Positions 1-64,000 of a stretch of DNA of 64,000 bases are shown in pieces. The translations under genes were made by a program, and so were the position numbers. This DNA is from Candidatus Zixiibacteriota bacterium (GTDB lineage: Bacteria; Zixibacteria; MSB-5A5; GN15; JACZUZ01), in the NCBI GenBank assembly GCA_024280835.1, contig JAJRPJ010000005.1, positions 1-64,000 of the forward strand. The letters are read 5' to 3'. The first letter of the stretch is position 1, and each line of letters begins with the position of its first letter. The notes under the pieces were generated by a model. It made no database searches, had not been told where the DNA came from, and was given only the letters and a program-made list of their open reading frames with translations.

Positions 1-84
1 AAGCTCCGCGTCCGACGTGGTTCAGAAGAGTTCACAGTAATCATCAAAGTCGCGCCGACTGGATTTGAGCTCTCACCAGAGTGA
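1..84 (+). CDS. C-terminal end of a PDZ-like domain protein (partial)
   Basis: The first frame is open from the window edge to a TGA at 82-84 and encodes 27 residues. The pattern of a basic strand, a Gly turn, then alternating hydrophobic residues (RRGSEEFTVIIKVAP) is what the last two strands of a PDZ domain look like, as in PDZ tails of secreted proteases. The rest of the gene lies upstream of the window, so the full product cannot be named. A chance open frame of this length is possible, but the composition is protein-like and the neighbouring gene is convergent with a hairpin between them. Confidence 0.45.
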   Translation, partial: KLRVRRGSEEFTVIIKVAPTGFELSPE

Positions 85-102
85 GCTTTGCCATGCAAAG
101 CT
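84..102. terminator. Small hairpin between convergent genes
   Basis: AGCTTTGC at 84-91 and GCAAAGCT at 95-102 form an 8-bp perfect stem with loop CAT. It overlaps the stop codon of the partial gene and lies before the end of the convergent barrel gene. No clear T tract follows on either strand, so terminator function is tentative. Confidence 0.3.
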
Positions 103-122
103 GTGAAGTAAGACTTTCGCGA

Positions 123-980
123 TCAAAAAGTATAAAGCGCAACACCTGCAATCACAGAACCCTCGACGAAGTAAAAACTTTGTGAAGCGCGATCTCCATC
201 GTCTCCACTGCGAGTCAAAATGCTAGGCAATTTGAGATAGCCAAGATTCGCGAAGCCTTTGACAAAGAATCGGTTGAGGAATTCGAATCTTAGCCCCAGT
301 TTACTGTTTATTCCATAGCCAGCTAAATGGATTGCGTCACTTCTTCTCTCGGAGAACAATGTGACATCAGATTTTGGTGTGACTATTCCAACGCCAACTG
401 CCGTTGTAAAATACAGCCCCTGAGAATGATTCGAACTTTCCGAAAGCGGGATAAGTGTTTCAATCTCGATTGATTCATAATTCAAGCCATTGGTATGTTC
501 AAAACGTAAGAAATCTGAGGCAATAGTGGTTGGATCGAAGTCATAATTCCCCGCAAAACTAGTAGCGGCAGATGAGTCGATGAAGCCAGAAATATTTGAT
601 CCTTGGCCTTGGACTACAACATATTTCAAATGAGCCATACCAATTGATATACTTGTTCTCTCACTGATGAAATAGCTCACCCGAGACTCGTATTGCGGAA
701 TTGTAGCATTGAGAGGGTTGAAGTAACTATCAAAACTAAATTTGGTGGGCTTGTCTTTGGCGGTGACTCCGTGCAGCGTGAAGTCATAGTTGGGGCCAGT
801 GAAATGTATATCGCTGGGCGTATAAGCTGCGCGATTATAGCCCCAAGAAAGATACAGGCGGCCTTTGCGCGTCTTAGATCTCTGTCTTGTTTGAACAGCC
901 ATGACAGACGTTGAACCTAACGACATACAAGTAGCAGTTAGGGCAAAGATCAGACCAGAATAACGAAGTAGCGGTTTCAA
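123..980 (-). CDS. Outer-membrane beta-barrel-like protein
   Basis: This 285-residue protein has a Sec signal peptide at about residues 1-28 (positively charged start, hydrophobic core, cleavage near VMA). The mature part consists of alternating amphipathic strands rich in Tyr, Phe, Ser and Gly, and the chain ends in an aromatic residue (VALYTF), the usual C-terminal signal of barrels inserted by BamA. No enzymatic motif is visible. The size fits an 8-10 stranded barrel of the OmpW/OmpA-like class. It stands alone, divergent from the mgtC-like gene, and I cannot assign a ligand or pore specificity. Confidence 0.6.
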   Translation of the reverse strand: MKPLLRYSGLIFALTATCMSLGSTSVMAVQTRQRSKTRKGRLYLSWGYNRAAYTPSDIHFTGPNYDFTLHGVTAKDKPTKFSFDSYFNPLNATIPQYESRVSYFISERTSISIGMAHLKYVVVQGQGSNISGFIDSSAATSFAGNYDFDPTTIASDFLRFEHTNGLNYESIEIETLIPLSESSNHSQGLYFTTAVGVGIVTPKSDVTLFSERRSDAIHLAGYGINSKLGLRFEFLNRFFVKGFANLGYLKLPSILTRSGDDGDRASQSFYFVEGSVIAGVALYTF

Positions 981-1287
981 ATGTTCAAATCCTTGAGTAA
1001 TGATTAGTTGACAACTTCAATTCCCAATAATTTACGAAGCTTCAGTCTTTGTTGAGCTATTACTCAACTAACGCAACCTTTGAATATCACAGGTGGCTCG
1101 GTTGCAATAACAGTAGACTAGGTGATCTGTTCCAATGGATTTTCGTAAATAGGCTTGGACGAACTAAAACCAAGATTTACTAATCATGGCTTTATTGTTG
1201 AATTTGCGCCTCCAGCAGGTGAGATTGTCTTCTAGCTCGGGTCTAAATCGTACGCCAATCGGAGCTTTGCCAAGGGAAGAAAGACAA
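981..1287. other. Divergent intergenic region
   Basis: About 300 bases between the barrel gene and the mgtC-like gene, presumably with promoters for both. A TTGACA at 1008-1013 is present but no good -10 element sits at the proper distance. The frame of the downstream gene is open back to an ATG at 1186, but that ATG has no ribosome binding site. Confidence 0.4.
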
Positions 1288-1728
1288 ATGGACAAATTCC
1301 TGACAGGTTATGAAATAGAGTTTTTGATTAAGCTAGGATTATCGTTATTCGGCGGAATCGTTATGGGACTCGAACGCGAAACCAGAGGCAAGTTTGCGGG
1401 AATCAGCACCCAGTCATTGGTCATAGGCGGCGCGATGATGTTCACATTTATTTCACAAGCAATCTCTCCTGAATCACCAGGCAGAGTTGCTGCGCAGGTT
1501 GTCTCAGGTATTGGTTTTCTCGGAGGCGGCATCATTTTGAGAAGTGAGGGTGGTCTTGTGGCTAATGTGACCGCAGCGGCGACAATTTGGTTTTCTGCTT
1601 CAATTGGTATGGCCATCGGATTTGGGTGGTATGTTATCGCGGTAATTGCTATTGTCTACGCGGCGATTGTGCCCCGCTTACCAAGTATTAGAGAGCATCG
1701 CCGCCACAAGTACAACGGAACTGATTGA
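1288..1728 (+). CDS. MgtC/SapB family membrane protein
   Basis: The 146-residue product matches the MgtC/SapB N-terminal family: GLERETRGKFAGI in the first cytoplasmic loop followed by Gly-rich membrane segments with a GIGFLGGGIIL motif, and four to five predicted helices (about residues 7-25, 37-56, 66-84, 95-112, 113-132). The start at 1288 is chosen because AAGGGAAGAAAG lies just upstream; an upstream in-frame ATG at 1186 adds 34 non-membrane residues with no support. Members of the family modulate F-type ATPase or magnesium/pH homeostasis in pathogens; in environmental bacteria the role is unknown. It lacks the C-terminal ACT-like domain of full MgtC. Confidence 0.85.
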   Translation: MDKFLTGYEIEFLIKLGLSLFGGIVMGLERETRGKFAGISTQSLVIGGAMMFTFISQAISPESPGRVAAQVVSGIGFLGGGIILRSEGGLVANVTAAATIWFSASIGMAIGFGWYVIAVIAIVYAAIVPRLPSIREHRRHKYNGTD

Positions 1729-1787
1729 CCGATTCCTCACAACAATATCAAACAGAACAACAACCCAAAAAGTAATAAGCTGGCATA

Positions 1788-2558
1788 ATGAGTGAAATAA
1801 TTCTTGAGTCTTACAATGTCAATGGAATCCGCGCTGTCGAGCGCAAAGGGTTCATTGAATGGGTCAACCAAACAAAACCCGATATCCTCTGTCTACAGGA
1901 AACCAAAGCGCACCGCGAGCAACTCTCTGAAGAGTTACTCAATATCGATGGCTATCAAAGTCATTTCAAATCGGGTGAAAAAAAAGGCTATAGTGGAGTT
2001 GCAGTCTATAGCTCCATAGAACCCAAGAAGGTTGTCACCAAGTTTCCAGGAATTCTTAATGACGAAGGTCGTGTTATTCAAATCGACTATGCGGGATTCA
2101 GTTTGTTGAATGTCTACTTCCCAAACGGAAAGAAAGACGCAGTGCGGCTGAAATACAAAATGGATTTCTATCGGGCGTTTCGCAAGTATGTCGCCAAGTT
2201 ACGCAAAAAAGGCATCGAGGTCTTAGTATGCGGTGATGTTAATACCGCCCATAAAGAAATAGATCTGGCGCGTCCAAAACAAAATGAGAAAACATCGGGC
2301 TTTCTACCAGAAGAGAGAGAATGGATTACAGATTTCTTGGCCGACGGGTTTATCGATACATTGCGAGTCTTCAACCGTCGGCCACATCAGTACAGTTGGT
2401 GGGATATGAAATCCCGCGCTAAGGAACGTAATGTTGGCTGGCGGATTGATTATTGGTTTTGCTCAGAGGGTTTATCGAAATCCTTGCGCGACGCTTATAT
2501 CAAACCAGAGATGAGTTTTTCAGATCATGCGCCAGTTGGAATAGTTTTAGAAATATAG
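1788..2558 (+). CDS. xth: Exodeoxyribonuclease III
   Basis: The 256-residue protein is a full-length member of the exonuclease III/AP endonuclease family. Visible motifs are YNVNGIRA at the start, LCLQETKA with the metal-binding Glu, GDVNTAH, the RIDYWFCS motif and a C-terminal SDHAPVG with the catalytic Asp-His pair. It would cleave at abasic sites and degrade 3' ends in base excision repair. It is a single gene 60 bases after mgtC on the same strand. The start at 1788 is the first codon of the conserved domain; the ribosome binding site is weak. Confidence 0.95.
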   Translation: MSEIILESYNVNGIRAVERKGFIEWVNQTKPDILCLQETKAHREQLSEELLNIDGYQSHFKSGEKKGYSGVAVYSSIEPKKVVTKFPGILNDEGRVIQIDYAGFSLLNVYFPNGKKDAVRLKYKMDFYRAFRKYVAKLRKKGIEVLVCGDVNTAHKEIDLARPKQNEKTSGFLPEEREWITDFLADGFIDTLRVFNRRPHQYSWWDMKSRAKERNVGWRIDYWFCSEGLSKSLRDAYIKPEMSFSDHAPVGIVLEI

Positions 2559-2621
2559 TGATGTATAGATTTGTAAATTGTAGCGCTAATTTAACAGCAC
2601 ATACTTAACCAAGGGAGAAAA

Positions 2622-3398
2622 ATGATGGAACTAATGAAAACAGCGCATAGGATATTACCAAGAACACTGGTAATGCTCTTTGCTATTGGCTTTGTGGTCG
2701 GTTGCGGACAACAATCAGATACAGAGACAAAAGCTGAAGCTGAGACAATAGTTGAAGCTGAGACACAGCCAGCCAGCGCAGATTCCAAAGAGTCAATGGG
2801 AAAAGCAACGGAGTCCACAACTGAAACGACTACAGAGACACAAACTCCTAAACCACATGAGCCGCATGAACCAGCCAAAGCAAAGACCGTGACGGTTAAG
2901 ATTCCAGCGGGTATGAATATTGTGATTTCATTAGTGGATGCGCTCGAGACTGGACAAATCGCTTCAGGGGACGAGTTCAGCGCTGTCTTGGTCGATCCTA
3001 TTGTCATTGGTAGCCGAACTGTCTACCCTGCGGGAACTGCAGTAACTGGCAAAATCACCAATGCTGTTGCCTCAGGACGTCTAAAGACCGATGCGGAAAT
3101 GTCATTGACCTTACAAAGCATCGCTGATCTGGATGTGCAAACAGATGTCATCGAAGATAAAGCCGCCTCCCATGCTGATCGGAATAAGAAATTAATCGGC
3201 GGTGGAGCGATTGTTGGCGGTATTCTTGGCGCTCTCAAAGGCAAAGATGTCAAAGGCGCAATAGCGGGAGCCGCAGCAGGAGCCGCGGCTGGAACTGGCG
3301 CGGCGGCTTTGACGGGTAAGAAGAATTTGCTTTATGAGGCGGGGACCATGTTGCAATTCACTTTGGCCGAATCAGCCAAGGCTACAGTTTTGAAGTAA
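2622..3398 (+). CDS. Glycine-zipper lipoprotein
   Basis: The 258-residue protein has a lipoprotein signal peptide ending in FVVGC at about residues 24-28, so the mature chain starts at a lipidated Cys. A Thr/Glu-rich linker (about 30-85) follows, then a compact beta domain (about 90-180) and a Gly/Ala-rich membrane-active segment (about 190-235: GGGAIVGGILGALKG and AGAAAGAAAGTGAA) of the glycine-zipper type. Such proteins usually sit in the outer membrane and affect envelope integrity. The start has AAGGGAGAAAA directly upstream. No enzymatic role can be seen. It is followed by a strong terminator. Confidence 0.75.
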   Translation: MMELMKTAHRILPRTLVMLFAIGFVVGCGQQSDTETKAEAETIVEAETQPASADSKESMGKATESTTETTTETQTPKPHEPHEPAKAKTVTVKIPAGMNIVISLVDALETGQIASGDEFSAVLVDPIVIGSRTVYPAGTAVTGKITNAVASGRLKTDAEMSLTLQSIADLDVQTDVIEDKAASHADRNKKLIGGGAIVGGILGALKGKDVKGAIAGAAAGAAAGTGAAALTGKKNLLYEAGTMLQFTLAESAKATVLK

Positions 3399-3442
3399 TG
3401 CTACTTTACTTGTTCGCTAGTATCGCAAACTAGACAAACAAT

Positions 3443-3478
3443 AAGCCGGACAGTTTTCACTGTCCGGCTTTTCTTTTT
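3443..3478 (+). terminator. Rho-independent terminator after the lipoprotein gene
   Basis: AAGCCGGACA (3443-3452) and TGTCCGGCTT (3461-3470) form a perfect 10-bp stem with an 8-nt loop, followed by TTCTTTTT. It also faces the end of the convergent histone-like gene and may act on both strands. Confidence 0.9.
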
Positions 3479-3514
3479 GCGAAACAAGCCGTCTATCTAC
3501 TAGAGAAAGTTAAT

Positions 3515-4066
3515 CTAGCGACGACGAGCTGTTTTACGCTTAGCAGTTTTCCTACGAGCAGCTGGCTTTCTGCGAGCTACTTTACGAACCGCTTTGCGAA
3601 CGACTTTTTTCTTAGTCGCAGCTTTTTTCTTAACTGGTTTTCTCAGTCCAAGAATTGCAGCTTTGGCTCGAATAGAACCTGAAGAGCGTTTCAACTTACG
3701 CGCAATCTGTACATTGGTCATGCCTTTGTACATTTTCTTGAGCGTTGAAATCTCTTTTGCTGTCCACTCTTTGACCTTTACGCCAGCCTTAGTTCTACGA
3801 GCGCGTGGAGCTGTTGCTGATTTTTTCGCTACTTTTCTCTTAGCGACTTTTTTCTTCGCAACTCTCTTCACTACTTTTTTCTTTGTTGCCTTCTTAGCAA
3901 CTTTTCTCTTGGCTACCTTTTTCTTGGCAACCTTCTTCTTTGCAACCTTCTTCGCAACGCGCTTCACTGTCTTACGTTTGGCAGTTTTTTTGCGCGCGGC
4001 TGGTTTGCGAGCAGCAGTCTTGCGTTTCGCGGTTTTCTTCTTTGCGGTCTTACGCTTGGCAGCCAT
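3515..4066 (-). CDS. Histone H1-like lysine-rich DNA-binding protein with Myb/SANT-like insert
   Basis: The 183-residue protein is dominated by Lys/Arg/Ala/Val repeats of the KKVAKK and KRKTA type at residues 1-88 and 140-183, the hallmark of bacterial histone H1-like (AlgP/Hc1-like) nucleoid proteins that coat DNA non-specifically. Between the two basic arms, at about residues 95-138, lies a non-repetitive segment with the sequence pattern of a Myb/SANT or GcrA-like helix-turn-helix (W-T-x-K-E, then a helix, then NVQIARKLKRSSGSIRAK). That suggests a folded DNA-binding core flanked by two unstructured basic tails. The ATG at 4066 is the natural start. A 164-residue opposite-strand reading frame is a compositional shadow. 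Confidence 0.8.
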   Translation of the reverse strand: MAAKRKTAKKKTAKRKTAARKPAARKKTAKRKTVKRVAKKVAKKKVAKKKVAKRKVAKKATKKKVVKRVAKKKVAKRKVAKKSATAPRARRTKAGVKVKEWTAKEISTLKKMYKGMTNVQIARKLKRSSGSIRAKAAILGLRKPVKKKAATKKKVVRKAVRKVARRKPAARRKTAKRKTARRR

Positions 4067-4084
4067 AAGCTGGCCCTTCCTCTG

Positions 4085-4318
4085 TTAGTTCTGGTCTCCG
4101 AGACCAACAAATCTGTTTTCTATCTTATTCAGATTTGCTGTGCAATTGACATTTGCCGTATTGATAGTGTCATCACTACAACAAATGTTTTCATAATGAG
4201 CTATCAAATTCCTGATAGCTTTTGCACTTTCATCAAACGCAAAATCACGTTTAATGAAAGCAATCACTACTACAATCACAACAGAGACCATAAAAAGTCT
4301 TCCGATACTAAAAAACAC
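4085..4318 (-). CDS. Small hypothetical protein with one membrane helix
   Basis: A 77-codon frame opens with GTG at 4318 (ATG alternative at 4291) and ends 18 bases before the histone-like gene on the same strand. Residues 8-24 are a strongly hydrophobic helix (VSVVIVVVIAFI), followed by a soluble tail with three Cys. No ribosome binding site or family is recognisable. It could be a real small inner-membrane protein cotranscribed with the histone-like gene, or a chance frame. Confidence 0.3.
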   Translation of the reverse strand: MFFSIGRLFMVSVVIVVVIAFIKRDFAFDESAKAIRNLIAHYENICCSDDTINTANVNCTANLNKIENRFVGLGDQN

Positions 4319-4578
4319 ACTTAGTTTAATTCATGTCAAGAAAAAATGTTGAATTATTGCAATCTTTTTTTCATCCTCTTTATGCTCCATAAGCGCTGAA
4401 TGTGCGATATACACGCCTTTCGACGTCACTTTACCTATGGTGACTGTCGATAGTGTCATGTTAGCATCATGACTTTGGCGCTGCCAATTGATGCTCTCAA
4501 CAATGTCACCACAAGAAATAACGCAAGAAAAGAGTCACTTACAAACGGAAGCTCTACAGAAGCCAGCTCTTTTGACGC

Positions 4579-4607
4579 TTGTCGACTAATCAGCTCCTGC
4601 GTATATT
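4579..4607 (+). promoter_or_regulatory. Candidate sigma70-type promoter of the radical SAM operon
   Basis: TTGTCG (4579-4584) and TATATT (4602-4607) are separated by 17 bases, matching 4 of 6 and 5 of 6 consensus positions. Transcription would start near 4614, giving a leader of about 74 bases. Confidence 0.35.
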
Positions 4608-4622
4608 GGCGCTAGGTGGAAC

Positions 4623-4658
4623 ACAGCCGCGATGTTTAAGGTTGTAGGTCGCAGCTGT
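4623..4658 (+). promoter_or_regulatory. 5' leader stem-loop before the radical SAM gene
   Basis: ACAGCCGCGA (4623-4632) pairs with TCGCAGCTGT (4649-4658) over 10 positions with one mismatch, around a 16-base loop. It sits 17 bases before the ribosome binding site and may control translation or RNA stability. No known riboswitch consensus was recognised. Confidence 0.35.
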
Positions 4659-4687
4659 ACGATGTAAGAAAAACGGCAGGAGAATCT

Positions 4688-5632
4688 ATGAGTAACAATC
4701 AAGAAACATTTAAAGTCGGCTCTGTCCAGCTAGAATCAATGGACACACTTTGGTTCCAATTAGCAGGAACCATTTGCAATCTCACATGCTCACATTGTTT
4801 TATCAGTTGTTCACCAGAAAATGATTCTTTCAAGTTTTTGGATCGCGAGACAGTGCGAAAGTATGTAGCTGAAGCTCAGGTGCAAGGCGTCAAAGAGTTC
4901 TATTTCACGGGAGGTGAGAGTTTTCTGAACAAGGAAATCTATGGTATCCTTGAGGACACCTTGAAAGTTGGGCCAGTCTCAGTCCTAACAAATGGCACAG
5001 TCATTAGAAAACGAGTGGCCAAAAAGCTAAAACGTATCTCTGATAACACTATCTATTCATTGGAATTGAGAGTTTCTTTGGATGGTTTCACCGCTGAAAC
5101 TAATGATAAGCTGCGAGGTAAGGGTTCATTTGATTCTGCTCTGAAAGGTATCACAGCATTGGTAGAAGTTGGATTCTTACCGATTATCACTGCTGTGCAA
5201 ACCTGGCCAGATAGTGAGCGTTTGCAAACACTCGAAGCCTTCAAGACTCTACTAGGTGGAATCGGATATGACCGTGCGCGGATAAAAATCATGCCAGCTC
5301 TAAATTTGGGTGAATATCGCAAGTCTGATTTCAAAAGCCCTGATGAATATCTAGTCAGCGAGGATATGCTGGTCGAATATGACAGCAATCAACTATTGTG
5401 CTCTAATTCGAGAATGGTCACCGACAAAGGGGTGTATGTCTGCCCGATTCTTATTGACTCACCAGATGCGCGGCTCGGTGACACTCTAGAACATTCTCTG
5501 GGGGCATATGAGTTGCGACATAAGGCTTGTTATACTTGCTATCAATATGGTTCTATCTGTGCCAACTTTACAACTTCCGCCGCTGAGAGATCAGCAACAT
5601 CAGAATCTTCATCTGCGGGAAATTCTAATTAA
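4688..5632 (+). CDS. Radical SAM protein, substrate unknown
   Basis: This 314-residue protein carries the radical SAM signature C30-x3-C34-x2-C37 (CNLTCSHC), which holds a [4Fe-4S] cluster that cleaves S-adenosylmethionine, and the SAM-binding FTGGES at about 73-78. The C-terminal third has further Cys residues (CSNSR, VCPIL, ACYTCYQYGSIC) that could bind an auxiliary cluster, as in SPASM-related enzymes, though the spacing is not the classic SPASM pattern. A Ser/Thr-rich tail ends the chain. A good ribosome binding site (GGCAGGAGAA) precedes the ATG. The next gene starts 18 bases after the stop, so the two form an operon. The substrate cannot be told from the sequence. Confidence 0.85.
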   Translation: MSNNQETFKVGSVQLESMDTLWFQLAGTICNLTCSHCFISCSPENDSFKFLDRETVRKYVAEAQVQGVKEFYFTGGESFLNKEIYGILEDTLKVGPVSVLTNGTVIRKRVAKKLKRISDNTIYSLELRVSLDGFTAETNDKLRGKGSFDSALKGITALVEVGFLPIITAVQTWPDSERLQTLEAFKTLLGGIGYDRARIKIMPALNLGEYRKSDFKSPDEYLVSEDMLVEYDSNQLLCSNSRMVTDKGVYVCPILIDSPDARLGDTLEHSLGAYELRHKACYTCYQYGSICANFTTSAAERSATSESSSAGNSN

Positions 5633-5650
5633 CGGGACCTAAGTTTACTG

Positions 5651-6448
5651 ATGCGCAGAATTGCTTGTTTTGGTGGAGTATACAATAACTATCGGGCTCT
5701 AGAGGCCGTCTGCAAGGACGCCAAAGGCCGTGGTATTGATGAATTGTATTGTCTCGGCGATATGGGAGCCTTCGGCCCTAGTCCAGATAAGGTCTTCCCT
5801 ATCTTGAAGCAATTCAAAGTAATTTGCCTCAAAGGCAACTACGATGACTCTGTTTCACGAAACTTGTCAGACTGTCAATGTGGCTATACCGACCCGCAAG
5901 ACAATCACTTTGCGCATCTCAGTTACGATTACACCTTGAGCCACACCAGTGAGGATAATAAACGTTTTCTCGCCACACTGCCTGAGACGCTCTCTTTGGA
6001 AATAGATGGCGTCCGTATATTGCTTTGTCATGGCTCCCCGCGACGAGTCAACGAGTTTCTTTGGGAATCAAGTACACCAACACATTTGTTGAAGTCATTC
6101 TGCAAGCAGAACAACGTAGATGTTATTCTGGCGACTCATACAGGGCTACACTGGCAAAGAGACTTGGGTGACGGAGAATTATTCGCCAATGTCGGGGTTA
6201 TTGGACGGCCAGCTAATGATGGCCTGACGAACGTTTGGTATTCGATCGTCTCAGTTGATAAAAAAGGCTCTCTTCCTAGTAGAGTCGAGATAGAGTTTGT
6301 CCCACTGGAATATGACTATCAACTTCTTGCTGAAGAAATGCGCCAAGAGAATATCCCCAAAGAATTCGTTGATTCAATTCTGAGTGGTTGGTGGACGACT
6401 TGCCTTGAAGTCTTGCCTTACAAGGAACGCGTCAGCGGAAAGTTTTAG
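5651..6448 (+). CDS. Metallophosphoesterase-fold protein with altered metal motif I
   Basis: The 265-residue protein has the order of motifs of the YfcE/calcineurin-like phosphoesterases: CLGDMGAFGPSPD (motif II), LKGNYDD (motif III), LLCHGSPR (motif IV) and ILATHTGLHW in place of the usual GHTH motif. Motif I, normally DxHGN at the N-terminus, reads FGGVYNN here, so the Asp and His metal ligands are missing. It may bind one metal only, act on a different substrate, or be non-catalytic. It is cotranscribed with the radical SAM gene and the pair probably acts on the same pathway. A hairpin follows the stop codon. Confidence 0.75.
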   Translation: MRRIACFGGVYNNYRALEAVCKDAKGRGIDELYCLGDMGAFGPSPDKVFPILKQFKVICLKGNYDDSVSRNLSDCQCGYTDPQDNHFAHLSYDYTLSHTSEDNKRFLATLPETLSLEIDGVRILLCHGSPRRVNEFLWESSTPTHLLKSFCKQNNVDVILATHTGLHWQRDLGDGELFANVGVIGRPANDGLTNVWYSIVSVDKKGSLPSRVEIEFVPLEYDYQLLAEEMRQENIPKEFVDSILSGWWTTCLEVLPYKERVSGKF

Positions 6449-6462
6449 ACCACAAATAAAAA

Positions 6463-6505
6463 GCCAGTCTGTTAGCAACTCTCGAAAGAGCGCTAACAGA
6501 CTGGC
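6463..6505 (-). terminator. Strong hairpin terminator between convergent genes
   Basis: GCCAGTCTGTTAGC (6463-6476) and GCTAACAGACTGGC (6492-6505) form a perfect 14-bp stem. On the minus strand the stem is followed by TTTTTATTTG, so it ends the chemoreceptor transcript and may also stop the opposing phosphoesterase transcript. Confidence 0.85.
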
Positions 6506-6510
6506 CTGCA

Positions 6511-6529
6511 TACTGCGCAATGCGCAGTA
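6511..6529. repeat. Short palindrome downstream of the chemoreceptor gene
   Basis: TACTGCGCA and TGCGCAGTA flank a single A, forming a 9-bp inverted repeat six bases from the terminator hairpin. Its role is unknown. Confidence 0.5.
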
Positions 6530-6555
6530 AATACTTACTGTCTAGACATTAAAAG

Positions 6556-8364
6556 CTAGACTTTGAATTCGCCGACGATTTGAGCCAGACCTTCGGCCTG
6601 CTTGTTCAAATCCTCTGAGGCGAATGCTGACTCAGAAGCGCCCTTGGCGGTTTCTTGAGTAACATTGGCAATCTGATCGACACTGCGCGAAATCTGTTCT
6701 GCGGCGGCGGACTGTTGCTCAGCGGCAGTAGCGATTTGCTGAATCATGTTGTTAACACGCTGACTCATATCGAGAATCTCGTTGAGAGAGTCACCAGCTT
6801 TGTCAGCTAATTCACGTCCAGCGGTAACCTCAGAATTACCCTCTTCCATTGATTTGACAGCTTCACCAGTGTCACGCTGAATACCCTTGATCATGCTGGT
6901 AATCTCAGCGGTCGCTTTGGTGGTCCGCTCGGCAAGCTTACGAACTTCATCGGCGACAACAGCAAAGCCACGACCTTGCTCACCCGCGCGAGCAGCTTCA
7001 ATCGCCGCATTCAACGCTAGCAAGTTTGTCTGGTCGGCAATATCATCAATAACTCCAATAATCTCACCGATTTGATCTGCTGATTTGGCTAGCTCGCCAA
7101 TAGTGGTTGCAGAGTTTGAAACAACATCGGCAATGCGCTGCATTCCAGAGATTGTCTCTTTAACTACATCTGCACCGACAGTAGCCATATCTGAAGCCTG
7201 AATCGAAACTGTTGAGGCTTCGCCTGCGTTCCTTGCAGTTTCAATAACTGTGGCGGTCATCTCTTCAACAGCGGTTGAGACCTGTGTCGTCTGGTCTGTC
7301 TGCTGCTTGGCGCCTGAAGCCATTTGCTCGGCGCTGGAGCTGATTTCTGTTGAAGCGGAAAGCAATGACTCAGACGTCTTGGAGACATTGACAATCATAT
7401 TACGTAACGAGGCGGCCATTTTCTTGAATGAATTGCCCAAAGCGTCATCATCTGATTTCGGATCAACCTGGACAGTTAGGTTACCAGCGGCCATTTGATC
7501 TGCGGCTCCAGCCATCTCAGAGAGATACTCTGTCATTTCGCCGAATGATCGTGCGACATCGCCAATCTCATCGTTTGACTCATAATCGATCTTCTGCTTA
7601 ATATCACCCAACGCGATAGCTTTCATCTTCTCGGCAACTTCATTCAATGGATTGGAGACCATCTTACGAGTAAAGCCGTAGATAACTCCACAAACCAAGA
7701 GCATGATAATCAATGTCGACCAGATCATATATTGAGTATTGCTGGCTTCGTTGGCCACCAATGTTGCGGCGTTAGCTTTTAGGACGAAAGCAGCTCGCAA
7801 ATCACCTTCGCTCATACCTTCTTTGGCAAAACCAAACGGATCAAGTTCGCCTTTCGGAAAGCCATGACAATCCAAACAGCCCTTATCCAAATACACAGGA
7901 ACAGCAAAATGGACATACTCTTGACCATCTGCTTCATGTTCACGTTGCACGTATTCCTTCATTGAAGGATCGTTCTGGAAAGCTAGCAAAGCCTCACGCT
8001 CAAAGCCGACAGCTTTGTTGTCAGGATTACGTGGGGCAAGTGAAGGTGTGCGGAATTCGATATTCATCGAATTGGCATACGTCTCTGTGATTTGCCACGC
8101 CTGTACAACAGGAACAGATGAAATATCGCGCTTTCCGTCTTCTGATTGTTCGGCGCTTTTGTAAAGCTCCTGATGTTCGGTGGACCAATCTCGAACGGTT
8201 AGAGCCATACCTGTGATCTGGCGTAGCTTATCTGTAAAGGCCTCATCGGCCTGCTCATTGACTCGCGAACTAGTCATGACTAGATTCGCAACCATTGTTA
8301 TCGCCAGAATTGCGACAACACCGAGCATAAACTTAGAAGTTAAACGAAGTTTCAGTGAACCCAT
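6556..8364 (-). CDS. Methyl-accepting chemotaxis protein with periplasmic c-type haem domain
   Basis: The 602-residue protein has a membrane helix at about 13-31, a periplasmic domain at 32-210, a second helix at about 212-231, HAMP at about 230-285 and a full methyl-accepting signalling domain to the end, with the conserved hairpin tip ([20 protein letters not shown]). The periplasmic part contains C163-L-D-C166-H167, a CxxCH c-type haem site, in the setting of the DUF3365/Tll0287-like sensor domain. It would sense redox state, oxygen or NO and signal to CheA. No other core chemotaxis genes are in the window apart from a lone CheY-like protein at 22 kb. The start ATG at 8364 follows AAGGGAAGGG. 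Confidence 0.92.
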
Positions 8365-8808
8365 GGTTTAACCCTTCCCTTTTGTTGGTGAAATGTTCAG
8401 TTACTTTATTTCTTATCTATTTTATTTTTTTCAACTTGAGGTCGCCTCATCACTGAGGATCAGCCCAATAGGCAGACAATACGGCAACGCTCTGAAACCT
8501 CAGCGGCCATACTCTTCAGTTGTCTTTACTCTATTTTCGGAGGTTGTGGCTTTGGCTTGAGCGCAAATGGTGACCAGTTTATATCCACAAACTCGTCTTT
8601 GGACTATTGGCTCAAACTGAAACAAATCGGATTCTTCTTGAAACAGTTCTAGAAGAGGAAATCAGAGGTTAGCCACTTCGGAACAACTCCAGCAAAAAAA
8701 ACTGAGGTTACAGGAGCGGTCAAACTTGTTTGCTGGCCGTGGTTGATACATATTGACTATAGCAACAATGAAGCAGCTAAGAAGACTTTAATATGGAGAG
8801 CAGTCAAA
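8365..8808. other. Divergent intergenic region, chemoreceptor/M28 peptidase
   Basis: About 440 bases between divergent genes. A T-rich run (8401-8432) lies near the chemoreceptor start. The frame of the peptidase extends upstream to 8743 but the codons there are not supported by a ribosome binding site. No riboswitch, RNA gene or repeat was recognised. Confidence 0.4.
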
Positions 8809-10563
8809 ATGTCCAATCAACAAGCGGATTCTATCAAACGTATTAGTTGTAAGTTTACAGTCGTAGGCGTAGTAACAGCGGTATGCGCTTTACTCCTCAC
8901 CTCTGTGCCTGCCAATTCACAAACACAAAAGTTCGATTCTGCGCTAGTTCGTCAGCACATCGCAATTCTAGCGGCTGATAGCCTTGAAGGCCGTAAGGTC
9001 GGAACCGAAGGTGAGAAAAAAGCGTCAAAATATATCATCGAACAGTTCAAGCAAATTGGTCTGAAACCTGCTGGCGACAATGGCTCATTCAAACAGGCCT
9101 TTGAATTCACATCGGAGATTAAGCTTGGCGCTAATAATACTTTACGCATTGGCTCACGTGATTTGAAAATCAACGATGACTTCAGGCCTTTGAAGAATTC
9201 ACATATCGGTAAATTCTCTTTCGATAAAATTATCTATGTCGGCTATGGCATTGAACTCGACACTTTGGATCATCATGACTATGCTGGCAAGGATGTTGAA
9301 GGCCACGCAGTGTTGATTGAACGCTTCGCCCCCGATGGTAACGAGCCACATTCGGTATATTATGATCTGGCGACAATGGACGCCAAAATAGCCGAAGCCA
9401 CAAAACACGGTGTCAGTGGAATTTTCTTCTTTACTCCCGAAAGTCAGGACGACACTCTTGCCCAGAGTAAACGTTCGCATCCAGCGGAACGTGATATTCC
9501 AATTATCTATCTAAAACGTTCTGTATTTGAAGAAAAATATGCCACACCCGAGGCGCTCGCAGGAGCTTCATTCTCTGGCGAGGTTGATCTAAAGAGAATC
9601 AAATCCACAGGAAATAACGTTCTTGGTTTTTTAAAAGGAAAACACTCAGAGAATAACCGAACAGTTGTCGTTGGCGCCCACTATGACCATCTCGGATGGG
9701 GTGGCGCTGGTTCGGGGTCATTGTATACTGGCAAAGAACCACAGATTCATAATGGCGCCGATGATAATGCCAGTGGTGTCGCAGGTGTGATTGAGCTAGC
9801 TCGCTACTATGCCGCTAGGCAAGATGAATTAGATTATTCGATTCTCTTTATGACCTTTTCGGGTGAAGAGTCAGGACTACTGGGTTCCAATAACTTTGTC
9901 AAACATCCGACTATGGATATTGAAGATGTGTCATTCATGATTAATATGGATATGATTGGCCGTCTGAAAGAAGAGAAAGGCCTACCAGTTCAGGGTGTGG
10001 GCACATCTAAAGAATTCAAGGAATATTTTGCTAACTACTCAGGTGATTTCAAAATCACAACCAGCGAATCAGGTGTCGGGCCCTCTGACCACACAGCCTT
10101 CTACAATAGCGGCATCCCAACGCTGTTCTTTTTCACTGGGGCGCATAAGCAGTACCACAAGCCCTCCGATGATGTCGACTTGATAAACATCAGTGGTGAA
10201 GTCAGTGTTCTTGAGTTTGTCACAGATTGTATTGATCGTTTTGCCGCCGATGCTGAAAAGCTAGAGTTTACACGCACTAAAGATGACGCCCCTGGAAAAT
10301 CTCCGCGCTTCTCAGTGACCTTGGGCGTAATGCCTGACTATACATGGGAAGAAAAAGGACTCCATGTTGACGGCGTTACCGAAGGCAAATCCGCCGACAA
10401 AGCGGGACTTCTGACTGGTGATACTGTTATCAAACTTGGTGATTATGTCATCGACGATATCTATGCCTATATGGCCGCTTTAGCGAAATTTCGCGCTGGA
10501 GACACTATCGCAGTTGTTGTTGACCGCGACGGCTCAGAGCATACTATGACATTAGTGTTTTAA
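8809..10563 (+). CDS. Secreted M28 family zinc aminopeptidase with PA and PDZ domains
   Basis: The 584-residue protein has a signal peptide (about 1-38). A PA-like insert (about 130-245) precedes the M28 catalytic domain. Its zinc ligands and catalytic residues are visible: H291-x-D293 (AHYDH), D318 in NGADDNASG, the E353-E354 pair in SGEESGLLGS, an Asp in MNMDMIGRL and the late His in KQYHKPSDD. A PDZ domain (about 490-584) closes the chain (GLLTGDTVIKLGDYVIDD). It likely trims peptides in the periplasm or outside the cell. The start at 8809 is set by GGAGAG upstream. It is followed closely by a DUF4234 gene on the same strand. Confidence 0.92.
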   Translation: MSNQQADSIKRISCKFTVVGVVTAVCALLLTSVPANSQTQKFDSALVRQHIAILAADSLEGRKVGTEGEKKASKYIIEQFKQIGLKPAGDNGSFKQAFEFTSEIKLGANNTLRIGSRDLKINDDFRPLKNSHIGKFSFDKIIYVGYGIELDTLDHHDYAGKDVEGHAVLIERFAPDGNEPHSVYYDLATMDAKIAEATKHGVSGIFFFTPESQDDTLAQSKRSHPAERDIPIIYLKRSVFEEKYATPEALAGASFSGEVDLKRIKSTGNNVLGFLKGKHSENNRTVVVGAHYDHLGWGGAGSGSLYTGKEPQIHNGADDNASGVAGVIELARYYAARQDELDYSILFMTFSGEESGLLGSNNFVKHPTMDIEDVSFMINMDMIGRLKEEKGLPVQGVGTSKEFKEYFANYSGDFKITTSESGVGPSDHTAFYNSGIPTLFFFTGAHKQYHKPSDDVDLINISGEVSVLEFVTDCIDRFAADAEKLEFTRTKDDAPGKSPRFSVTLGVMPDYTWEEKGLHVDGVTEGKSADKAGLLTGDTVIKLGDYVIDDIYAYMAALAKFRAGDTIAVVVDRDGSEHTMTLVF

Positions 10564-10649
10564 GATTAGTCGATTTTCAGGAGTATGCTCTTTCGAAGAG
10601 CAACTCATCAAACTCGTCACGAATGAAAATGTCAATTCACGGAGGAAAC

Positions 10650-11024
10650 ATGACAGAAGAACGTTATGTAAGTAACGCTTACTCGACCACTTCAATTAAG
10701 TATCGGAGTATGCTAGCACAGGTTTTCTTGATTATTATCACCTTTGGGATCTACGCGATTTATTGGTTCTATGTCACAGGCCGCGAATTGCAATACTTGG
10801 CTCAAGACGAAGAGGCCTCAGTAGGTCTTTGGACTGTCCTATTGTTTATTCCATTCGGGGCGCTTTATTCGTATTACAAGTATGCTCAGCTCTACACAAA
10901 ATGGAATCAAGGGCGCTATGAGCTTTGGCTGATATTTGTCCTCTGGTTGTTTTTCTCACCAGCGGTTTGGTTCTTGGTGCAGAGCGACTTGAACAAAGTC
11001 GCCACTGACGGGCGACCTAGTTAG
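10650..11024 (+). CDS. DUF4234 family membrane protein
   Basis: The 124-residue protein shows the DUF4234 pattern: a Ser/Arg N-terminus followed by two hydrophobic segments (about 20-40 and 53-72) and a third near 90-110, with ITFGIYAIYWFY typical of the family, and a C-terminal QSDLNKVA. Its function is unknown; relatives are small inner-membrane proteins. The ribosome binding site CGGAGGAAAC just before 10650 decides the start. It is the last gene of a short unit with the M28 peptidase and ends at a repeat-derived terminator. Confidence 0.7.
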   Translation: MTEERYVSNAYSTTSIKYRSMLAQVFLIIITFGIYAIYWFYVTGRELQYLAQDEEASVGLWTVLLFIPFGALYSYYKYAQLYTKWNQGRYELWLIFVLWLFFSPAVWFLVQSDLNKVATDGRPS

Positions 11025-11082
11025 GACCACCCTATGAACTCGGCATGAACCGACTCTGGGGAGCTACCAATAGAGCCTACAA

Positions 11083-11140
11083 TTGTTGTGTCGGGTCTTG
11101 GTTTTCGCTTTGCGGAAATTGTGACCCGACATTTTTTTTG
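11083..11140 (+). terminator. Terminator formed by a copy of the local palindromic repeat
   Basis: TGTCGGGTC (11089-11097) and GACCCGACA (11123-11131) pair, followed by eight T. The 50-base core is nearly identical to one arm of the palindromic element at 12.1 kb, so the terminator of the DUF4234 gene belongs to that repeat family. Confidence 0.75.
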
Positions 11141-11162
11141 TAAGTGTCTCTACAATCCAACA

Positions 11163-12068
11163 TTACTGGGTCAAACTGCGATGAACAGTCGCTATCCACT
11201 TCTCGGTCGTGATAAACGACCAATTCCATGAACTCCATTTCTCGTCCAGTCCAGCCGCCTGGATTTCTTCGATCGTCTTGCCTGAGTCGATTCCAGCTTG
11301 GATAGTCGCGCTGGTTTCTTTGAGCATCGTTAGATACAGCTTTAGCTCGTCAATTGTCGAGAGCGGGCCGTGCCCTGGAATAATTTTGACACCTTCTGGG
11401 GCCATCTCGATTAGTTTCTCCACATCCACAGTCAATAATGCAACATCTCCACCATGATCGAGATCAACAAACGGAAACATCCCCGAAAACATTATATCGC
11501 CAGTATGAATAACATTCGACTCAGGAAAGAAAATCACTGCATCACCATCGGTGTGACCATGCGGGAAATGTATGACTTCTATTTCTTCGCCATTGAAATG
11601 AATTGACAGCGAGGATGAAAAAGTAATCACAGGCCAGCCCTCTTTGGCTTTGGCCGGAATTACTCGCTCAAACTGCTTCTGCTCCACAGTCAACCGCTTG
11701 CGAACATTTTCATGCGCCACAATAGTCGCTGTTTTGCCAAAAATTTCATTGCCACCAGTGTGGTCGCCATGCCAATGTGTATTGAGCACAAAGCGCAACT
11801 TGCCACCACCCAGCGAATCAAGCGCCGTTGTTATTTTTTCGGCAACCTTGGCGAATTGGTCATCAATCAAAACAATACCATCTTCGCCAATTGAAGCGCC
11901 AATATTTCCGCCGTAACCCTGTAGCATATAGATATTGCCAGCCACATGGGTTGATGTGATAATTATTTCTTCCTCTGTGTCTTGGGCCTGTGCACTGTGC
12001 CCCACAAGCGCTAGTAACAAGCCAAAGCTAACTGTATAAACTGGCAGAACTTTGATGAATCTATTCAT
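11163..12068 (-). CDS. Exported metallo-beta-lactamase-fold hydrolase
   Basis: The 301-residue protein has a signal peptide (about 1-28, cleavage after AQA) and an MBL fold with the zinc motif H98-x-H100-x-D102-H103 (THWHGDH), a later His in HFPHGHTDGD, an Asp in IHTGDIMF and a His in IIPGHGPLS. It resembles the subclass B3-like and quinoprotein relay-type hydrolases, usually periplasmic, with no certain substrate. The start at 12068 has AGGGAGAGAAGT upstream. The frame is open further upstream only because it runs into a palindromic repeat, which is not coding. It is the gene after the repeat, downstream of the EVE-domain gene. Confidence 0.88.
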   Translation of the reverse strand: MNRFIKVLPVYTVSFGLLLALVGHSAQAQDTEEEIIITSTHVAGNIYMLQGYGGNIGASIGEDGIVLIDDQFAKVAEKITTALDSLGGGKLRFVLNTHWHGDHTGGNEIFGKTATIVAHENVRKRLTVEQKQFERVIPAKAKEGWPVITFSSSLSIHFNGEEIEVIHFPHGHTDGDAVIFFPESNVIHTGDIMFSGMFPFVDLDHGGDVALLTVDVEKLIEMAPEGVKIIPGHGPLSTIDELKLYLTMLKETSATIQAGIDSGKTIEEIQAAGLDEKWSSWNWSFITTEKWIATVHRSLTQ

Positions 12069-12083
12069 ACTTCTCTCCCTTAG

Positions 12084-12245
12084 GGGCTTGTTGATAAAGT
12101 CCCATTTGTTGTGTTGGGTCTTGATTTTCGCTTTTTGAAAATTGTGACCCGACACTTCTCCATAGGGAAAGCGTCGGGTCACACAACGGCAAAAAGCGCC
12201 GTCGCAAGACCCAACACAACGGTTTCGGGCTTTATCAACAAGCCC
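12084..12245. repeat. Nested palindromic element (MITE/REP-like)
   Basis: Three nested inverted repeats share one centre: 12084-12099 with 12230-12245 (16 bp perfect), 12108-12123 with 12205-12220 (16 bp perfect) and 12143-12153 with 12173-12183 (11 bp perfect). The element can fold into one long hairpin on either strand. Part of the left half recurs at 11083-11133. No transposase or target-site duplication was found. Confidence 0.8.
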
Positions 12246-12270
12246 TTAGTATTGAGTACCTATATCTTTA

Positions 12271-12756
12271 TTACAAATTTGCCCCAGCCAACTTATGGAT
12301 AATCTTCCATTCTCTCTCGCTGACAGGTTGAATTGAAAGCCGTGATCCTTTTTGCCCAACAACCATAGTTGCCAAACTCGACGCTTGTTTTATTTCATTG
12401 AGTGTTACAACTCGTTTGAAAATGCTCTTGAGTTTGACATCAACCATGAACCAACGCGGATTACTTGAATCGCTTTTGGGGTCATAGTGTTTCTCAGTTG
12501 GAATAAAAGCTGTGTGATCAGGGTACCCAGAACGCACGACAGTGCAGGCGCCAACCACCGCTGGCTCTGGAATTCTCGAGTGGTAGAACAAAACACCATC
12601 GCCTTTCTGGATGTCATCGCGCAAAAAGTTCCGTGCCTGATAGTTACGCACCCCATCCCAAGGTTCGGTTTTCTTGGGTCTGGATTGTAAATCTTCAATC
12701 GAAAACCCTGATGGCTCTGTCTTGAAAAGCCAATACCGTTTCTTCCTTACTGCCAT
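12271..12756 (-). CDS. EVE domain protein
   Basis: The 161-residue protein spans a complete EVE domain of the thymocyte nuclear protein 1/YeeI-like type: YWLFKTEPSGFSIEDL at the start, WDGVRNYQARNFLRDD, and GDGVLFYHS in the middle. The fold belongs to the PUA superfamily and binds modified bases in DNA or RNA. In bacteria such stand-alone proteins occur both in housekeeping settings and with modification-dependent defence genes; no defence gene is adjacent here. It sits 52 bases after the importer permease gene on the same strand and could share its transcript. Confidence 0.9.
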   Translation of the reverse strand: MAVRKKRYWLFKTEPSGFSIEDLQSRPKKTEPWDGVRNYQARNFLRDDIQKGDGVLFYHSRIPEPAVVGACTVVRSGYPDHTAFIPTEKHYDPKSDSSNPRWFMVDVKLKSIFKRVVTLNEIKQASSLATMVVGQKGSRLSIQPVSEREWKIIHKLAGANL

Positions 12757-12808
12757 CTTAACTGACCTCTATATTGTTATTCTTTTTGCTTATAAAATTC
12801 TTATCAAA

Positions 12809-13813
12809 TTACCGAGTTGAGAGTCCGCCCTTCGAGCGAACCAAAAGCCAAAGGAAAAACGGCCCACCAAGCAAAGCGGTTATTATTCCGACTGGCAACT
12901 CGGCTGGCGCCAGAATGATTTTTGCGCAAGTGTCACAGGCCACCAAAAACGCCCCGCCAACTACAAACGAAATCAGGACCAACATCCGATTATCCGCTCC
13001 GAACATCAGTCGCACAGTATGTGGAATCATAATCCCCACAAAACCAATCGGCCCAACCAGCGCAACTGTAGCGCCAATCACCAAGGTCAATGATGTATAG
13101 AACAATCTGACAACGCCTTTAACATCCACTCCCCTGCTGAGGGCAATGTCTTCACCAGTGGCAATTAGATTCAGTTCGGGAGATTTCCAGATTGCAACAA
13201 TCAGCGCTAAGGCAGCAAACGGCGCCAAAGTGTAGACTTCATCATAGCCCACCACACTCAAGCCGCCCATCATCCAGCGAATCATTTTGAACACCGCGGT
13301 AAAATCTGCCGCATATTGGGCAAAAAGTATGACACTCGAAAAGAAGAATGTTACCGCCACACCCGAAAGCAGCAAGGTGATATTGTTACGTCGCCCTACA
13401 GCTCGGCTGATGGCAAAGACAATCACAGTGGCTAGAGTTGCGCCTGCGAAAGCCAAGTATGTAGCGCCTGTCAAACCAAAGACTGACCAGATAGCGCCAA
13501 GATGGAAATACATCGCTGAGCCGAGCGAGGCGCCTGATGAAATACCGAGTGTAAACGGTGAAGCCAATGGATTTCGAAGTAATGATTGCAAAACCAACCC
13601 AGCGAGAGCCAACGAGCCACCAGCCAGAAACCCAAGCAGAACACGCGGCAGACGCACATCATATAGAATAGTCCGCTCACTGTCTGAAATAGCGCCAGAG
13701 AGAATATTGGAGAGCGAAATATCTGTCGCGCCAAACAACGGCGCCAATGCCAGAACCAACCCAGAGACTGCCAAAACAATTATTGCGCCGAGCCATTTCC
13801 TGTGTTGATTCAT
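12809..13813 (-). CDS. FecCD/BtuC-type ABC transporter permease
   Basis: The 334-residue protein is a full-length FecCD family permease with about ten membrane helices. Typical motifs are RLPRVLLGFLAGGSLALAG near residue 50-70, NPLASPFTLGISSGA, and the cytoplasmic PHTVRLMFGAD helix that contacts the ATPase. It overlaps the upstream ATPase gene by four bases (13810-13813), so translation is coupled. The family imports iron-siderophore, haem or vitamin B12 across the inner membrane. Close location to a B12-dependent ribonucleotide reductase favours B12, but the sequence alone does not decide. Confidence 0.92.
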   Translation of the reverse strand: MNQHRKWLGAIIVLAVSGLVLALAPLFGATDISLSNILSGAISDSERTILYDVRLPRVLLGFLAGGSLALAGLVLQSLLRNPLASPFTLGISSGASLGSAMYFHLGAIWSVFGLTGATYLAFAGATLATVIVFAISRAVGRRNNITLLLSGVAVTFFFSSVILFAQYAADFTAVFKMIRWMMGGLSVVGYDEVYTLAPFAALALIVAIWKSPELNLIATGEDIALSRGVDVKGVVRLFYTSLTLVIGATVALVGPIGFVGIMIPHTVRLMFGADNRMLVLISFVVGGAFLVACDTCAKIILAPAELPVGIITALLGGPFFLWLLVRSKGGLSTR

Positions 13814-14682
13814 CGGCTCTGCCCTTCTGACTTTTTCTTGCCCTCTGTGTCAAGTAAATCTGTGTCGAGCAAAGCTGGGACGATTACTTTCTTCCCTGTC
13901 TGTGAGTCGACCAAGAAGCGCATCGGGCTTTGGTAGATTTCCTGCAAAAGTTTTTCATCACAGAACTCTTCAGGCGCTCCATCAAATACCAAAGTTCCGT
14001 CTTTGAGAGTCAGGATTCTTTCAGCAAAGGAAACAGCTAGGTTCAAGTCATGCGTCACAATCAAGGCGCTAAGCTTGGAGTTTTCTCTGCGCGCATTTGT
14101 GAGTATCGAAACTAGTTTTCGTTGATGCGCTGGATCGAGGAATGTTGTGGGTTCATCAAGCAGCATTATTTGCGAGCTTTGAGCAAGAGCCGCCGCCAAA
14201 TAGACACGCTGCAATTCACCACCTGAAAGAGTTTCCAGATAACGCTCGGACAATTCTATCAAATCAGCATTTGACAGAATGCTTTGTGTACTCTCAGCGA
14301 TCGAACCCGAAGAGCTAAAACGGTACCCCTGAGCATAAAAGCCCATCTCCACAAACTCACGAACACTGAATCCCGCAGGAACTTCACGAGACTGTGGGAC
14401 ATAGCTCAGAAACTTCGCTCGTTCAATTGTCGAATATGTATCTACGCTCTTACCTAGGAGATTGATACACCCTGATGAAAATGGGGCCGCGCCCAAGAGT
14501 GTGCGCAAAAGAGTTGTCTTGCCGGCGCCATTGGGACCGACTATAGCGACAAACTCACCTGCGGAAAGGCCGAATGAGATATCGCTCAAGATTGTCGTTC
14601 CACCAAGGGAAACATTCAACTCTGCAACAGATAGCAAGGAGCCGCTTTGGGCTATTTTATTTTGGAAAGCATTATCAGACAT
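13810..14682 (-). CDS. ABC transporter ATP-binding protein (FecE/BtuD type)
   Basis: The 290-residue ATPase shows Walker A (GPNGAGKTT), the Q-loop (SYVPQSR), the ABC signature (LSGGELQRV), Walker B (IMLLDEPT) and the switch His in LIVTHD. The domain arrangement is that of importers for B12, haem or siderophores. A tail of about 30 residues past the core is rich in Lys and Ser. It lies between the binding-protein gene and the permease gene, overlapping the latter by four bases. Confidence 0.95.
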   Translation of the reverse strand: MSDNAFQNKIAQSGSLLSVAELNVSLGGTTILSDISFGLSAGEFVAIVGPNGAGKTTLLRTLLGAAPFSSGCINLLGKSVDTYSTIERAKFLSYVPQSREVPAGFSVREFVEMGFYAQGYRFSSSGSIAESTQSILSNADLIELSERYLETLSGGELQRVYLAAALAQSSQIMLLDEPTTFLDPAHQRKLVSILTNARRENSKLSALIVTHDLNLAVSFAERILTLKDGTLVFDGAPEEFCDEKLLQEIYQSPMRFLVDSQTGKKVIVPALLDTDLLDTEGKKKSEGQSR

Positions 14683-14779
14683 AAGTCAGAAGATACCAGA
14701 TAATCGTTAGCATGCAAAACACGTAGATGGCGTCAATTGATATGAAACAACATAAACCGATGTAGAACGAAGCTACAAG

Positions 14780-15775
14780 TCAGGGAGTCGAAAGCGCCTC
14801 ATTGACTTCTGGATGAATAGCCGAGACAAATCTCTCAAGAATCTCAAGGAATCTTGGTCCAGGGATGACAAAAAAGCCACCGCGCAAAACTACAATTCGA
14901 TTGTTGCGTACAGCTGGAATATCACTCAAAGAGCGCCATTGCTTTTGTACAAAATGTACATCGACGCTCGCCCCAGTTTCTGCGCCAGGAAACAAGTCCA
15001 GAATTATTTCTGGAGACAAAGCGCGAATTGATTCTGGACCTAGCACGGGATAACGTATTTTATCAGTCTCAACAACATTCTCTCCACCTGCGAGACGCAC
15101 AAGTTCTGAATAAAATCCTTCATTGCCAGCGGCATAGACACTGTTAATCGTCTCAGGTTTGTCACTATGTCCGATTGAAACTAGAGTCTTTGGGCGACTC
15201 AATTCCGAGGTGAGTTTTTCAATCGCTGCGATACGCTGGCTATGATCAGCTAAGAGGCTATCAGCGCTGGCCTCGGCACCCAATCGTGAGCCAAGCTGAG
15301 TGTAAGAAGCTAAAATCCCTTTGACTGTTTGATGGTCAACTGTCAGAATCGGGATATTTAGTTTGCTCAGTTTGTTTTGTAAGTCGTCATGCTCTTGCAG
15401 AAGAATCACTAGGTCTGGGCCAAGCGAGACAATCAACTCAAGATTCGGATCTAGAAACCCACCAACTTCTGGTAGTGTATCGGCTGCTGCTGGAAACTTG
15501 CAATAGCGTGTATCTGCAACCAAAGTTGAATCGACACCTAGAACATAGATTAGTTCGGTGACCGATGGCGCCAGTGAAATCACTCTCTGTGGGATATGTA
15601 AATTTGTATGTGAGTCAGCATTTGAGTCAGCGGAAAACCCCGACCAAGTGAAACTTCCTAGGCCGATAGCCAAAACCACTAACGTGACGATGACGCCAGC
15701 TAGATGTCTCCGCAAGAATGAGACCCGTTGGCCATCAGAATATGCTCGCCGATGTGAGTGTCGTTTGTTACTCAT
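14780..15775 (-). CDS. ABC transporter substrate-binding protein (BtuF-like)
   Basis: The 331-residue protein has an N-terminal basic stretch and a hydrophobic helix (about 27-48) that looks like an uncleaved anchor or signal, then a class III binding protein fold (about 65-325) joined by one long helix. RVISLAPSVTELIYVLG and DTRYCKFP are close to the BtuF pattern, where the second motif reads xxxYCxYP. BtuF binds vitamin B12; FhuD/FecB relatives bind siderophores. It is the first gene of the three-gene importer, 97 bases before the ATPase gene. Confidence 0.9.
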   Translation of the reverse strand: MSNKRHSHRRAYSDGQRVSFLRRHLAGVIVTLVVLAIGLGSFTWSGFSADSNADSHTNLHIPQRVISLAPSVTELIYVLGVDSTLVADTRYCKFPAAADTLPEVGGFLDPNLELIVSLGPDLVILLQEHDDLQNKLSKLNIPILTVDHQTVKGILASYTQLGSRLGAEASADSLLADHSQRIAAIEKLTSELSRPKTLVSIGHSDKPETINSVYAAGNEGFYSELVRLAGGENVVETDKIRYPVLGPESIRALSPEIILDLFPGAETGASVDVHFVQKQWRSLSDIPAVRNNRIVVLRGGFFVIPGPRFLEILERFVSAIHPEVNEALSTP

Positions 15776-15843
15776 AGTGTTTGTGTTTCATCATAACCGC
15801 GTCCGCAAATTTGGACACTTCGACGCTAGACGGAGCTAGAGAA

Positions 15844-16269
15844 TTATGCTCGTACTATCTGACTGGGCTTGCCATCCTTATCAAGCGCCACCATGACAAA
15901 CATACCAGTTGTCGCCAACTTGCTCTTGCCTGTTAGCGGATTTTCGCAATAAGTTTCAACAAAAGCGGTTATGGAAGTCTTGCCGACACGTTCAACTCGC
16001 GCGCGCAATTCCACCATACTCCCTAACGGAACTGGCTCTTTGAAAATAATCTCCTCAACAGCGACTGTCACCATTGTCTTGCGCGCATAGCGCGTGCAAA
16101 TCACCCAAGCGGCTTTGTCCATCCATTGCAAAGCGATACCACCGAAGAGTGTGTCATAGTGATTTACCATTGACGGAAATACTTGATCAATGAAAATCGT
16201 TTGGCACTTTTCTGCTTTGTGTTTGTCGTTGTGTTTGTTGTTGTCGTGTTTGTTGTTCTGTTCAGTCAT
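15844..16269 (-). CDS. Acyl-CoA thioesterase, hotdog fold (YciA-like)
   Basis: The 141-residue protein has a single hotdog domain of the YciA/acyl-CoA hydrolase family. The pattern NHYDTLFGGIALQWMDKAAW carries the conserved Asn and Asp, followed by the beta strands of the sheet. The N-terminal 20 residues are an unusual run rich in Asn, His, Lys and Asp, which might bind metal or be an unstructured tail. It would hydrolyse acyl-CoA thioesters in the cytoplasm. It lies between nrdJ and the importer operon on the same strand, 68 bases before the binding protein. Confidence 0.9.
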   Translation of the reverse strand: MTEQNNKHDNNKHNDKHKAEKCQTIFIDQVFPSMVNHYDTLFGGIALQWMDKAAWVICTRYARKTMVTVAVEEIIFKEPVPLGSMVELRARVERVGKTSITAFVETYCENPLTGKSKLATTGMFVMVALDKDGKPSQIVRA

Positions 16270-16292
16270 TTTTTTGTCCCTAAAACGCAGAA

Positions 16293-16310
16293 GGCACAGC
16301 TCGCTGTGCC
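16293..16310 (-). terminator. Hairpin between nrdJ and the thioesterase gene
   Basis: GGCACAGC (16293-16300) and GCTGTGCC (16303-16310) form a compact perfect stem downstream of nrdJ. The T tract on the minus strand is poor, so it may be an attenuator or an RNA-processing hairpin rather than a full terminator. Confidence 0.35.
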
Positions 16311-16352
16311 CCTACGTTCAAGTATATTATTGTTTCCTTAGCTACCAGACAA

Positions 16353-19300
16353 TTACGAACAGCCAGATGTAGAACCGCAAGTTTCGCATTTGAGACAGGA
16401 GCCATTGCGCACAAGTGTGAATGAGCCACATTCTCGACAAACATCACCTTCATAGCCTTTCATCTTAGCAATTTGCGCCTGTACCACCATTCGCGAACGC
16501 TCATGACGAGCAGTTTGTGTCACAGGAGTTATCTCAGTAACTGAAACCGATTCAGCAGCAGGCAACCCAGTGACAGAGCCATTTGCTGCAAAACCATTTG
16601 CTTCAGAACCGTTAGAGGTTGAGCCATTAGAAACAGCCTCATCAGTATCAGTTGCGGTCATTGCTAGACTCGCGCTATCGGCGCTATTGGTCTCATCGTC
16701 GTCTGTCTTAACTGGCAGATCTTTGTAGGTAGATGTCTCTGTAGAGTCAGAAGCAGTGTCATTGGCAATATCTCCAATCGGCGGCGCTGTTGGAGTTGGC
16801 TTAGCAGAATCTGCGCGTGTTGTTAGCGCATCCATACGAATGTCTTCTGGTGAGACATGCGCCAGGTCGGTTCTATCGAGATACGAAATTGCCAATTCGC
16901 GGAAGATATAATCGATGATCGAAGTTGTCATCTTGATTTTATCATTACCACGCACCATGCCATTGGGTTCAAAGCGAGTGAATGTAAAGGCGTCCACAAA
17001 CTCTTCAAGCGGCACACCATGCTGCAAGCCCAATGAAACCGAAATCGCAAAACAGTTCATGATACTTCTGAAGGCCGCACCTTCTTTGTGCATATCTAGG
17101 AAAATCTCACCGAGAGTTCCGTCCTGATATTCACCTGTGCGCAAATAAATCTTATGCGCCCCGACTACAGCTTTTTGTGTATAGCCTTTACGACGATCTG
17201 GTAGTTTTTTCCTACCAATTTTGACACTCGGGTCGGTAATAATTTGGGCAACTCTTTCTGGAGAAAGCTGTTCTGCGACAACTCTCTCTGGCGCTTTCTT
17301 AGCGGCGCCGTTGGCGGCCACAACATTTGTCACTGGCTCAGGGCTTGCCTCTGGAGCGACTACTGCCTCTTCTTCATCAATATCCATTTCAAGATCAAAG
17401 GTTGAACTGAGCGGTTGTGACAGCTTTGAACCGTCACGATAAAGCGCAACAGCTTTAACCGATAACTCCCATGATTCTAAATAGGAACTTGAAACATCTT
17501 CAAGAGAACATTCCGCCGGCATATTGATTGTCTTGCTGATTGCGCCAGAGATAAATGGCTGCGCTGTGGCCATCATGCCGATATGCGCGCGGTGATGGAT
17601 ATAACGCTGACCAATCTGGCCGCACTTATTAGCGCAATCAAAGACCGCCAAATCTTCATTCTTCAAATACGGAGCGCCTTCGAGTGTCATTGTGCCACAA
17701 CAGAAATTGTTAGCTGCGCGAATTTCGCGATCTGAATAACCAAGTTCAACCAACATATCAAAAAGCGGATCATCAAGTTGCGTATCGCTGAAACCAAGTC
17801 CATTACGACAGAACTCTTCACCGAGAGTGTACTTATTGAAAGCAAATCGTAATTCAAAAGCATTATCCAATGATTTCTCCAAACGAGCTAAAGCCTCAGG
17901 AGTAAATCCCTTGGAGCTAAGTGTCTTGTGATTGACATAGGGGGCGCTCTTGAGGGTTTGCTTACCCAAACAGTAATCAATAATTCCCTGAATCTCAGCG
18001 CCTGTGTAGCCCAACTTCTTCAATGCCAATGGCGCTGATTGATTGACGATTTTGAAATGACCACCACCAGCTAGTTTTTTGAACTTCACCAATGAGAAAT
18101 CTGGCTCAATACCTGTAGTGTCACAGTCCATCAACAAACCAATAGTTCCCGTTGGAGCAATAACAGTTGTTTGAGCATTGCGGTAGCCGTGCTTAACACC
18201 CAGCTCCAGCGCCGCATCCCAACGCGCGCAAGCCGCATCAATCAAATACTGAGGACAATGCGCCGAGTCCAACCCTACAGGCGAATTGGTCAGTCCTTCA
18301 TAATCACTCTTAGCCGCGGCATATGCCGCGCGGCGATGATTGCGAATCACACGTAACATCGGCTCTTTATTAGCTTCATAACGTGCAAAAGGACCCAACT
18401 CGGCAGACATCTCCGCAGAAACAGCATAGGACTCACCAGTCATGATAGCTGTAATAGCGCCACAGATTGCACGGCCTTCCACGCTATCATATGGAATCCC
18501 CATACGCATCAAAACAGTGCCCAAGTTGGCATAACCCAAACCGAGCGTGCGGTAGTCATAACTTTTTTGCGCAATTTCTTTACTGGGGAATGAAGCCATC
18601 AAAACTGAAATTTCTAGAGTAATAGTCCATAAACGACAGGCATGACGGAACTCAGCGACATCTAGCTCACCATCTTCGCGCAAAAATTTCGTCAAATTCA
18701 CCGACGCCAAATTGCAGGCAGTGTCATCAAGGAACATATACTCCGAGCAAGGATTACTAGCGTTGATTCGTCCGTCATTCGGACAGGTATGCCACTCATT
18801 GATAGTCGAATCAAACTGAACACCCGGATCAGCGCAAGCCCAAGCGGCATAGTTGATTTGATTCCAAAGGTCTTTGGCGGGCAGGGTTTTTGAAATTCCA
18901 CCATCAGAGCGACGAGTAAGATTCCAATCACCATCATTTTTCAATGCATCAAAGAACTCATTGGGAATCCGAACAGAGTTATTCGAGTTTTGACCTGAAA
19001 CAGTTAAGTACGCGTCGGAGTCCCAGTCCGTGGTATAGGTTTGGAAATCGAGTTTATTGATTCCTTGAGATGCCAACTCCAACGTCTTCTTGATATACCC
19101 CTCAGGGACGCCCATCCTGAGCGATTGAGCGACAAGTTTCGCGAGTGGCTTGTTCTTCTTAAGATTTGCTTCATATGTTTCCTGACCTTCCATAGTCTGC
19201 GCCTGAGCGGCGTCGAACATTAGATATAATCTCTTACGAATCATTTGTGAGCCAGCCACCAAAGCGGCGACTTTTTGCTCTTCAACTACTTTCCAATTGA

Positions 19301-20132
19301 TGAACTCCTCAATATCAGGATGGTCCAAATCCAGACACACCATCTTGGCGGCGCGGCGTGTTGTGCCACCCGATTTGATAGCGCCAGCGGCACGATCACC
19401 AATTTTGAGGAATGACATCAACCCCGATGACACTCCTCCACCAGAAAGTCTCTCGCCAGCTCCGCGCACAGCGCTAAAGTTTGAGCCAGTGCCAGAACCA
19501 AATTTGAAAAGTCGGGCTTCACGAATCCAAAGATCCATAATCCCGCCCTCATTTACCAAGTCATCTTCAATACGCTGAATAAAGCAGGCATGCGGCTGCG
19601 GACGCTCATAGGCGTTCTTAGCGCGTGAGAGTTCCTCAGTCTTAGGATCAACAAAATAATGCCCCTGTGGCACACCAGTGATGCCGTATGAGTCATGTAG
19701 GCCTGTGTTAAACCATTGTGGTGAATTCGGAGCGGCAATTTGATGCGCCAACATATAACGCATCTCATCTTCATAAGCGTCCGCATCAGAGCTCGAATCA
19801 AAGTAATCGTGTTTCTCACCCCAAGCGCGCCAACAGCCAGCTAAACGGTTGAAAATCTGACGGGCGTCATTTTCTCCACCTAAAACTGGTTTGCCTTTTT
19901 TATCAAGCTGAGCTGTTCCATCAGCATTTAGTTGTGGCACACCAGCGCGACGGAAATATTTCTGCGCCAGAATATCAACTGCCACCTGTGACCAATTCTC
20001 AGGCGCTTGAATATCGCCATGTTCAAAAACAACCGAACCATCAGGATTGCGAATTTCAGATCGTCGCGGGACAAAATTCAACGAGTCATAAGGGGATTTC
20101 CCGGGTGAGGTGTATTTACGATCTATGCGCAT
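16353..20132 (-). CDS. nrdJ: Adenosylcobalamin-dependent (class II) ribonucleotide reductase
   Basis: The 1259-residue protein is a long-form class II reductase (NrdJ, TIGR02504 type). Visible features are the finger-loop region [17 protein letters not shown], the NPCSEY active-site strip, an N-terminal substrate and effector region, and a C-terminal zinc-ribbon-like tail (CRECGSF...CLKCETCGS) that includes the reducing Cys pair. Between about residue 1095 and 1215 an acidic Ser/Thr/Ala linker of low complexity separates tail and body. The enzyme makes deoxyribonucleotides using vitamin B12 coenzyme and works without oxygen. GGAGTGTGACACC precedes the ATG. No cobalamin riboswitch was recognised upstream. 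Confidence 0.96.
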
Positions 20133-20317
20133 ATGGTGTCACACTCCTTTGCAATTACTGCTATTACTTTTTATCACGCCCTAGAAAAGGCTCAAATGAT
20201 TTGTTTGAATACTGTGAAGAATCAATATCGAACTCAACAAATGAAAATCCGTCTTCATCAACTTGAGCATGCTGGAACAAACAAACCTACTTCGTCAAAT
20301 TTCTAATCACGTTTGTG

Positions 20318-20405
20318 AACAATGTTTTCTTAAAAAAATCTTCTCAAACAATTATCTTCTCAACAATGTTTTCTCAAAAACAAATATCTTCTCAAAAATG
20401 CCTTT
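20318..20405. repeat. Two tandem 44-base units with short iterated motifs
   Basis: AACAATGTTTTCT recurs at 20318 and 20362. Within the units the motif ATCTTCTCAA is found at 20338, 20354 and 20386, and near-copies at 20324 and 20368. Spacing is 14-18 bases. On the strand of nrdJ it reads TTGAGAA(G/A), about 200 bases upstream of the nrdJ start. Confidence 0.7.
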
Positions 20406-20749
20406 ATTACTCTGCCATGAATCTGGCAGAAAACTTCTAAACGCTACATCAAACCGCTATGTCAAAAGCTGTAGGCTAAGCTCTGTTTTTTTGTTGGCTA
20501 TAAAGAGTGATGATCTTCTGCTATGTTTCTGACTAACTACCTTAAAGCAGATAATTCAAGACTATCCCTGATGAAATAAGAGACATTATGTACAAGAAAC
20601 ATTTTTTTAGCAGACACAAAATCTCAATTCCAGTGTCCTGCGCTATCAGGGAATCGTTCATTTGAACAATCCTTCGATGACTATGCCTTCAAAACAAGCT
20701 CCAGCGCAGGGGAGAACACACTCTCTTAAGCTTTTTTCATGCATTGACC

Positions 20750-20764
20750 GGGTGGGGGGGTGGG
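20750..20764 (+). other. G-quadruplex motif
   Basis: The 15 bases read GGG-T-GGGGGGG-T-GGG, which fits four G-triplets with single-base loops, the most stable parallel G-quadruplex class. It stands out in an otherwise AT-rich non-coding region. Confidence 0.6.
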
Positions 20765-20826
20765 TCTCTCAGTACCTACTCTCGAATCCGCATCGTCGAT
20801 GCTGTAAAGGCACAAAATATAGTTGT

Positions 20827-20859
20827 TTGACGCCGAGTCAACACAAAAGGTGGTATAAT
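20827..20859 (+). promoter_or_regulatory. Candidate extended -10 promoter
   Basis: TGGTATAAT (20851-20859) is a perfect extended -10 element. TTGACG lies at 20827-20832, but the spacing of 21 bases is long, so activity would depend on the extended -10. It points towards the GIN-domain gene and would give a leader of about 370 bases. Confidence 0.5.
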
Positions 20860-20943
20860 TTGTATTTTCTCTCTAACCCTATGCCGTTCCAATAATTAGG
20901 AATATCATTATTATTACCTTCCCTATCCTCTAGTCCACGAATT

Positions 20944-21007
20944 AGTTGTGTTGATAACCTGTGAAGAGCGTAAACTCTTATACCAGAGTTGATTATCAGC
21001 TACAACT
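20944..21007 (+). ncRNA. Foldable leader segment, possible structured RNA
   Basis: Three collinear stems nest in 64 bases: AGTTGT/ACAACT (20944-20949 with 21002-21007), GATAA/TTATC (20953-20957 with 20993-20997) and AAGAG/CTCTT (20964-20968 with 20975-20979). It lies downstream of the candidate promoter. No known RNA family was recognised and the stems are short. Confidence 0.25.
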
Positions 21008-21237
21008 GACCAATAATTCACGAAATAGAGCCTATCTCATTATCCAATTCCAGCTTTGCCGCACAGCGGCGTTGCATTTCAACAAAAACGAAACATTTAG
21101 TTGCTGTATCCGTCAAATGAAGAAGAAAGTGGCTAATTCATGAGCTCTACAAGCAACTCTACCCTACTTTCGACGCTTTCAAAGCTATTTGTTCAAACAG
21201 ATAATCTTTCAAGCAGATACTGCAAGGAGAAGAAGTC

Positions 21238-21936
21238 ATGCGGAAAATGCGAATCGGAATCCTTTTGGGCTTGCTTTCAGCCGTCATGCTCTCAACAGCT
21301 CAACCAGCCAGCGCCGATTGGTGGAATTGGGGTAAAGGTAAGAGAATCAAAGGTTCGGGAGACATTGCCACCGAAAGCAGAGACGTCAAAGACTTCAAAG
21401 GCATCCATGTCAGTGGTAGCGCTGATATTGAAATCACGATTGGCGATTCATTTGATGTCGAAGTTAAGCTTGATGATAACTTATTGGAATTGTTAGAAAC
21501 CGAAGTTCGTAATGGAACTTTGTATATCTCGTTTGCTGAGGGCTATTCAATCAGAACTCGTTATGGCAGTCGCGTGATTATCACTATGCCCGAACTGACA
21601 GAAATAGAAATTCGTGGTTCGTCGGATATTAGCGCCATTGATCTTGATGGCGCCGAATTATCGATTTCAATCGCAGGCTCAGGTGATATACAGCTTGATG
21701 GCAAGATAGAAAGTTTTGAAGTTGATATCCGCGGTTCAGGGGATGTTGACGCTAGAAAGCTACAAACAAAAGAAGCTCATGTTTCAATCAAAGGTAGTGG
21801 AGACGTCAAAGTTGCAGTCGAAGACTACATTGACGCGCGCATCAGTGGCTCAGGTGATATCACCTATTACGGTGATCCGCGAGTCAAGAAACGTGTCCGA
21901 GGCTCAGGCGATATTAACCATCGCAGCAATCGCTAG
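21238..21936 (+). CDS. GIN domain (DUF2807) exported protein
   Basis: The 232-residue protein has a signal peptide (about 1-30, cleavage after ASA) and a DUF2807 beta-solenoid. The repeated GSGD motif (IKGSGD, GSGDIT, VRGSGD, IRGSSD) lies at the turns of the parallel sheet and is diagnostic of the family. Members are common in Bacteroidetes and relatives and have been annotated as autotransporter-head-like adhesins, but their true function is unknown. A strong ribosome binding site (AAGGAGAAGAAG) precedes the ATG. Confidence 0.88.
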   Translation: MRKMRIGILLGLLSAVMLSTAQPASADWWNWGKGKRIKGSGDIATESRDVKDFKGIHVSGSADIEITIGDSFDVEVKLDDNLLELLETEVRNGTLYISFAEGYSIRTRYGSRVIITMPELTEIEIRGSSDISAIDLDGAELSISIAGSGDIQLDGKIESFEVDIRGSGDVDARKLQTKEAHVSIKGSGDVKVAVEDYIDARISGSGDITYYGDPRVKKRVRGSGDINHRSNR

Positions 21937-21981
21937 CAGAGTGACTCAGCATCAAACTCAGCTCCTACTAGCTAGTATCAC

Positions 21982-22353
21982 TCAAGCAGGAGCGGAGATA
22001 TTCAGCGCTTTGCGCACTGAGCGCATGATTTCAGCATTACGGAACGGCTTGGTTAGAAAATCAGTCGCGCCGGATTCTGTCGCTTTACGAGCTGTGTATT
22101 GTTTGGCATAACCAGTAATCAAAATAATTGGCATGTCGGGATGGGCAACTTTTATTTTCTCCATCATTGTAATACCGTCCATCTCAGGCATCAAGATATC
22201 AGAGACAACCAAATCAAAAGAATCGTCTGTACACTTTTGAAGACCAACCAAACCGTTTTCAGCAGTATCAGTTTCAAAGCCTTCCATCTCAAGAGAACGT
22301 TTTAGTAAATCACAAATCATCGACTCATCATCTACAATCAAAATTTTCGCCAT
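21982..22353 (-). CDS. Single-domain response regulator (CheY-like)
   Basis: The 123-residue protein is one receiver domain with no output domain. The acidic pair D8-D9, the phosphoacceptor D52 (VSDILMP), T80 and K102 (LTKPF) are all present. It would relay phosphate in a chemotaxis or phosphorelay pathway. No histidine kinase is adjacent; a hybrid kinase at 45-47 kb and the chemoreceptor at 6-8 kb are possible distant partners. It converges with the GIN-domain gene. Confidence 0.93.
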   Translation of the reverse strand: MAKILIVDDESMICDLLKRSLEMEGFETDTAENGLVGLQKCTDDSFDLVVSDILMPEMDGITMMEKIKVAHPDMPIILITGYAKQYTARKATESGATDFLTKPFRNAEIMRSVRKALNISAPA

Positions 22354-22492
22354 AATATCCGCCTTTCTGCAATAATAACTTGCAAGTATTCACTAACCAA
22401 AAGCACAACCTATTAGTACATGAATCGGCGAAAACCGGTGACGCTTGAGTGGTCAACTCTGACAACTTCCCCTACACTGGCGACAATCAAGT

Positions 22493-23485
22493 CTAGCCTA
22501 CAGTAATCACAATCTTACCAACCTGCTGATTGCTTTGCATGTACTCATGCGCCTCGGATATTTTTTCAAAAGGAAACGTTCTATCAATGAGTGGCCTGAA
22601 TGAACCATCGGCGACACCTTCATGAACATAACGAACTCCCCGAGTTCGAATTTCGGGATCAGCCAAAGAATGGAAAATGATGAAAGAAAGTAAACTTATG
22701 CGGTTCCCCATCAGAGCCATCGGAGTCAAGTCCATTGGCCGACTGTCGAGCATTCCATAAAAAAGAACCTTACCATCAAAACTAAGAGCTCTAACCAAGT
22801 CTTTAACCCCTGGACCACCAATACAATCATAGGCAATATTAGCCCCTGCCTGGCCTGTGATTTCTTTGACTCGCTGGACTAGTTTTTCGCTGGATGTATC
22901 AATGACATAATCTGGGCCAGAAAGTCTTAAGCGTTCAACCTTTTCACTTGAACGGGTTGTCGCAATTGAGGTCATTTTCTCGCGCGCAAGGATTTGAAAT
23001 GTTGGCGCTCCCAATGATGAACTAGCGGCAGTCACTATAACTGTATCACCTGACACAGCCCCAGCATAATCGATTAACCCAGCCCAAGATGTCAGATAGG
23101 CCATCCATAGCGCCGCGGATTCTTCATCACTCAATGACTCAGGTGTCGGTGTCAGCCACTCGCTAGCGATATTGCAATACTGCGCGTAGGTTCCTTGGAC
23201 AACGTGACTGCTTCCATCGGGTATGATTGAAACACGTTGACCAATTGCAAATTCTTTAACATCCGAACCGATTGCATCGACTACACCCGCTCCCTCAAAC
23301 CCCAAACGAATCGGTGGTTTCTTTGGCAATGGATATTTTCCAACTCGCGCGGCAACTTCGGCGCGATTCAAACCGATAGCTTTAATCTTAACTCGAACTT
23401 CATTGGCCTTTGGAGAGGTGTTTTCAACTTCTTCAATAACCAACTTCTCTGGTCCACCGAATTCTCTAACAATAACTGCTTTCAT
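22493..23485 (-). CDS. Zinc-type alcohol dehydrogenase-like/quinone oxidoreductase
   Basis: The 330-residue protein belongs to the medium-chain dehydrogenase family, quinone oxidoreductase branch. The N-terminal GroES-like part has GLNRAEVAARVGKYP and LGFEGAGVV; the Rossmann part has TAASSSLGAPTFQIL followed by the NADPH-binding turn. The Cys/His zinc ligands of true alcohol dehydrogenases are absent. It would reduce quinones or enones with NADPH in the cytoplasm. The start at 23485 has AAGGAGACAGCGCT upstream; the longer frame to 23563 lacks support. Confidence 0.92.
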   Translation of the reverse strand: MKAVIVREFGGPEKLVIEEVENTSPKANEVRVKIKAIGLNRAEVAARVGKYPLPKKPPIRLGFEGAGVVDAIGSDVKEFAIGQRVSIIPDGSSHVVQGTYAQYCNIASEWLTPTPESLSDEESAALWMAYLTSWAGLIDYAGAVSGDTVIVTAASSSLGAPTFQILAREKMTSIATTRSSEKVERLRLSGPDYVIDTSSEKLVQRVKEITGQAGANIAYDCIGGPGVKDLVRALSFDGKVLFYGMLDSRPMDLTPMALMGNRISLLSFIIFHSLADPEIRTRGVRYVHEGVADGSFRPLIDRTFPFEKISEAHEYMQSNQQVGKIVITVG

Positions 23486-23624
23486 AGCGCTGTCTCCTTT
23501 TCTTTCTCGTATGGACGAGATAGTCCCTACCTGAAGCAAGCGCAAGAAACAGGCATTTGTCAATATCAGAAGCTAGGGATGACAATTGTTCAATCCGTTG
23601 TAGGCGCACAGAGCACGGCGCTTA

Positions 23625-23677
23625 TTGCCACAAACAGAGAAATGTTGTGGTCTCTTGTTCACTGGCGTTTGTGGCAA
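23625..23677. repeat. 53-base stem-loop between HNH and oxidoreductase genes
   Basis: TTGCCACAAAC (23625-23635) and GTTTGTGGCAA (23667-23677) are a perfect 11-bp inverted repeat; inside, AGAGA (23636-23640) pairs with TCTCT (23651-23655). It lies 57 bases past the HNH gene stop. There is no T tract, so it is not a classic terminator. Confidence 0.55.
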
Positions 23678-23733
23678 CATCCAACCAGCGTCCTAAATCT
23701 CTACAATCACTGTCAATTTAATTGTAACATTGC

Positions 23734-24318
23734 TCAAGAAACCTTCTGGACTATTCTGCTCCTACAAGGAGATAAATTTTCGATTTCATACTTATCTTGA
23801 TAACCTGAATGTTTTTTGAGCATGTACTCAAAAATTTTATTGACACACCTAATACAGCGCTCATCGAAATGTTTGTGATGATGAAAGCAAAGAGTTACCG
23901 CTTCAATAACAGTATTTTGTCGTGTCTCTATAAAAGGTATAATATGAGCAAACACTAACTTATTGTCATTTCCACAAATAACACACTTATGATCGTCGCG
24001 GGACTGTACTTCCTTTTTAGCTCGAAACAGATTATTTCTTCTTGCGCTTTGTCGAGATTTAGTCTGCAGCTTTTGCCATTTAATCAATTTTCTCTTTGTA
24101 ATAAAACCAAACTTCTCACATTGTATAGCTACGGCATTAGCAGTTCGCACAGGATGAATATCAAAGCCCCGAGCATTTGCAATTCGACCAATAAGTTCAT
24201 TCACTGCAATAGCAATGTCTTCATAAGATTTCCCATCATTCCACAGTTGACTCAACAAGTTTTTTTGTTCAATATCCCATCTAGAATACATGAACTTTGG
24301 CTTTTCGTTACTATTCAT
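23734..24318 (-). CDS. HNH endonuclease-like protein
   Basis: The 194-residue protein has an HNH nuclease motif near the C-terminus: CVICGNDNKLVFAHI, then about 20 residues to LCFHHHKHFDERC, with two CxxC-like zinc pairs. The first 100 residues contain a helix-turn-helix-like segment (WNDGKSYEDIAIAVNEL). The gene is AT-rich and stands alone without a methyltransferase or phage genes, suggesting acquired DNA. A GTG at 24333 could serve as an earlier start; the ATG at 24318 is chosen without a strong ribosome binding site. A restriction or homing role is possible but unproven. Confidence 0.78.
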   Translation of the reverse strand: MNSNEKPKFMYSRWDIEQKNLLSQLWNDGKSYEDIAIAVNELIGRIANARGFDIHPVRTANAVAIQCEKFGFITKRKLIKWQKLQTKSRQSARRNNLFRAKKEVQSRDDHKCVICGNDNKLVFAHIIPFIETRQNTVIEAVTLCFHHHKHFDERCIRCVNKIFEYMLKKHSGYQDKYEIENLSPCRSRIVQKVS

Positions 24319-24654
24319 TCTAACATTCCACACGATAGATACTCTCTAATGCATCCTTAATATTCCACTAAATAAGTATGATTTATCAAGATTCTGCAAT
24401 TGAATTTTAGAATAATTGCTGGTAGGATGTATTCTACACACTGTTCCCTACTAGTCAACGGTTCTGGGTCAGGGACTATCTCTAAAAATATTCACACAAG
24501 GAGTTTTGGGTGAACCCTCCTCGGTGGGCTTCAAACAAATAAAATATCTAATTCAGGATGTCGCCAAAAAAAAAGGCGACGCTGGAATCAATCCACGTCG
24601 CCTTTTGTTTTGTTATTGTCTTTTTTGAATAGAGTGTACAAGAACCTTCAAGTT
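24319..24654. other. AT-rich intergenic region
   Basis: It separates the HNH gene from the RRM gene. TAGAATA and TATTCTA flank 14 bases near 24411-24438 as a short inverted repeat. The only strong element is the terminator at 24571-24606. Nothing else was recognised. Confidence 0.4.
24571..24606 (-). terminator. Bidirectional terminator after the RRM gene
   Basis: AAAAGGCGACG (24571-24581) and CGTCGCCTTTT (24596-24606) pair over 11 bp. On the minus strand the stem is followed by nine T (complement of 24566-24574). A second shorter complement GTCGCC precedes it at 24560. Confidence 0.85.
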
Positions 24655-25068
24655 CTACCAGCCGCTCTTGTCACCGCCACGACCTCGTCCACCTTTGCGG
24701 CTACCCTTGCCACTCGGCCTCTTACGAGCTCCGCCGCTATTGTAACCACCACGACTGCCGCCGCCGCGATCACCACCGCCGCCGCGATCTCCACCACGAT
24801 CGCCGCCACCGCTAAACGAGCGCTCTGGACGGGGACGCGCCTCATTGACTACAATCTCCATATTGTGCAATTCCTTGCCAGGCAAAGCCGCCACAGCGGC
24901 CTGTCCTTCGGCTGGGTTAGCCATCTCAACAAAAGCAAAACCCCGCGGATCACCAGTCAACCTATCTGTAATAATGGCAACACTGGTAACTTCACCAAAT
25001 TCACCAAACATCTTACGCAAATCATCCTCAGTGGTTTCTCTGGAAAGATTGCCTACAAACATTTTCAT
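24655..25068 (-). CDS. Glycine-rich RNA-binding protein with RRM domain
   Basis: The 137-residue protein has one RRM at residues 1-80: RNP2 (MFVGNL) and RNP1 (RGFAFVEM) are intact. The C-terminal 50 residues are a Gly/Arg/Asp-rich tail (GGDRGG repeats), typical of bacterial and cyanobacterial Rbp proteins. These often rise on cold shock and act as RNA chaperones. A ribosome binding site AAAAGGGAG precedes the ATG and the leader is about 150 bases long. Confidence 0.93.
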   Translation of the reverse strand: MKMFVGNLSRETTEDDLRKMFGEFGEVTSVAIITDRLTGDPRGFAFVEMANPAEGQAAVAALPGKELHNMEIVVNEARPRPERSFSGGGDRGGDRGGGGDRGGGSRGGYNSGGARKRPSGKGSRKGGRGRGGDKSGW

Positions 25069-25228
25069 ATTAGAACTCCCTTTTCTGGTGTTTTCGTCAT
25101 TTTCACCGCAGTTTCTAATGTAACTCTCACAGCTACTGCCTAAAAAACACCTAATATTCTCCTGCGCTCAAATTATCTGGGCGCGATAGAAGTAATTTGT
25201 ACTATCACTGAGAAAAAGTCAATTCTCT

Positions 25229-26227
25229 TTAGCTCTCTTTAGCAGATCCTCCATCGCCTACTTGAGCTTTGATACGATAGGCGATGATAGTCGCCAATAT
25301 CTCTGCGCTAATATTCCAAAGACGGGCGGCGACCGCAACAGCCACTGCCGCTTCACCAATAAATGGCCCAAGAACAACTGTCAAAGCCAATTCCCGCACA
25401 CCGATACCACCAGGAGCAAACAACGCCAGATAGCCCACCTGATAGGCAATCACAAAGGCCCCAATACCCACCAAAACTGGCAAATTGCTCTCGGCGCTGA
25501 TTCCGATAGTAAACCACCAAAACGCATAGCCATAAAGCGCCCAACAAACAAAATACCCAAAAAACAACCTCGCAGAAAGCCCGCGACTGATTATCAAACT
25601 AATTGGAGATCGACGTAGTAGTTTCAAACCAACATTGACCAGTTTCTCGACAAACATCGGAGCGCTCAAGAGGACTATAGTGACTATCACAACCAAAGCC
25701 AGCGCGCCAAAGATTACGCCTTGCGGAACTATCTCTGTCAAATCTGCGCGAATACTCGGCTCAGCAAAAACAATTATGGCACATAGCGCAAAAGAGGAAG
25801 TCAGCGCATAAACTTGCGCAACAATCCATGAAGAAACCGACTTGCGCTCCTCGATACCTATTTGTTTGGCCAAATAGGCCATGCCGAAAACAGTCCAGAT
25901 TTTCCCTGGGATATAGCGCCCTAGATTCGCTAAGTAGGCCACCCGAAAGGCCTGACTGAGGCGAATATTATGCCCATAGGCGCCAATTAACCAACGCCAA
26001 ACCTGCGAAAATAAAGTAAAGGCCACCAGATGTAAGACCAACGAAACGCCAATCCGTAGTGGATCGAGTGTCCAATGATAATCCGCCACATTTGACCAAT
26101 TGGTCTGCACCTGACGCACGACAAAATACAGCGCCACAGCCGTCAACCCGAGCTTGACAGCTTTAGAGAGCAAGCTAGAACGTGGGGCCGCTGATTGGCT
26201 GGTTTGATTATTGGTCATATTGCTCAT
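25229..26227 (-). CDS. Flippase-like membrane protein (LPG synthase TM/AglD family)
   Basis: The 332-residue protein has about eight membrane helices and the pattern of the lysylphosphatidylglycerol synthase TM region/UPF0104 family, with LGRYIPGKIWTVFGMAYLA and APGGIGVRELAL as the clearest motifs. The soluble aminoacyl-transferase domain of MprF is absent. Relatives are thought to move lipids or lipid-linked sugars across the inner membrane; substrate is unknown. It is a single gene, divergent from the DUF3857 pair. Confidence 0.85.
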   Translation of the reverse strand: MSNMTNNQTSQSAAPRSSLLSKAVKLGLTAVALYFVVRQVQTNWSNVADYHWTLDPLRIGVSLVLHLVAFTLFSQVWRWLIGAYGHNIRLSQAFRVAYLANLGRYIPGKIWTVFGMAYLAKQIGIEERKSVSSWIVAQVYALTSSFALCAIIVFAEPSIRADLTEIVPQGVIFGALALVVIVTIVLLSAPMFVEKLVNVGLKLLRRSPISLIISRGLSARLFFGYFVCWALYGYAFWWFTIGISAESNLPVLVGIGAFVIAYQVGYLALFAPGGIGVRELALTVVLGPFIGEAAVAVAVAARLWNISAEILATIIAYRIKAQVGDGGSAKES

Positions 26228-26366
26228 AAATATCTAAGTGGGCTTCTTTCACGTGACTCTATAGAAAACCTCGCAAATAAGTAATAGAACAGGGCCATAT
26301 ATGCAACTATATAAAGCCTAAGAGCTCAATCGCTCTTCAAACTCTCTTCAAAGCCAGCAATTGCGG

Positions 26367-26395
26367 TTGTCTCCTATGAGCAAATCGATTATCAT
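26367..26395 (+). promoter_or_regulatory. Candidate promoter of the DUF3857 gene pair
   Basis: TTGTCT (26367-26372) and TATCAT (26390-26395) are spaced by 17 bases and match 4 of 6 and 5 of 6 consensus positions. Transcription would begin about 40 bases before the start codon of the first gene. Confidence 0.4.
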
Positions 26396-26442
26396 TGTCA
26401 TGAAGAATAACCAGTCACATCAGTGGAGTTGTTATTGAGACT

Positions 26443-28506
26443 GTGAGCATAAGAATCAATCATCAGGCCAAAACTATTGTCAGCGCACTGGCAATGGCGC
26501 TTTTGTTAGCTTGCGGTCCTCTTTTTTCTACTTCCGTTTCGGCTTTCCCTGGTTGGGCCAAGAAAGCCGCTAAGCAATCTCTAAAGATAGACATCGACCC
26601 TCGCGCCGACTTTATAGAGCTTCTCAACAAAATCGAAATCAAATACTCTCCTGAAGGCCGATCAGTGATGAAAGTCCGCCGAGCATACAAGATTCTCTCA
26701 GTCAATGGGACTAAAGACTTTTCTTTCTATCGTTCAACAACCCCCAAAGTAAAACTTTCAAAATTTCGCACTTGGACTCTATCGCCCAGCGGCGAAGAAG
26801 CCAAAGCCGAAGAGGAAGTTATTCGCTACATACCTGTCGACCGTGATTACACTGTTTATATGGACGACCGTTTTGCCTTCATGGAATATGCGAACCTGCA
26901 AATCGGCTCAATTATCGCACAGGAGTTCGAGATTGATGACAATGATTTGGGAACCTTCTTTTCGGACTTCATTATCCAACGTCAGCAACCGACACTTGAG
27001 ATTGAGTTGCGCGCCCAAGCGCCTAAGGGTTGGAAAATGTACGCCTCTGGCGTAGGGACATCTGATTTTGACTTCAAAAAGGATGGACAGTGGTATATCT
27101 GGAAAGGCAATAACTTGGCCTACCAACCCGAAGAACCACTGACACCAGGCTGGAATTACTTATCCCGACGTATCGGAATCGCCTGCTACAATCCCTTGAT
27201 AGATAGCTTTGCTGTCAACATAAAAGATAACGCCGACAGTGGTAGTTCTCTATCGATCAAAGGGCAATTCCTCGGCTGGCAGTCAGTAGCGCGTTGGGTT
27301 GAAAACATTTACGATCCTATAGCGGCGCCAGATAGTCTGGCGCGTCATATTGTTGACAGTCTTGCAGAATTGAGCTCGAATAAGACAGAGCTAGTGACCA
27401 AGATTGCTGAGTTTGTCAGCAATCAGGTTCGCTATGTCTCAGTCTCACTCGGCGATGGTAGGTTTGTGCCTCACTCCGTCAAAGAGACAATGACCAATGG
27501 CTATGGTGATTGCAAAGACAAAACTACTCTCACTCGCGCGATGCTCACAGTTGCTGGGGTGCAGTCAGTAGCGACTTTGACGAGTATCAAGCATCCAGTT
27601 AACCCATATCTACCAAGTCCGTACCAATTCGACCACTGTATTGTTGGCATACCCTTGAATGACTCTTTGAATTTCGTCCCGCATGCCACTATCAACAATA
27701 AACCCTGGCTCTTTATCGACCCCACAGACCATGTCACCCCGATTGGCAAACTGCCTGCGCAGCTAATGGGCGCCTCGGCCTTGCTAGCCAACCATGACGA
27801 CTCAACATTTGTGCAATTGCCATATTCCGAAGCCAGTAGCTGGCGCAAAAAAACTATCATCTCAGCTACAATCGAAGCTGATGGCTCGATGAGCGCAGAT
27901 GTCGAAATTATTGAATACGGCGCCTATGTTTGGTATGGGGCTGAAACTCTCAAGAATCAATCAATTCTACAAATTGACCGCGATTGGGCGGAAGGCGCAA
28001 AATCTGTTTCGACAAATTTGACATTAACGAAATTTGACTACCAGTGTTTTGCAGATTCCTGTGTGGTTAGTTTTCATCTTGAAGATGAGAAATACGCTTT
28101 GCGTATAGGCGATGAACTCATTTGTAAAATTAACCCCTTTGACAATGCCAGCCAGAGGCAACTTACAACAGCTAAGAGAGAACACCCGATTTGGTTCGGC
28201 CATGCCACCGCCTCTGAAACAATTGTCACTTGGACCCTACCCGACAACGCTGTCATCACTATGTCAATCGACTCACTCTCGCTAAAATCAAAAGTTGGAG
28301 AGACGCAAGTCGAATTCGCAAGCTCTGATTCTACCGCAAACATAAATACCGTCAGTTATCGTTCCTATATCGAAACTACTGGTGAGTTGCTGTCTGTTGA
28401 TGAATATCAACTCGCACAAGAATTCGACGTAGCGTTAGCAAAAAGTTCTGGTGGAATGTTTGGAATAAAACTCCCCAAAGCCACACTTGAATCCGAGAAG
28501 CAATAG
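26443..28506 (+). CDS. DUF3857/transglutaminase-like exported protein with intact triad
   Basis: The 687-residue protein has a signal peptide (about 1-34), a DUF3857 beta domain (about 60-280) and a transglutaminase-like core (about 300-450). The catalytic triad is readable: Cys in GYGDCKDKTTL, His in FDHCIVGI and Asp in FIDPTD. A DUF3858-like C-terminal beta domain follows. Such proteins are periplasmic or outer-membrane associated in the Bacteroidetes/FCB group; their substrate is unknown. The start is GTG at 26443 with a weak ribosome binding site. The related next gene starts 30 bases downstream. Confidence 0.85.
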   Translation: MSIRINHQAKTIVSALAMALLLACGPLFSTSVSAFPGWAKKAAKQSLKIDIDPRADFIELLNKIEIKYSPEGRSVMKVRRAYKILSVNGTKDFSFYRSTTPKVKLSKFRTWTLSPSGEEAKAEEEVIRYIPVDRDYTVYMDDRFAFMEYANLQIGSIIAQEFEIDDNDLGTFFSDFIIQRQQPTLEIELRAQAPKGWKMYASGVGTSDFDFKKDGQWYIWKGNNLAYQPEEPLTPGWNYLSRRIGIACYNPLIDSFAVNIKDNADSGSSLSIKGQFLGWQSVARWVENIYDPIAAPDSLARHIVDSLAELSSNKTELVTKIAEFVSNQVRYVSVSLGDGRFVPHSVKETMTNGYGDCKDKTTLTRAMLTVAGVQSVATLTSIKHPVNPYLPSPYQFDHCIVGIPLNDSLNFVPHATINNKPWLFIDPTDHVTPIGKLPAQLMGASALLANHDDSTFVQLPYSEASSWRKKTIISATIEADGSMSADVEIIEYGAYVWYGAETLKNQSILQIDRDWAEGAKSVSTNLTLTKFDYQCFADSCVVSFHLEDEKYALRIGDELICKINPFDNASQRQLTTAKREHPIWFGHATASETIVTWTLPDNAVITMSIDSLSLKSKVGETQVEFASSDSTANINTVSYRSYIETTGELLSVDEYQLAQEFDVALAKSSGGMFGIKLPKATLESEKQ

Positions 28507-28536
28507 AGCAAGACGACAGCAGAGGAAGGCGAAATC

Positions 28537-30828
28537 TTGAAATACACTGAACAATCCACTAGCAAACAGCGATTCAAATATCTAATTTGCGCCACTATTC
28601 TCTGTCTTGCGCTAAGCGCCAATGTCTCACTAGCAGAAGAAGACTCCACAACTAGTATCACCCCTATTCTCTCAATTCCGTCAGCTCCCGTAGATATTAA
28701 GAAGAAAATGGACGAGCAAGAAAAGGCCAGAGAAGAGAAACTCCAAGAACCAACCATCAATGCCATTTATGAAGCCGCTCATGACCCATTTGGCGACGAA
28801 TTCAAATGGCTACCAGTTTCTGATAGCGACTGGAATGCCGTCTCTATTGATTCCACAGAATCCACTGATGCCTTAACAATTTTCGCTTACAGAAGGACAG
28901 TCGACAAACCTCGCGGTGATGTATCGGTCATGGAAGTCTACTATCGACGAAAAATCTTCAATTCTATCGGCAAGGACAGCTATGCAGACATCAATTACAC
29001 TTTTTTCGACCGCTACTTCGACAGTTTACAAATTCAAGGCAGAACAATTCTTCCAGACGGAAGAACTATTCCACTTGATACGTCACTTGTGATAAGAAAA
29101 TCTATTCAAACGCCAGAGGGAGCAGACGTCACAAGTACCTCCTTCTCCCTGCCAGGCGTAACTGACAGCTGCATCATAGAATACTATATGCGCTACCTGA
29201 CCTATGAAGGCAGCACACACTGGTGGTATTACCAATCCGAGATTCCAATTCTTTCAGCAAAATATTTCTGGTATCCTGCAAAATCAATTCTGGAGAAAAA
29301 CGAATTTGTCCAAATGATATTGGAACTTTTGAAGGACGAAAAAGGGGTTATTGATTTTACACTTCCAACGCCTTCCCGATTGATTCCTGACAAGCGTTCC
29401 ACGGCTTACGCTTGGCAAAACACTGTCGGCAAAGCAACGACAAACATTGTGCCTGAAAACTCTCCGAGTGTTCTAGTCTTTGCGGTAACAGACGTTCCCC
29501 CTTTTGAACCAGAGCCATATTCAATTCCAGAAGAACTCCAGCAATCTCGTGTGGTCATGTATCGTACTCAGCTGGACAACACAAAGAAGTATTGGGAGTC
29601 CATGGCGAAACAATATGACGAAGCGTTAACTCATGTCGCTACGAAAAAAAAGAAACTTCTGAAAGCCATCAAGAAGATAAAGAAAAAAATACCGAGAGAT
29701 GAGTGGCCAGAGGCCGCATATAATTGGACCCAACAACAATTATGGAACAGCGATTATAATGGCTGGTATTCAGAGAAGTATCTTGCCAAACAAACGAAAA
29801 AGCGTAAAAGAAAAAGTATCTCTCGCAGAAAACGTAAGTCAAAGAAGAACAAAGAATTTTTCATTGACGACTTAATCAATCGAAGAGACGCCAACTCTAC
29901 GGGAGTCAATCTACTGTTTTGTGAAGCTCTAAAAGCTATGGGATTCAACACGCATATGGCATACGTGGTCAATAGAGATAGTACAGTGTTTTCCTCTAGC
30001 CTGCCAACCTGGCAATTTGACCGTACAATTGTACTGGTCCAGACAGACTCCGCCCACTTCGATGCCTATGACCCATCCACTCCCTATCTCGCCCCAGGCC
30101 AATTGCGCTGGCAAAACGAAGGAGTTGCTGCGCTGATTATCGGTGACACTAAACGTCTCTTTGTCCACACACCAGTCAGTTCACAAAGTGAGAACACAAT
30201 CAGTCGCTCGCTGAGTGTTAAGTCGATCGATGAAGATGGATGGAGCGCAAGTTCCAAAGAGCGCTATGGTGGACAGATGGCCACAACTCTCAGAGAAACA
30301 CTCTGGCGCCACGACGAAGAATATCATGTTCAAGAAGTCAAACGGATGCTCTTCCCTGAACAAATTGGAGTCGAAATTGACTCACTCCAAATCAGCGGCC
30401 TATGGGACAGAGGCGGGCCGATCGTAATGACTTTCAATATTCGAAAGCGCCATGAAGTCGCGGGAGGTGGGAAGCGGCTATTCTTGCCGCTAAAAGAATT
30501 CTTTGGTGAATCGTATAACCCATTTACCAAAGAAACCCGTCTCAAACCGTTAGTTTTCGATTTCCCGTATACTGTCACCGACATCGCAGTCATACACTTG
30601 AATGAGCAATGGTCGCTTCAGGCTAAGCCTGACGATATGGCGCACACAAATAAGTTCGGTAGCTGTCAATCAGCTATTAAATCCATTGGAGACGTAGTTT
30701 CACTCCAACGCCTATTCCGTATCACATCGCCATATGTTGGTAAAAAACATTACCAAGACATCCGCGATATATTCAACGCAAGGCAAGAACTCAACAACCA
30801 GATAATAAGTTTGATAAAGAGTCAATAG
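28537..30828 (+). CDS. DUF3857 exported protein with degenerate transglutaminase-like domain
   Basis: The 763-residue protein has an N-terminal signal (about 15-33), a DUF3857-like domain (about 90-340) and a transglutaminase-like region (about 380-540). Where the partner has GDCKDKTTL, this one has STGVNLLFCEAL, so the catalytic Cys position and the metal-like DCKD motif are lost. Its middle holds two very basic segments (KKKKLLKAIKKIKKK and KRKRKSISRRKRKSKK, about 368-435) unlike anything in the partner. The start is TTG at 28537 with AGAGGAAGG upstream. It is probably cotranscribed with its active-looking neighbour and could be a scaffold or regulator. Confidence 0.78.
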   Translation: MKYTEQSTSKQRFKYLICATILCLALSANVSLAEEDSTTSITPILSIPSAPVDIKKKMDEQEKAREEKLQEPTINAIYEAAHDPFGDEFKWLPVSDSDWNAVSIDSTESTDALTIFAYRRTVDKPRGDVSVMEVYYRRKIFNSIGKDSYADINYTFFDRYFDSLQIQGRTILPDGRTIPLDTSLVIRKSIQTPEGADVTSTSFSLPGVTDSCIIEYYMRYLTYEGSTHWWYYQSEIPILSAKYFWYPAKSILEKNEFVQMILELLKDEKGVIDFTLPTPSRLIPDKRSTAYAWQNTVGKATTNIVPENSPSVLVFAVTDVPPFEPEPYSIPEELQQSRVVMYRTQLDNTKKYWESMAKQYDEALTHVATKKKKLLKAIKKIKKKIPRDEWPEAAYNWTQQQLWNSDYNGWYSEKYLAKQTKKRKRKSISRRKRKSKKNKEFFIDDLINRRDANSTGVNLLFCEALKAMGFNTHMAYVVNRDSTVFSSSLPTWQFDRTIVLVQTDSAHFDAYDPSTPYLAPGQLRWQNEGVAALIIGDTKRLFVHTPVSSQSENTISRSLSVKSIDEDGWSASSKERYGGQMATTLRETLWRHDEEYHVQEVKRMLFPEQIGVEIDSLQISGLWDRGGPIVMTFNIRKRHEVAGGGKRLFLPLKEFFGESYNPFTKETRLKPLVFDFPYTVTDIAVIHLNEQWSLQAKPDDMAHTNKFGSCQSAIKSIGDVVSLQRLFRITSPYVGKKHYQDIRDIFNARQELNNQIISLIKSQ

Positions 30829-30833
30829 AGATT

Positions 30834-31304
30834 CTAAGCGCCCGTGTGACCGAAACCGCCAGCGCCACGTTCGGTGGTTGGCAATTCTTCGGCAACTTGC
30901 CAATCGACCCGTGAGACAGGCGCAACCAACATTTGGGCTATACGCATACCGCGAGTGATTTCAAACGCTTCGGGGCCATGATTGATAAGCGCAACTTTTA
31001 CCTCACCGCGATAGTCCGAATCAATCGTCCCCGGCGAATTGATAACCGTGATGCCGTGCTTAACAGCTAGTCCAGAACGCGGGCGAATCTGCGCCTCATA
31101 GCCTTCAGGAACAGCCATAGCGAATCCCGTCGGTATCAGCGCGATAGCCCTAGGTTCAATGACCACTGTCTCGACAACAGCCGCATGAATATCCATCGCC
31201 GCCGAATTAGGGGTTTGATACTCTGGCAGAGATAAATCCTCGGCGCCAGAGAGACGTTTGATTGAAACAGAGAGAGTTGGGCTGGAGAGTATTGTATTTT
31301 TCAT
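30834..31304 (-). CDS. dut: Deoxyuridine 5'-triphosphate nucleotidohydrolase
   Basis: The 156-residue protein is a trimeric-type dUTPase with all five motifs: AMDIHA (1), RPRSGLA (2), [10 protein letters not shown] (3), RIAQMLV (4) and [11 protein letters not shown] (5, the Gly-rich C-terminal arm). It hydrolyses dUTP to dUMP, keeping uracil out of DNA and feeding thymidylate synthesis. It converges with the DUF3857 pair, ending five bases from it without a visible terminator. Confidence 0.97.
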
Positions 31305-31378
31305 AGTCAGAGTATACTGGAAATCAATCTCTCAATCAAATTGAGCGAATCTCACATTGAGTGACTCATGCGTCAGGC

Positions 31379-31424
31379 AAAAAAAAGCGGCGCTCTGCCA
31401 GCTTTGTCACTAGCAGAACACCGT
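31379..31424 (-). terminator. Terminator after ahcY
   Basis: On the minus strand a stem with G-U pairs (GGTGTTCTGC with GCAGAGCGCC) is followed by a run of T (complement of 31379-31386), just past the ahcY stop. Confidence 0.7.
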
Positions 31425-31464
31425 TGTGGTAATCGTTTGATTACGTCATCAATGACGACTCAGA

Positions 31465-32787
<1,323 letters not shown>

Positions 32788-33963
32788 TTACAAAGCTTTA
32801 GCTAGTGTAGAGGCTTTATCAGTTTTTTCCCAAGTGAATTCTGGTTCATTGCGTCCAAAGTGACCATAGTTGGAGGTCTTACGATAAATCGGACGACGTA
32901 GATCCAAATAGTCGATAATATCATTCGGCGTTAGTGCAAAATTGTCGCGCACCAGTTTGACAAGCTGCGCTTCGGAGAACTCTGAAGTTCCATGAGTCTC
33001 AATCATAATTGAAACTGGCTCGGCCACACCAATAGCATAAGCCAATTGAACTGTACAGCGCCTCGCCAATTTTGACGCGACAATATTTTTGGCTATGTAT
33101 CTCGCCATATAATGCGCGCTACGGTCAACCTTTGTCGGATCTTTACCCGAGAAAGCGCCACCGCCATGCGGCGCATAACCGCCGTAAGTATCGACAATAA
33201 TTTTGCGGCCTGTCAATCCTGCGTCACCATGCGGCCCACCGACAACAAATTTGCCAGTCGGATTGATATGAAACACTGTTTGGTCATCAATCAAATCCGC
33301 CGGAATAATCGGCAGAATGATTTTCTCTTTGAGCTCGTTACGCGCATCATCGGTAATTGACTTACCGTCAGGATTCAAAATCTCTTCGGTGTGTTGGGTG
33401 GAGATAACAACTGCAGTAACACGTTTCGGAGTTGTGCCTTCATACTCGACAGAAACCTGCGACTTACCGTCAGGTCCCAAATAATCCAACTCGCCACTCT
33501 TGCGCGACTCAGCCAAACGATAAGTAAGTTTGTGCGATAGCATAATTGGCAATGGCATCAACTCTTCGGTCTCATCACAAGCATAACCAAACATCATACC
33601 CTGATCACCTGCGCCGCCAGTATCAACACCCTGAGCAATATCAGGTGACTGTGAATCTAGCACATTGAGAACACCACAATTCTCAGATGAGAATCCGTAG
33701 CGTTGGTTATTGTAGCCAATATCATTGACGACTTCGCGAACAATGCTCTGCAAATCGATATAGGCATTGGTAGTTATCTCACCACCAACAACCACCAATC
33801 CTGTAGTGACAAAAGTTTCGCAAGCCACACGGCTGTTCTTGTCTTCTGCAAGAACTGCATCAAGCACCGCATCGGAAATCTGGTCAGCGACCTTATCGGG
33901 ATGCCCCTCAGTCACCGACTCAGATGTAAATAATCTTGTATCAGAATTACTGTTATTACTCAC
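32788..33963 (-). CDS. metK: S-adenosylmethionine synthetase
   Basis: The 391-residue protein contains the family signatures [21 protein letters not shown] (first half), [12 protein letters not shown] and [16 protein letters not shown]. It makes S-adenosylmethionine from methionine and ATP. Two in-frame GTG codons compete for the start: 33972 and 33963. AGGTG lies six bases before 33963, which favours the shorter form. The upstream gap is only 35 bases to the nucleotidyltransferase gene, so no SAM riboswitch fits there. Confidence 0.96.
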
Positions 33964-34007
33964 TGTACACACCTATTTTTTTGTCTGACAACTTCAATTC
34001 TTCAATA

Positions 34008-35012
34008 TCAATCAACTTGAACCGTTAACACCTTGGCTATTCCATCATCTCCGACATCAAAAACACCTTTTTGATCATGGACACTGACATTCTCGCCGAG
34101 AATAGAATCTGTTAAGACACTGTTTGTTATTACACAACCTGGCCCGATAATACAATTCTGCAAGCGCGAAGAGCTTATCTTACAGTCATCATATATCGTG
34201 ACATTCGGACCGATAGTCGAATTCTCAATTTTAACTTCAGCGCCAATCCAAGCGGCGCCTTCTATCTGCAAACCTTGCGATTCAGCCAGATAATCAGGCG
34301 TATGCGGAGAAGCAGCCACAAGTTTGGCGTTGGTCTCCAGCATCGTCTCTCTCTTACCACAATCCAACCAACCATCGATTGAAAACGGTGTAAACTTCTC
34401 GCCACTCTTCAACATATCAGAGAGCGCATCGGTTAATTGGATTTCTCCCGCAGTCCGTCTGCCGGAATCCGAGAGAGCGACAAGCGCTTTCAATAGTGTA
34501 CGAGGTCTGCTGAAATAATACAACCCCACCACCGCCAAATTGGATTTTGGCGCCTGTGGCTTTTCGACCAGCTTGGTAATCGAATTTCCAGAGGTTTCAG
34601 CCACTCCAAAGCGCCTTGGATCTTCGACTTCTTTCAACGCCAAGACATTATCGCCAGCTTTCACAAAAGCCCCAAAATCGGCCTGAATAATCGTATCTGC
34701 CAGAATAATCAAAACGTCTTCATCAAGAAACATTCTCTCCAAAGCCAATTGAACAGCATACCCCAAACCCAATAATTGGTCCTGCTCAACTGTCGTCAGC
34801 TTGAAATCATATTTGCGGCGAACATAATCAGCCATTTGCTGGCCACGATAGCCGACCACCATCGTAACTTCCGATGGCTCAAGTTCGACTAATGGCTCCA
34901 GCAAATAATCAATCACCGTCTTGCCAGCCAACCGTAGCAATGGCTTAGGCTTTGTCAGTGTATGTGGTCGCAGTCGAAGGCCTTCTCCTGCTGCTGGGAT
35001 TATTATTTTCAT
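34008..35012 (-). CDS. Sugar-1-phosphate nucleotidyltransferase with left-handed beta-helix
   Basis: The 334-residue protein has an N-terminal nucleotidyltransferase domain (PAAGEGLRLRPHTLTKPKPLL with the nucleotide-binding loop, and LADTII for metal binding) and a C-terminal hexapeptide-type beta-helix (about 245-320). The best match is archaeal-type glucose-1-phosphate thymidylyltransferase/bifunctional family. Base and sugar are not decided by sequence. It would provide activated sugar for cell-surface polymers. It lies between the four-gene membrane cluster and metK on the same strand. Confidence 0.9.
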   Translation of the reverse strand: MKIIIPAAGEGLRLRPHTLTKPKPLLRLAGKTVIDYLLEPLVELEPSEVTMVVGYRGQQMADYVRRKYDFKLTTVEQDQLLGLGYAVQLALERMFLDEDVLIILADTIIQADFGAFVKAGDNVLALKEVEDPRRFGVAETSGNSITKLVEKPQAPKSNLAVVGLYYFSRPRTLLKALVALSDSGRRTAGEIQLTDALSDMLKSGEKFTPFSIDGWLDCGKRETMLETNAKLVAASPHTPDYLAESQGLQIEGAAWIGAEVKIENSTIGPNVTIYDDCKISSSRLQNCIIGPGCVITNSVLTDSILGENVSVHDQKGVFDVGDDGIAKVLTVQVD

Positions 35013-35066
35013 GACTTGCTTGTAATTAGATTTGGAGATTAAAAGGAGAGGTTAGTTGAACAACCT

Positions 35067-35744
35067 TTAGTTAAACATTGAACCCATTGAGCCGACTATC
35101 CATTTGTCGATGAGGAATGTCATCCGCCCAATCAACAATGAGACACGTCCCATAACCGTATAGCCAAACTGAGCGCCAAAGGCCACCATAATAAACCAAA
35201 TACCAACTTTGGCGACACGGCCAATAACCCCAACATGCTCTTTAGAAAAGTAGAAATAAACTAGAGTTGAAATAACCCCGACCAGCGTCAAAATCGCCAT
35301 CGCAAATTCTACCGTATTACCCGCTCTGCCAAAACTCGCGAAAGTATCCAACGTTTGTGGCATCACTAATCCGTGAAGCTGCGAAATTAGGAAGATTCCA
35401 GCAGTCGAACCAATAGTTATCGCCAGCCCCCAGCGGCTCATCCACGACAAATCAGGAATCGGGCCAATCGGAGTCAATCGCGTGAGCATCATCATGCCAA
35501 AACCAAACGGAATCAGCAGAATCCAATTCCCGCCAAAATCAGAATAAAGCGGATCCAGCAATTGTGGGTAAATCACTGACTGTCCGATTAGTCCAGCATA
35601 GTATCCCGCTGACAAGCCCGCGAAAACATGCTCAATAAACTTGTAGATCGGATTGTCTTTATACAAAAAAGAGAAAAGCGCCAAAGTTACAAACGCTTCA
35701 ATCCAAATCGTCAGGTGCGATCCTAATGTCAATGATTCACTCAT
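35067..35744 (-). CDS. Uncharacterised membrane protein, cluster gene 4
   Basis: The 225-residue protein has about six membrane helices (near 10-28, 37-56, 73-91, 104-122, 145-166, 177-205). No family could be named. The start ATG at 35744 lies 36 bases after the previous gene. It is the last of four minus-strand genes (38410 to 35067) whose products are all membrane proteins and which keep tight spacing, indicating a complex. Confidence 0.7.
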   Translation of the reverse strand: MSESLTLGSHLTIWIEAFVTLALFSFLYKDNPIYKFIEHVFAGLSAGYYAGLIGQSVIYPQLLDPLYSDFGGNWILLIPFGFGMMMLTRLTPIGPIPDLSWMSRWGLAITIGSTAGIFLISQLHGLVMPQTLDTFASFGRAGNTVEFAMAILTLVGVISTLVYFYFSKEHVGVIGRVAKVGIWFIMVAFGAQFGYTVMGRVSLLIGRMTFLIDKWIVGSMGSMFN

Positions 35745-35779
35745 ATCTTATATCTTCGTATCAAGTACTTAGTGTCAAT

Positions 35780-36634
35780 CTATGCAGCCTGCGGTTTTTT
35801 CTTACGTGAAACGAAGTAACCAACATTACCCATAATCACCATGAGAATTATTAAGAAATGGACAAGTGACTGAACACTCATGCCTTTAACAGCCGCCGCT
35901 TCTTTACCAACCATAATCTCATACTCAGCGGCGCCTTTCATGCCCCCAAGTAGTCCCGTCATTTGTCCCGATGTCACCAAGGGATAATATTTCGGAGCCG
36001 AAACAGCAGTGACCGAGGCGCCGACAGGCGTGTTGTATTGCGCATTGACAATCGAAATCCAGTAATCAACAATAGCATTGTCAGCCACGACAAAAATGAA
36101 ATCGATGTCATCATAGTTTTTGATATTCTGTATAATCGGCAAGTCTGCGAGCTTGGTACCAGAGTTATCAGCAGGATAAATATCCTCAATCGACGAACCC
36201 ATCCCAGATAGCACTGCAACATAATTGGCTTTGTAACCAAGGTTCACATAGTCGATGCCATAGACTTTGTCATAAAGCTTGGCCATATCGCGTGTCACCC
36301 GTTCAGATATAGTCGGTCCACCCAGAGGGATAGTGGTCATAGTAACAACCTTGCAGTTCTTCCTGAAGAGATGATGCAAAGCCGCTCGACTGGCTGGCTC
36401 GGTTTCTGGCAGCGCCGAAGCATAATAATCAAAGGTCAACATCACTGTCGAACCATCAGGCAACGCCTCAACCGCATCAAAAAGTTGCTTGGCTTCTGGT
36501 GTAATTCCCACAGGGAAATCAATTCGCCAAATCAGCGGAATAATGACTGTAATCGCTACAGCTGAATATATCCAGCGTCTATCCAGCTTGGAAACTTTCT
36601 CCCAGAAACCCATTGGTCGTAAATTCTCGCTCAT
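35780..36634 (-). CDS. Membrane-anchored protein with alpha/beta domain, cluster gene 3
   Basis: The 284-residue protein has a membrane helix at about 20-38, a soluble alpha/beta domain (about 45-245) with a Rossmann-like rhythm (VMLTFDYYAS, VVTMTTIPLGG, VNLGYKANYVAVLSGMG, IDFIFVVADN), and a C-terminal helix at about 252-272. The soluble part would face the periplasm between the two anchors. No enzymatic signature was recognised. The start at 36634 lies four bases after the stop of the preceding gene, pointing to coupled translation. Confidence 0.65.
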   Translation of the reverse strand: MSENLRPMGFWEKVSKLDRRWIYSAVAITVIIPLIWRIDFPVGITPEAKQLFDAVEALPDGSTVMLTFDYYASALPETEPASRAALHHLFRKNCKVVTMTTIPLGGPTISERVTRDMAKLYDKVYGIDYVNLGYKANYVAVLSGMGSSIEDIYPADNSGTKLADLPIIQNIKNYDDIDFIFVVADNAIVDYWISIVNAQYNTPVGASVTAVSAPKYYPLVTSGQMTGLLGGMKGAAEYEIMVGKEAAAVKGMSVQSLVHFLIILMVIMGNVGYFVSRKKKPQAA

Positions 36635-36638
36635 AGGA

Positions 36639-37358
36639 TCAGGTCTTCCCCAGATAAATACGTTCGATACCCAGAATAATGCGCAGGGACATTGACGCCG
36701 CTCCAAGAGCCGCGCCGATAATAATTCCACGCTGAACAGAAGCATTCACACCACGCATCAAAATCGTATTTATCCACTCTGGCAAATCTGGCGACATAGC
36801 GTTGAGAACCGCTTCACCCATCGGCACTCGCCAGAACATCACAATCAACGCGGCCGCCAGCAACAAAGTCGCCTCAAGTGTTCTGGCTCGGAACGCACGG
36901 TAGGCCGCCGATGCAATGTAGAATGCCAAAGTCGCAAACATCGTCGCCATCATCGGCGCATCAAGATGATCAAACAGCCAGCTAACAATAATACCATTCT
37001 GACTACCGTAAACACCTATCCAGTCAGGCAAATATGTATAAAGAGTCTTACCAATCTCGGTGGCTGGCCCAGGGAATACTCCAGGAATCGCCATCGCCAA
37101 TAGTGACACAATAGTCACCATCTTGTACCAACGATCGGTCTTCTTTTGCTGGAAGGCCTTCATATTGACACGGAAAATAGAAACCACACCGAGTATCAAA
37201 GTAAAACCACTGACAATCGTCACCCACTTAAGAACTTCTTGCTTAATATTATCGGAGGTCACTCCGAAAAGCAGTTTGAAATCTGGATTCAAAAAGAACA
37301 CTATCGCCAAAATGGCGCCAGAGCCAATTGCAAGTATTATAGGAACAGTTCTCTTCAT
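36639..37358 (-). CDS. Uncharacterised membrane protein, cluster gene 2
   Basis: The 239-residue protein has about six membrane helices (near 5-24, 44-62, 82-100, 130-152, 162-180, 207-228). It has no motif I recognise. The following gene's start is four bases beyond its stop. Its amount of membrane surface and place suggest it is an integral scaffold of the same complex as the neighbours. Confidence 0.65.
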   Translation of the reverse strand: MKRTVPIILAIGSGAILAIVFFLNPDFKLLFGVTSDNIKQEVLKWVTIVSGFTLILGVVSIFRVNMKAFQQKKTDRWYKMVTIVSLLAMAIPGVFPGPATEIGKTLYTYLPDWIGVYGSQNGIIVSWLFDHLDAPMMATMFATLAFYIASAAYRAFRARTLEATLLLAAALIVMFWRVPMGEAVLNAMSPDLPEWINTILMRGVNASVQRGIIIGAALGAASMSLRIILGIERIYLGKT

Positions 37359-37387
37359 TATCTCTACATTCTAATCTAAGATTAGCC

Positions 37388-38410
37388 CTAGGAACCGTAC
37401 TTCCCGTTCCAAAGCGCTGTAATCCATTTACCAAGTGTCTCTGGGAAGACCAAAACACCAATCACACCCAAAAGAATCATGGCTATCAATGTGGCTTTGA
37501 ATAAATCCTGACCTTTGAGACCACCAAGCAACAGCGGCTCATGTGACAAATATGCCGAGGCGGCATATAGTTCTTCGCCAATCAAAGTGTAATCACAGGA
37601 GACAATAAAGAACGGTAGTTGCGCTGTTTCCGCTGTGCCTGCAATTTGAATAGCGCCAGCGGCAAAGCCGTTTTCTGCTAGTAACAACGACTCAGCATAG
37701 AAGCCACCCATATAAATATTGGCCGCTGGCTTTTCGCGCATCATCCAGCCATTGACATGCGCAGTAAATGCAAACTGCTCACCAGCAACATAGCGCACGG
37801 TGTCTTCCTGATAGGAATCACTCTTGCCAACTTCCATATAAGACTGCTTAACTGTTTCCTGCGCTCCCGCAAAAACTAATGGATAACGAACTGGCACCAT
37901 CAAAGGCGTCTCGTATTCAGCCGTGATTTTTGCAATTCTTCCGAGAATAGTGACTCCAGCGATAGTTTGAATATCATCGAGCTCTTGAATACCAGGGATG
38001 AACAAAACAGTCCGTCCCATTTCAGTGGCGCGTCCGACTGCATCTTCAATCGCCTCTAGTCCAGGAATTTTACGAATAAATAATGACTTACCGACTTTGG
38101 CGCGCTGTGTGTAGAAAATTATAGCCCCAGAGAAAAAGAGGACCAAGACCAAAGCATTCCAGCGTTGCGCCAGAAAAAGGCCACCCGATGACTTCTCTTC
38201 AGACTTGTCACTCTCGGTGGCGGCCGCAGCTAGACCAGTATCACCAGCGACAGAATCCAGCACAGCTGAATCTACAAAGCTAGTGTCGACAGCGTCTTGC
38301 GCAAGACTTTCCCCACCGACAAACAAGACGAGACAAAGTCCAACCGCTAACAAACAGATAGCGAAAAGTGATCGACTAGCCGCCGAATTATTTCTTGCGA
38401 GTTTTATCAT
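37388..38410 (-). CDS. Membrane protein of DUF6754-like type, cluster gene 1
   Basis: The 340-residue protein has a signal-like helix (about 15-35), an acidic Ser/Asp/Ala linker, a membrane helix (about 84-103), a soluble domain (about 105-300) with RKIPGLEAIEDAVGRATEMGRTVLFIPGI, and a C-terminal helix (about 305-325). I recall the DUF6754 family name for proteins of this pattern, with moderate certainty. The family has no known function. It is first in the four-gene run, 93 bases after the isomerase gene. Confidence 0.65.
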   Translation of the reverse strand: MIKLARNNSAASRSLFAICLLAVGLCLVLFVGGESLAQDAVDTSFVDSAVLDSVAGDTGLAAAATESDKSEEKSSGGLFLAQRWNALVLVLFFSGAIIFYTQRAKVGKSLFIRKIPGLEAIEDAVGRATEMGRTVLFIPGIQELDDIQTIAGVTILGRIAKITAEYETPLMVPVRYPLVFAGAQETVKQSYMEVGKSDSYQEDTVRYVAGEQFAFTAHVNGWMMREKPAANIYMGGFYAESLLLAENGFAAGAIQIAGTAETAQLPFFIVSCDYTLIGEELYAASAYLSHEPLLLGGLKGQDLFKATLIAMILLGVIGVLVFPETLGKWITALWNGKYGS

Positions 38411-38503
38411 GCCGTAGACAATGAACTAAATTAGACGCAAGGCGTCAACTAACAGCCTGCCCCTACTTTTTCCAACATCATGTTTTCCAACATCACTGCA
38501 GAC

Positions 38504-39574
38504 CTACGACTTCGCAAGTTCAAGTTTGAGGTTCTCAATCGCCTCAACTGGAGTCGGATCGACATTATTGAGAACCGCCGTATAGTATGAAGCGAAATCT
38601 CCCAATTGAATCATAGAAAACAAGCGAGTCAAACGGTTAGCGCCAGAACTGGCGATACTCTCCACAGTTACAGAATTATCAGACATCAGTTTTGCAAACA
38701 AATCCATCCGCAAACCAATACGCTGGTTATCTTCTTCATCTCTGAGCAAGATCACCGCAAAATTATCTTTTTGCGCTTTCGCCGAATGCGCCCAGCCAAC
38801 TAATTCATTGTGGTTCATCTCAGGAAATACATTCGAATACGCCAAGGTCTTACCGTTTTCCGAGAATTGCCCACGAAAGCGAACAGAAACAGGACTCAAT
38901 AGCCCAGCTCCAGCATAGATCAACGGAACTTTGCCACCACAGGCAGTCGCCAACTGTTTGGCTGGGTTGGAACTAGCTTCGGATTCACGAGCGAATTGTT
39001 TACGTGCGTCCTTCAAATGCAAAATCGTTTCAGATAGATCTGGGGCAAAACTTCCCGCAAACCCAAGAGCTTCAAAAAGACCCAGTAATGGAAGAAACGA
39101 ATAAGCCAAAGCCGCACGTGGCTGAAGTCCAGCTGGGATTTTCGCGCAGACAATGCCTTCTTTTTCGCAAATCTCAGCCACTTTACCACCAGTAGTCACA
39201 CAAGCCAACATCGCCGAGCGATCCATTGCATCTTCAAACATCGCCAATGTTTCTTCGGTATTGCCCGAGTAGCTGGAGATTATCACCAATGATTCATCAT
39301 CGACGTAGTCTGGTAGTTCATAGCCACGACAAACATGAAACGGAATCTGCAATTTGTTTTGCAAGAAACTCGCCAACAAATCTCCACCAATAGCCGAACC
39401 ACCCATGCCCGCAAGGACAATATTGCGAACATCCACAAATTCATCTTTGTCGATTTTCCAGGACTCACCAATAGTTCGAGCGGACTCCATTTGCTCTGGA
39501 AAATCATGTATCGCGCCATACATATCTTGCGCGTCCAGTGTTTTCATCTGTTGTATATCATCAAGTGCGCTCAC
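38504..39574 (-). CDS. Bifunctional phosphoglucose/phosphomannose isomerase
   Basis: The 356-residue protein has the SIS fold of the bifunctional PGI/PMI family: AGMGGSAIGGDLLASFL for phosphate binding, ISSYSGNTEETLA, and FPEMNHNELVGW with the catalytic Glu-His. It interconverts fructose-6-phosphate with glucose-6-phosphate and mannose-6-phosphate. The start is GTG at 39574 with GGAGTATTCA upstream; it overlaps the end of ptsI by 14 bases, so the two are coupled. Confidence 0.93.
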   Translation of the reverse strand: MSALDDIQQMKTLDAQDMYGAIHDFPEQMESARTIGESWKIDKDEFVDVRNIVLAGMGGSAIGGDLLASFLQNKLQIPFHVCRGYELPDYVDDESLVIISSYSGNTEETLAMFEDAMDRSAMLACVTTGGKVAEICEKEGIVCAKIPAGLQPRAALAYSFLPLLGLFEALGFAGSFAPDLSETILHLKDARKQFARESEASSNPAKQLATACGGKVPLIYAGAGLLSPVSVRFRGQFSENGKTLAYSNVFPEMNHNELVGWAHSAKAQKDNFAVILLRDEEDNQRIGLRMDLFAKLMSDNSVTVESIASSGANRLTRLFSMIQLGDFASYYTAVLNNVDPTPVEAIENLKLELAKS

Positions 39575-41333
39575 TGAATACTCCTGTCAGGCGAGATTTT
39601 AGTTTATTGTGAAATACTTCCACTAAGTTTTCTGTTTCTTTTACTGTTTGCGCTTTGAGCGTTTCTGCCGCCAGAGCTTTTGCTTCTGCCATCGAAAGTC
39701 CCGAGATAATTGAAGCCGCTCGGTAGAGATTGGCTGGCCCCATCGAAAGACCAGTGGCTCCCATACCAATCAGCAATGGTATCGCCGACATATCGCCAGC
39801 CATTTCTCCGCAAACTGTTACTGGTATATTGTGTTGATTAGCAGCGTCAATTGTGGCTTGAATTAGCTTCAATTGCGCTGGATGAAACATTTTATATAGG
39901 TCGGCGACACGAATATTGTCGCGATCAACCGCCATTGTATACTGCAATAAATCATTAGTGCCCACAGAAAGAAAAGCGGCATTGCGAGCAAAACAATCAG
40001 CAGTCAATGCCGCTGAAGGAGTTTCAATCATCGCTCCGACTTCGATATCTGTGTCGAACTCCAGCCTCTCACGACGCAACTCAACCATCACACGCTTGAT
40101 TATCCGTCTGGCGCGATTGAATTCACCAATGTCCGAGAGAAGCGGCAGCATAATTTTGACGTTCTTACGAGTTGAGGCGCGCAGGATTGCCCGAAGTTGT
40201 GTTTTGAACAATGCAGGTGTGCCAAGTGACGTGCGAATTCCACGAAACCCCAACGCAGGATTACTTTCTGGTGAGGGTTGCAACTCTTCGACATACTTGT
40301 CAGAACCAAGATCAAATGTCCGCATAACAACTTTTTGCGGCGCATATTGCTCAGCGATAGAATCATAATATTCAAATTGCGCGGCCTCATCAGGAAAACT
40401 ACTCGACTGCAAATAAATGAACTCGGTGCGATACAGTCCCACCCCGACATTGCGCTGTGCAAGCTCTGCATCACGAGGTCCAGGGAGTTCAATATTGGCA
40501 GCTAGTTCAACAGTGTGGCCATCAGTAGTGACAGGCGGAAACTTATCGAGCCCCGAAAGAGACTTGATTGACTCAAGTGAATCGCCACCTTGTTTGCTTT
40601 GATAACTTTCCCACAACGCCGCATCGGGCTTGAGAAACACTTTCCCCAGACCACCATCAACAATCAACCTATCGCCATTGCGAATCTTGTTTTGAACTCT
40701 ATCTGCCCCAACCACAGCAGGCAAATATAAAGCCCGCGCAATCAAAGCCATATGCGCATGAGCGCTGCCTTCGGCGCTGACAACACCCACCGCTCCGCGC
40801 TCATAAAAGTTCAGCGCCTCAGCGGGTGATATTTTCTTGGCGACAATAATCGTATTTGGTGGAAAAGGATGATTCGGACTATCACCATTACCAGTTAGGT
40901 GCGAGAGAACTTTTTTGCTGACAGCTTCGATGTCTGTTAACATCTGACGCATATAGGAATCTTTAGACTTGCGCAAAGAGCTAGTATTATCAGCAACTAG
41001 AGAACTATAAACCCCTTCAGCGCATTGAAGACGCTTGGCAATTTCTTTTTTGACCGACTTCAAAAACTCGGCGTCACCAGCAATCATCAATTGCGCATCA
41101 AAGATTTTGGTGACCGGACCGCCAGCATGTTTGCCGGCGCGCTCGCGAATCTCTTTTAGCTCGAGAACCGCCTTTTCGACAGCCCTGTCGATTCGCTGGC
41201 ACTCGCGCTCAATCTCCTCGGGAAGTATTGGACGCTCAGGAGCCATTGAGTCTAAAGTAAAAACTACACGAGCCTCACCTAACGCTACACCACCTGAGGC
41301 GGGTACACCCTGTATCTGAGTTGACTTAACCAC
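39561..41333 (-). CDS. ptsI: Phosphoenolpyruvate-protein phosphotransferase (enzyme I)
   Basis: The 590-residue protein has the enzyme I order: an N-terminal HPr-binding and phosphohistidine domain, with the active His in EGSAHAHMALIARAL, and a PEP-binding TIM barrel (RTEFIYLQ, RTFDLGSDK, GFRGIRTSL, VCGEMAGD). The usual GGxTSH box is changed to EGSAHAH but His aligns with the active one. The start is GTG at 41333. HPr is encoded 235 bases upstream; no EII permease lies in the window, so the system may be regulatory or feed a distant EII. Confidence 0.95.
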   Translation of the reverse strand: MVKSTQIQGVPASGGVALGEARVVFTLDSMAPERPILPEEIERECQRIDRAVEKAVLELKEIRERAGKHAGGPVTKIFDAQLMIAGDAEFLKSVKKEIAKRLQCAEGVYSSLVADNTSSLRKSKDSYMRQMLTDIEAVSKKVLSHLTGNGDSPNHPFPPNTIIVAKKISPAEALNFYERGAVGVVSAEGSAHAHMALIARALYLPAVVGADRVQNKIRNGDRLIVDGGLGKVFLKPDAALWESYQSKQGGDSLESIKSLSGLDKFPPVTTDGHTVELAANIELPGPRDAELAQRNVGVGLYRTEFIYLQSSSFPDEAAQFEYYDSIAEQYAPQKVVMRTFDLGSDKYVEELQPSPESNPALGFRGIRTSLGTPALFKTQLRAILRASTRKNVKIMLPLLSDIGEFNRARRIIKRVMVELRRERLEFDTDIEVGAMIETPSAALTADCFARNAAFLSVGTNDLLQYTMAVDRDNIRVADLYKMFHPAQLKLIQATIDAANQHNIPVTVCGEMAGDMSAIPLLIGMGATGLSMGPANLYRAASIISGLSMAEAKALAAETLKAQTVKETENLVEVFHNKLKSRLTGVFSERT

Positions 41334-41568
41334 GAGAGTTTCTAATTACACCTGTCGCTTGAAAAGCTTCCGAAAATTATCGTTATATATAGACACATAA
41401 ATTGTCTGGCTAAGATACTGCACGAGAACCGAATTCGTCATTACTGCCGCAATCCTAGGGCGGCGCACACACTCATTGTACCCAATTCACCAATGTGCGA
41501 CAAATTTTAAAAGCTATGATTTCAAAGATTCTGATTTGCAATGCCCACCGTTGACGGTGAACATTGTC

Positions 41569-41847
41569 TTAGGAGCTAGGATTCGATTCACCAAAGCCTG
41601 AGACCAATATCTCCTGCATGGCTTTGAGCGCCTGCTCTTCATCTGTGCCCTCTGTCATAACCACCAATTCGGCGCCTTGTTCGGCAGCCAGCATCATAAT
41701 TCCCATAATTGACTTGGCGTTGATTTTCAGTCCGTCTCTTTCAATCCAGACTTCTGATTCGAATTTGTTGGCCTGTTGGACAACCATCGCCGAGGGACGC
41801 GCATGGAGTCCAAGGCGGTTTGTTATAGTCACGGATCCTGTCTTCAT
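41569..41847 (-). CDS. ptsH: Phosphocarrier protein HPr
   Basis: The 92-residue protein has the active-site His in NRLGLHARPSA and the regulatory Ser region NAKSIMGIMMLAA, both intact. The conserved Ser suggests possible regulation by an HPr kinase, which is not in this window. It precedes ptsI on the same strand with a 235-base gap that may hold a second promoter; a TATATA near 41390 is a weak -10 candidate. Confidence 0.96.
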   Translation of the reverse strand: MKTGSVTITNRLGLHARPSAMVVQQANKFESEVWIERDGLKINAKSIMGIMMLAAEQGAELVVMTEGTDEEQALKAMQEILVSGFGESNPSS

Positions 41848-41973
41848 CGACGGCGAACATACGGAAATCTACGTGATAAGTCTATGGTGGAGAAGGATTA
41901 TCGAAGTTATTACGAGGTATTGTATGAAGTGTTTGAGTAGTTTGACAAAACTCACAATTCTTACTCACAGTGA

Positions 41974-43092
41974 CTACTCACACAAAGAAAACCGCTTGCC
42001 CGAAATCTCACGCACCACACCGCGTAGTTCAAGCGCCAACAAAGTTGGCAATGTCTCTGAGACGCTCAACCCAAGCTCAACTGAAAGTGAATCGATTTGC
42101 TGTGGCCCAGCGGTGACTTTTTCAACTATTTTCTCTTCAACTGGTGTCAGGTTTTCAAAACTCCTGACTTGCCTGGCGCTAACCCCGCGCCGTAGGCGTG
42201 GCAGTTGCTGATAAATATCTTCCACCTCGGTGAAAAGCGTCGCGCCTTGCTTGATAAGCCCATTAGTCCCTTGACTTTGCCTGCTACCAGGAAATCCTGG
42301 CACAGCGAATAACTCACGGTTTTGATCAAGAGCATTACGAGCTGTGAGTAGCGCTCCAGACTTCTTCGCCGCCTCGACAACCACAACTCCCTGCGAAAGC
42401 CCCGAGATTATTCGATTTCGACGCGGGAAATTCTCAGGTAAAGTTGGAGTTCCTAAAGTAAACTCTGAAAAAACCGCGCCAGAGTCGGCAATGGCCTCAA
42501 CTTGTTTTCTATCGGAAGGTGAAAACTTGTAATCTAAGCCACTACCCAAAACAGCAATAGTTCGACCCTTGCCGGAAAGAGCCCCTCGATGCGCGGCGCG
42601 ATCAATGCCATGCGCCAAACCAGAGACAACTGTGATTCCGTCTCGTCCAAGATCAGAGGCGATTTTGTGCGCCAAGCCGCGCCCCGCCTCACTGGCCAAA
42701 CGTGAACCAACTATCGCAATAGCTGTAATATCTGCTTCTGTATAGGAACCAAGGTAGAACAATATCGGAGGACGAGCCCTGATTTCGAGCAGCGAACCCG
42801 GATAATCGACGCTTGTATCTAACATCACGCCCCAATTGAATTTCTGTATTTTTTCAACCTCAGCGCGAGCGCGGTCAACATCCAGCTGGGCGACAATTGT
42901 AGAAGCTACTGAGCGTGAGATACCCGCAACTTCGATATAGGCGCTGAGAGACTGTCCACAGGCAGAGTCGGCGCTGCCGAAAGCTTTGGTCAATTTTGCC
43001 AAAGCCACAGGCCCAACCCCAGAAACGGCCATCAAAGCAAGATAGCCTGTCAGTTCATCAATCTGTTTTGAATCGTTCCAGTTCATTTCCAA
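41974..43092 (-). CDS. dprA: DNA processing protein DprA
   Basis: The 372-residue protein has a helix-hairpin-like N-terminus, the DprA Rossmann-like core (IVGSRLASEAGRG, VSGLAHGIDRAAHRGAL, IAVLGSGLDYKFSP, LPENFPRRNRIISGLS) and a C-terminal winged-helix DML1-like domain. It loads RecA on incoming single-stranded DNA in natural transformation. Its start overlaps the end of obg by about 30 bases (ATG at 43092 or 43086). Confidence 0.95.
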   Translation of the reverse strand: MEMNWNDSKQIDELTGYLALMAVSGVGPVALAKLTKAFGSADSACGQSLSAYIEVAGISRSVASTIVAQLDVDRARAEVEKIQKFNWGVMLDTSVDYPGSLLEIRARPPILFYLGSYTEADITAIAIVGSRLASEAGRGLAHKIASDLGRDGITVVSGLAHGIDRAAHRGALSGKGRTIAVLGSGLDYKFSPSDRKQVEAIADSGAVFSEFTLGTPTLPENFPRRNRIISGLSQGVVVVEAAKKSGALLTARNALDQNRELFAVPGFPGSRQSQGTNGLIKQGATLFTEVEDIYQQLPRLRRGVSARQVRSFENLTPVEEKIVEKVTAGPQQIDSLSVELGLSVSETLPTLLALELRGVVREISGKRFSLCE

Positions 43093-44041
43093 TTCTCTGC
43101 AAAAGTTCGGTCAACCCCTGACCACTAACTCCTGATATTGGAATTACGTTCTCTTTATCCAATACGGATATCACATTTTGCGAATCACCATCCAATAAAT
43201 CAATTTTGTTGAGAGCTATGATACTCGGTCTACGGAGCAAGTCTGGATCAAAATCACCTACCTCTTTGCGCAATATAGCCAATGTCTCCTCAATATCACC
43301 AGAAATATCGATTAAGTAGAGCAGAACCTTGGTCCGTTGAATATGCCGCAAAAACCTATGACCAAGCCCTTTGCCATCTGAAGCCCCTGCGATAATCCCA
43401 GGGATATCCGCCATTACAAACGAACGATAATCACCCAAGCGGACAATACCCAAATTCGGCTTGAGAGTTGTAAACGGATAATCCGCGATTTTGGGTCTGG
43501 CCGCAGACAACCGCGACAACAAAGTCGACTTTCCAGCATTAGGCAATCCGACTAACCCAACGTCGGCGAACAATTTCAGCTCTAAAGCCAAACGAAACTT
43601 TGCGCCCTCGGTTCCTGGCCTCGCAATTCGCGGAGTCTGATTTGTAGCGGTTTTGAAACGTGTATTACCTTTGCCGCCTCGTCCACCGCGCGCCACAAGA
43701 ATCTGTTTGCCATGCTTATCGAGATCACCCAATGGATTTCCAGATACCAAGTCTGTCAACGTCACCCCCACTGGAGCGCGCAAAACAATATCAGCGCCAG
43801 ATTTGCCATGTCGGTTGCAGGCGCCGCCAGGAGCTCCCTTGTCGGCTCGATAGACATTCGAATAACGCAAATCCAACAAAGTCCCTAAATTGGAATCGGC
43901 CTCAAGAATTACATTGCCGCCATGCCCCCCATCACCGCCATCGGGTCCACCTTTGGGACGAAACTTCTCACGAACAAAGGCGACACATCCGTCACCTCCT
44001 CGGCCAGCTTCAATTTCTATTTCAACGTAATCTATAAACAT
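43058..44041 (-). CDS. obg: Obg family GTPase
   Basis: The 327-residue protein has the Gly-rich Obg fold (GRGGDGCVAFVREKF, GGDGGHGGNVI, GGRGGKGNTRF) followed by the GTPase domain: G1 VGLPNAGKST, G2 TTLKPNLG, G3 DIPGI, G4 NKIDLL. The variable C-terminal domain is short. It is an essential ribosome assembly and stress GTPase. It is translated into the dprA gene, which overlaps its end. Confidence 0.97.
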   Translation of the reverse strand: MFIDYVEIEIEAGRGGDGCVAFVREKFRPKGGPDGGDGGHGGNVILEADSNLGTLLDLRYSNVYRADKGAPGGACNRHGKSGADIVLRAPVGVTLTDLVSGNPLGDLDKHGKQILVARGGRGGKGNTRFKTATNQTPRIARPGTEGAKFRLALELKLFADVGLVGLPNAGKSTLLSRLSAARPKIADYPFTTLKPNLGIVRLGDYRSFVMADIPGIIAGASDGKGLGHRFLRHIQRTKVLLYLIDISGDIEETLAILRKEVGDFDPDLLRRPSIIALNKIDLLDGDSQNVISVLDKENVIPISGVSGQGLTELLQRIGNELERFKTD

Positions 44042-44078
44042 CTAATTCATTCCACTTAGGGATTAGGCCGCACAATCA

Positions 44079-44100
44079 ATTCTAGCTATTCTAGCTATTC
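44079..44100. repeat. Small tandem repeat upstream of obg
   Basis: The nonamer ATTCTAGCT occurs twice in tandem (44079-44087 and 44088-44096) with a partial third copy. It lies in the divergent region between obg and the TPR gene. Confidence 0.5.
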
Positions 44101-44253
44101 CAAAAAACTCATCTGATTACCACATACAAGTCATAGTTTCAGTGAGTAGGCAAAAACTATTGATAGCGGCGCGACTGGTCAAGCCCTATATTAGAGATAA
44201 CGCCGTTCGTTGAACGCCACAAAGTAATAAATCAATATGAGTTTAGAGTATAG

Positions 44254-44769
44254 ATGAGTCCAGAATCCCACAATTACAATTCAAGTGAAGCTCAAATCGC
44301 CTTTGATAAAGGCGAATTGCACCATAGCAATCGACGATTCGGGGAGGCTCTACGAGAGTTCAAAGAGGCCCATCAATTGGCTCCCGCCAATGACCGCTAC
44401 CTCTTCAAAGTCGCCGCCGCCTACCATAATACAGAACAATACGAAAAATCAGCAGAAATGTATGCCGAACTAATCGAACGTCTCGAAAACGAACCGTTTT
44501 GTGAAGCCCTACTCTTGGCTTTGGCATATCGCGGAGGAAACTTGGCGATGCTTGGGCAATTCGACGAAGCCGAAAAGTTGATTGAACGCGCCCTAGAGAT
44601 GGATTCCGTGAGTGTCATAGGTCTAGCGATGAAAGCACAACTGAAATTATCGAGTGGCAAACCCAGAGATGCGCTAGACTTTATTCGACGCGCTCACGAA
44701 ATTGACCCTGGCAACAAAATTGTCAGCGCTATCCGCAATCGAATTCTTAACCATCTTGAACCCAAGTAA
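44254..44769 (+). CDS. Tetratricopeptide repeat protein
   Basis: The 171-residue protein is built from about four TPR units (near 13-46, 47-80, 85-118, 119-152), with the usual small-large residue pattern such as A-x3-A-x-L-x2-A. No signal peptide is seen, so it is likely cytoplasmic and serves in protein-protein contacts. The methyltransferase gene starts 13 bases after it, suggesting cotranscription. Confidence 0.85.
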   Translation: MSPESHNYNSSEAQIAFDKGELHHSNRRFGEALREFKEAHQLAPANDRYLFKVAAAYHNTEQYEKSAEMYAELIERLENEPFCEALLLALAYRGGNLAMLGQFDEAEKLIERALEMDSVSVIGLAMKAQLKLSSGKPRDALDFIRRAHEIDPGNKIVSAIRNRILNHLEPK

Positions 44770-44782
44770 AGGACATTGATTC

Positions 44783-45463
44783 TTGAACAATACCGATTCC
44801 AAACTTCTCGAGGATTACTATGAAGTCCGAGCTCCTGAGTATGAAGCTGTTTATGGTTTCACCGACCCTGCGCGACGCAAAGAACTAGAGGAAATAGAGG
44901 ACTTGGCCAAAACGTCATTCAGCGGCAAGAATGTCTTGGAAATCGCTTGCGGAACTGGCTATTGGACAGAGTTGCTGTCAATTCACGCCAAGAGTATTTT
45001 GGCGCTAGACAGTTCGGAAGCCATGCTAGAAATTGCCCGAACTCGAAAGTACGCACAACAAAACGTCACTCACAAACGATACGACGCCTACAGCCTCAAA
45101 GAACTACCTGAAGCGCTCAACTCTGAAAAATTCGACGCAGCAATCGCAGGCTTTTGGATGTCACATATCCCCAAGGAACTTATGCCAGCCTTCCTATCGG
45201 GACTCCAGACCTGCCTCAAGACTGGCGCGCCAGTCTTGTTTCTGGATAATAACCTTGTAGAGGGAATGGGTGGCCCTGTTGTCGAAAAACCTGACAGCAG
45301 TGATACTTTCAAAGAGAGAAAACTCGCTGATGGTTCAACACATGTAATTCTCAAAAACTACTTTACCAAACAAGCATTGCAAACGATTATTAAACCTTAC
45401 GCCAACCAGATTAACATCAACATAGGCCAGTGGTATTGGTCAGCTCTATATTTGAGTCAATAG
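44783..45463 (+). CDS. Class I SAM-dependent methyltransferase
   Basis: The 226-residue protein has motif I VLEIACGTGYWTELL, an acidic residue at the end of strand 2 (ALDSSEAML), and post-I motifs (IAGFWMSHIPKE). The substrate cannot be read. The start is TTG at 44783 with AAAGGA nine bases before it. It converges with the hybrid kinase gene. Confidence 0.9.
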   Translation: MNNTDSKLLEDYYEVRAPEYEAVYGFTDPARRKELEEIEDLAKTSFSGKNVLEIACGTGYWTELLSIHAKSILALDSSEAMLEIARTRKYAQQNVTHKRYDAYSLKELPEALNSEKFDAAIAGFWMSHIPKELMPAFLSGLQTCLKTGAPVLFLDNNLVEGMGGPVVEKPDSSDTFKERKLADGSTHVILKNYFTKQALQTIIKPYANQININIGQWYWSALYLSQ

Positions 45464-45485
45464 TGTCCTCAGGCAAACATTGGGC

Positions 45486-47402
45486 TCAGCCTTGGTGACC
45501 AACAGGTACGCGCACTTTGCCGAGTTCATCACGCACCGCCTTAGCAAGAATTTTTTGGGTAAGCGGTTTGTAATAGAAATCACCAGCGCCCATTCTCTGA
45601 GCCATTTGGATTCTTTTGGTCTCGGCATATCCTGAAACAATAATCGCCTTTTGCCTAGGATAAGACTCCAACACCTTCTTGTAAGTTTCGGCGCCATCCA
45701 TGCCTGGAGGCATAATCATATCTAGAATAAGTAAATCATGCGGGCTTTCTTTGAGAATTGCAATCGCCTGCTCGCCGCTTACGGCAACGTTGACCCTATA
45801 GCCAATCTTCTCCAACATCCGAGAAGTTACTTTTCTCTGCATTTCGTCATCATCAATAACCATCACAGTTTCCGTAGCGGCGCCAGCTTTGCAAACATCA
45901 TCACCACTCAACACAACTTCAGGTGCGCTTGGGAAGTACAGGTAGAACGTTGTTCCACTACCAACACTACTTCTGATATCCAAGTGCCCGCCATGGTCCT
46001 TCATAACAGAATCGACAACGCTCAATCCCAAGCCAGATCCACGTTGTTTGTCGGTTTGTTTTGTCGTAAAGAACGGATCAAAAATCTTCTGGATAATATC
46101 TGGTGAGATGCCACAACCAGTATCACTAATAGTCAACTTGACATATTCACCGACAGGAATTCGGCCGAAATTGATTGCTGATATATCAACATAGTTATTC
46201 TCCGACTTGATGGATATTTGACCTTCGCCTTCAATCGCGTCACGAGCGTTAGTAAGTAGATTGGCCAGCACTCTATAGACCTGTGAGCTACCCCCCGATA
46301 TGCACATCAACTCATCTGCAAGAGTTGTCGAATAGGAAACGGCTCCACCGAACAGTTTCTGCTCCTTCACTACCGATAGCACAATGTCATTGAGATTAAA
46401 CAACACAGGCTTGTAATAGCCTCTGCGACCCAAAGTCAGTAATTGCTGGTTTATGTCGGCTATTCTCTTGGTCGACTCTTCAATATCATCAAGAAACTCC
46501 AGAGCTGGATGATCGGCGCTTAGTTCCTCACGAATGAAATCGGGATAGGTCATTAACGGCGCCAATAAATTATTGAAGTCATGAGCGATTTGCCCAGAAA
46601 TTTTTCCTGCAGTCTCAAGCCGCAAAGCTCTTGACTCAAGCGCCTGCAAGCGACGTGTCTCTGTAACGTCGATCAAGACGGCTTGGGTACACCCTAATGC
46701 TCCATGCTCATCCTTTTTTGCAACAGCCGACAATAGCACTTCTAATATATCACCGTTTTTCTTTACAAAATGCAACTCAAAATCAACCAGAAACCCATCT
46801 TCGAAAAGCTTTGAAAAACCATGCGCTAACGCATTCGCTCTCGATTCTTCAGTGAGAAACTCTGTACTCTTTCGGCCAACAACCTCTTCTCTGGAATAGC
46901 CTGTCGCAGCGAGCCACTTGTTGCTCACAGTAACCACTTCCCCTTTTGAATTCGAGGAATGCATCATCACTGGAGTATCTTCATAGAGGCTCAATACCTC
47001 TGCGCTCACTTTCTTTAAATTTTGTTCAACTTTTTTCCGCTTTTCGACATCCTTGGACAACTTTTCGCGAGCTTCTTTCAATTTTGCATTTGAATCAACT
47101 ATCGACACGAGAAGTGGAGCTATTCTAAGGATACCCACAAAGAGTAAGACAGAAATCAGAAGCGCTACAAATTCAGCGCTCAAAGAAGATGAAGACATTT
47201 CAGGGTCATTCAATAACTTGGACAAGGAAATAGTCCTACGTACCACCATCAAAGAAATGGCGCTAGAGATTGCCAAAAGAGGTAGACGAAGTGCGGTAAC
47301 TTTGACCATCCGCAGCGTAACAACCGCCGTTGCAATCTGAACTATAATTGAAAATATGAGAACTATAGCTACCAAAACCCACCCACTTTGTTTAACTGAC
47401 AA
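45486..47402 (-). CDS. Hybrid sensor histidine kinase with PAS and C-terminal receiver
   Basis: The 638-residue protein has three membrane helices (about 8-30, 37-57, 79-101), a coiled coil (about 105-140), a PAS domain (about 145-255), a HisKA region with AHDFNN, a HATPase domain (NARDAIEGEG, DTGCGIS, GSGLGLSVV) and a receiver with the phosphoacceptor Asp in ILDMIMPPGMDG. There is no output domain. It is a membrane kinase of a phosphorelay whose final partner is not adjacent; the lone receiver at 22 kb is a candidate. Confidence 0.94.
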   Translation of the reverse strand: MSVKQSGWVLVAIVLIFSIIVQIATAVVTLRMVKVTALRLPLLAISSAISLMVVRRTISLSKLLNDPEMSSSSLSAEFVALLISVLLFVGILRIAPLLVSIVDSNAKLKEAREKLSKDVEKRKKVEQNLKKVSAEVLSLYEDTPVMMHSSNSKGEVVTVSNKWLAATGYSREEVVGRKSTEFLTEESRANALAHGFSKLFEDGFLVDFELHFVKKNGDILEVLLSAVAKKDEHGALGCTQAVLIDVTETRRLQALESRALRLETAGKISGQIAHDFNNLLAPLMTYPDFIREELSADHPALEFLDDIEESTKRIADINQQLLTLGRRGYYKPVLFNLNDIVLSVVKEQKLFGGAVSYSTTLADELMCISGGSSQVYRVLANLLTNARDAIEGEGQISIKSENNYVDISAINFGRIPVGEYVKLTISDTGCGISPDIIQKIFDPFFTTKQTDKQRGSGLGLSVVDSVMKDHGGHLDIRSSVGSGTTFYLYFPSAPEVVLSGDDVCKAGAATETVMVIDDDEMQRKVTSRMLEKIGYRVNVAVSGEQAIAILKESPHDLLILDMIMPPGMDGAETYKKVLESYPRQKAIIVSGYAETKRIQMAQRMGAGDFYYKPLTQKILAKAVRDELGKVRVPVGHQG

Positions 47403-47625
47403 ATTTCATGTCGTTTCCGCCTGACACAACCTTCAGAGAAGCAAGGCATGAAAGAGTAGGAAACTCTTTCCCATATAGTATCGGCGTTCATACTCAAACA
47501 TGAACGAACTAATGGTACAAATGGTTCAGTTTGGTTAGGGTGTCGGGGCAAATTCAGGCAATTACGCTGCGGAAGAATCCAAATTCTCAGGGCTGGGACA
47601 AGGGATTGATTCACAATGAAACAAA

Positions 47626-47653
47626 AGCCCCAGTGACAAACATCACTGGGGCT
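47626..47653 (-). terminator. Terminator after purL
   Basis: AGCCCCAGTGA (47626-47636) and TCACTGGGGCT (47643-47653) form a perfect 11-bp stem with a 6-base loop. On the minus strand TTTTGTTT follows. Confidence 0.85.
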
Positions 47654-47684
47654 CTCTTAGAAGCAAACTCGTGTTTTAAAGGTA

Positions 47685-49979
47685 TTACACTACTCGCTCG
47701 GCAAGTTCGGGTAGGCTATCGTAGAAGTTTTTGCTCAACTCTGAAAGTGGCAAATCAATCATATCACTGATCTTCATCTGTGTCCCACCCACAATACCAA
47801 TACGGTGGAAATCTTGTTTTGCATCCGTGAGCAAACGATTGAAATCGCCATGATTTTCTGGTGATACCGAAACAATCACACGCGACTGACTCTCGCCAAA
47901 CAAGAGCGCATCAGCCCTGAGACCATCAAGAATTTCAACAGTCACGTCAGCGCCAAGTGGTTTTTCTCTATCGCCAATACAGCACTCAGCCAAAGCCACT
48001 GCAAATCCACCATCACTAATATCATGCGCCGAGCATACCAGACGCTTCTCGATGGCGCTGAGCAAGACCTTCTGTAAACGAACCTCTTCGTCCATATTCA
48101 AACGCGGCGGGACCCCTTCAGTGCGCTCATGTATCACATGCAAGAACTCTGTGCCACCAAGTTCGTTCTTGGCCGAACCAAGCAAATAAATATAATCACC
48201 TTCATTTTTGAACCAACTGGTAGTGACACAGGCAACGTCATCAAGCAACCCCACCATGCCAATCACTGGTGTCGGGAATACTTTGCGCGCAGGGTCTTCA
48301 TTGTAAAACGATACATTACCACCCGTAACAGGCGTCTCCAAAGCCAGACAAGCGTCACTCATACCTTCAATCGCCGCCTTAAATGTATAGTAAACCTCTG
48401 GTTTATACGGATTACCAAAGTTCAAACAATTAGTGACTGCGAGCGGCTTGGCCCCTGAGCAAACCAGATTACGAGCCGATTCGGCAACTGCGATTCGGGT
48501 TCCTTCAAATGGATCAAGATAACAATAGCGAGCATTGCAATCAGTTGACATCGCAAGCGCCTTACGTGATTTCTTCAATCGAATAACAGCCGCATCTGAG
48601 CCTGGCCCGACAACTGTATTGCTACGCACCGAGCTATCATACTGATGAAACACCCAGCCTTTGTCCGCCAAATTCGGCGAGGCCAGCATAGTCAGTAATG
48701 TTGCATTCCAATCTAAATCTTGAGATAAATCATTGATATCGAAAGCATGCGCCTCATCAAGATACGCAGGGCGCTTGGTTTCACGAATATAGACTGGCGT
48801 CTCACCGCCCAGAGCCAATGTGACTGAAGGAATATCCGAAACAACTTGTCCTTTGCTTCTCACTACAAAACGCCCAGTGTCGGTAACTTCTCCAATAATC
48901 GTCGAGTCCAATTCCCACTTGTCAAAAATCTCTCGCACACGTTTCTCATTGCCAGCTTTGACACATAGCAACATCCGCTCTTGCGATTCCGAAAGAAGAA
49001 TTTCATAGGGTGACATCCCAGGCTCACGAGTCGGAACTTTGTCGATGTCAATTTCAACTCCAACTTCGCCTTTAGCAGACATCTCAGCGCAAGAACAAGT
49101 TATCCCAGCCGCGCCCATATCCTGCATACCAACTGCCAGCTTTTCTTTGATAATCTCAAGTGATGCCTCAAGCAGTAGCTTTTCTGTAAACGGGTCACCA
49201 ACCTGCACTGAGCTACGCTGGGACTCAGATTCCTTACTAAGTTCAACCGAGGCGAATGTTGCGCCATGAATACCATCCCGACCAGTTTTGGAACCAACAA
49301 TCATGATCGGATTACCAATACCCTCCATAGTCGCCGAAATCATGCCGTCAACTTTGACTACACCAACTGACATTGCATTAACCAAAGGATTGCCAGTGTA
49401 ACATTCGTCAAAGAAAACCTCGCCGCCGACTGTCGGAACGCCAAAACAATTGCCATAATCACCAATACCACGCACAACTCCATCAAGGAGAAACCGTACA
49501 CGAGGATTTTCAAGCGAGCCGAAACGAAGTGAGTTCAGCGCTGCCAAAGGCCTTGCGCCCATGGTAAAAATATCACGATGAATTCCGCCGACACCAGTCG
49601 CCGCGCCTTGATATGGCTCAAGTGCGCTAGGGTGATTGTGGGATTCGATTTTGAAGACAACCGCCAGACCATCACCGATATCAATCGCCCCAGCGTTTTC
49701 TTCGCCCGCTTTGGCCAACACTGTCTCACCGTCGCGCGGTAAGGTCTTCAGTAAAGCAATCGAGTTCTTGTACGAACAATGCTCCGACCACATCACTGAA
49801 TACACACCTAGTTCCGTAAAAGTCGGAGTCCGTCCAAGGAACTCTTTGATCTGAGCAAATTCATCTGGCAAAAGAGCCAGCTCTTTGGCAAGAGCCTCAG
49901 TAACTTCTGGATCGCCTTCAATCGGCTTGACTGCATTTGTAGAATTATTGTTGTTTGTCAAAGTATCACTGGAGGGCAT
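47685..49979 (-). CDS. purL: Phosphoribosylformylglycinamidine synthase subunit PurL
   Basis: The 764-residue protein is a small-type PurL with two AIRS-like halves; SEHCSYKNS near the start is the family's key motif, and [20 protein letters not shown] follows. It makes FGAM from FGAR with ammonia from PurQ and needs PurS; neither is in this window. It ends at a terminator and is divergent from tilS. Confidence 0.96.
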
Positions 49980-50295
49980 CTTTGCGCTTCCGTTCTTCAG
50001 AGTACAATCATTAGTAAAAAAATCCTTCGGAGTTCAGTCAGGACATAACCAAAATCTGGTCAAACCCCGATCCCCGCAAGCAACCAATAGGCGCCGCTTA
50101 CGACAAAGGCAAATATATCGGCGTTCAGCGTGGCAGTCAATTCCAGCATGGCAAATTTTCGAGACACGCCGCTATCTTTCATACAATCTGGAACTTCCAT
50201 TCAATTCATCACTCTCGAAAAGAAACACAACAAAAAGCGCTCTATTCGACGTTCAAGGCATGCGCCACAACCAACAACGACTTATATTGCGCTCT
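49980..50295. other. Divergent intergenic region purL/tilS
   Basis: About 316 bases. The tilS frame remains open back into purL (49885), but this stretch has no conserved TilS sequence. A second frame is open here but contains no start codon. No RNA gene or repeat was recognised. Confidence 0.4.
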
Positions 50296-51774
50296 ATGGC
50301 CAGTCCAAAACGAAAGAAAACGCCAAAAAATCTGGCCCTAAGTCCCGAATTACTCGAGCCTGATTTCGAGGAAGGCGAAAGCGTCCTGATTGGTCTCTCA
50401 GGCGGAGCCGATTCTGTGGCCCTAACAGATTTGCTACTTCGTCTCTCTGAGACAATGGGTCTGTGTTTAACCGCTTGTCACATCAACCATCAATTGCGCG
50501 ATACAGAGAGCGATGAAGATTGCTTGTTTTGCGAAGACTTGTGTGATAGGCTGGAGATTCCATTTATTCAGGCAGATATTAATGTAGCCGCCATCGCAAA
50601 AAAACGTAAAATGGGCCTTGAAGAGGCTGGCAGAGTCATTCGCTATAATGTTTTCTCGCAAATCGCCGCCGAAGACGAAATCGATAGAATCGCCCTCGGC
50701 CATCACGCAGACGACCAAGTTGAGACTATCCTTTTCCGACTGTTTCGCGGAACTGGCCCAGCTGGTCTAGCTGGCGTACCGCGTCAACGCGGGAAAATAA
50801 TCCGCCCACTGTTGTCGTTTTCCAAAGAGGAGATTCTGAAATATCTCAAGAAACGGCATCTGAAATTCCGCGAAGACAGCTCAAATCTCGATACACGTTT
50901 TTCTCGAAATGCTATTCGCGAAGACATCCTGCCCGAAATTGAAAAACATTTTCCAACTGCCCGTCAGGCAATCTTGCGCCTGCGCAACATCCAAACCGAA
51001 GAAAGCGAATATCTAGGATTCGAAACCAGACGATTATACGAGTCACTGGTCTCAATCACACCAGGCGGAAGCTGTATCATCGACCTGGCGCGTTTCAATC
51101 AGCAATCTCGCTGGGCCAAACGCCGGATTTTGCGCTGGACACTCGACGAAATGACTGGCGTTCCCAGTGGCGTCAGTTTGGAAACAATTGATCGTGTACT
51201 AGAAATTGCTGTAGCCGAAACTGGCGGAGCCAGTTTGCAACAGGGATTTCGCGCCAAAGTCGAGCGCGGGGATATGTTCATCTTCACTAACATTGACGTC
51301 AAAATCAAACGCCGGACTTTTGAAATCGACTCATCTCTCGAACTGCCCGAAGTCAATAGCTTCTTGCATTCGAGGGTTATTCCAATCAAAGATGCAATCT
51401 TGACCCGACAAAACCGAGGGTTAACCGTCCACCTTAACCGACAAGCGCTTAAGGGAAAACTGCATGTCCGCTCAGCGCGCAATGGAGACCGTTTCAACCC
51501 GCTCGGCATGAGCGGCACGAAAACTGTTGGCGATTTTCTTACGGACCTCAAAATTCCAACTCCCTTACGTTCGGAGATACCAGTCCTCTGCGATACCAAT
51601 GGCATCATTTGGGTAATTGGCTATCAAATAGATAATAGAGTCAGGATCGATCGAGCCAGAATCAAACCTCAGACCGAAGAAATAGCTGAGACTTCAAAAG
51701 ATGAAGCTCTGGAGATTGAAATAGTACGACACATTGAAAGCGAAGAGTCTGATGACCTCGAAAATGGCAGATAA
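50296..51774 (+). CDS. tilS: tRNA(Ile)-lysidine synthase
   Basis: The 492-residue protein has the N-type ATP pyrophosphatase loop SGGADS (35-40), the conserved LGHHADDQVET, a TilS substrate-binding linker, and the C-terminal lysine-binding TilS_C domain. It modifies C34 of the minor tRNA-Ile so that it reads AUA. The start is uncertain: ATG 50296 has no strong ribosome binding site, and ATG 50260 is possible. Its end overlaps hpt. Confidence 0.94.
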   Translation: MASPKRKKTPKNLALSPELLEPDFEEGESVLIGLSGGADSVALTDLLLRLSETMGLCLTACHINHQLRDTESDEDCLFCEDLCDRLEIPFIQADINVAAIAKKRKMGLEEAGRVIRYNVFSQIAAEDEIDRIALGHHADDQVETILFRLFRGTGPAGLAGVPRQRGKIIRPLLSFSKEEILKYLKKRHLKFREDSSNLDTRFSRNAIREDILPEIEKHFPTARQAILRLRNIQTEESEYLGFETRRLYESLVSITPGGSCIIDLARFNQQSRWAKRRILRWTLDEMTGVPSGVSLETIDRVLEIAVAETGGASLQQGFRAKVERGDMFIFTNIDVKIKRRTFEIDSSLELPEVNSFLHSRVIPIKDAILTRQNRGLTVHLNRQALKGKLHVRSARNGDRFNPLGMSGTKTVGDFLTDLKIPTPLRSEIPVLCDTNGIIWVIGYQIDNRVRIDRARIKPQTEEIAETSKDEALEIEIVRHIESEESDDLENGR

Positions 51775-52315
51775 ATCATCCTTAGAGATGCGCAAAATCG
51801 ACCTCTTATATCGCCGTGATGAAATTGAAGAGCGAGTCCTTGAACTAGGAGAGCAGATTTCAAGAGATTACGCAGATACAACTCCCATACTAATTGGCGC
51901 CTTGAAAGGCTGCTTTGTCTTTATGGCTGATTTGGCGCGCGCAATCACTATCCCACTTGAAATCGAGTTTATCTCCGCAGCCAGCTATCGTAGTGGAACC
52001 CAGCAAGACGATACCATCGCAGTCGGCCCATCCCCAATGGTCTCTCTCAAAGGCCGAGATGTCATTTTTGTCGAAGGAGTAGTGGACTCTGGGAAAACCG
52101 CCGAGGCCATAATCCAACGTCTGAAAATAAACGAGCCCAACTCAATTGAAGTAGCCACTTTGCTCCACAAAACCGAGTCTTCGTCGCTCTCATTCCCACT
52201 AAAATATGTCGGCTTTGAAGTTGCCAATTTGTTTGTCGTCGGTTATGGACTGGACTATTCTCAACTCTATCGGAATCTGAATTTCATCGGGCATGTCAGC
52301 GAATTTGATAAGTAG
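51752..52315 (+). CDS. hpt: Hypoxanthine phosphoribosyltransferase
   Basis: The protein of about 187 residues has the PRTase fold with IGALKGCFVF and the PRPP loop VEGVVDSGKT. In most family members this loop reads ExDxxDTGxT; here Gly replaces the second acidic residue and Ser replaces Thr. It salvages hypoxanthine or guanine. Starts at 51752, 51764 and 51788 are possible; the first overlaps tilS by 23 bases. The order tilS-hpt-ftsH is widely conserved. Confidence 0.9.
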   Translation: MTSKMADKSSLEMRKIDLLYRRDEIEERVLELGEQISRDYADTTPILIGALKGCFVFMADLARAITIPLEIEFISAASYRSGTQQDDTIAVGPSPMVSLKGRDVIFVEGVVDSGKTAEAIIQRLKINEPNSIEVATLLHKTESSSLSFPLKYVGFEVANLFVVGYGLDYSQLYRNLNFIGHVSEFDK

Positions 52316-52537
52316 AAGCTGCTGTCCAAGAAGCGGTTTAAACAAGTAGTGATTAGTCTGACTTTCATCTGTGGACTTTTTGCCATTTTTGCCGTATAAG
52401 TAACAAGCCGCAACGGATTTTCAGTGAATCTTCGTAGTGCGGTTTTCTTATTATTGTGCCGATTTTGAAATCAGAAAGGAACCTACCGGGAATGTTGCCG
52501 TTTGAAGAACAAGACGCGAACATTTCAAGGGTTATAA

Positions 52538-54577
52538 ATGGCTGAAAAAGAACAAGATAAAGAGAAAAAGCAGGAACCAAACCTGACACCTCCCCCATCA
52601 GAAAGCGGCAAAGGACCGCGCCTCCCAAATTGGGCTGGCAAAAAAGACAGTGGCCAGCCAAAAGGCTCTGGTGACTCTGGAGGAGAAGGTGGCGGATTAC
52701 CTGGTTTTCGGGGTCAAGGCAAATCTATCCTCTTTTGGGGATTGATTGCCGTTTTGATTGGACTAATCTACACCTACACAGGCGGTATACAGCCCGAAAA
52801 GGCCGAGATTACCTATACAGAATTCACCAGACAGATTGAGTCCAAGAATATCGAAGAAGTCACATTCGAAGGTCGTCAAATCAGCGGTACCTTGAAAGCC
52901 GCAAAGTCTTTCCCGACTGGCAATGGCACAGCGCAGTTCACTAAGTTCAAAACAACTCTGCCGTTTGACGACAATAGCTACCAGATTATTGATAAACTCC
53001 AAAACAGCGGAGTAAAGGTCAAAGTCAAAGAGCCAAGCTCTGGCTATATCGGACTGCTTGTCGGCTTCCTGCCATGGATACTGCTGATTTTCATTTGGTT
53101 ATTCTTCATTCGCCAAATGCAAGGTGGCGGCGGCCCCAAAGGTCTTTTCTCCTTTGGTAAAAGCAAAGCCAAACTGGTAACCGATGACCGTCCGAAAGTA
53201 ACCTTCAAAGACGTTGCTGGAGTAGAAGAGGCCAAAGAGGAATTATCAGAGATTATTGAATTCCTCAAAAACCCCGAAAAATTCCAGAAACTGGGCGGAA
53301 AAATCCCCAAAGGTGTTTTGCTCTTAGGCTCACCTGGTACTGGTAAGACCCTGATGGCTCGGGCAGTAGCTGGTGAAGCTGGCGTGCCTTTCTTCTCTAT
53401 GTCAGGCTCTGATTTCGTGGAGATGTTTGTCGGTGTTGGCGCCAGTCGTGTGCGTGATCTCTTTGAACAAGGCAAGAAAAACGCTCCTTGTATCGTTTTC
53501 ATCGACGAAATCGACGCAGTCGGTCGTCACCGTGGCGCAGGTCTCGGTGGTGGACATGATGAACGCGAGCAGACTCTTAATCAATTGCTTGTCGAGATGG
53601 ACGGCTTTGAACAAAACTCAGGCGTGATTCTATTGGCTTCTACCAACCGCCCAGACGTGCTCGACCCTGCCTTACTGCGTCCAGGTAGATTTGATAGGCA
53701 GATAACTGTAGCGCTGCCAGATGTGAAAGGCCGCGAAGCCATCCTCGAAGTGCACGCCAAGAAAATCAAACTTGGTGATGATGTAAATTTGGCGATACTA
53801 GCCAAAGCCACCCCTGGTTTCTCAGGCGCTGACTTGGCTAATATGATAAACGAAGGTGCCTTACTCGCCTCTCGCAAAGACCTCGATTCAGTCAATATGG
53901 AATCGATGGAAGCCGCCAAGGACAAAGTCTTGATGGGCGCCGAAAGACGCACATTGGTTGTCACCGACAAGGAAAAAGAAATGGTTGCCTATCATGAGGC
54001 TGGCCACGCCCTAGTAGCCAAGTTTCTTCCAGAGGCCGATGCGGTTTACAAAGTCACTATCATTCCGCGTGGTCGCGCTCTCGGACTCACCAGCTATTTG
54101 CCTGATGAAGAGATGTACAACCATTCCAAGACTGGACTCGAAGCGCGACTGGCCTATGCCATGGGTGGACGCGTAGCAGAAAAACTGGTTTTCAACCAGT
54201 ACACAACTGGAGCCGGCAATGACTTGGAACGCTCAAGTGGACTAGCAAGACGGATGGTTTGCAGTTGGGGTATGTCCGACGAACTCGGACCTGTTACCTT
54301 CGGCAAAAAAGAGGAGCAGATATTCCTCGGACGTGAATTTGCCCAGCATCAAGATTTTTCAGAAGAAACTGCCAAATTGATAGATAGTGAGGTCAGAAAG
54401 ATTCTCGAGACTGCGGAAGAAACCGCAACCAGAATCCTATCCGCGCACCGCGCTGAACTGGACAAGGTTACCAAGTTGCTTCTCGAAAAAGAAACTATCG
54501 ACGGCAAAGAGATAGACGAGATAATCGCCGAAATCCAAGGCCCAAAAGAGCCAGCCTCAAAGTCAGCGACAGTCTAG
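52538..54577 (+). CDS. ftsH: ATP-dependent zinc metalloprotease FtsH
   Basis: The 679-residue protein has a Pro/Gly-rich cytoplasmic tail, a helix at about 63-82, a periplasmic domain, a second helix at about 169-188, the AAA+ module with Walker A GSPGTGKT (264-271) and FIDEIDAVG (Walker B), and the zinc site HEAGH (486-490). It degrades membrane and short-lived cytoplasmic proteins. The N-terminal tail of 60 residues before the first helix is longer than in E. coli. A 222-base gap before it may hold its own promoter. Confidence 0.97.
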
Positions 54578-54628
54578 TCAACATGTCTTAACGTCAATCA
54601 AATTTCTTTACATAATATGTTTTTCTAG

Positions 54629-54666
54629 CGGCGGTTGAGTTTTTACTCAATCGCCGTTATCTTTTT
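54629..54666 (+). terminator. Terminator after ftsH
   Basis: CGGCGGTTGAGT (54629-54640) pairs with ACTCAATCGCCG (54645-54656), one G-U, followed by TTATCTTTTT. Confidence 0.85.
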
Positions 54667-54724
54667 GTATCATTGGGTATCCGTAGGCGAAGAAACAATC
54701 ACCGCCAGACTGTGAGAAGATGAG

Positions 54725-55303
54725 ATGAACAACAAGAAAACAATGGATGCTGAAAAGATTCAGCGCGGAGTGCGGCTAATCCTAGAGGGCATTGGTGAAG
54801 ACCCAACGCGTGAAGGTCTGGCCCGCACGCCAGAGCGAGTGGCCGAATTCTACGCCGATGCGCTTGGCGGGCTGCATGAAGACCCCGAAGAGATTCAATT
54901 CGGACTCTATAATGTAGATAACAACGAAGAGATGATTGTTGTCCGTGATATTTCTTTCCATTCGCTATGCGAACATCACCTCTTACCCTTCTTCGGAAAA
55001 GCGCATATCTGTTATATTCCACGCCAAAATCACACCACTGGTTTTTCAACTTTGGCGCGTTTGGTCGACACATTGTCACGGCGCACCCAAATCCAAGAAC
55101 GTCTGACATCCCAAATCGCCGATATTCTCGAAGCCAAACTCAAACCCATTGGCGTATTAGTTGTTCTCGAAGCCGAACATTTGTGCATGACCATGCGCGG
55201 GGTCAAAAAACCAGGCTCAGGAACTATCACTAGCGCAATTCGAGGCGGGATGCGACGAGATGCAACTCGCGCCGAAGCCTTCGCTTTGATTCGTGGTCAT
55301 TAG
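54725..55303 (+). CDS. folE: GTP cyclohydrolase I
   Basis: The 192-residue protein has the zinc and catalytic residues in SLCEHHLLPFFGK and the second Cys in EAEHLCMTMRGV. It converts GTP to dihydroneopterin triphosphate, the first step of folate and pterin synthesis. It opens a cluster of overlapping genes folE-folP-cdaA. The start at 54725 is supported by GAGAAG upstream. Confidence 0.97.
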   Translation: MNNKKTMDAEKIQRGVRLILEGIGEDPTREGLARTPERVAEFYADALGGLHEDPEEIQFGLYNVDNNEEMIVVRDISFHSLCEHHLLPFFGKAHICYIPRQNHTTGFSTLARLVDTLSRRTQIQERLTSQIADILEAKLKPIGVLVVLEAEHLCMTMRGVKKPGSGTITSAIRGGMRRDATRAEAFALIRGH

Positions 55304-55319
55304 GATAATCTGTAGCGCC

Positions 55320-56237
55320 ATGCAAGAAAACACTATCTCTCAATCAGAAGTCTCTCAAATAGTCGAACCCGCCACAGACGCCTATGTCTCTCGTGACGAG
55401 TTAGACTATAGTCGCCCACTGGTAATGGGTATATTGAATGTCACACCAGATTCTTTCTCCGATGGCGGAAAGTTTTCCCCACCTGAATCAGCGCTTGCAC
55501 AAGCCCTAAAGATGATAGCTGATGGCGCAGACATAATAGACATCGGTGGTGAGTCGACTCGTCCTGGCGCCGAAGCAGTCTCAACAGATGAGGAGTTGAC
55601 TAGAGTCATCCCAGTCATCAAACTAATCAGAGCCGAATCAAAGATTACAATTTCTATAGACACCACCAAAGCCATTGTCGCAGAGCAAGCGCTGGCTTGT
55701 GGAGCTGATATAGTCAATGATATCTCAGCTGGTTTATTCGATGAGAAAATGATTCCACTGGTGGCGAAGAGTCAGGCGGGCTATATTGTAATGCACATGC
55801 TCAAGACACCACAAACTATGCAGAAGAAACCTCAATACACAGATGTCGTAGAAGAAGTTAGTCAATTCCTCTACGAACGCCGCGAGCTCTGCCTCGCCGA
55901 AGGCATCAAACGTGAGCTACTTATGCTCGACCCCGGCATCGGTTTCGGAAAAACCACCGAACACAACATAGAACTGCTAACCAACCTCGCAGCGCTCACT
56001 GAACTTGGCTCACCTGTATTGGTCGGCGCTTCGCGTAAAGCTTTTATTGGGACACTATCTACCAAAGCCCCGAGAGCGGAAAACCGCCTAGGTGGCTCAT
56101 TGGCCGCAGCGCTCTTTGCAGTTGAGCATGGCGCAAGTGTTGTGCGCGTTCATGATGTCTTCGAAACAGCGCAGGCTTTGGAAATCATGGTCGGACTGCA
56201 TACTGCGACACCATTTGGGAAGGAAGCAACTTACTAA
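55320..56237 (+). CDS. folP: Dihydropteroate synthase
   Basis: The 305-residue protein has the signatures GILNVTPDSFSDGG and DIGGESTRPGA, and the TIM-barrel end KTTEHNIELL, GASRK, RVHDV. It joins p-aminobenzoate to the pterin, forming dihydropteroate. The ATG at 55320 follows folE by 16 bases; a GTG inside folE is an alternative. Its TAA overlaps the cdaA ATG by one base. Confidence 0.95.
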   Translation: MQENTISQSEVSQIVEPATDAYVSRDELDYSRPLVMGILNVTPDSFSDGGKFSPPESALAQALKMIADGADIIDIGGESTRPGAEAVSTDEELTRVIPVIKLIRAESKITISIDTTKAIVAEQALACGADIVNDISAGLFDEKMIPLVAKSQAGYIVMHMLKTPQTMQKKPQYTDVVEEVSQFLYERRELCLAEGIKRELLMLDPGIGFGKTTEHNIELLTNLAALTELGSPVLVGASRKAFIGTLSTKAPRAENRLGGSLAAALFAVEHGASVVRVHDVFETAQALEIMVGLHTATPFGKEATY

Positions 56238-57001
56238 TGGAATTATTCAAAATCGGATTTCTTTCTTTTGGTATCAAAGACCTCGTCGACATCGGCATAG
56301 TCAGCGCCCTGATTTACAAGATGTTCGTGCTCATTCGTGGCACACGCACAGCGCAAATGGCCATCGGTCTGGCCCTCTTGATTGTTGTGGCCTCGCTGGC
56401 CTATTGGCTAGAGATGTCCGCGCTATCATGGATTTTTGGTAATCTGACAACCTTTGGGCTGCTAGCTCTCGTAATCCTCTTTCAACCAGAGCTACGCGGC
56501 ATTTTGGCAAACATCGGTCTCTCTGGCCCTTTGCGCCCGTTTAGCAATGTCACTGGACGTTTCTTAATTGAAGAAATCTCGCGTACAACAGTCCGTTTGG
56601 CAGAACTAAAATACGGCGGACTAATAATCATCGAAGGTCGAGTCGGGCTACGTGACTATATCGAAACAGGCAAAGAAATGAATGCCAAGTTTTCAGTGGA
56701 ACTAGTGACGACACTTTTCACTGGTTACACCCCCCTGCACGACGGCGCAGTAATAGTTTCGTCTGCAGGACAAATTGCGGCCGCCGCCTGCACTCTGCCG
56801 CTAACACAAAACCCACTCTACCGTAAACTCTACGGCATGCGCCACAAAGCCGGCATCGGTATCACAGAACTCTCCGATGCTGTGGCAATCATCACATCAG
56901 AAGAAACAGGACACATCTCAATAGCTCACAATGGAAAACTACAGCAAGACATCCACCGTGACGACTTCCGCGAAACCCTCGCCAACTATCTCACCAAATA
57001 G
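56237..57001 (+). CDS. cdaA: Diadenylate cyclase CdaA
   Basis: The 254-residue protein has three membrane helices (about 14-30, 37-54, 60-80) and a DAC domain (about 95-245). The catalytic DGA motif is in LHDGAVIVSS; the second motif reads RHKAGIGITE in place of the common RHRAAxGxSE. It makes c-di-AMP, which regulates potassium and osmolyte balance. The start overlaps folP by one base (TAATG). It is the usual folP-cdaA arrangement seen in several phyla. Confidence 0.93.
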   Translation: MELFKIGFLSFGIKDLVDIGIVSALIYKMFVLIRGTRTAQMAIGLALLIVVASLAYWLEMSALSWIFGNLTTFGLLALVILFQPELRGILANIGLSGPLRPFSNVTGRFLIEEISRTTVRLAELKYGGLIIIEGRVGLRDYIETGKEMNAKFSVELVTTLFTGYTPLHDGAVIVSSAGQIAAAACTLPLTQNPLYRKLYGMRHKAGIGITELSDAVAIITSEETGHISIAHNGKLQQDIHRDDFRETLANYLTK

Positions 57002-57029
57002 TCTTCTTGCCAGACAATGGAGTTTTCAA

Positions 57030-57491
57030 ATGGAATTCTCAATCCGCCAAATCTCCGCGTCTGAAACTGTCGAATTGCGACAAAATATCCTGCGGCCTCA
57101 TCAAGCTCTCAGTGAATGCGTCTACCCACATGACGAAACGCCCGAAACTTTCCATCTTGGAGCCTTTGTTAATGAGCCTCAAACTTCCAAAGAGCGCCTG
57201 ATTGGAATCGCCTCATTCTTATATGATCCAAACCAAGACTTGCCTGATCCAGAATCACAATATCGAATTCGCGGCATGGCCACCCAACTCGACTTTCGGC
57301 GGCTCGGAATCGGAACAGCTATGCTAAATGAAGGACTTTCAATTCTCAAAGAAAAAAAAGCCAAACGAGTCTGGTGCAACGCCAGAGAGACAGCTTTTGC
57401 TTTCTATGAAAAATCAGACTTCATAATGCTCGGCGAAATGTTCTACTTGCCAGGAATTGGCCCTCACAAAGTCTTCTGGCGAGAAGTCTAA
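57030..57491 (+). CDS. GNAT family N-acetyltransferase
   Basis: The 153-residue protein has the GNAT acetyl-CoA site in RRLGIGTAMLNEGLSIL (Q/RxxGxG/A pattern) and the end motif AFYEKSDFI. The N-terminal part resembles the YkkB/ElaA-like group. The acceptor is unknown. The start at 57030 is supported by TGGAG eight bases upstream; it lies 28 bases after cdaA. Confidence 0.88.
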   Translation: MEFSIRQISASETVELRQNILRPHQALSECVYPHDETPETFHLGAFVNEPQTSKERLIGIASFLYDPNQDLPDPESQYRIRGMATQLDFRRLGIGTAMLNEGLSILKEKKAKRVWCNARETAFAFYEKSDFIMLGEMFYLPGIGPHKVFWREV

Positions 57492-57668
57492 ACCAAACTA
57501 ACTCAATGTCTTACCATTCTCGCAGAACATAGGCCTCCAATAATTAACTGCTTGACAACGTCCTGTCTCCATATTAGTCTTCTGATAGCTTTAGTACTAC
57601 TTCATCAACATGTTTCGACAACATGTTTTTTATCAACCAGACCGTTCACTCAGAACCAGGGAGCATCC

Positions 57669-60134
57669 ATGTCTACTCGTTCTAGAAGCATCCTTGCAGT
57701 CGTATTTTTATTGTTTTCGTTTTCTATATTCAACAATCAACACACTTTTGCTGAATCCAAGAGAGATGCAAACGCCGCTCCCCAAGACGGACTATCAGTC
57801 GGAACAGTTAGAAACGGACTGACGGCAATTAGTCCTGAATTGCGAGACATCCTCAAAATCGCGCCAGTAGGCAATCAAATAACGACCATAAATATTGAAG
57901 TCGATATCATGGACGCCGGTAGTCACATCCATGCCCTTAAGCAAGCGGAAATTGACGCTCTCGTACAAATGTTCGCCTGCCAAGGCATAACTCTGACAAT
58001 TGACATCAGCGACACAATTCCAGAAACAGCAATTCTAGAGTCTGGAGGCGTCGGAGTCTTTCAGAATTCCACCCCGGGGCAATACCTTGATATCAAGAAC
58101 ACCTACTTCGATCATGCTGCCGTTCCAGGCTGGCATTACTGCATCATGGGCCACAATTACGACCTTGGCGGTGGTGTCACAGGCTCAAGCGGTCTCGCTG
58201 AACTTTTTGGTGACGATTTCATTGTCACTATGGGCTCGTTTACTGGCGTTGTAGGCACACCTTTTGACAGAGCGTCAACTTTTGCACATGAACTGGGGCA
58301 CAACCTTGGCTTGAACCATGCTGGGGACCAAGACGAAAGCATGATCACGCAATACAAACCGAACTACGTCAGCGTCATGGCCTATCGCTACCAGCTATCA
58401 GGTGTCAGAGTCAAGACCGCCTGTCTCGGTGTGACTGATGGTTGCGTAGAGCTCAAGAATCTTGACTATTCTCACGGACTACAGATTACACTAGACGAAA
58501 CGGCGCTTGATGAATCTGTAGGAATGGGTTTTGGTCCTTACGATTGGAATTGCAATGGTGTAATCGACGCAGGGCTTGTAACCTTTGATGTATCTGACAG
58601 CAAATTCCCCTGCACAGATAGTGGCAGCTATCAAACGATTACCGATTATGATGACTGGGCAAATATTGTTGATGTTACTGTTCCGCCAGCAAACGGAGCT
58701 CTTCTCAATCGCGCTGTTTCAGATTGTATCACTCCCCAAGAGTATAGCTCACTTAAAAACAGAGATGTTGGCTGTATTCAACCAGCAGTAGAAGTCGAGC
58801 CTTGTGTAGTTCTGGCAGGGGACGACGATGGAGACGGCGTTCCAAACTTATGTGACGCATGCCCTGGCTTTGACGATTTATTAGACGCGGATGGTGATGG
58901 AGTTCCAGATGGTTGTGACATCTGTGCCGCCGGTGATGACAACATCGATCCCGACTTAGATTTCATCCCCTCGGCTTGCGATAACTGCCCAACCCAAAAC
59001 AATCCCACTCAGATTGATCAAGACAGCGACGGAATAGGTGATAGATGTGACAACTGTGACTTCGACTCTAACCCAAATCAACTTGACTCTGACGGTGACA
59101 ATGTCGGTGATGCTTGTGATGTTTGCCCTGGCTTCAGAGACGATTTGGACGCCGATGGTGACGGAGTACCCGACGGCTGTGACGTCTGCCCTGGATTTGA
59201 TGACACTATTGACTCTGACGGCGACACTGTGCCAGACGGATGCGATGTTTGCCCAGGCGGTGATGATACAATTGACACTGACGGAGATAGTGTCCCCGAT
59301 GATTGTGATATTTGTCCAACAGGAATCGATAGTTTGGATGTCGACAATGACGGATTACCTGACGGCTGTGACAATTGCCCTCAATCAAACAACCCAGGGC
59401 AGGAAGACGGCGACGGTGACGGCGCCGGAGACCTTTGTGACAATTGCCCGACAATTTCAAACCCCGGTCAAGAGGACGCCGACTTTGATGGAATTGGCGA
59501 TGTCTGTGACACTGACGCGGACAATGATGGCGTCCCAGATGTCTCAGATAACTGCGTAACAACCTTCAATCCGTCCCAAGCGGATTCTGATAATGATGGA
59601 ATTGGAGATGTCTGTGACGCTTGTCCTCAAGACCCCGACAATGACGCAGACGGTGATGGACTTTGCGGTGATGTCGACAATTGCCCGACAATAGTCAACC
59701 CAGCGCAAGCCGACGCTGACTTCGATTTCGTTGGTGACGCCTGCGATAATTGCCCAAGTGTTTTCAACTTCTTCCAAGCCGATGCTGATGCAGATGGAGT
59801 TGGTGATGCCTGCGATATTTGCCCAGGATTCGACGACAATCTTGACACTGATGGCGATGGTGTCCCAGATGGCTGTGATAGCTGCCCAACTGAACCAGAC
59901 CCTTGCTCTGGATGTTGTGACACAGCTGGTGACTATGACCACAATGGCTCATTCAACATCGCCGATGTCACTGCTGGAATCGCCAGAATATTTGCCGGTG
60001 GCCCAGCTCCAGCCTGTCAGGATGAGGCTGACTCCGACGGCGACAATTCATTTAACATTGCTGATGTAACCTACGGAATCGCTAGAATATTCGGTGGTGG
60101 ACCAGCGCCAGAGTGTGGAACGACTGGAAGCTAA
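57669..60134 (+). CDS. Secreted metzincin protease with thrombospondin type-3 and dockerin-like repeats
   Basis: The 821-residue protein has a signal peptide (about 1-33), a metzincin catalytic domain with H207-E-L-G-H-x2-G-x2-H (AHELGHNLGLNH) and a Met-turn (SVMAYRY), then a long Asp-rich region (about 385-745) of more than ten calcium-binding type-3 repeats (DxDGDGVPDGCDxCP), and at the end two copies of a dockerin-like unit (NIADVTxGIARIFxGGPAP). It would be exported and fold on calcium. The start is set by AGGGAG at 57660-57664. The opposite-strand frames here are shadows of the repeats. Confidence 0.9.
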   Translation: MSTRSRSILAVVFLLFSFSIFNNQHTFAESKRDANAAPQDGLSVGTVRNGLTAISPELRDILKIAPVGNQITTINIEVDIMDAGSHIHALKQAEIDALVQMFACQGITLTIDISDTIPETAILESGGVGVFQNSTPGQYLDIKNTYFDHAAVPGWHYCIMGHNYDLGGGVTGSSGLAELFGDDFIVTMGSFTGVVGTPFDRASTFAHELGHNLGLNHAGDQDESMITQYKPNYVSVMAYRYQLSGVRVKTACLGVTDGCVELKNLDYSHGLQITLDETALDESVGMGFGPYDWNCNGVIDAGLVTFDVSDSKFPCTDSGSYQTITDYDDWANIVDVTVPPANGALLNRAVSDCITPQEYSSLKNRDVGCIQPAVEVEPCVVLAGDDDGDGVPNLCDACPGFDDLLDADGDGVPDGCDICAAGDDNIDPDLDFIPSACDNCPTQNNPTQIDQDSDGIGDRCDNCDFDSNPNQLDSDGDNVGDACDVCPGFRDDLDADGDGVPDGCDVCPGFDDTIDSDGDTVPDGCDVCPGGDDTIDTDGDSVPDDCDICPTGIDSLDVDNDGLPDGCDNCPQSNNPGQEDGDGDGAGDLCDNCPTISNPGQEDADFDGIGDVCDTDADNDGVPDVSDNCVTTFNPSQADSDNDGIGDVCDACPQDPDNDADGDGLCGDVDNCPTIVNPAQADADFDFVGDACDNCPSVFNFFQADADADGVGDACDICPGFDDNLDTDGDGVPDGCDSCPTEPDPCSGCCDTAGDYDHNGSFNIADVTAGIARIFAGGPAPACQDEADSDGDNSFNIADVTYGIARIFGGGPAPECGTTGS

Positions 60135-60188
60135 TTTATTGTAACCTTATGCGAAATCGCATCTAGGAAATTGTGAAACACAGAAAAG

Positions 60189-60229
60189 ACTGAGCGCCTA
60201 GGCCACAACGGCTAGGCGCTCAGTTTTTC
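60189..60229. terminator. Strong bidirectional terminator
   Basis: ACTGAGCGCCTA (60189-60200) pairs with TAGGCGCTCAGT (60213-60224), extended by GCC/GGC; TTTTTCTT follows on the plus strand. It separates the protease gene from the convergent Nudix gene. Confidence 0.85.
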
Positions 60230-60655
60230 TTGACACAATCTTAGAGCTTGGATATTGCTTAAAAAATGGAGCATACCGAGCGCAACCTCATAACTAACCC
60301 ACTTGTACTCAGTGTGCTCCGCAGGGTCTATGACTGGTTCAGAATCGCTGTCAACCTCTGCAATAAATACATACTCAGTCAGTAGCTCAACTTCAGCGCC
60401 ATAGTGATGTTTCATTGATTCTGGAACTGGGAAACTTCCCTCGTATTCTACTTGCCTAATTGTGACCCCGTCAAAACCCGTTTCCTCATATAATTCTCTG
60501 GTGGCCGTCTCCAGAATAGTTTCCTCATCCTCGACACCACCAGTAACACCCTGCCAGAAACCACCAGACTCTGGCGTTCGATGCAGCAAAAGATATTCTC
60601 GTTTGGAATTAATTGTTCTGGAAATATAAATAGCAATTTGAATTGGTCTTCGCAT
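60212..60655 (-). CDS. Nudix hydrolase (NudB-like)
   Basis: The 147-residue protein has a full Nudix box (GGVEDEETILETATRELYEE) and the pattern of the NudB/dATP pyrophosphohydrolase group. NudB removes pyrophosphate from dihydroneopterin triphosphate, the step after FolE, so a folate role is plausible given folE and folP 5 kb away. The ATG at 60655 is chosen; a GTG at 60664 is possible. It ends inside the shared terminator. Confidence 0.88.
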   Translation of the reverse strand: MRRPIQIAIYISRTINSKREYLLLHRTPESGGFWQGVTGGVEDEETILETATRELYEETGFDGVTIRQVEYEGSFPVPESMKHHYGAEVELLTEYVFIAEVDSDSEPVIDPAEHTEYKWVSYEVALGMLHFLSNIQALRLCQEKLSA

Positions 60656-60693
60656 CAGAAACACTCAACGCCGCTTTCTCAAACAAGTCAATC

Positions 60694-61461
60694 TCACAGC
60701 TCTTTAAGCGCCAACTCACCGCCAGACATCTCAACATAATTGAACCTGCTGATGAACTCACCAGTATTGATATAAATACCCTCTTCCCAATTGTGAAATA
60801 AGGGAGTATGTAGGTGGCCAATCAAAACCGCGTCATAACCTTCAAGCAATTTACTGCGCGCGTATTTTTCATAGGCGGGATGAAAAGAATGAATCCCGAG
60901 GTCAGTGCGTTTGGAAGTATGTTTACGCGAACTACCAGCCACCCAACGCGCCAGTGGTATCCCCCAATCCGCAGGCAACAAACGATATAGCGCAACATTA
61001 ACAGGGTTACGCAACACGCGTTTGAGAATCCGATACTTCCAATCCTCTGGCGCCAAACCGTCACCATGAATTAGAAACATACGTTTCCCTTGTTCTTTCA
61101 ATTCCAGTGAGTCACGATGAATAGTGATACCAGCTTCGGTCGTCAAGAAATCGCCGAGCCAAAAATCATGATTACCGCTAACATAATCAACTGGAATACC
61201 AGCTTCGACCAATTCGGCGAGCTTGAAAATAACTTTTAACTGTTGTTTGGGAATTGCGTTCTTGTATTCAAACCAAAAATCATAAAGGTCACCGAGGATT
61301 ACCAATCGTGAACCACGCTCTTTGACCAAGTTCAACAGCTCAAAAATCTTATTGGCCTTGAGGCGTTCAAGCGTCGGATCATTAGCGCCCAAATGCGCGT
61401 CAGAAAAGACAAACAGCGAGCCGCCGTTCGTTGTCTGCTCTTTAGAATTATCGGGAATCAT
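60694..61461 (-). CDS. UDP-2,3-diacylglucosamine diphosphatase (LpxH-like)
   Basis: The 255-residue protein has the calcineurin-like metal motifs FSDAHLG, GDLYDFW, GNHDFWLG, LIHGDGLAP and GHLHTP in order, with spacing of the LpxH family. It cleaves UDP-diacylglucosamine to lipid X in lipid A synthesis, which implies a lipopolysaccharide-bearing outer membrane. The start overlaps the putP stop by four bases (ATGA). Confidence 0.88.
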   Translation of the reverse strand: MIPDNSKEQTTNGGSLFVFSDAHLGANDPTLERLKANKIFELLNLVKERGSRLVILGDLYDFWFEYKNAIPKQQLKVIFKLAELVEAGIPVDYVSGNHDFWLGDFLTTEAGITIHRDSLELKEQGKRMFLIHGDGLAPEDWKYRILKRVLRNPVNVALYRLLPADWGIPLARWVAGSSRKHTSKRTDLGIHSFHPAYEKYARSKLLEGYDAVLIGHLHTPLFHNWEEGIYINTGEFISRFNYVEMSGGELALKEL

Positions 61462-62933
61462 AACGACGAAAGCTTGCTCTGCGACTGGCTCTTATATGTC
61501 AGATTACTAACCAGCCAAACAGCCAGTGTCGCTAGAATAAATGCTGGCACAATCTCAAATAATCCAACACCACCGATTTCATTTTTTAAGTAATCAATAT
61601 TTCGCCAGATAATCGTCACTAGCGAACCAGTCAACATCCCTGCCAGAACTCCTTCGCGAGTTGTCTTCTTCCACCACAACGTAAACAACAAAGCAGGCCC
61701 AAATGCAGAACCCAACCCCGACCAAGCAAACCCAACAATGCTAAAAACGAAATCCTTGTCATTGGCCTGAGCATACCAAGCCAAACCAAAAGCCACAACA
61801 CCAATAATCACCGTGGTAGTGCGTGAAAGTGACACCAACGAGCTCTCACTGGCCTTGGGATTGATTGAACCATGGTAGACATCCTCCGAAACTGCCGAAG
61901 TCGCCACCAACAGTTGACTATCAGCAGTCGACATCATCGCGGCGATAGCCCCTGATATCAAAATCCCAGCCAACCAGCCAGGCAATAAATCATTAGCCAA
62001 CATTGGCATGAGTTTTTCTGCGTCTTCCAGTGGCGCTTGATTCACCAAATACGCCGCGCCGAAAAGCCCGATAAACATAGCTCCCCAAAAAGCCACCACC
62101 GCCCAGCTAATTCCAATCAAAGCGCCTTTGCGTAATTCGTTCGGATCTTTGATAGCCATGAAACGAGTAATCAAATGCGGTTGAGCCATATACCCTAGCC
62201 CCCACGCCAACCCCGAAATAACTGAGAGAACTGCGGCGATACCAGATTTTCCACCTGTCAACGAACCAAAAGCAGGGTCGGCGCTAGCGACAAAAGAGCT
62301 GACTTGATCATAGCCACCAAGTTCCATCAACAAAGCAATCGGCAGAATCACCAACGTGCCAATCATCAAAATCGCTTGCACAAAATCCGTCCAAGCCACC
62401 GCCATGAACCCACCTGCAACTGTATAGAATAGAATTATTCCAGCGCCGAGAAGCATACCATCAAACTTGTCAATTCCAAAAGTCACGTTCAGAACTTTAC
62501 CAGCGCCAATAAACTGCGCCGAGACATAGAAGGTAAAGAAGACAACAATAATCACTGTCGCCAAATATCGGATAGCGTGGGTAGTGTCATTAAATGTATT
62601 CGAGAAAAACTGCGGCAGTGTAATCGCCCCAACTTGCTCTGACTGCAAACGCAAAGGTTTGGCAATCACCATCCAAGAAACCAGAATACCAGTGCTACAT
62701 CCAACAGCCACCCAAATATCCAGCAGACCGTTGGCATACAAGGCCGCAGGAAGTCCCAGCAACAACCAAGATGATTCACCCGAAGCCCGCTCAGAAAATG
62801 TTATCACCCAAATTCCAAGACGTCGCCCACCCAGCACATAGTCGCTGATAGTCTTGTTGTGTTTGAATGTCAGAAGTCCGACGACAAAAATCACTATCAA
62901 ATAGATTACAAAACCAATAACAGTCGCGCTCAT
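61458..62933 (-). CDS. Sodium:solute symporter (PutP-like)
   Basis: The 491-residue protein belongs to the sodium:solute symporter family with about 13 helices. ERASGESSWLLLGLPAALYA and AAMMSTADSQLL are typical of the proline/pantothenate group. It imports an amino acid or related solute with sodium. It lies between the small accessory gene (overlapping by four bases) and lpxH-like gene. Confidence 0.92.
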   Translation of the reverse strand: MSATVIGFVIYLIVIFVVGLLTFKHNKTISDYVLGGRRLGIWVITFSERASGESSWLLLGLPAALYANGLLDIWVAVGCSTGILVSWMVIAKPLRLQSEQVGAITLPQFFSNTFNDTTHAIRYLATVIIVVFFTFYVSAQFIGAGKVLNVTFGIDKFDGMLLGAGIILFYTVAGGFMAVAWTDFVQAILMIGTLVILPIALLMELGGYDQVSSFVASADPAFGSLTGGKSGIAAVLSVISGLAWGLGYMAQPHLITRFMAIKDPNELRKGALIGISWAVVAFWGAMFIGLFGAAYLVNQAPLEDAEKLMPMLANDLLPGWLAGILISGAIAAMMSTADSQLLVATSAVSEDVYHGSINPKASESSLVSLSRTTTVIIGVVAFGLAWYAQANDKDFVFSIVGFAWSGLGSAFGPALLFTLWWKKTTREGVLAGMLTGSLVTIIWRNIDYLKNEIGGVGLFEIVPAFILATLAVWLVSNLTYKSQSQSKLSSL

Positions 62934-63034
62934 GGACGTTCCTTCTTAGGAGCAGTCAAAAAGAAAAACACAGCTCCCGCGCAAACCAAAACCACTGGCG
63001 GAACAAACAACCAAAAGTTTTCCCAAAATCCCAT
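62930..63034 (-). CDS. Small single-helix symporter accessory protein
   Basis: A 34-residue product starts at ATG 63034 and ends in TGA overlapping the symporter ATG (ATGA, 62930-62933). It begins MGFWENFWLFVPP and is one hydrophobic helix followed by KKERP. The four-base coupling and the helix resemble the small accessory subunits known for sodium symporters. It was too short for routine gene calling. Confidence 0.6.
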   Translation of the reverse strand: MGFWENFWLFVPPVVLVCAGAVFFFLTAPKKERP

Positions 63035-63063
63035 CTTAGCTCTACCTATCCCTCTAACTATAC

Positions 63064-64000
63064 TTAGTGATTGCTAACATCGGCGACATTGTCGTTTGTC
63101 TCTTCGGTATCATCCACGTTCTCCACACTGTCAATAGCGCTGTCCACGGCGCTGTCATCCAGCGGCGGATTTATCCATTCGTTATCCAAGAACATTGGGT
63201 CCTCAGCGGTAACATCATAATCATCGCGAAGTTTGCGAATTATCACATAAGTATAGGTCTGTGAAGTCGCCAAAATTGAGATGCCATAACCCCAGACATA
63301 AGCAAAGATAATCACCAGCGCAAACGCCATAATTACCGCCGCAAAACCATCGGAGCCGCCTTTACTCCAACGACCAATATCAAAACCGATTTCAACTCCA
63401 GCTACCTGTAAATTCGGCCAGAGGTTGGTAGTGAAATCAATCAAAGAGCCACGCAAAGGCAAAAGCCGCGCGCCACCTGCAAATGTCTGAGCCACAGTCT
63501 CGCCACCAGTCAAAGATGACAACCAAAGAAAACTCTTAAGCGCCAAAGCGCTAAAAGCCGAAAGTATCCAAACACATACTTTAGCGGAACCAAACGAGAA
63601 GACAGTGTAACCCACCCAACGGAATGGCTGCCGCAGAAAAGTCGAAAATGTCTCAACAATCGAGGTAAATGATTCGCCGATCCTATCAGCGGCAGTCGCC
63701 GCGGGCAAAATCAAAAATGACAAAACAAAAACCAGCGCAATCACTACAGTAAACAAAGCCACCAAGAATCCGGGGATAACAAAAAGCACACTATAAAGCG
63801 CATCTCCAATCCATGGAATGCGCGCCACTAATCCCAAGCCGCTATTGAACCCCAAGAGAAAAAGTAAGAACAATGCCATCGCCCCCAATGCCAAAGCAGT
63901 TTGTTTCCAGCGACTCAGCGAAAAGCGGATACCATCTTTTGCGCTACAGAGACGATTACCGCGCAACTCTTCAATAGTTATCAATGCAATCGCCAAGAAA
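63064..64000 (-). CDS. Polytopic membrane protein, 5' end outside the window
   Basis: The frame is open from the window edge to the stop at 63064, giving at least 310 residues. It has about five membrane helices (near 35-52, 70-95, 120-140, 150-170, 218-245 of the visible part) and an acidic Asp/Glu-rich C-terminal tail of about 40 residues. A TTG at 63996 could be a start, but the frame continues beyond it, so the N-terminus probably lies upstream. I recognise no family. Confidence 0.75.
   Translation of the reverse strand, partial: FLAIALITIEELRGNRLCSAKDGIRFSLSRWKQTALALGAMALFLLFLLGFNSGLGLVARIPWIGDALYSVLFVIPGFLVALFTVVIALVFVLSFLILPAATAADRIGESFTSIVETFSTFLRQPFRWVGYTVFSFGSAKVCVWILSAFSALALKSFLWLSSLTGGETVAQTFAGGARLLPLRGSLIDFTTNLWPNLQVAGVEIGFDIGRWSKGGSDGFAAVIMAFALVIIFAYVWGYGISILATSQTYTYVIIRKLRDDYDVTAEDPMFLDNEWINPPLDDSAVDSAIDSVENVDDTEETNDNVADVSNH

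Follow-up and report, generated by a model that had tools for sequence, protein, structure and literature searches.

A four-gene inner-membrane protein module and its ATPase neighbours in Zixibacteria and other candidate phyla

Four membrane-protein genes in a Zixibacteria genome

The window, a stretch of 64,000 nucleotides on contig 7 of a 3.3 Mb Candidatus Zixiibacteriota genome (G000, the source genome), contains four closely spaced membrane-protein genes on the minus strand between positions 35067 and 38410. The open reading frames were found where the earlier note had placed them and are named here A, B, C and D. They are listed below with the two genes that flank them, which are given for context.

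38504-39574, minus strand: bifunctional phosphoglucose/phosphomannose isomerase; conserved upstream neighbour of the class-1 cassette of Zixibacteria
37388-38410, minus strand: subunit A, 340 aa; DUF6754 (PF20539, E 2.7e-115); signal-peptide-like helix, short periplasmic stretch, transmembrane helix, cytoplasmic DUF6754 alpha/beta domain, transmembrane helix
36639-37358, minus strand: subunit B, 239 aa; six-helix membrane protein, N-terminus inside
35780-36634, minus strand: subunit C, 284 aa; transmembrane helix, periplasmic alpha/beta domain, transmembrane helix
35067-35744, minus strand: subunit D, 225 aa; six-helix membrane protein with a charge pattern opposite to that of B, N-terminus probably outside
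34008-35012, minus strand: sugar-nucleotidyltransferase-like gene; conserved downstream neighbour of the class-1 cassette of Zixibacteria

The gaps from A through D are 29, 4 and 35 bases. An alternative, longer in-frame start of C lies at 36745 and would overlap B. Window A scores 384 bits against PF20539 (Pfam gathering cut-off 27), and no Pfam or NCBIfam family was matched above cut-off by window B, C or D. Comparison with a congener (G074) indicated purifying selection on A, C and D, with dN/dS values of 0.05-0.08 that resemble those of the flanking nucleotidyltransferase and isomerase genes; dS for A, C and D is near saturation in this comparison, and dN/dS for B was incalculable. The four are genuine genes and their order is not due to chance, since the same A-B-C-D order on a single strand was seen in all 107 complete sets that could be read, at 76 loci in many phyla.

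Topology was assessed from hydropathy averaged across 64-74 relatives per subunit, with sidedness taken from charge (positive-inside rule). Six helices were resolved in B, six in D and one at either end of C. In A, a signal-like first helix is followed by a second before the conserved domain and a third after it. The description of A and C as two bitopic proteins with a soluble domain stands for C but is too simple for A, with its signal-like helix plus two more. Because charge places the domain of A in the cytoplasm and that of C in the periplasm, the two soluble domains are predicted to lie on opposite sides of the membrane. Most A proteins have an FnIII-like periplasmic part; an extra N-terminal FnIII-like domain is present in three of the four A proteins of the source genome, window A being the one that lacks it. 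In Cloacimonadota, one class of A reaches about 975 aa through a long N-terminal region (L148:1197-4121, L149:3200-6121), which is probably periplasmic, and the C proteins of these sets contain an insertion that brings them to 393-407 aa.

AlphaFold2 models of A (mean pLDDT 84) and C (mean pLDDT 94) both consist of alternating helices and strands. Foldseek searches of these models against the PDB gave no match at E <=0.001, with best E values of 6e-3 for A and 1.2e-3 for C and query-normalised TM scores of about 0.2-0.35; the resemblances were generic and Rossmann-like. Sequence profiles compared with solved structures recovered FnIII alone for A and nothing relevant for B, C or D, and for B, C and D, where 64-70 members per subunit were scanned against Pfam, only scattered chance matches appeared. 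Homology of A with C, or of B with D, was ruled out by profile comparison. Near-invariant polar residues were found in A (R127, E130, E185, Q212, E240, E246, Q255, D273, E279 and E280), and near-invariant residues in C (D69, E77, D128, W192, Q224 and E239), which suggests binding or contact sites in both proteins.

Distribution, copies and behaviour as one unit

DUF6754 was detected in all 132 Zixibacteria genomes and in none of 14 control genomes, and subunit C was detected in 131 of the 132. Outside this phylum, DUF6754 was present in 77 of 79 Cloacimonadota genomes, 54 of 60 in the WOR-3 group, 30 of 40 in the Riflebacteria group and 12 of 16 in the group of a Gemmatimonadetes locus (L099). 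With each species represented by one genome, a scan located at least 569 DUF6754 places; among the best 80 of these, the phyla beyond Zixibacteria were Cloacimonadota, Latescibacterota, Stahlbacteria/WOR-3, Eisenbacteria, Coatesbacteria, Edwardsbacteria, Fermentibacteria, Riflebacteria and Gemmatimonadota. Almost every sampled genome of Zixibacteria and of several related phyla contains the set, in one to six copies. Contig ends aside, the apparent exceptions inspected were a locus with masked bases (L122), one with a solitary A (L126) and one with a decayed set (L112); a further locus (L106) has a second, solitary A.

The earlier note had suggested that the genes form a single membrane machine in which two subunits are multi-helix and the other two are anchored soluble proteins, an idea that would fail if they did not occur together elsewhere. 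The A-B-C-D order recurs across phyla. Near-universality within a phylum makes plain co-occurrence a weak test there, and a second line of evidence comes from the divergence of the copies. Distance matrices of the subunits were correlated pairwise at 0.78-0.84, compared with a maximum of 0.72 in controls in which whole cassettes were swapped within a locus. The correlation above all swap controls indicates a joint history of each A and the B, C and D of the same set, and this co-diversification of copies as units argues for an obligate complex. With an invariant order, near-universal presence and co-diversifying subunits, the view that the four genes encode parts of one complex is well supported, and their products presumably associate physically. 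Profile searches of the subunits, which could have revealed a more familiar identity, returned no transporter or secretion-system match, only DUF6754 for A and no family for B, C and D.

The source genome has four A genes. The three outside the window each belong to a complete ABCD set, and these sets lie in tandem on contig 3 (L017:4517-15825); identity among the four sets of the genome is 32-51%. A tree of the joined subunits separates the window's class 1, which is a Zixibacteria clade, from classes 2, 3 and 4. The order 2-(3)-4 is kept in every Zixibacteria tandem inspected, and the divergent sets 2, 3 and 4 may form a single hetero-assembly. After the last tandem cassette, a gene at L017:16501-17013 and at five other loci encodes a conserved protein that is small and very basic and has the motif REYQRRYYQxHKEKAKEYQRQYNLTHKKK; the gene mostly precedes a pyruvate phosphate dikinase-like gene.

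The class-1 neighbourhood in Zixibacteria is conserved and follows the order DprA, HPr, PTS enzyme I-like, phosphoglucose/phosphomannose isomerase, ABCD, nucleotidyltransferase, MetK and AhcY. A link to surface polymers had been proposed from the two sugar-related genes next to the set, and it finds no support here. That context is confined to the class-1 copy of Zixibacteria, where it also includes PTS enzyme I, HPr, MetK and AhcY, and the other classes do not have the class-1 sugar-gene neighbourhood; non-class-1 copies adjoin a MutL-like ATPase and a barrel-sandwich protein, or lie in other contexts. Several class-1 cassettes of Zixibacteria have a lipoprotein-like gene after D (L050:6115-6771, L052:5934-7094 and five other loci) which is missing from the window. 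Elsewhere in the window, positions 28537-30828 on the plus strand encode a large protein, unrelated to ABCD, that matches DUF3857 and DUF3858 weakly.

A cytosolic module beside ABCD

New here is a cytosolic trio, c10, a MutL-like ASKHA ATPase and a protein termed X, which lies beside ABCD in many phyla. X (375 residues) and the MutL-like protein (PF13941) are the commonest ABCD neighbours, and c10, a protein of about 115 residues, is often found ahead of MutL. The full order c10-MutL-X-A-B-C-D on one strand was seen at L099 and L112, and MutL-X-ABCD with no c10 detected at other loci. The MutL of one locus (L109) scores 436 bits against PF13941, for which the Pfam gathering cut-off is 27, and ASKHA-type phosphate and adenosine motifs were recognised by eye in the partner ATPase (DCGSTTTKA, DIGGATTD and GSGGVLSHA). 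Weak matches to RnfC_N, with E 1.2e-5 at best, mark X as a probable barrel-sandwich protein; they were found in 15 of its 21 members, and the one scanned first scored below the curated cut-off. No iron-sulphur domain was recognised in X, and comparison of its sequence profile with solved structures gave insignificant matches only; a KOW-like domain is possible at its C-terminus.

The known PF13941 proteins, GlmL/MutL, are accessory proteins of B12 mutases and have been proposed to keep these enzymes functional. The partner ATPase belongs to the same family; it differs in that it adjoins X and ABCD, with no recognised mutase genes in the loci read, and the MutL of the source genome scores 249.6 bits against the GlmL equivalog model NF040745 (cut-off 475), so it is not a GlmL equivalog. 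An alternative is that ABCD is a membrane-bound enzyme or sensor complex in which the alpha/beta domains would bind small ligands on the two sides of the membrane, MutL-X being no more than an ASKHA reactivase or chaperone that keeps the enzyme functional. The Rossmann-like models of the soluble domains of A and C and their many invariant polar residues are in keeping with this, as is the kinship of MutL with accessory proteins of B12-dependent enzymes. However, no characterised enzyme family was matched, the Foldseek resemblances are generic, and such a complex has no obvious need for two six-helix proteins or for 3-6 parallel sets per genome. This alternative is given a somewhat lower probability than the preferred reading below.

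The distribution of X bears on how closely the trio is tied to ABCD. X was found in 120 of 129 Zixibacteria genomes and in 77 of the 78 high-quality ones, mostly as one full copy; it is thus single-copy where ABCD is multi-copy. In the L099 group, X is present in all 12 genomes with DUF6754 and absent from three of the four without it; in the fourth (G158) a contig ends at or inside the X gene. Natural fusions of 973 and 1056 residues in Fermentibacteria and Cloacimonadota (L150:5806-8724 and L151:7490-10657, both minus strand) tie MutL and X together; their X part is diverged but X-like, and they are located apart from ABCD. Long frames with X-like matches, similar to these fusions, also occur in several Zixibacteria genomes.

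The linkage of the trio with ABCD could also be incidental, with ABCD self-sufficient and the ASKHA module serving something else. MutL and X lie apart from all ABCD sets in the source genome, where they are together on contig 13 and every set is on another contig, and in several other genomes. Furthermore, two Cloacimonadota genomes (G188 and G204) contain c10-MutL-X with no DUF6754 match, and they are the main argument against MutL-X and ABCD being strictly linked. The coupling is therefore not absolute, or the assemblies are incomplete. Against this, the adjacency recurs in distant phyla, and presence and absence agree in the L099 group; an incidental linkage is judged improbable.

Other neighbours of the module were also recorded. 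Between MutL and X in Zixibacteria lies a gene for a secreted, C-terminally anchored protein of 255-279 aa (L129:3400-4239, L109:4855-5622) with a weak PsbP match only. ExbB-like genes adjoin X in Zixibacteria, and ExbB/ExbD/TonB-like genes lie downstream of ABCD in WOR-3 (L128:3170-3952; L109:2437-3150; L091:15965-19372); a link to proton-driven energy transfer is possible. The ExbB/ExbD/TonB-like genes also enter a further alternative, that of a structural or signalling envelope scaffold, in which FnIII-bearing A and C would organise periplasmic or outer-membrane structures and MutL would be a PilM-like cytoplasmic scaffold. It draws on the ExbB-like gene that follows X in the source genome and at L109, on the genes after the WOR-3 sets (DUF4388, further unassigned genes, a pair of small membrane proteins and the ExbB/ExbD/TonB-like genes), and on the FnIII-like part of most A proteins with its lengthening in the 975-aa Cloacimonadota class. 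Two polytopic subunits, together with strong conservation of residues on the cytoplasmic and periplasmic sides, exceed what a scaffold would require, and no outer-membrane partner is consistently linked. The scaffold reading is given a low probability.

Proposed mechanism and comparison with known systems

The preferred reading, given a probability of about 0.4, is that ABCD is an obligate inner-membrane complex and works in the envelope as an ATP-fuelled machine, served by c10-MutL-X, for moving or assembling something across the inner membrane. Each set would contribute about 16 membrane helices, not counting the signal helix of A. B and D would form the membrane core, C would display its alpha/beta domain in the periplasm, and A would supply a periplasmic stalk, with FnIII in most copies, together with its cytoplasmic alpha/beta domain. 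The single-copy cytosolic trio, with X as a barrel-sandwich adaptor, could in most genomes serve several paralogous ABCD sets, the window's class-1 set being the Zixibacteria branch with its own locus. MutL with X may dock on the cytoplasmic domain of A, and an ATP-driven change might then be relayed through B and D to the periplasmic domains. MutL-X is presumably the ATP-driven partner of ABCD. With no characterised relative for any subunit, the idea of transport or assembly comes from the architecture and is a guess. One ATPase copy next to several membrane sets would also be in keeping with a chaperone or maturation role. More tentatively, the system, which nearly all genomes of Zixibacteria, Cloacimonadota and WOR-3 carry and which is frequent in further candidate phyla, could represent an undescribed class of envelope machine in which an ASKHA ATPase and a barrel-sandwich adaptor energise or mature a four-subunit complex and paralogous sets join into one hetero-oligomer.

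A set that occurs in every sampled Zixibacteria genome and in most genomes of several other phyla, in up to six copies and with an order that hardly varies, must have a basic task in the cell envelope of these bacteria. No family name exists for three of the four proteins, and the recurrent partner ATPase and adaptor offer a concrete handle on function. Knowledge of that function would tell what sets these uncultured phyla apart from well-studied ones.

PF20539 (DUF6754), a Pfam domain of unknown function, matches subunit A of every set. It covers one domain of one subunit; B, C, D, the four-gene module and the X partner lie outside Pfam and NCBIfam. A search of a library of open-access papers found none on DUF6754, PF20539 or the four-subunit complex, and the main text of a catalogue of unknown families from uncultivated taxa does not include Zixibacteria or Cloacimonadota (PMC10849945). 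An ABC transporter would have a Walker A nucleotide-binding domain in the complex; the Walker A pattern occurred in none of 64 B and none of 69 D sequences, in two of 70 C and in three of 74 A sequences, and there was no ABC ATPase match.

Rnf and Nqr are redox-driven ion pumps whose six-helix subunits have conserved cysteines for a membrane iron-sulphur centre. ABCD resembles them in its two six-helix subunits with opposite charge patterns, and its bitopic subunits, and the barrel-sandwich domain of the partner X may be of the RnfC type. It differs in that no flavin or iron-sulphur protein gene was recognised in the loci read and the partner ATPase has no Rnf counterpart. Pfam scans of B and D members did not match Rnf/Nqr families, and no cysteine is conserved in more than half of the 64 B or 69 D sequences. 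PilM and GspL are actin-fold platforms of type IV pili and type II secretion, respectively. Pfam scans of A and C members gave no PilN/PilO/GspM-like families, and ABCD differs from these systems in having two polytopic subunits, B and D, and no visible pilin or secretin linkage. The likeness is that bitopic subunits of the inner membrane are linked, in each case, to a cytoplasmic protein with an actin fold.
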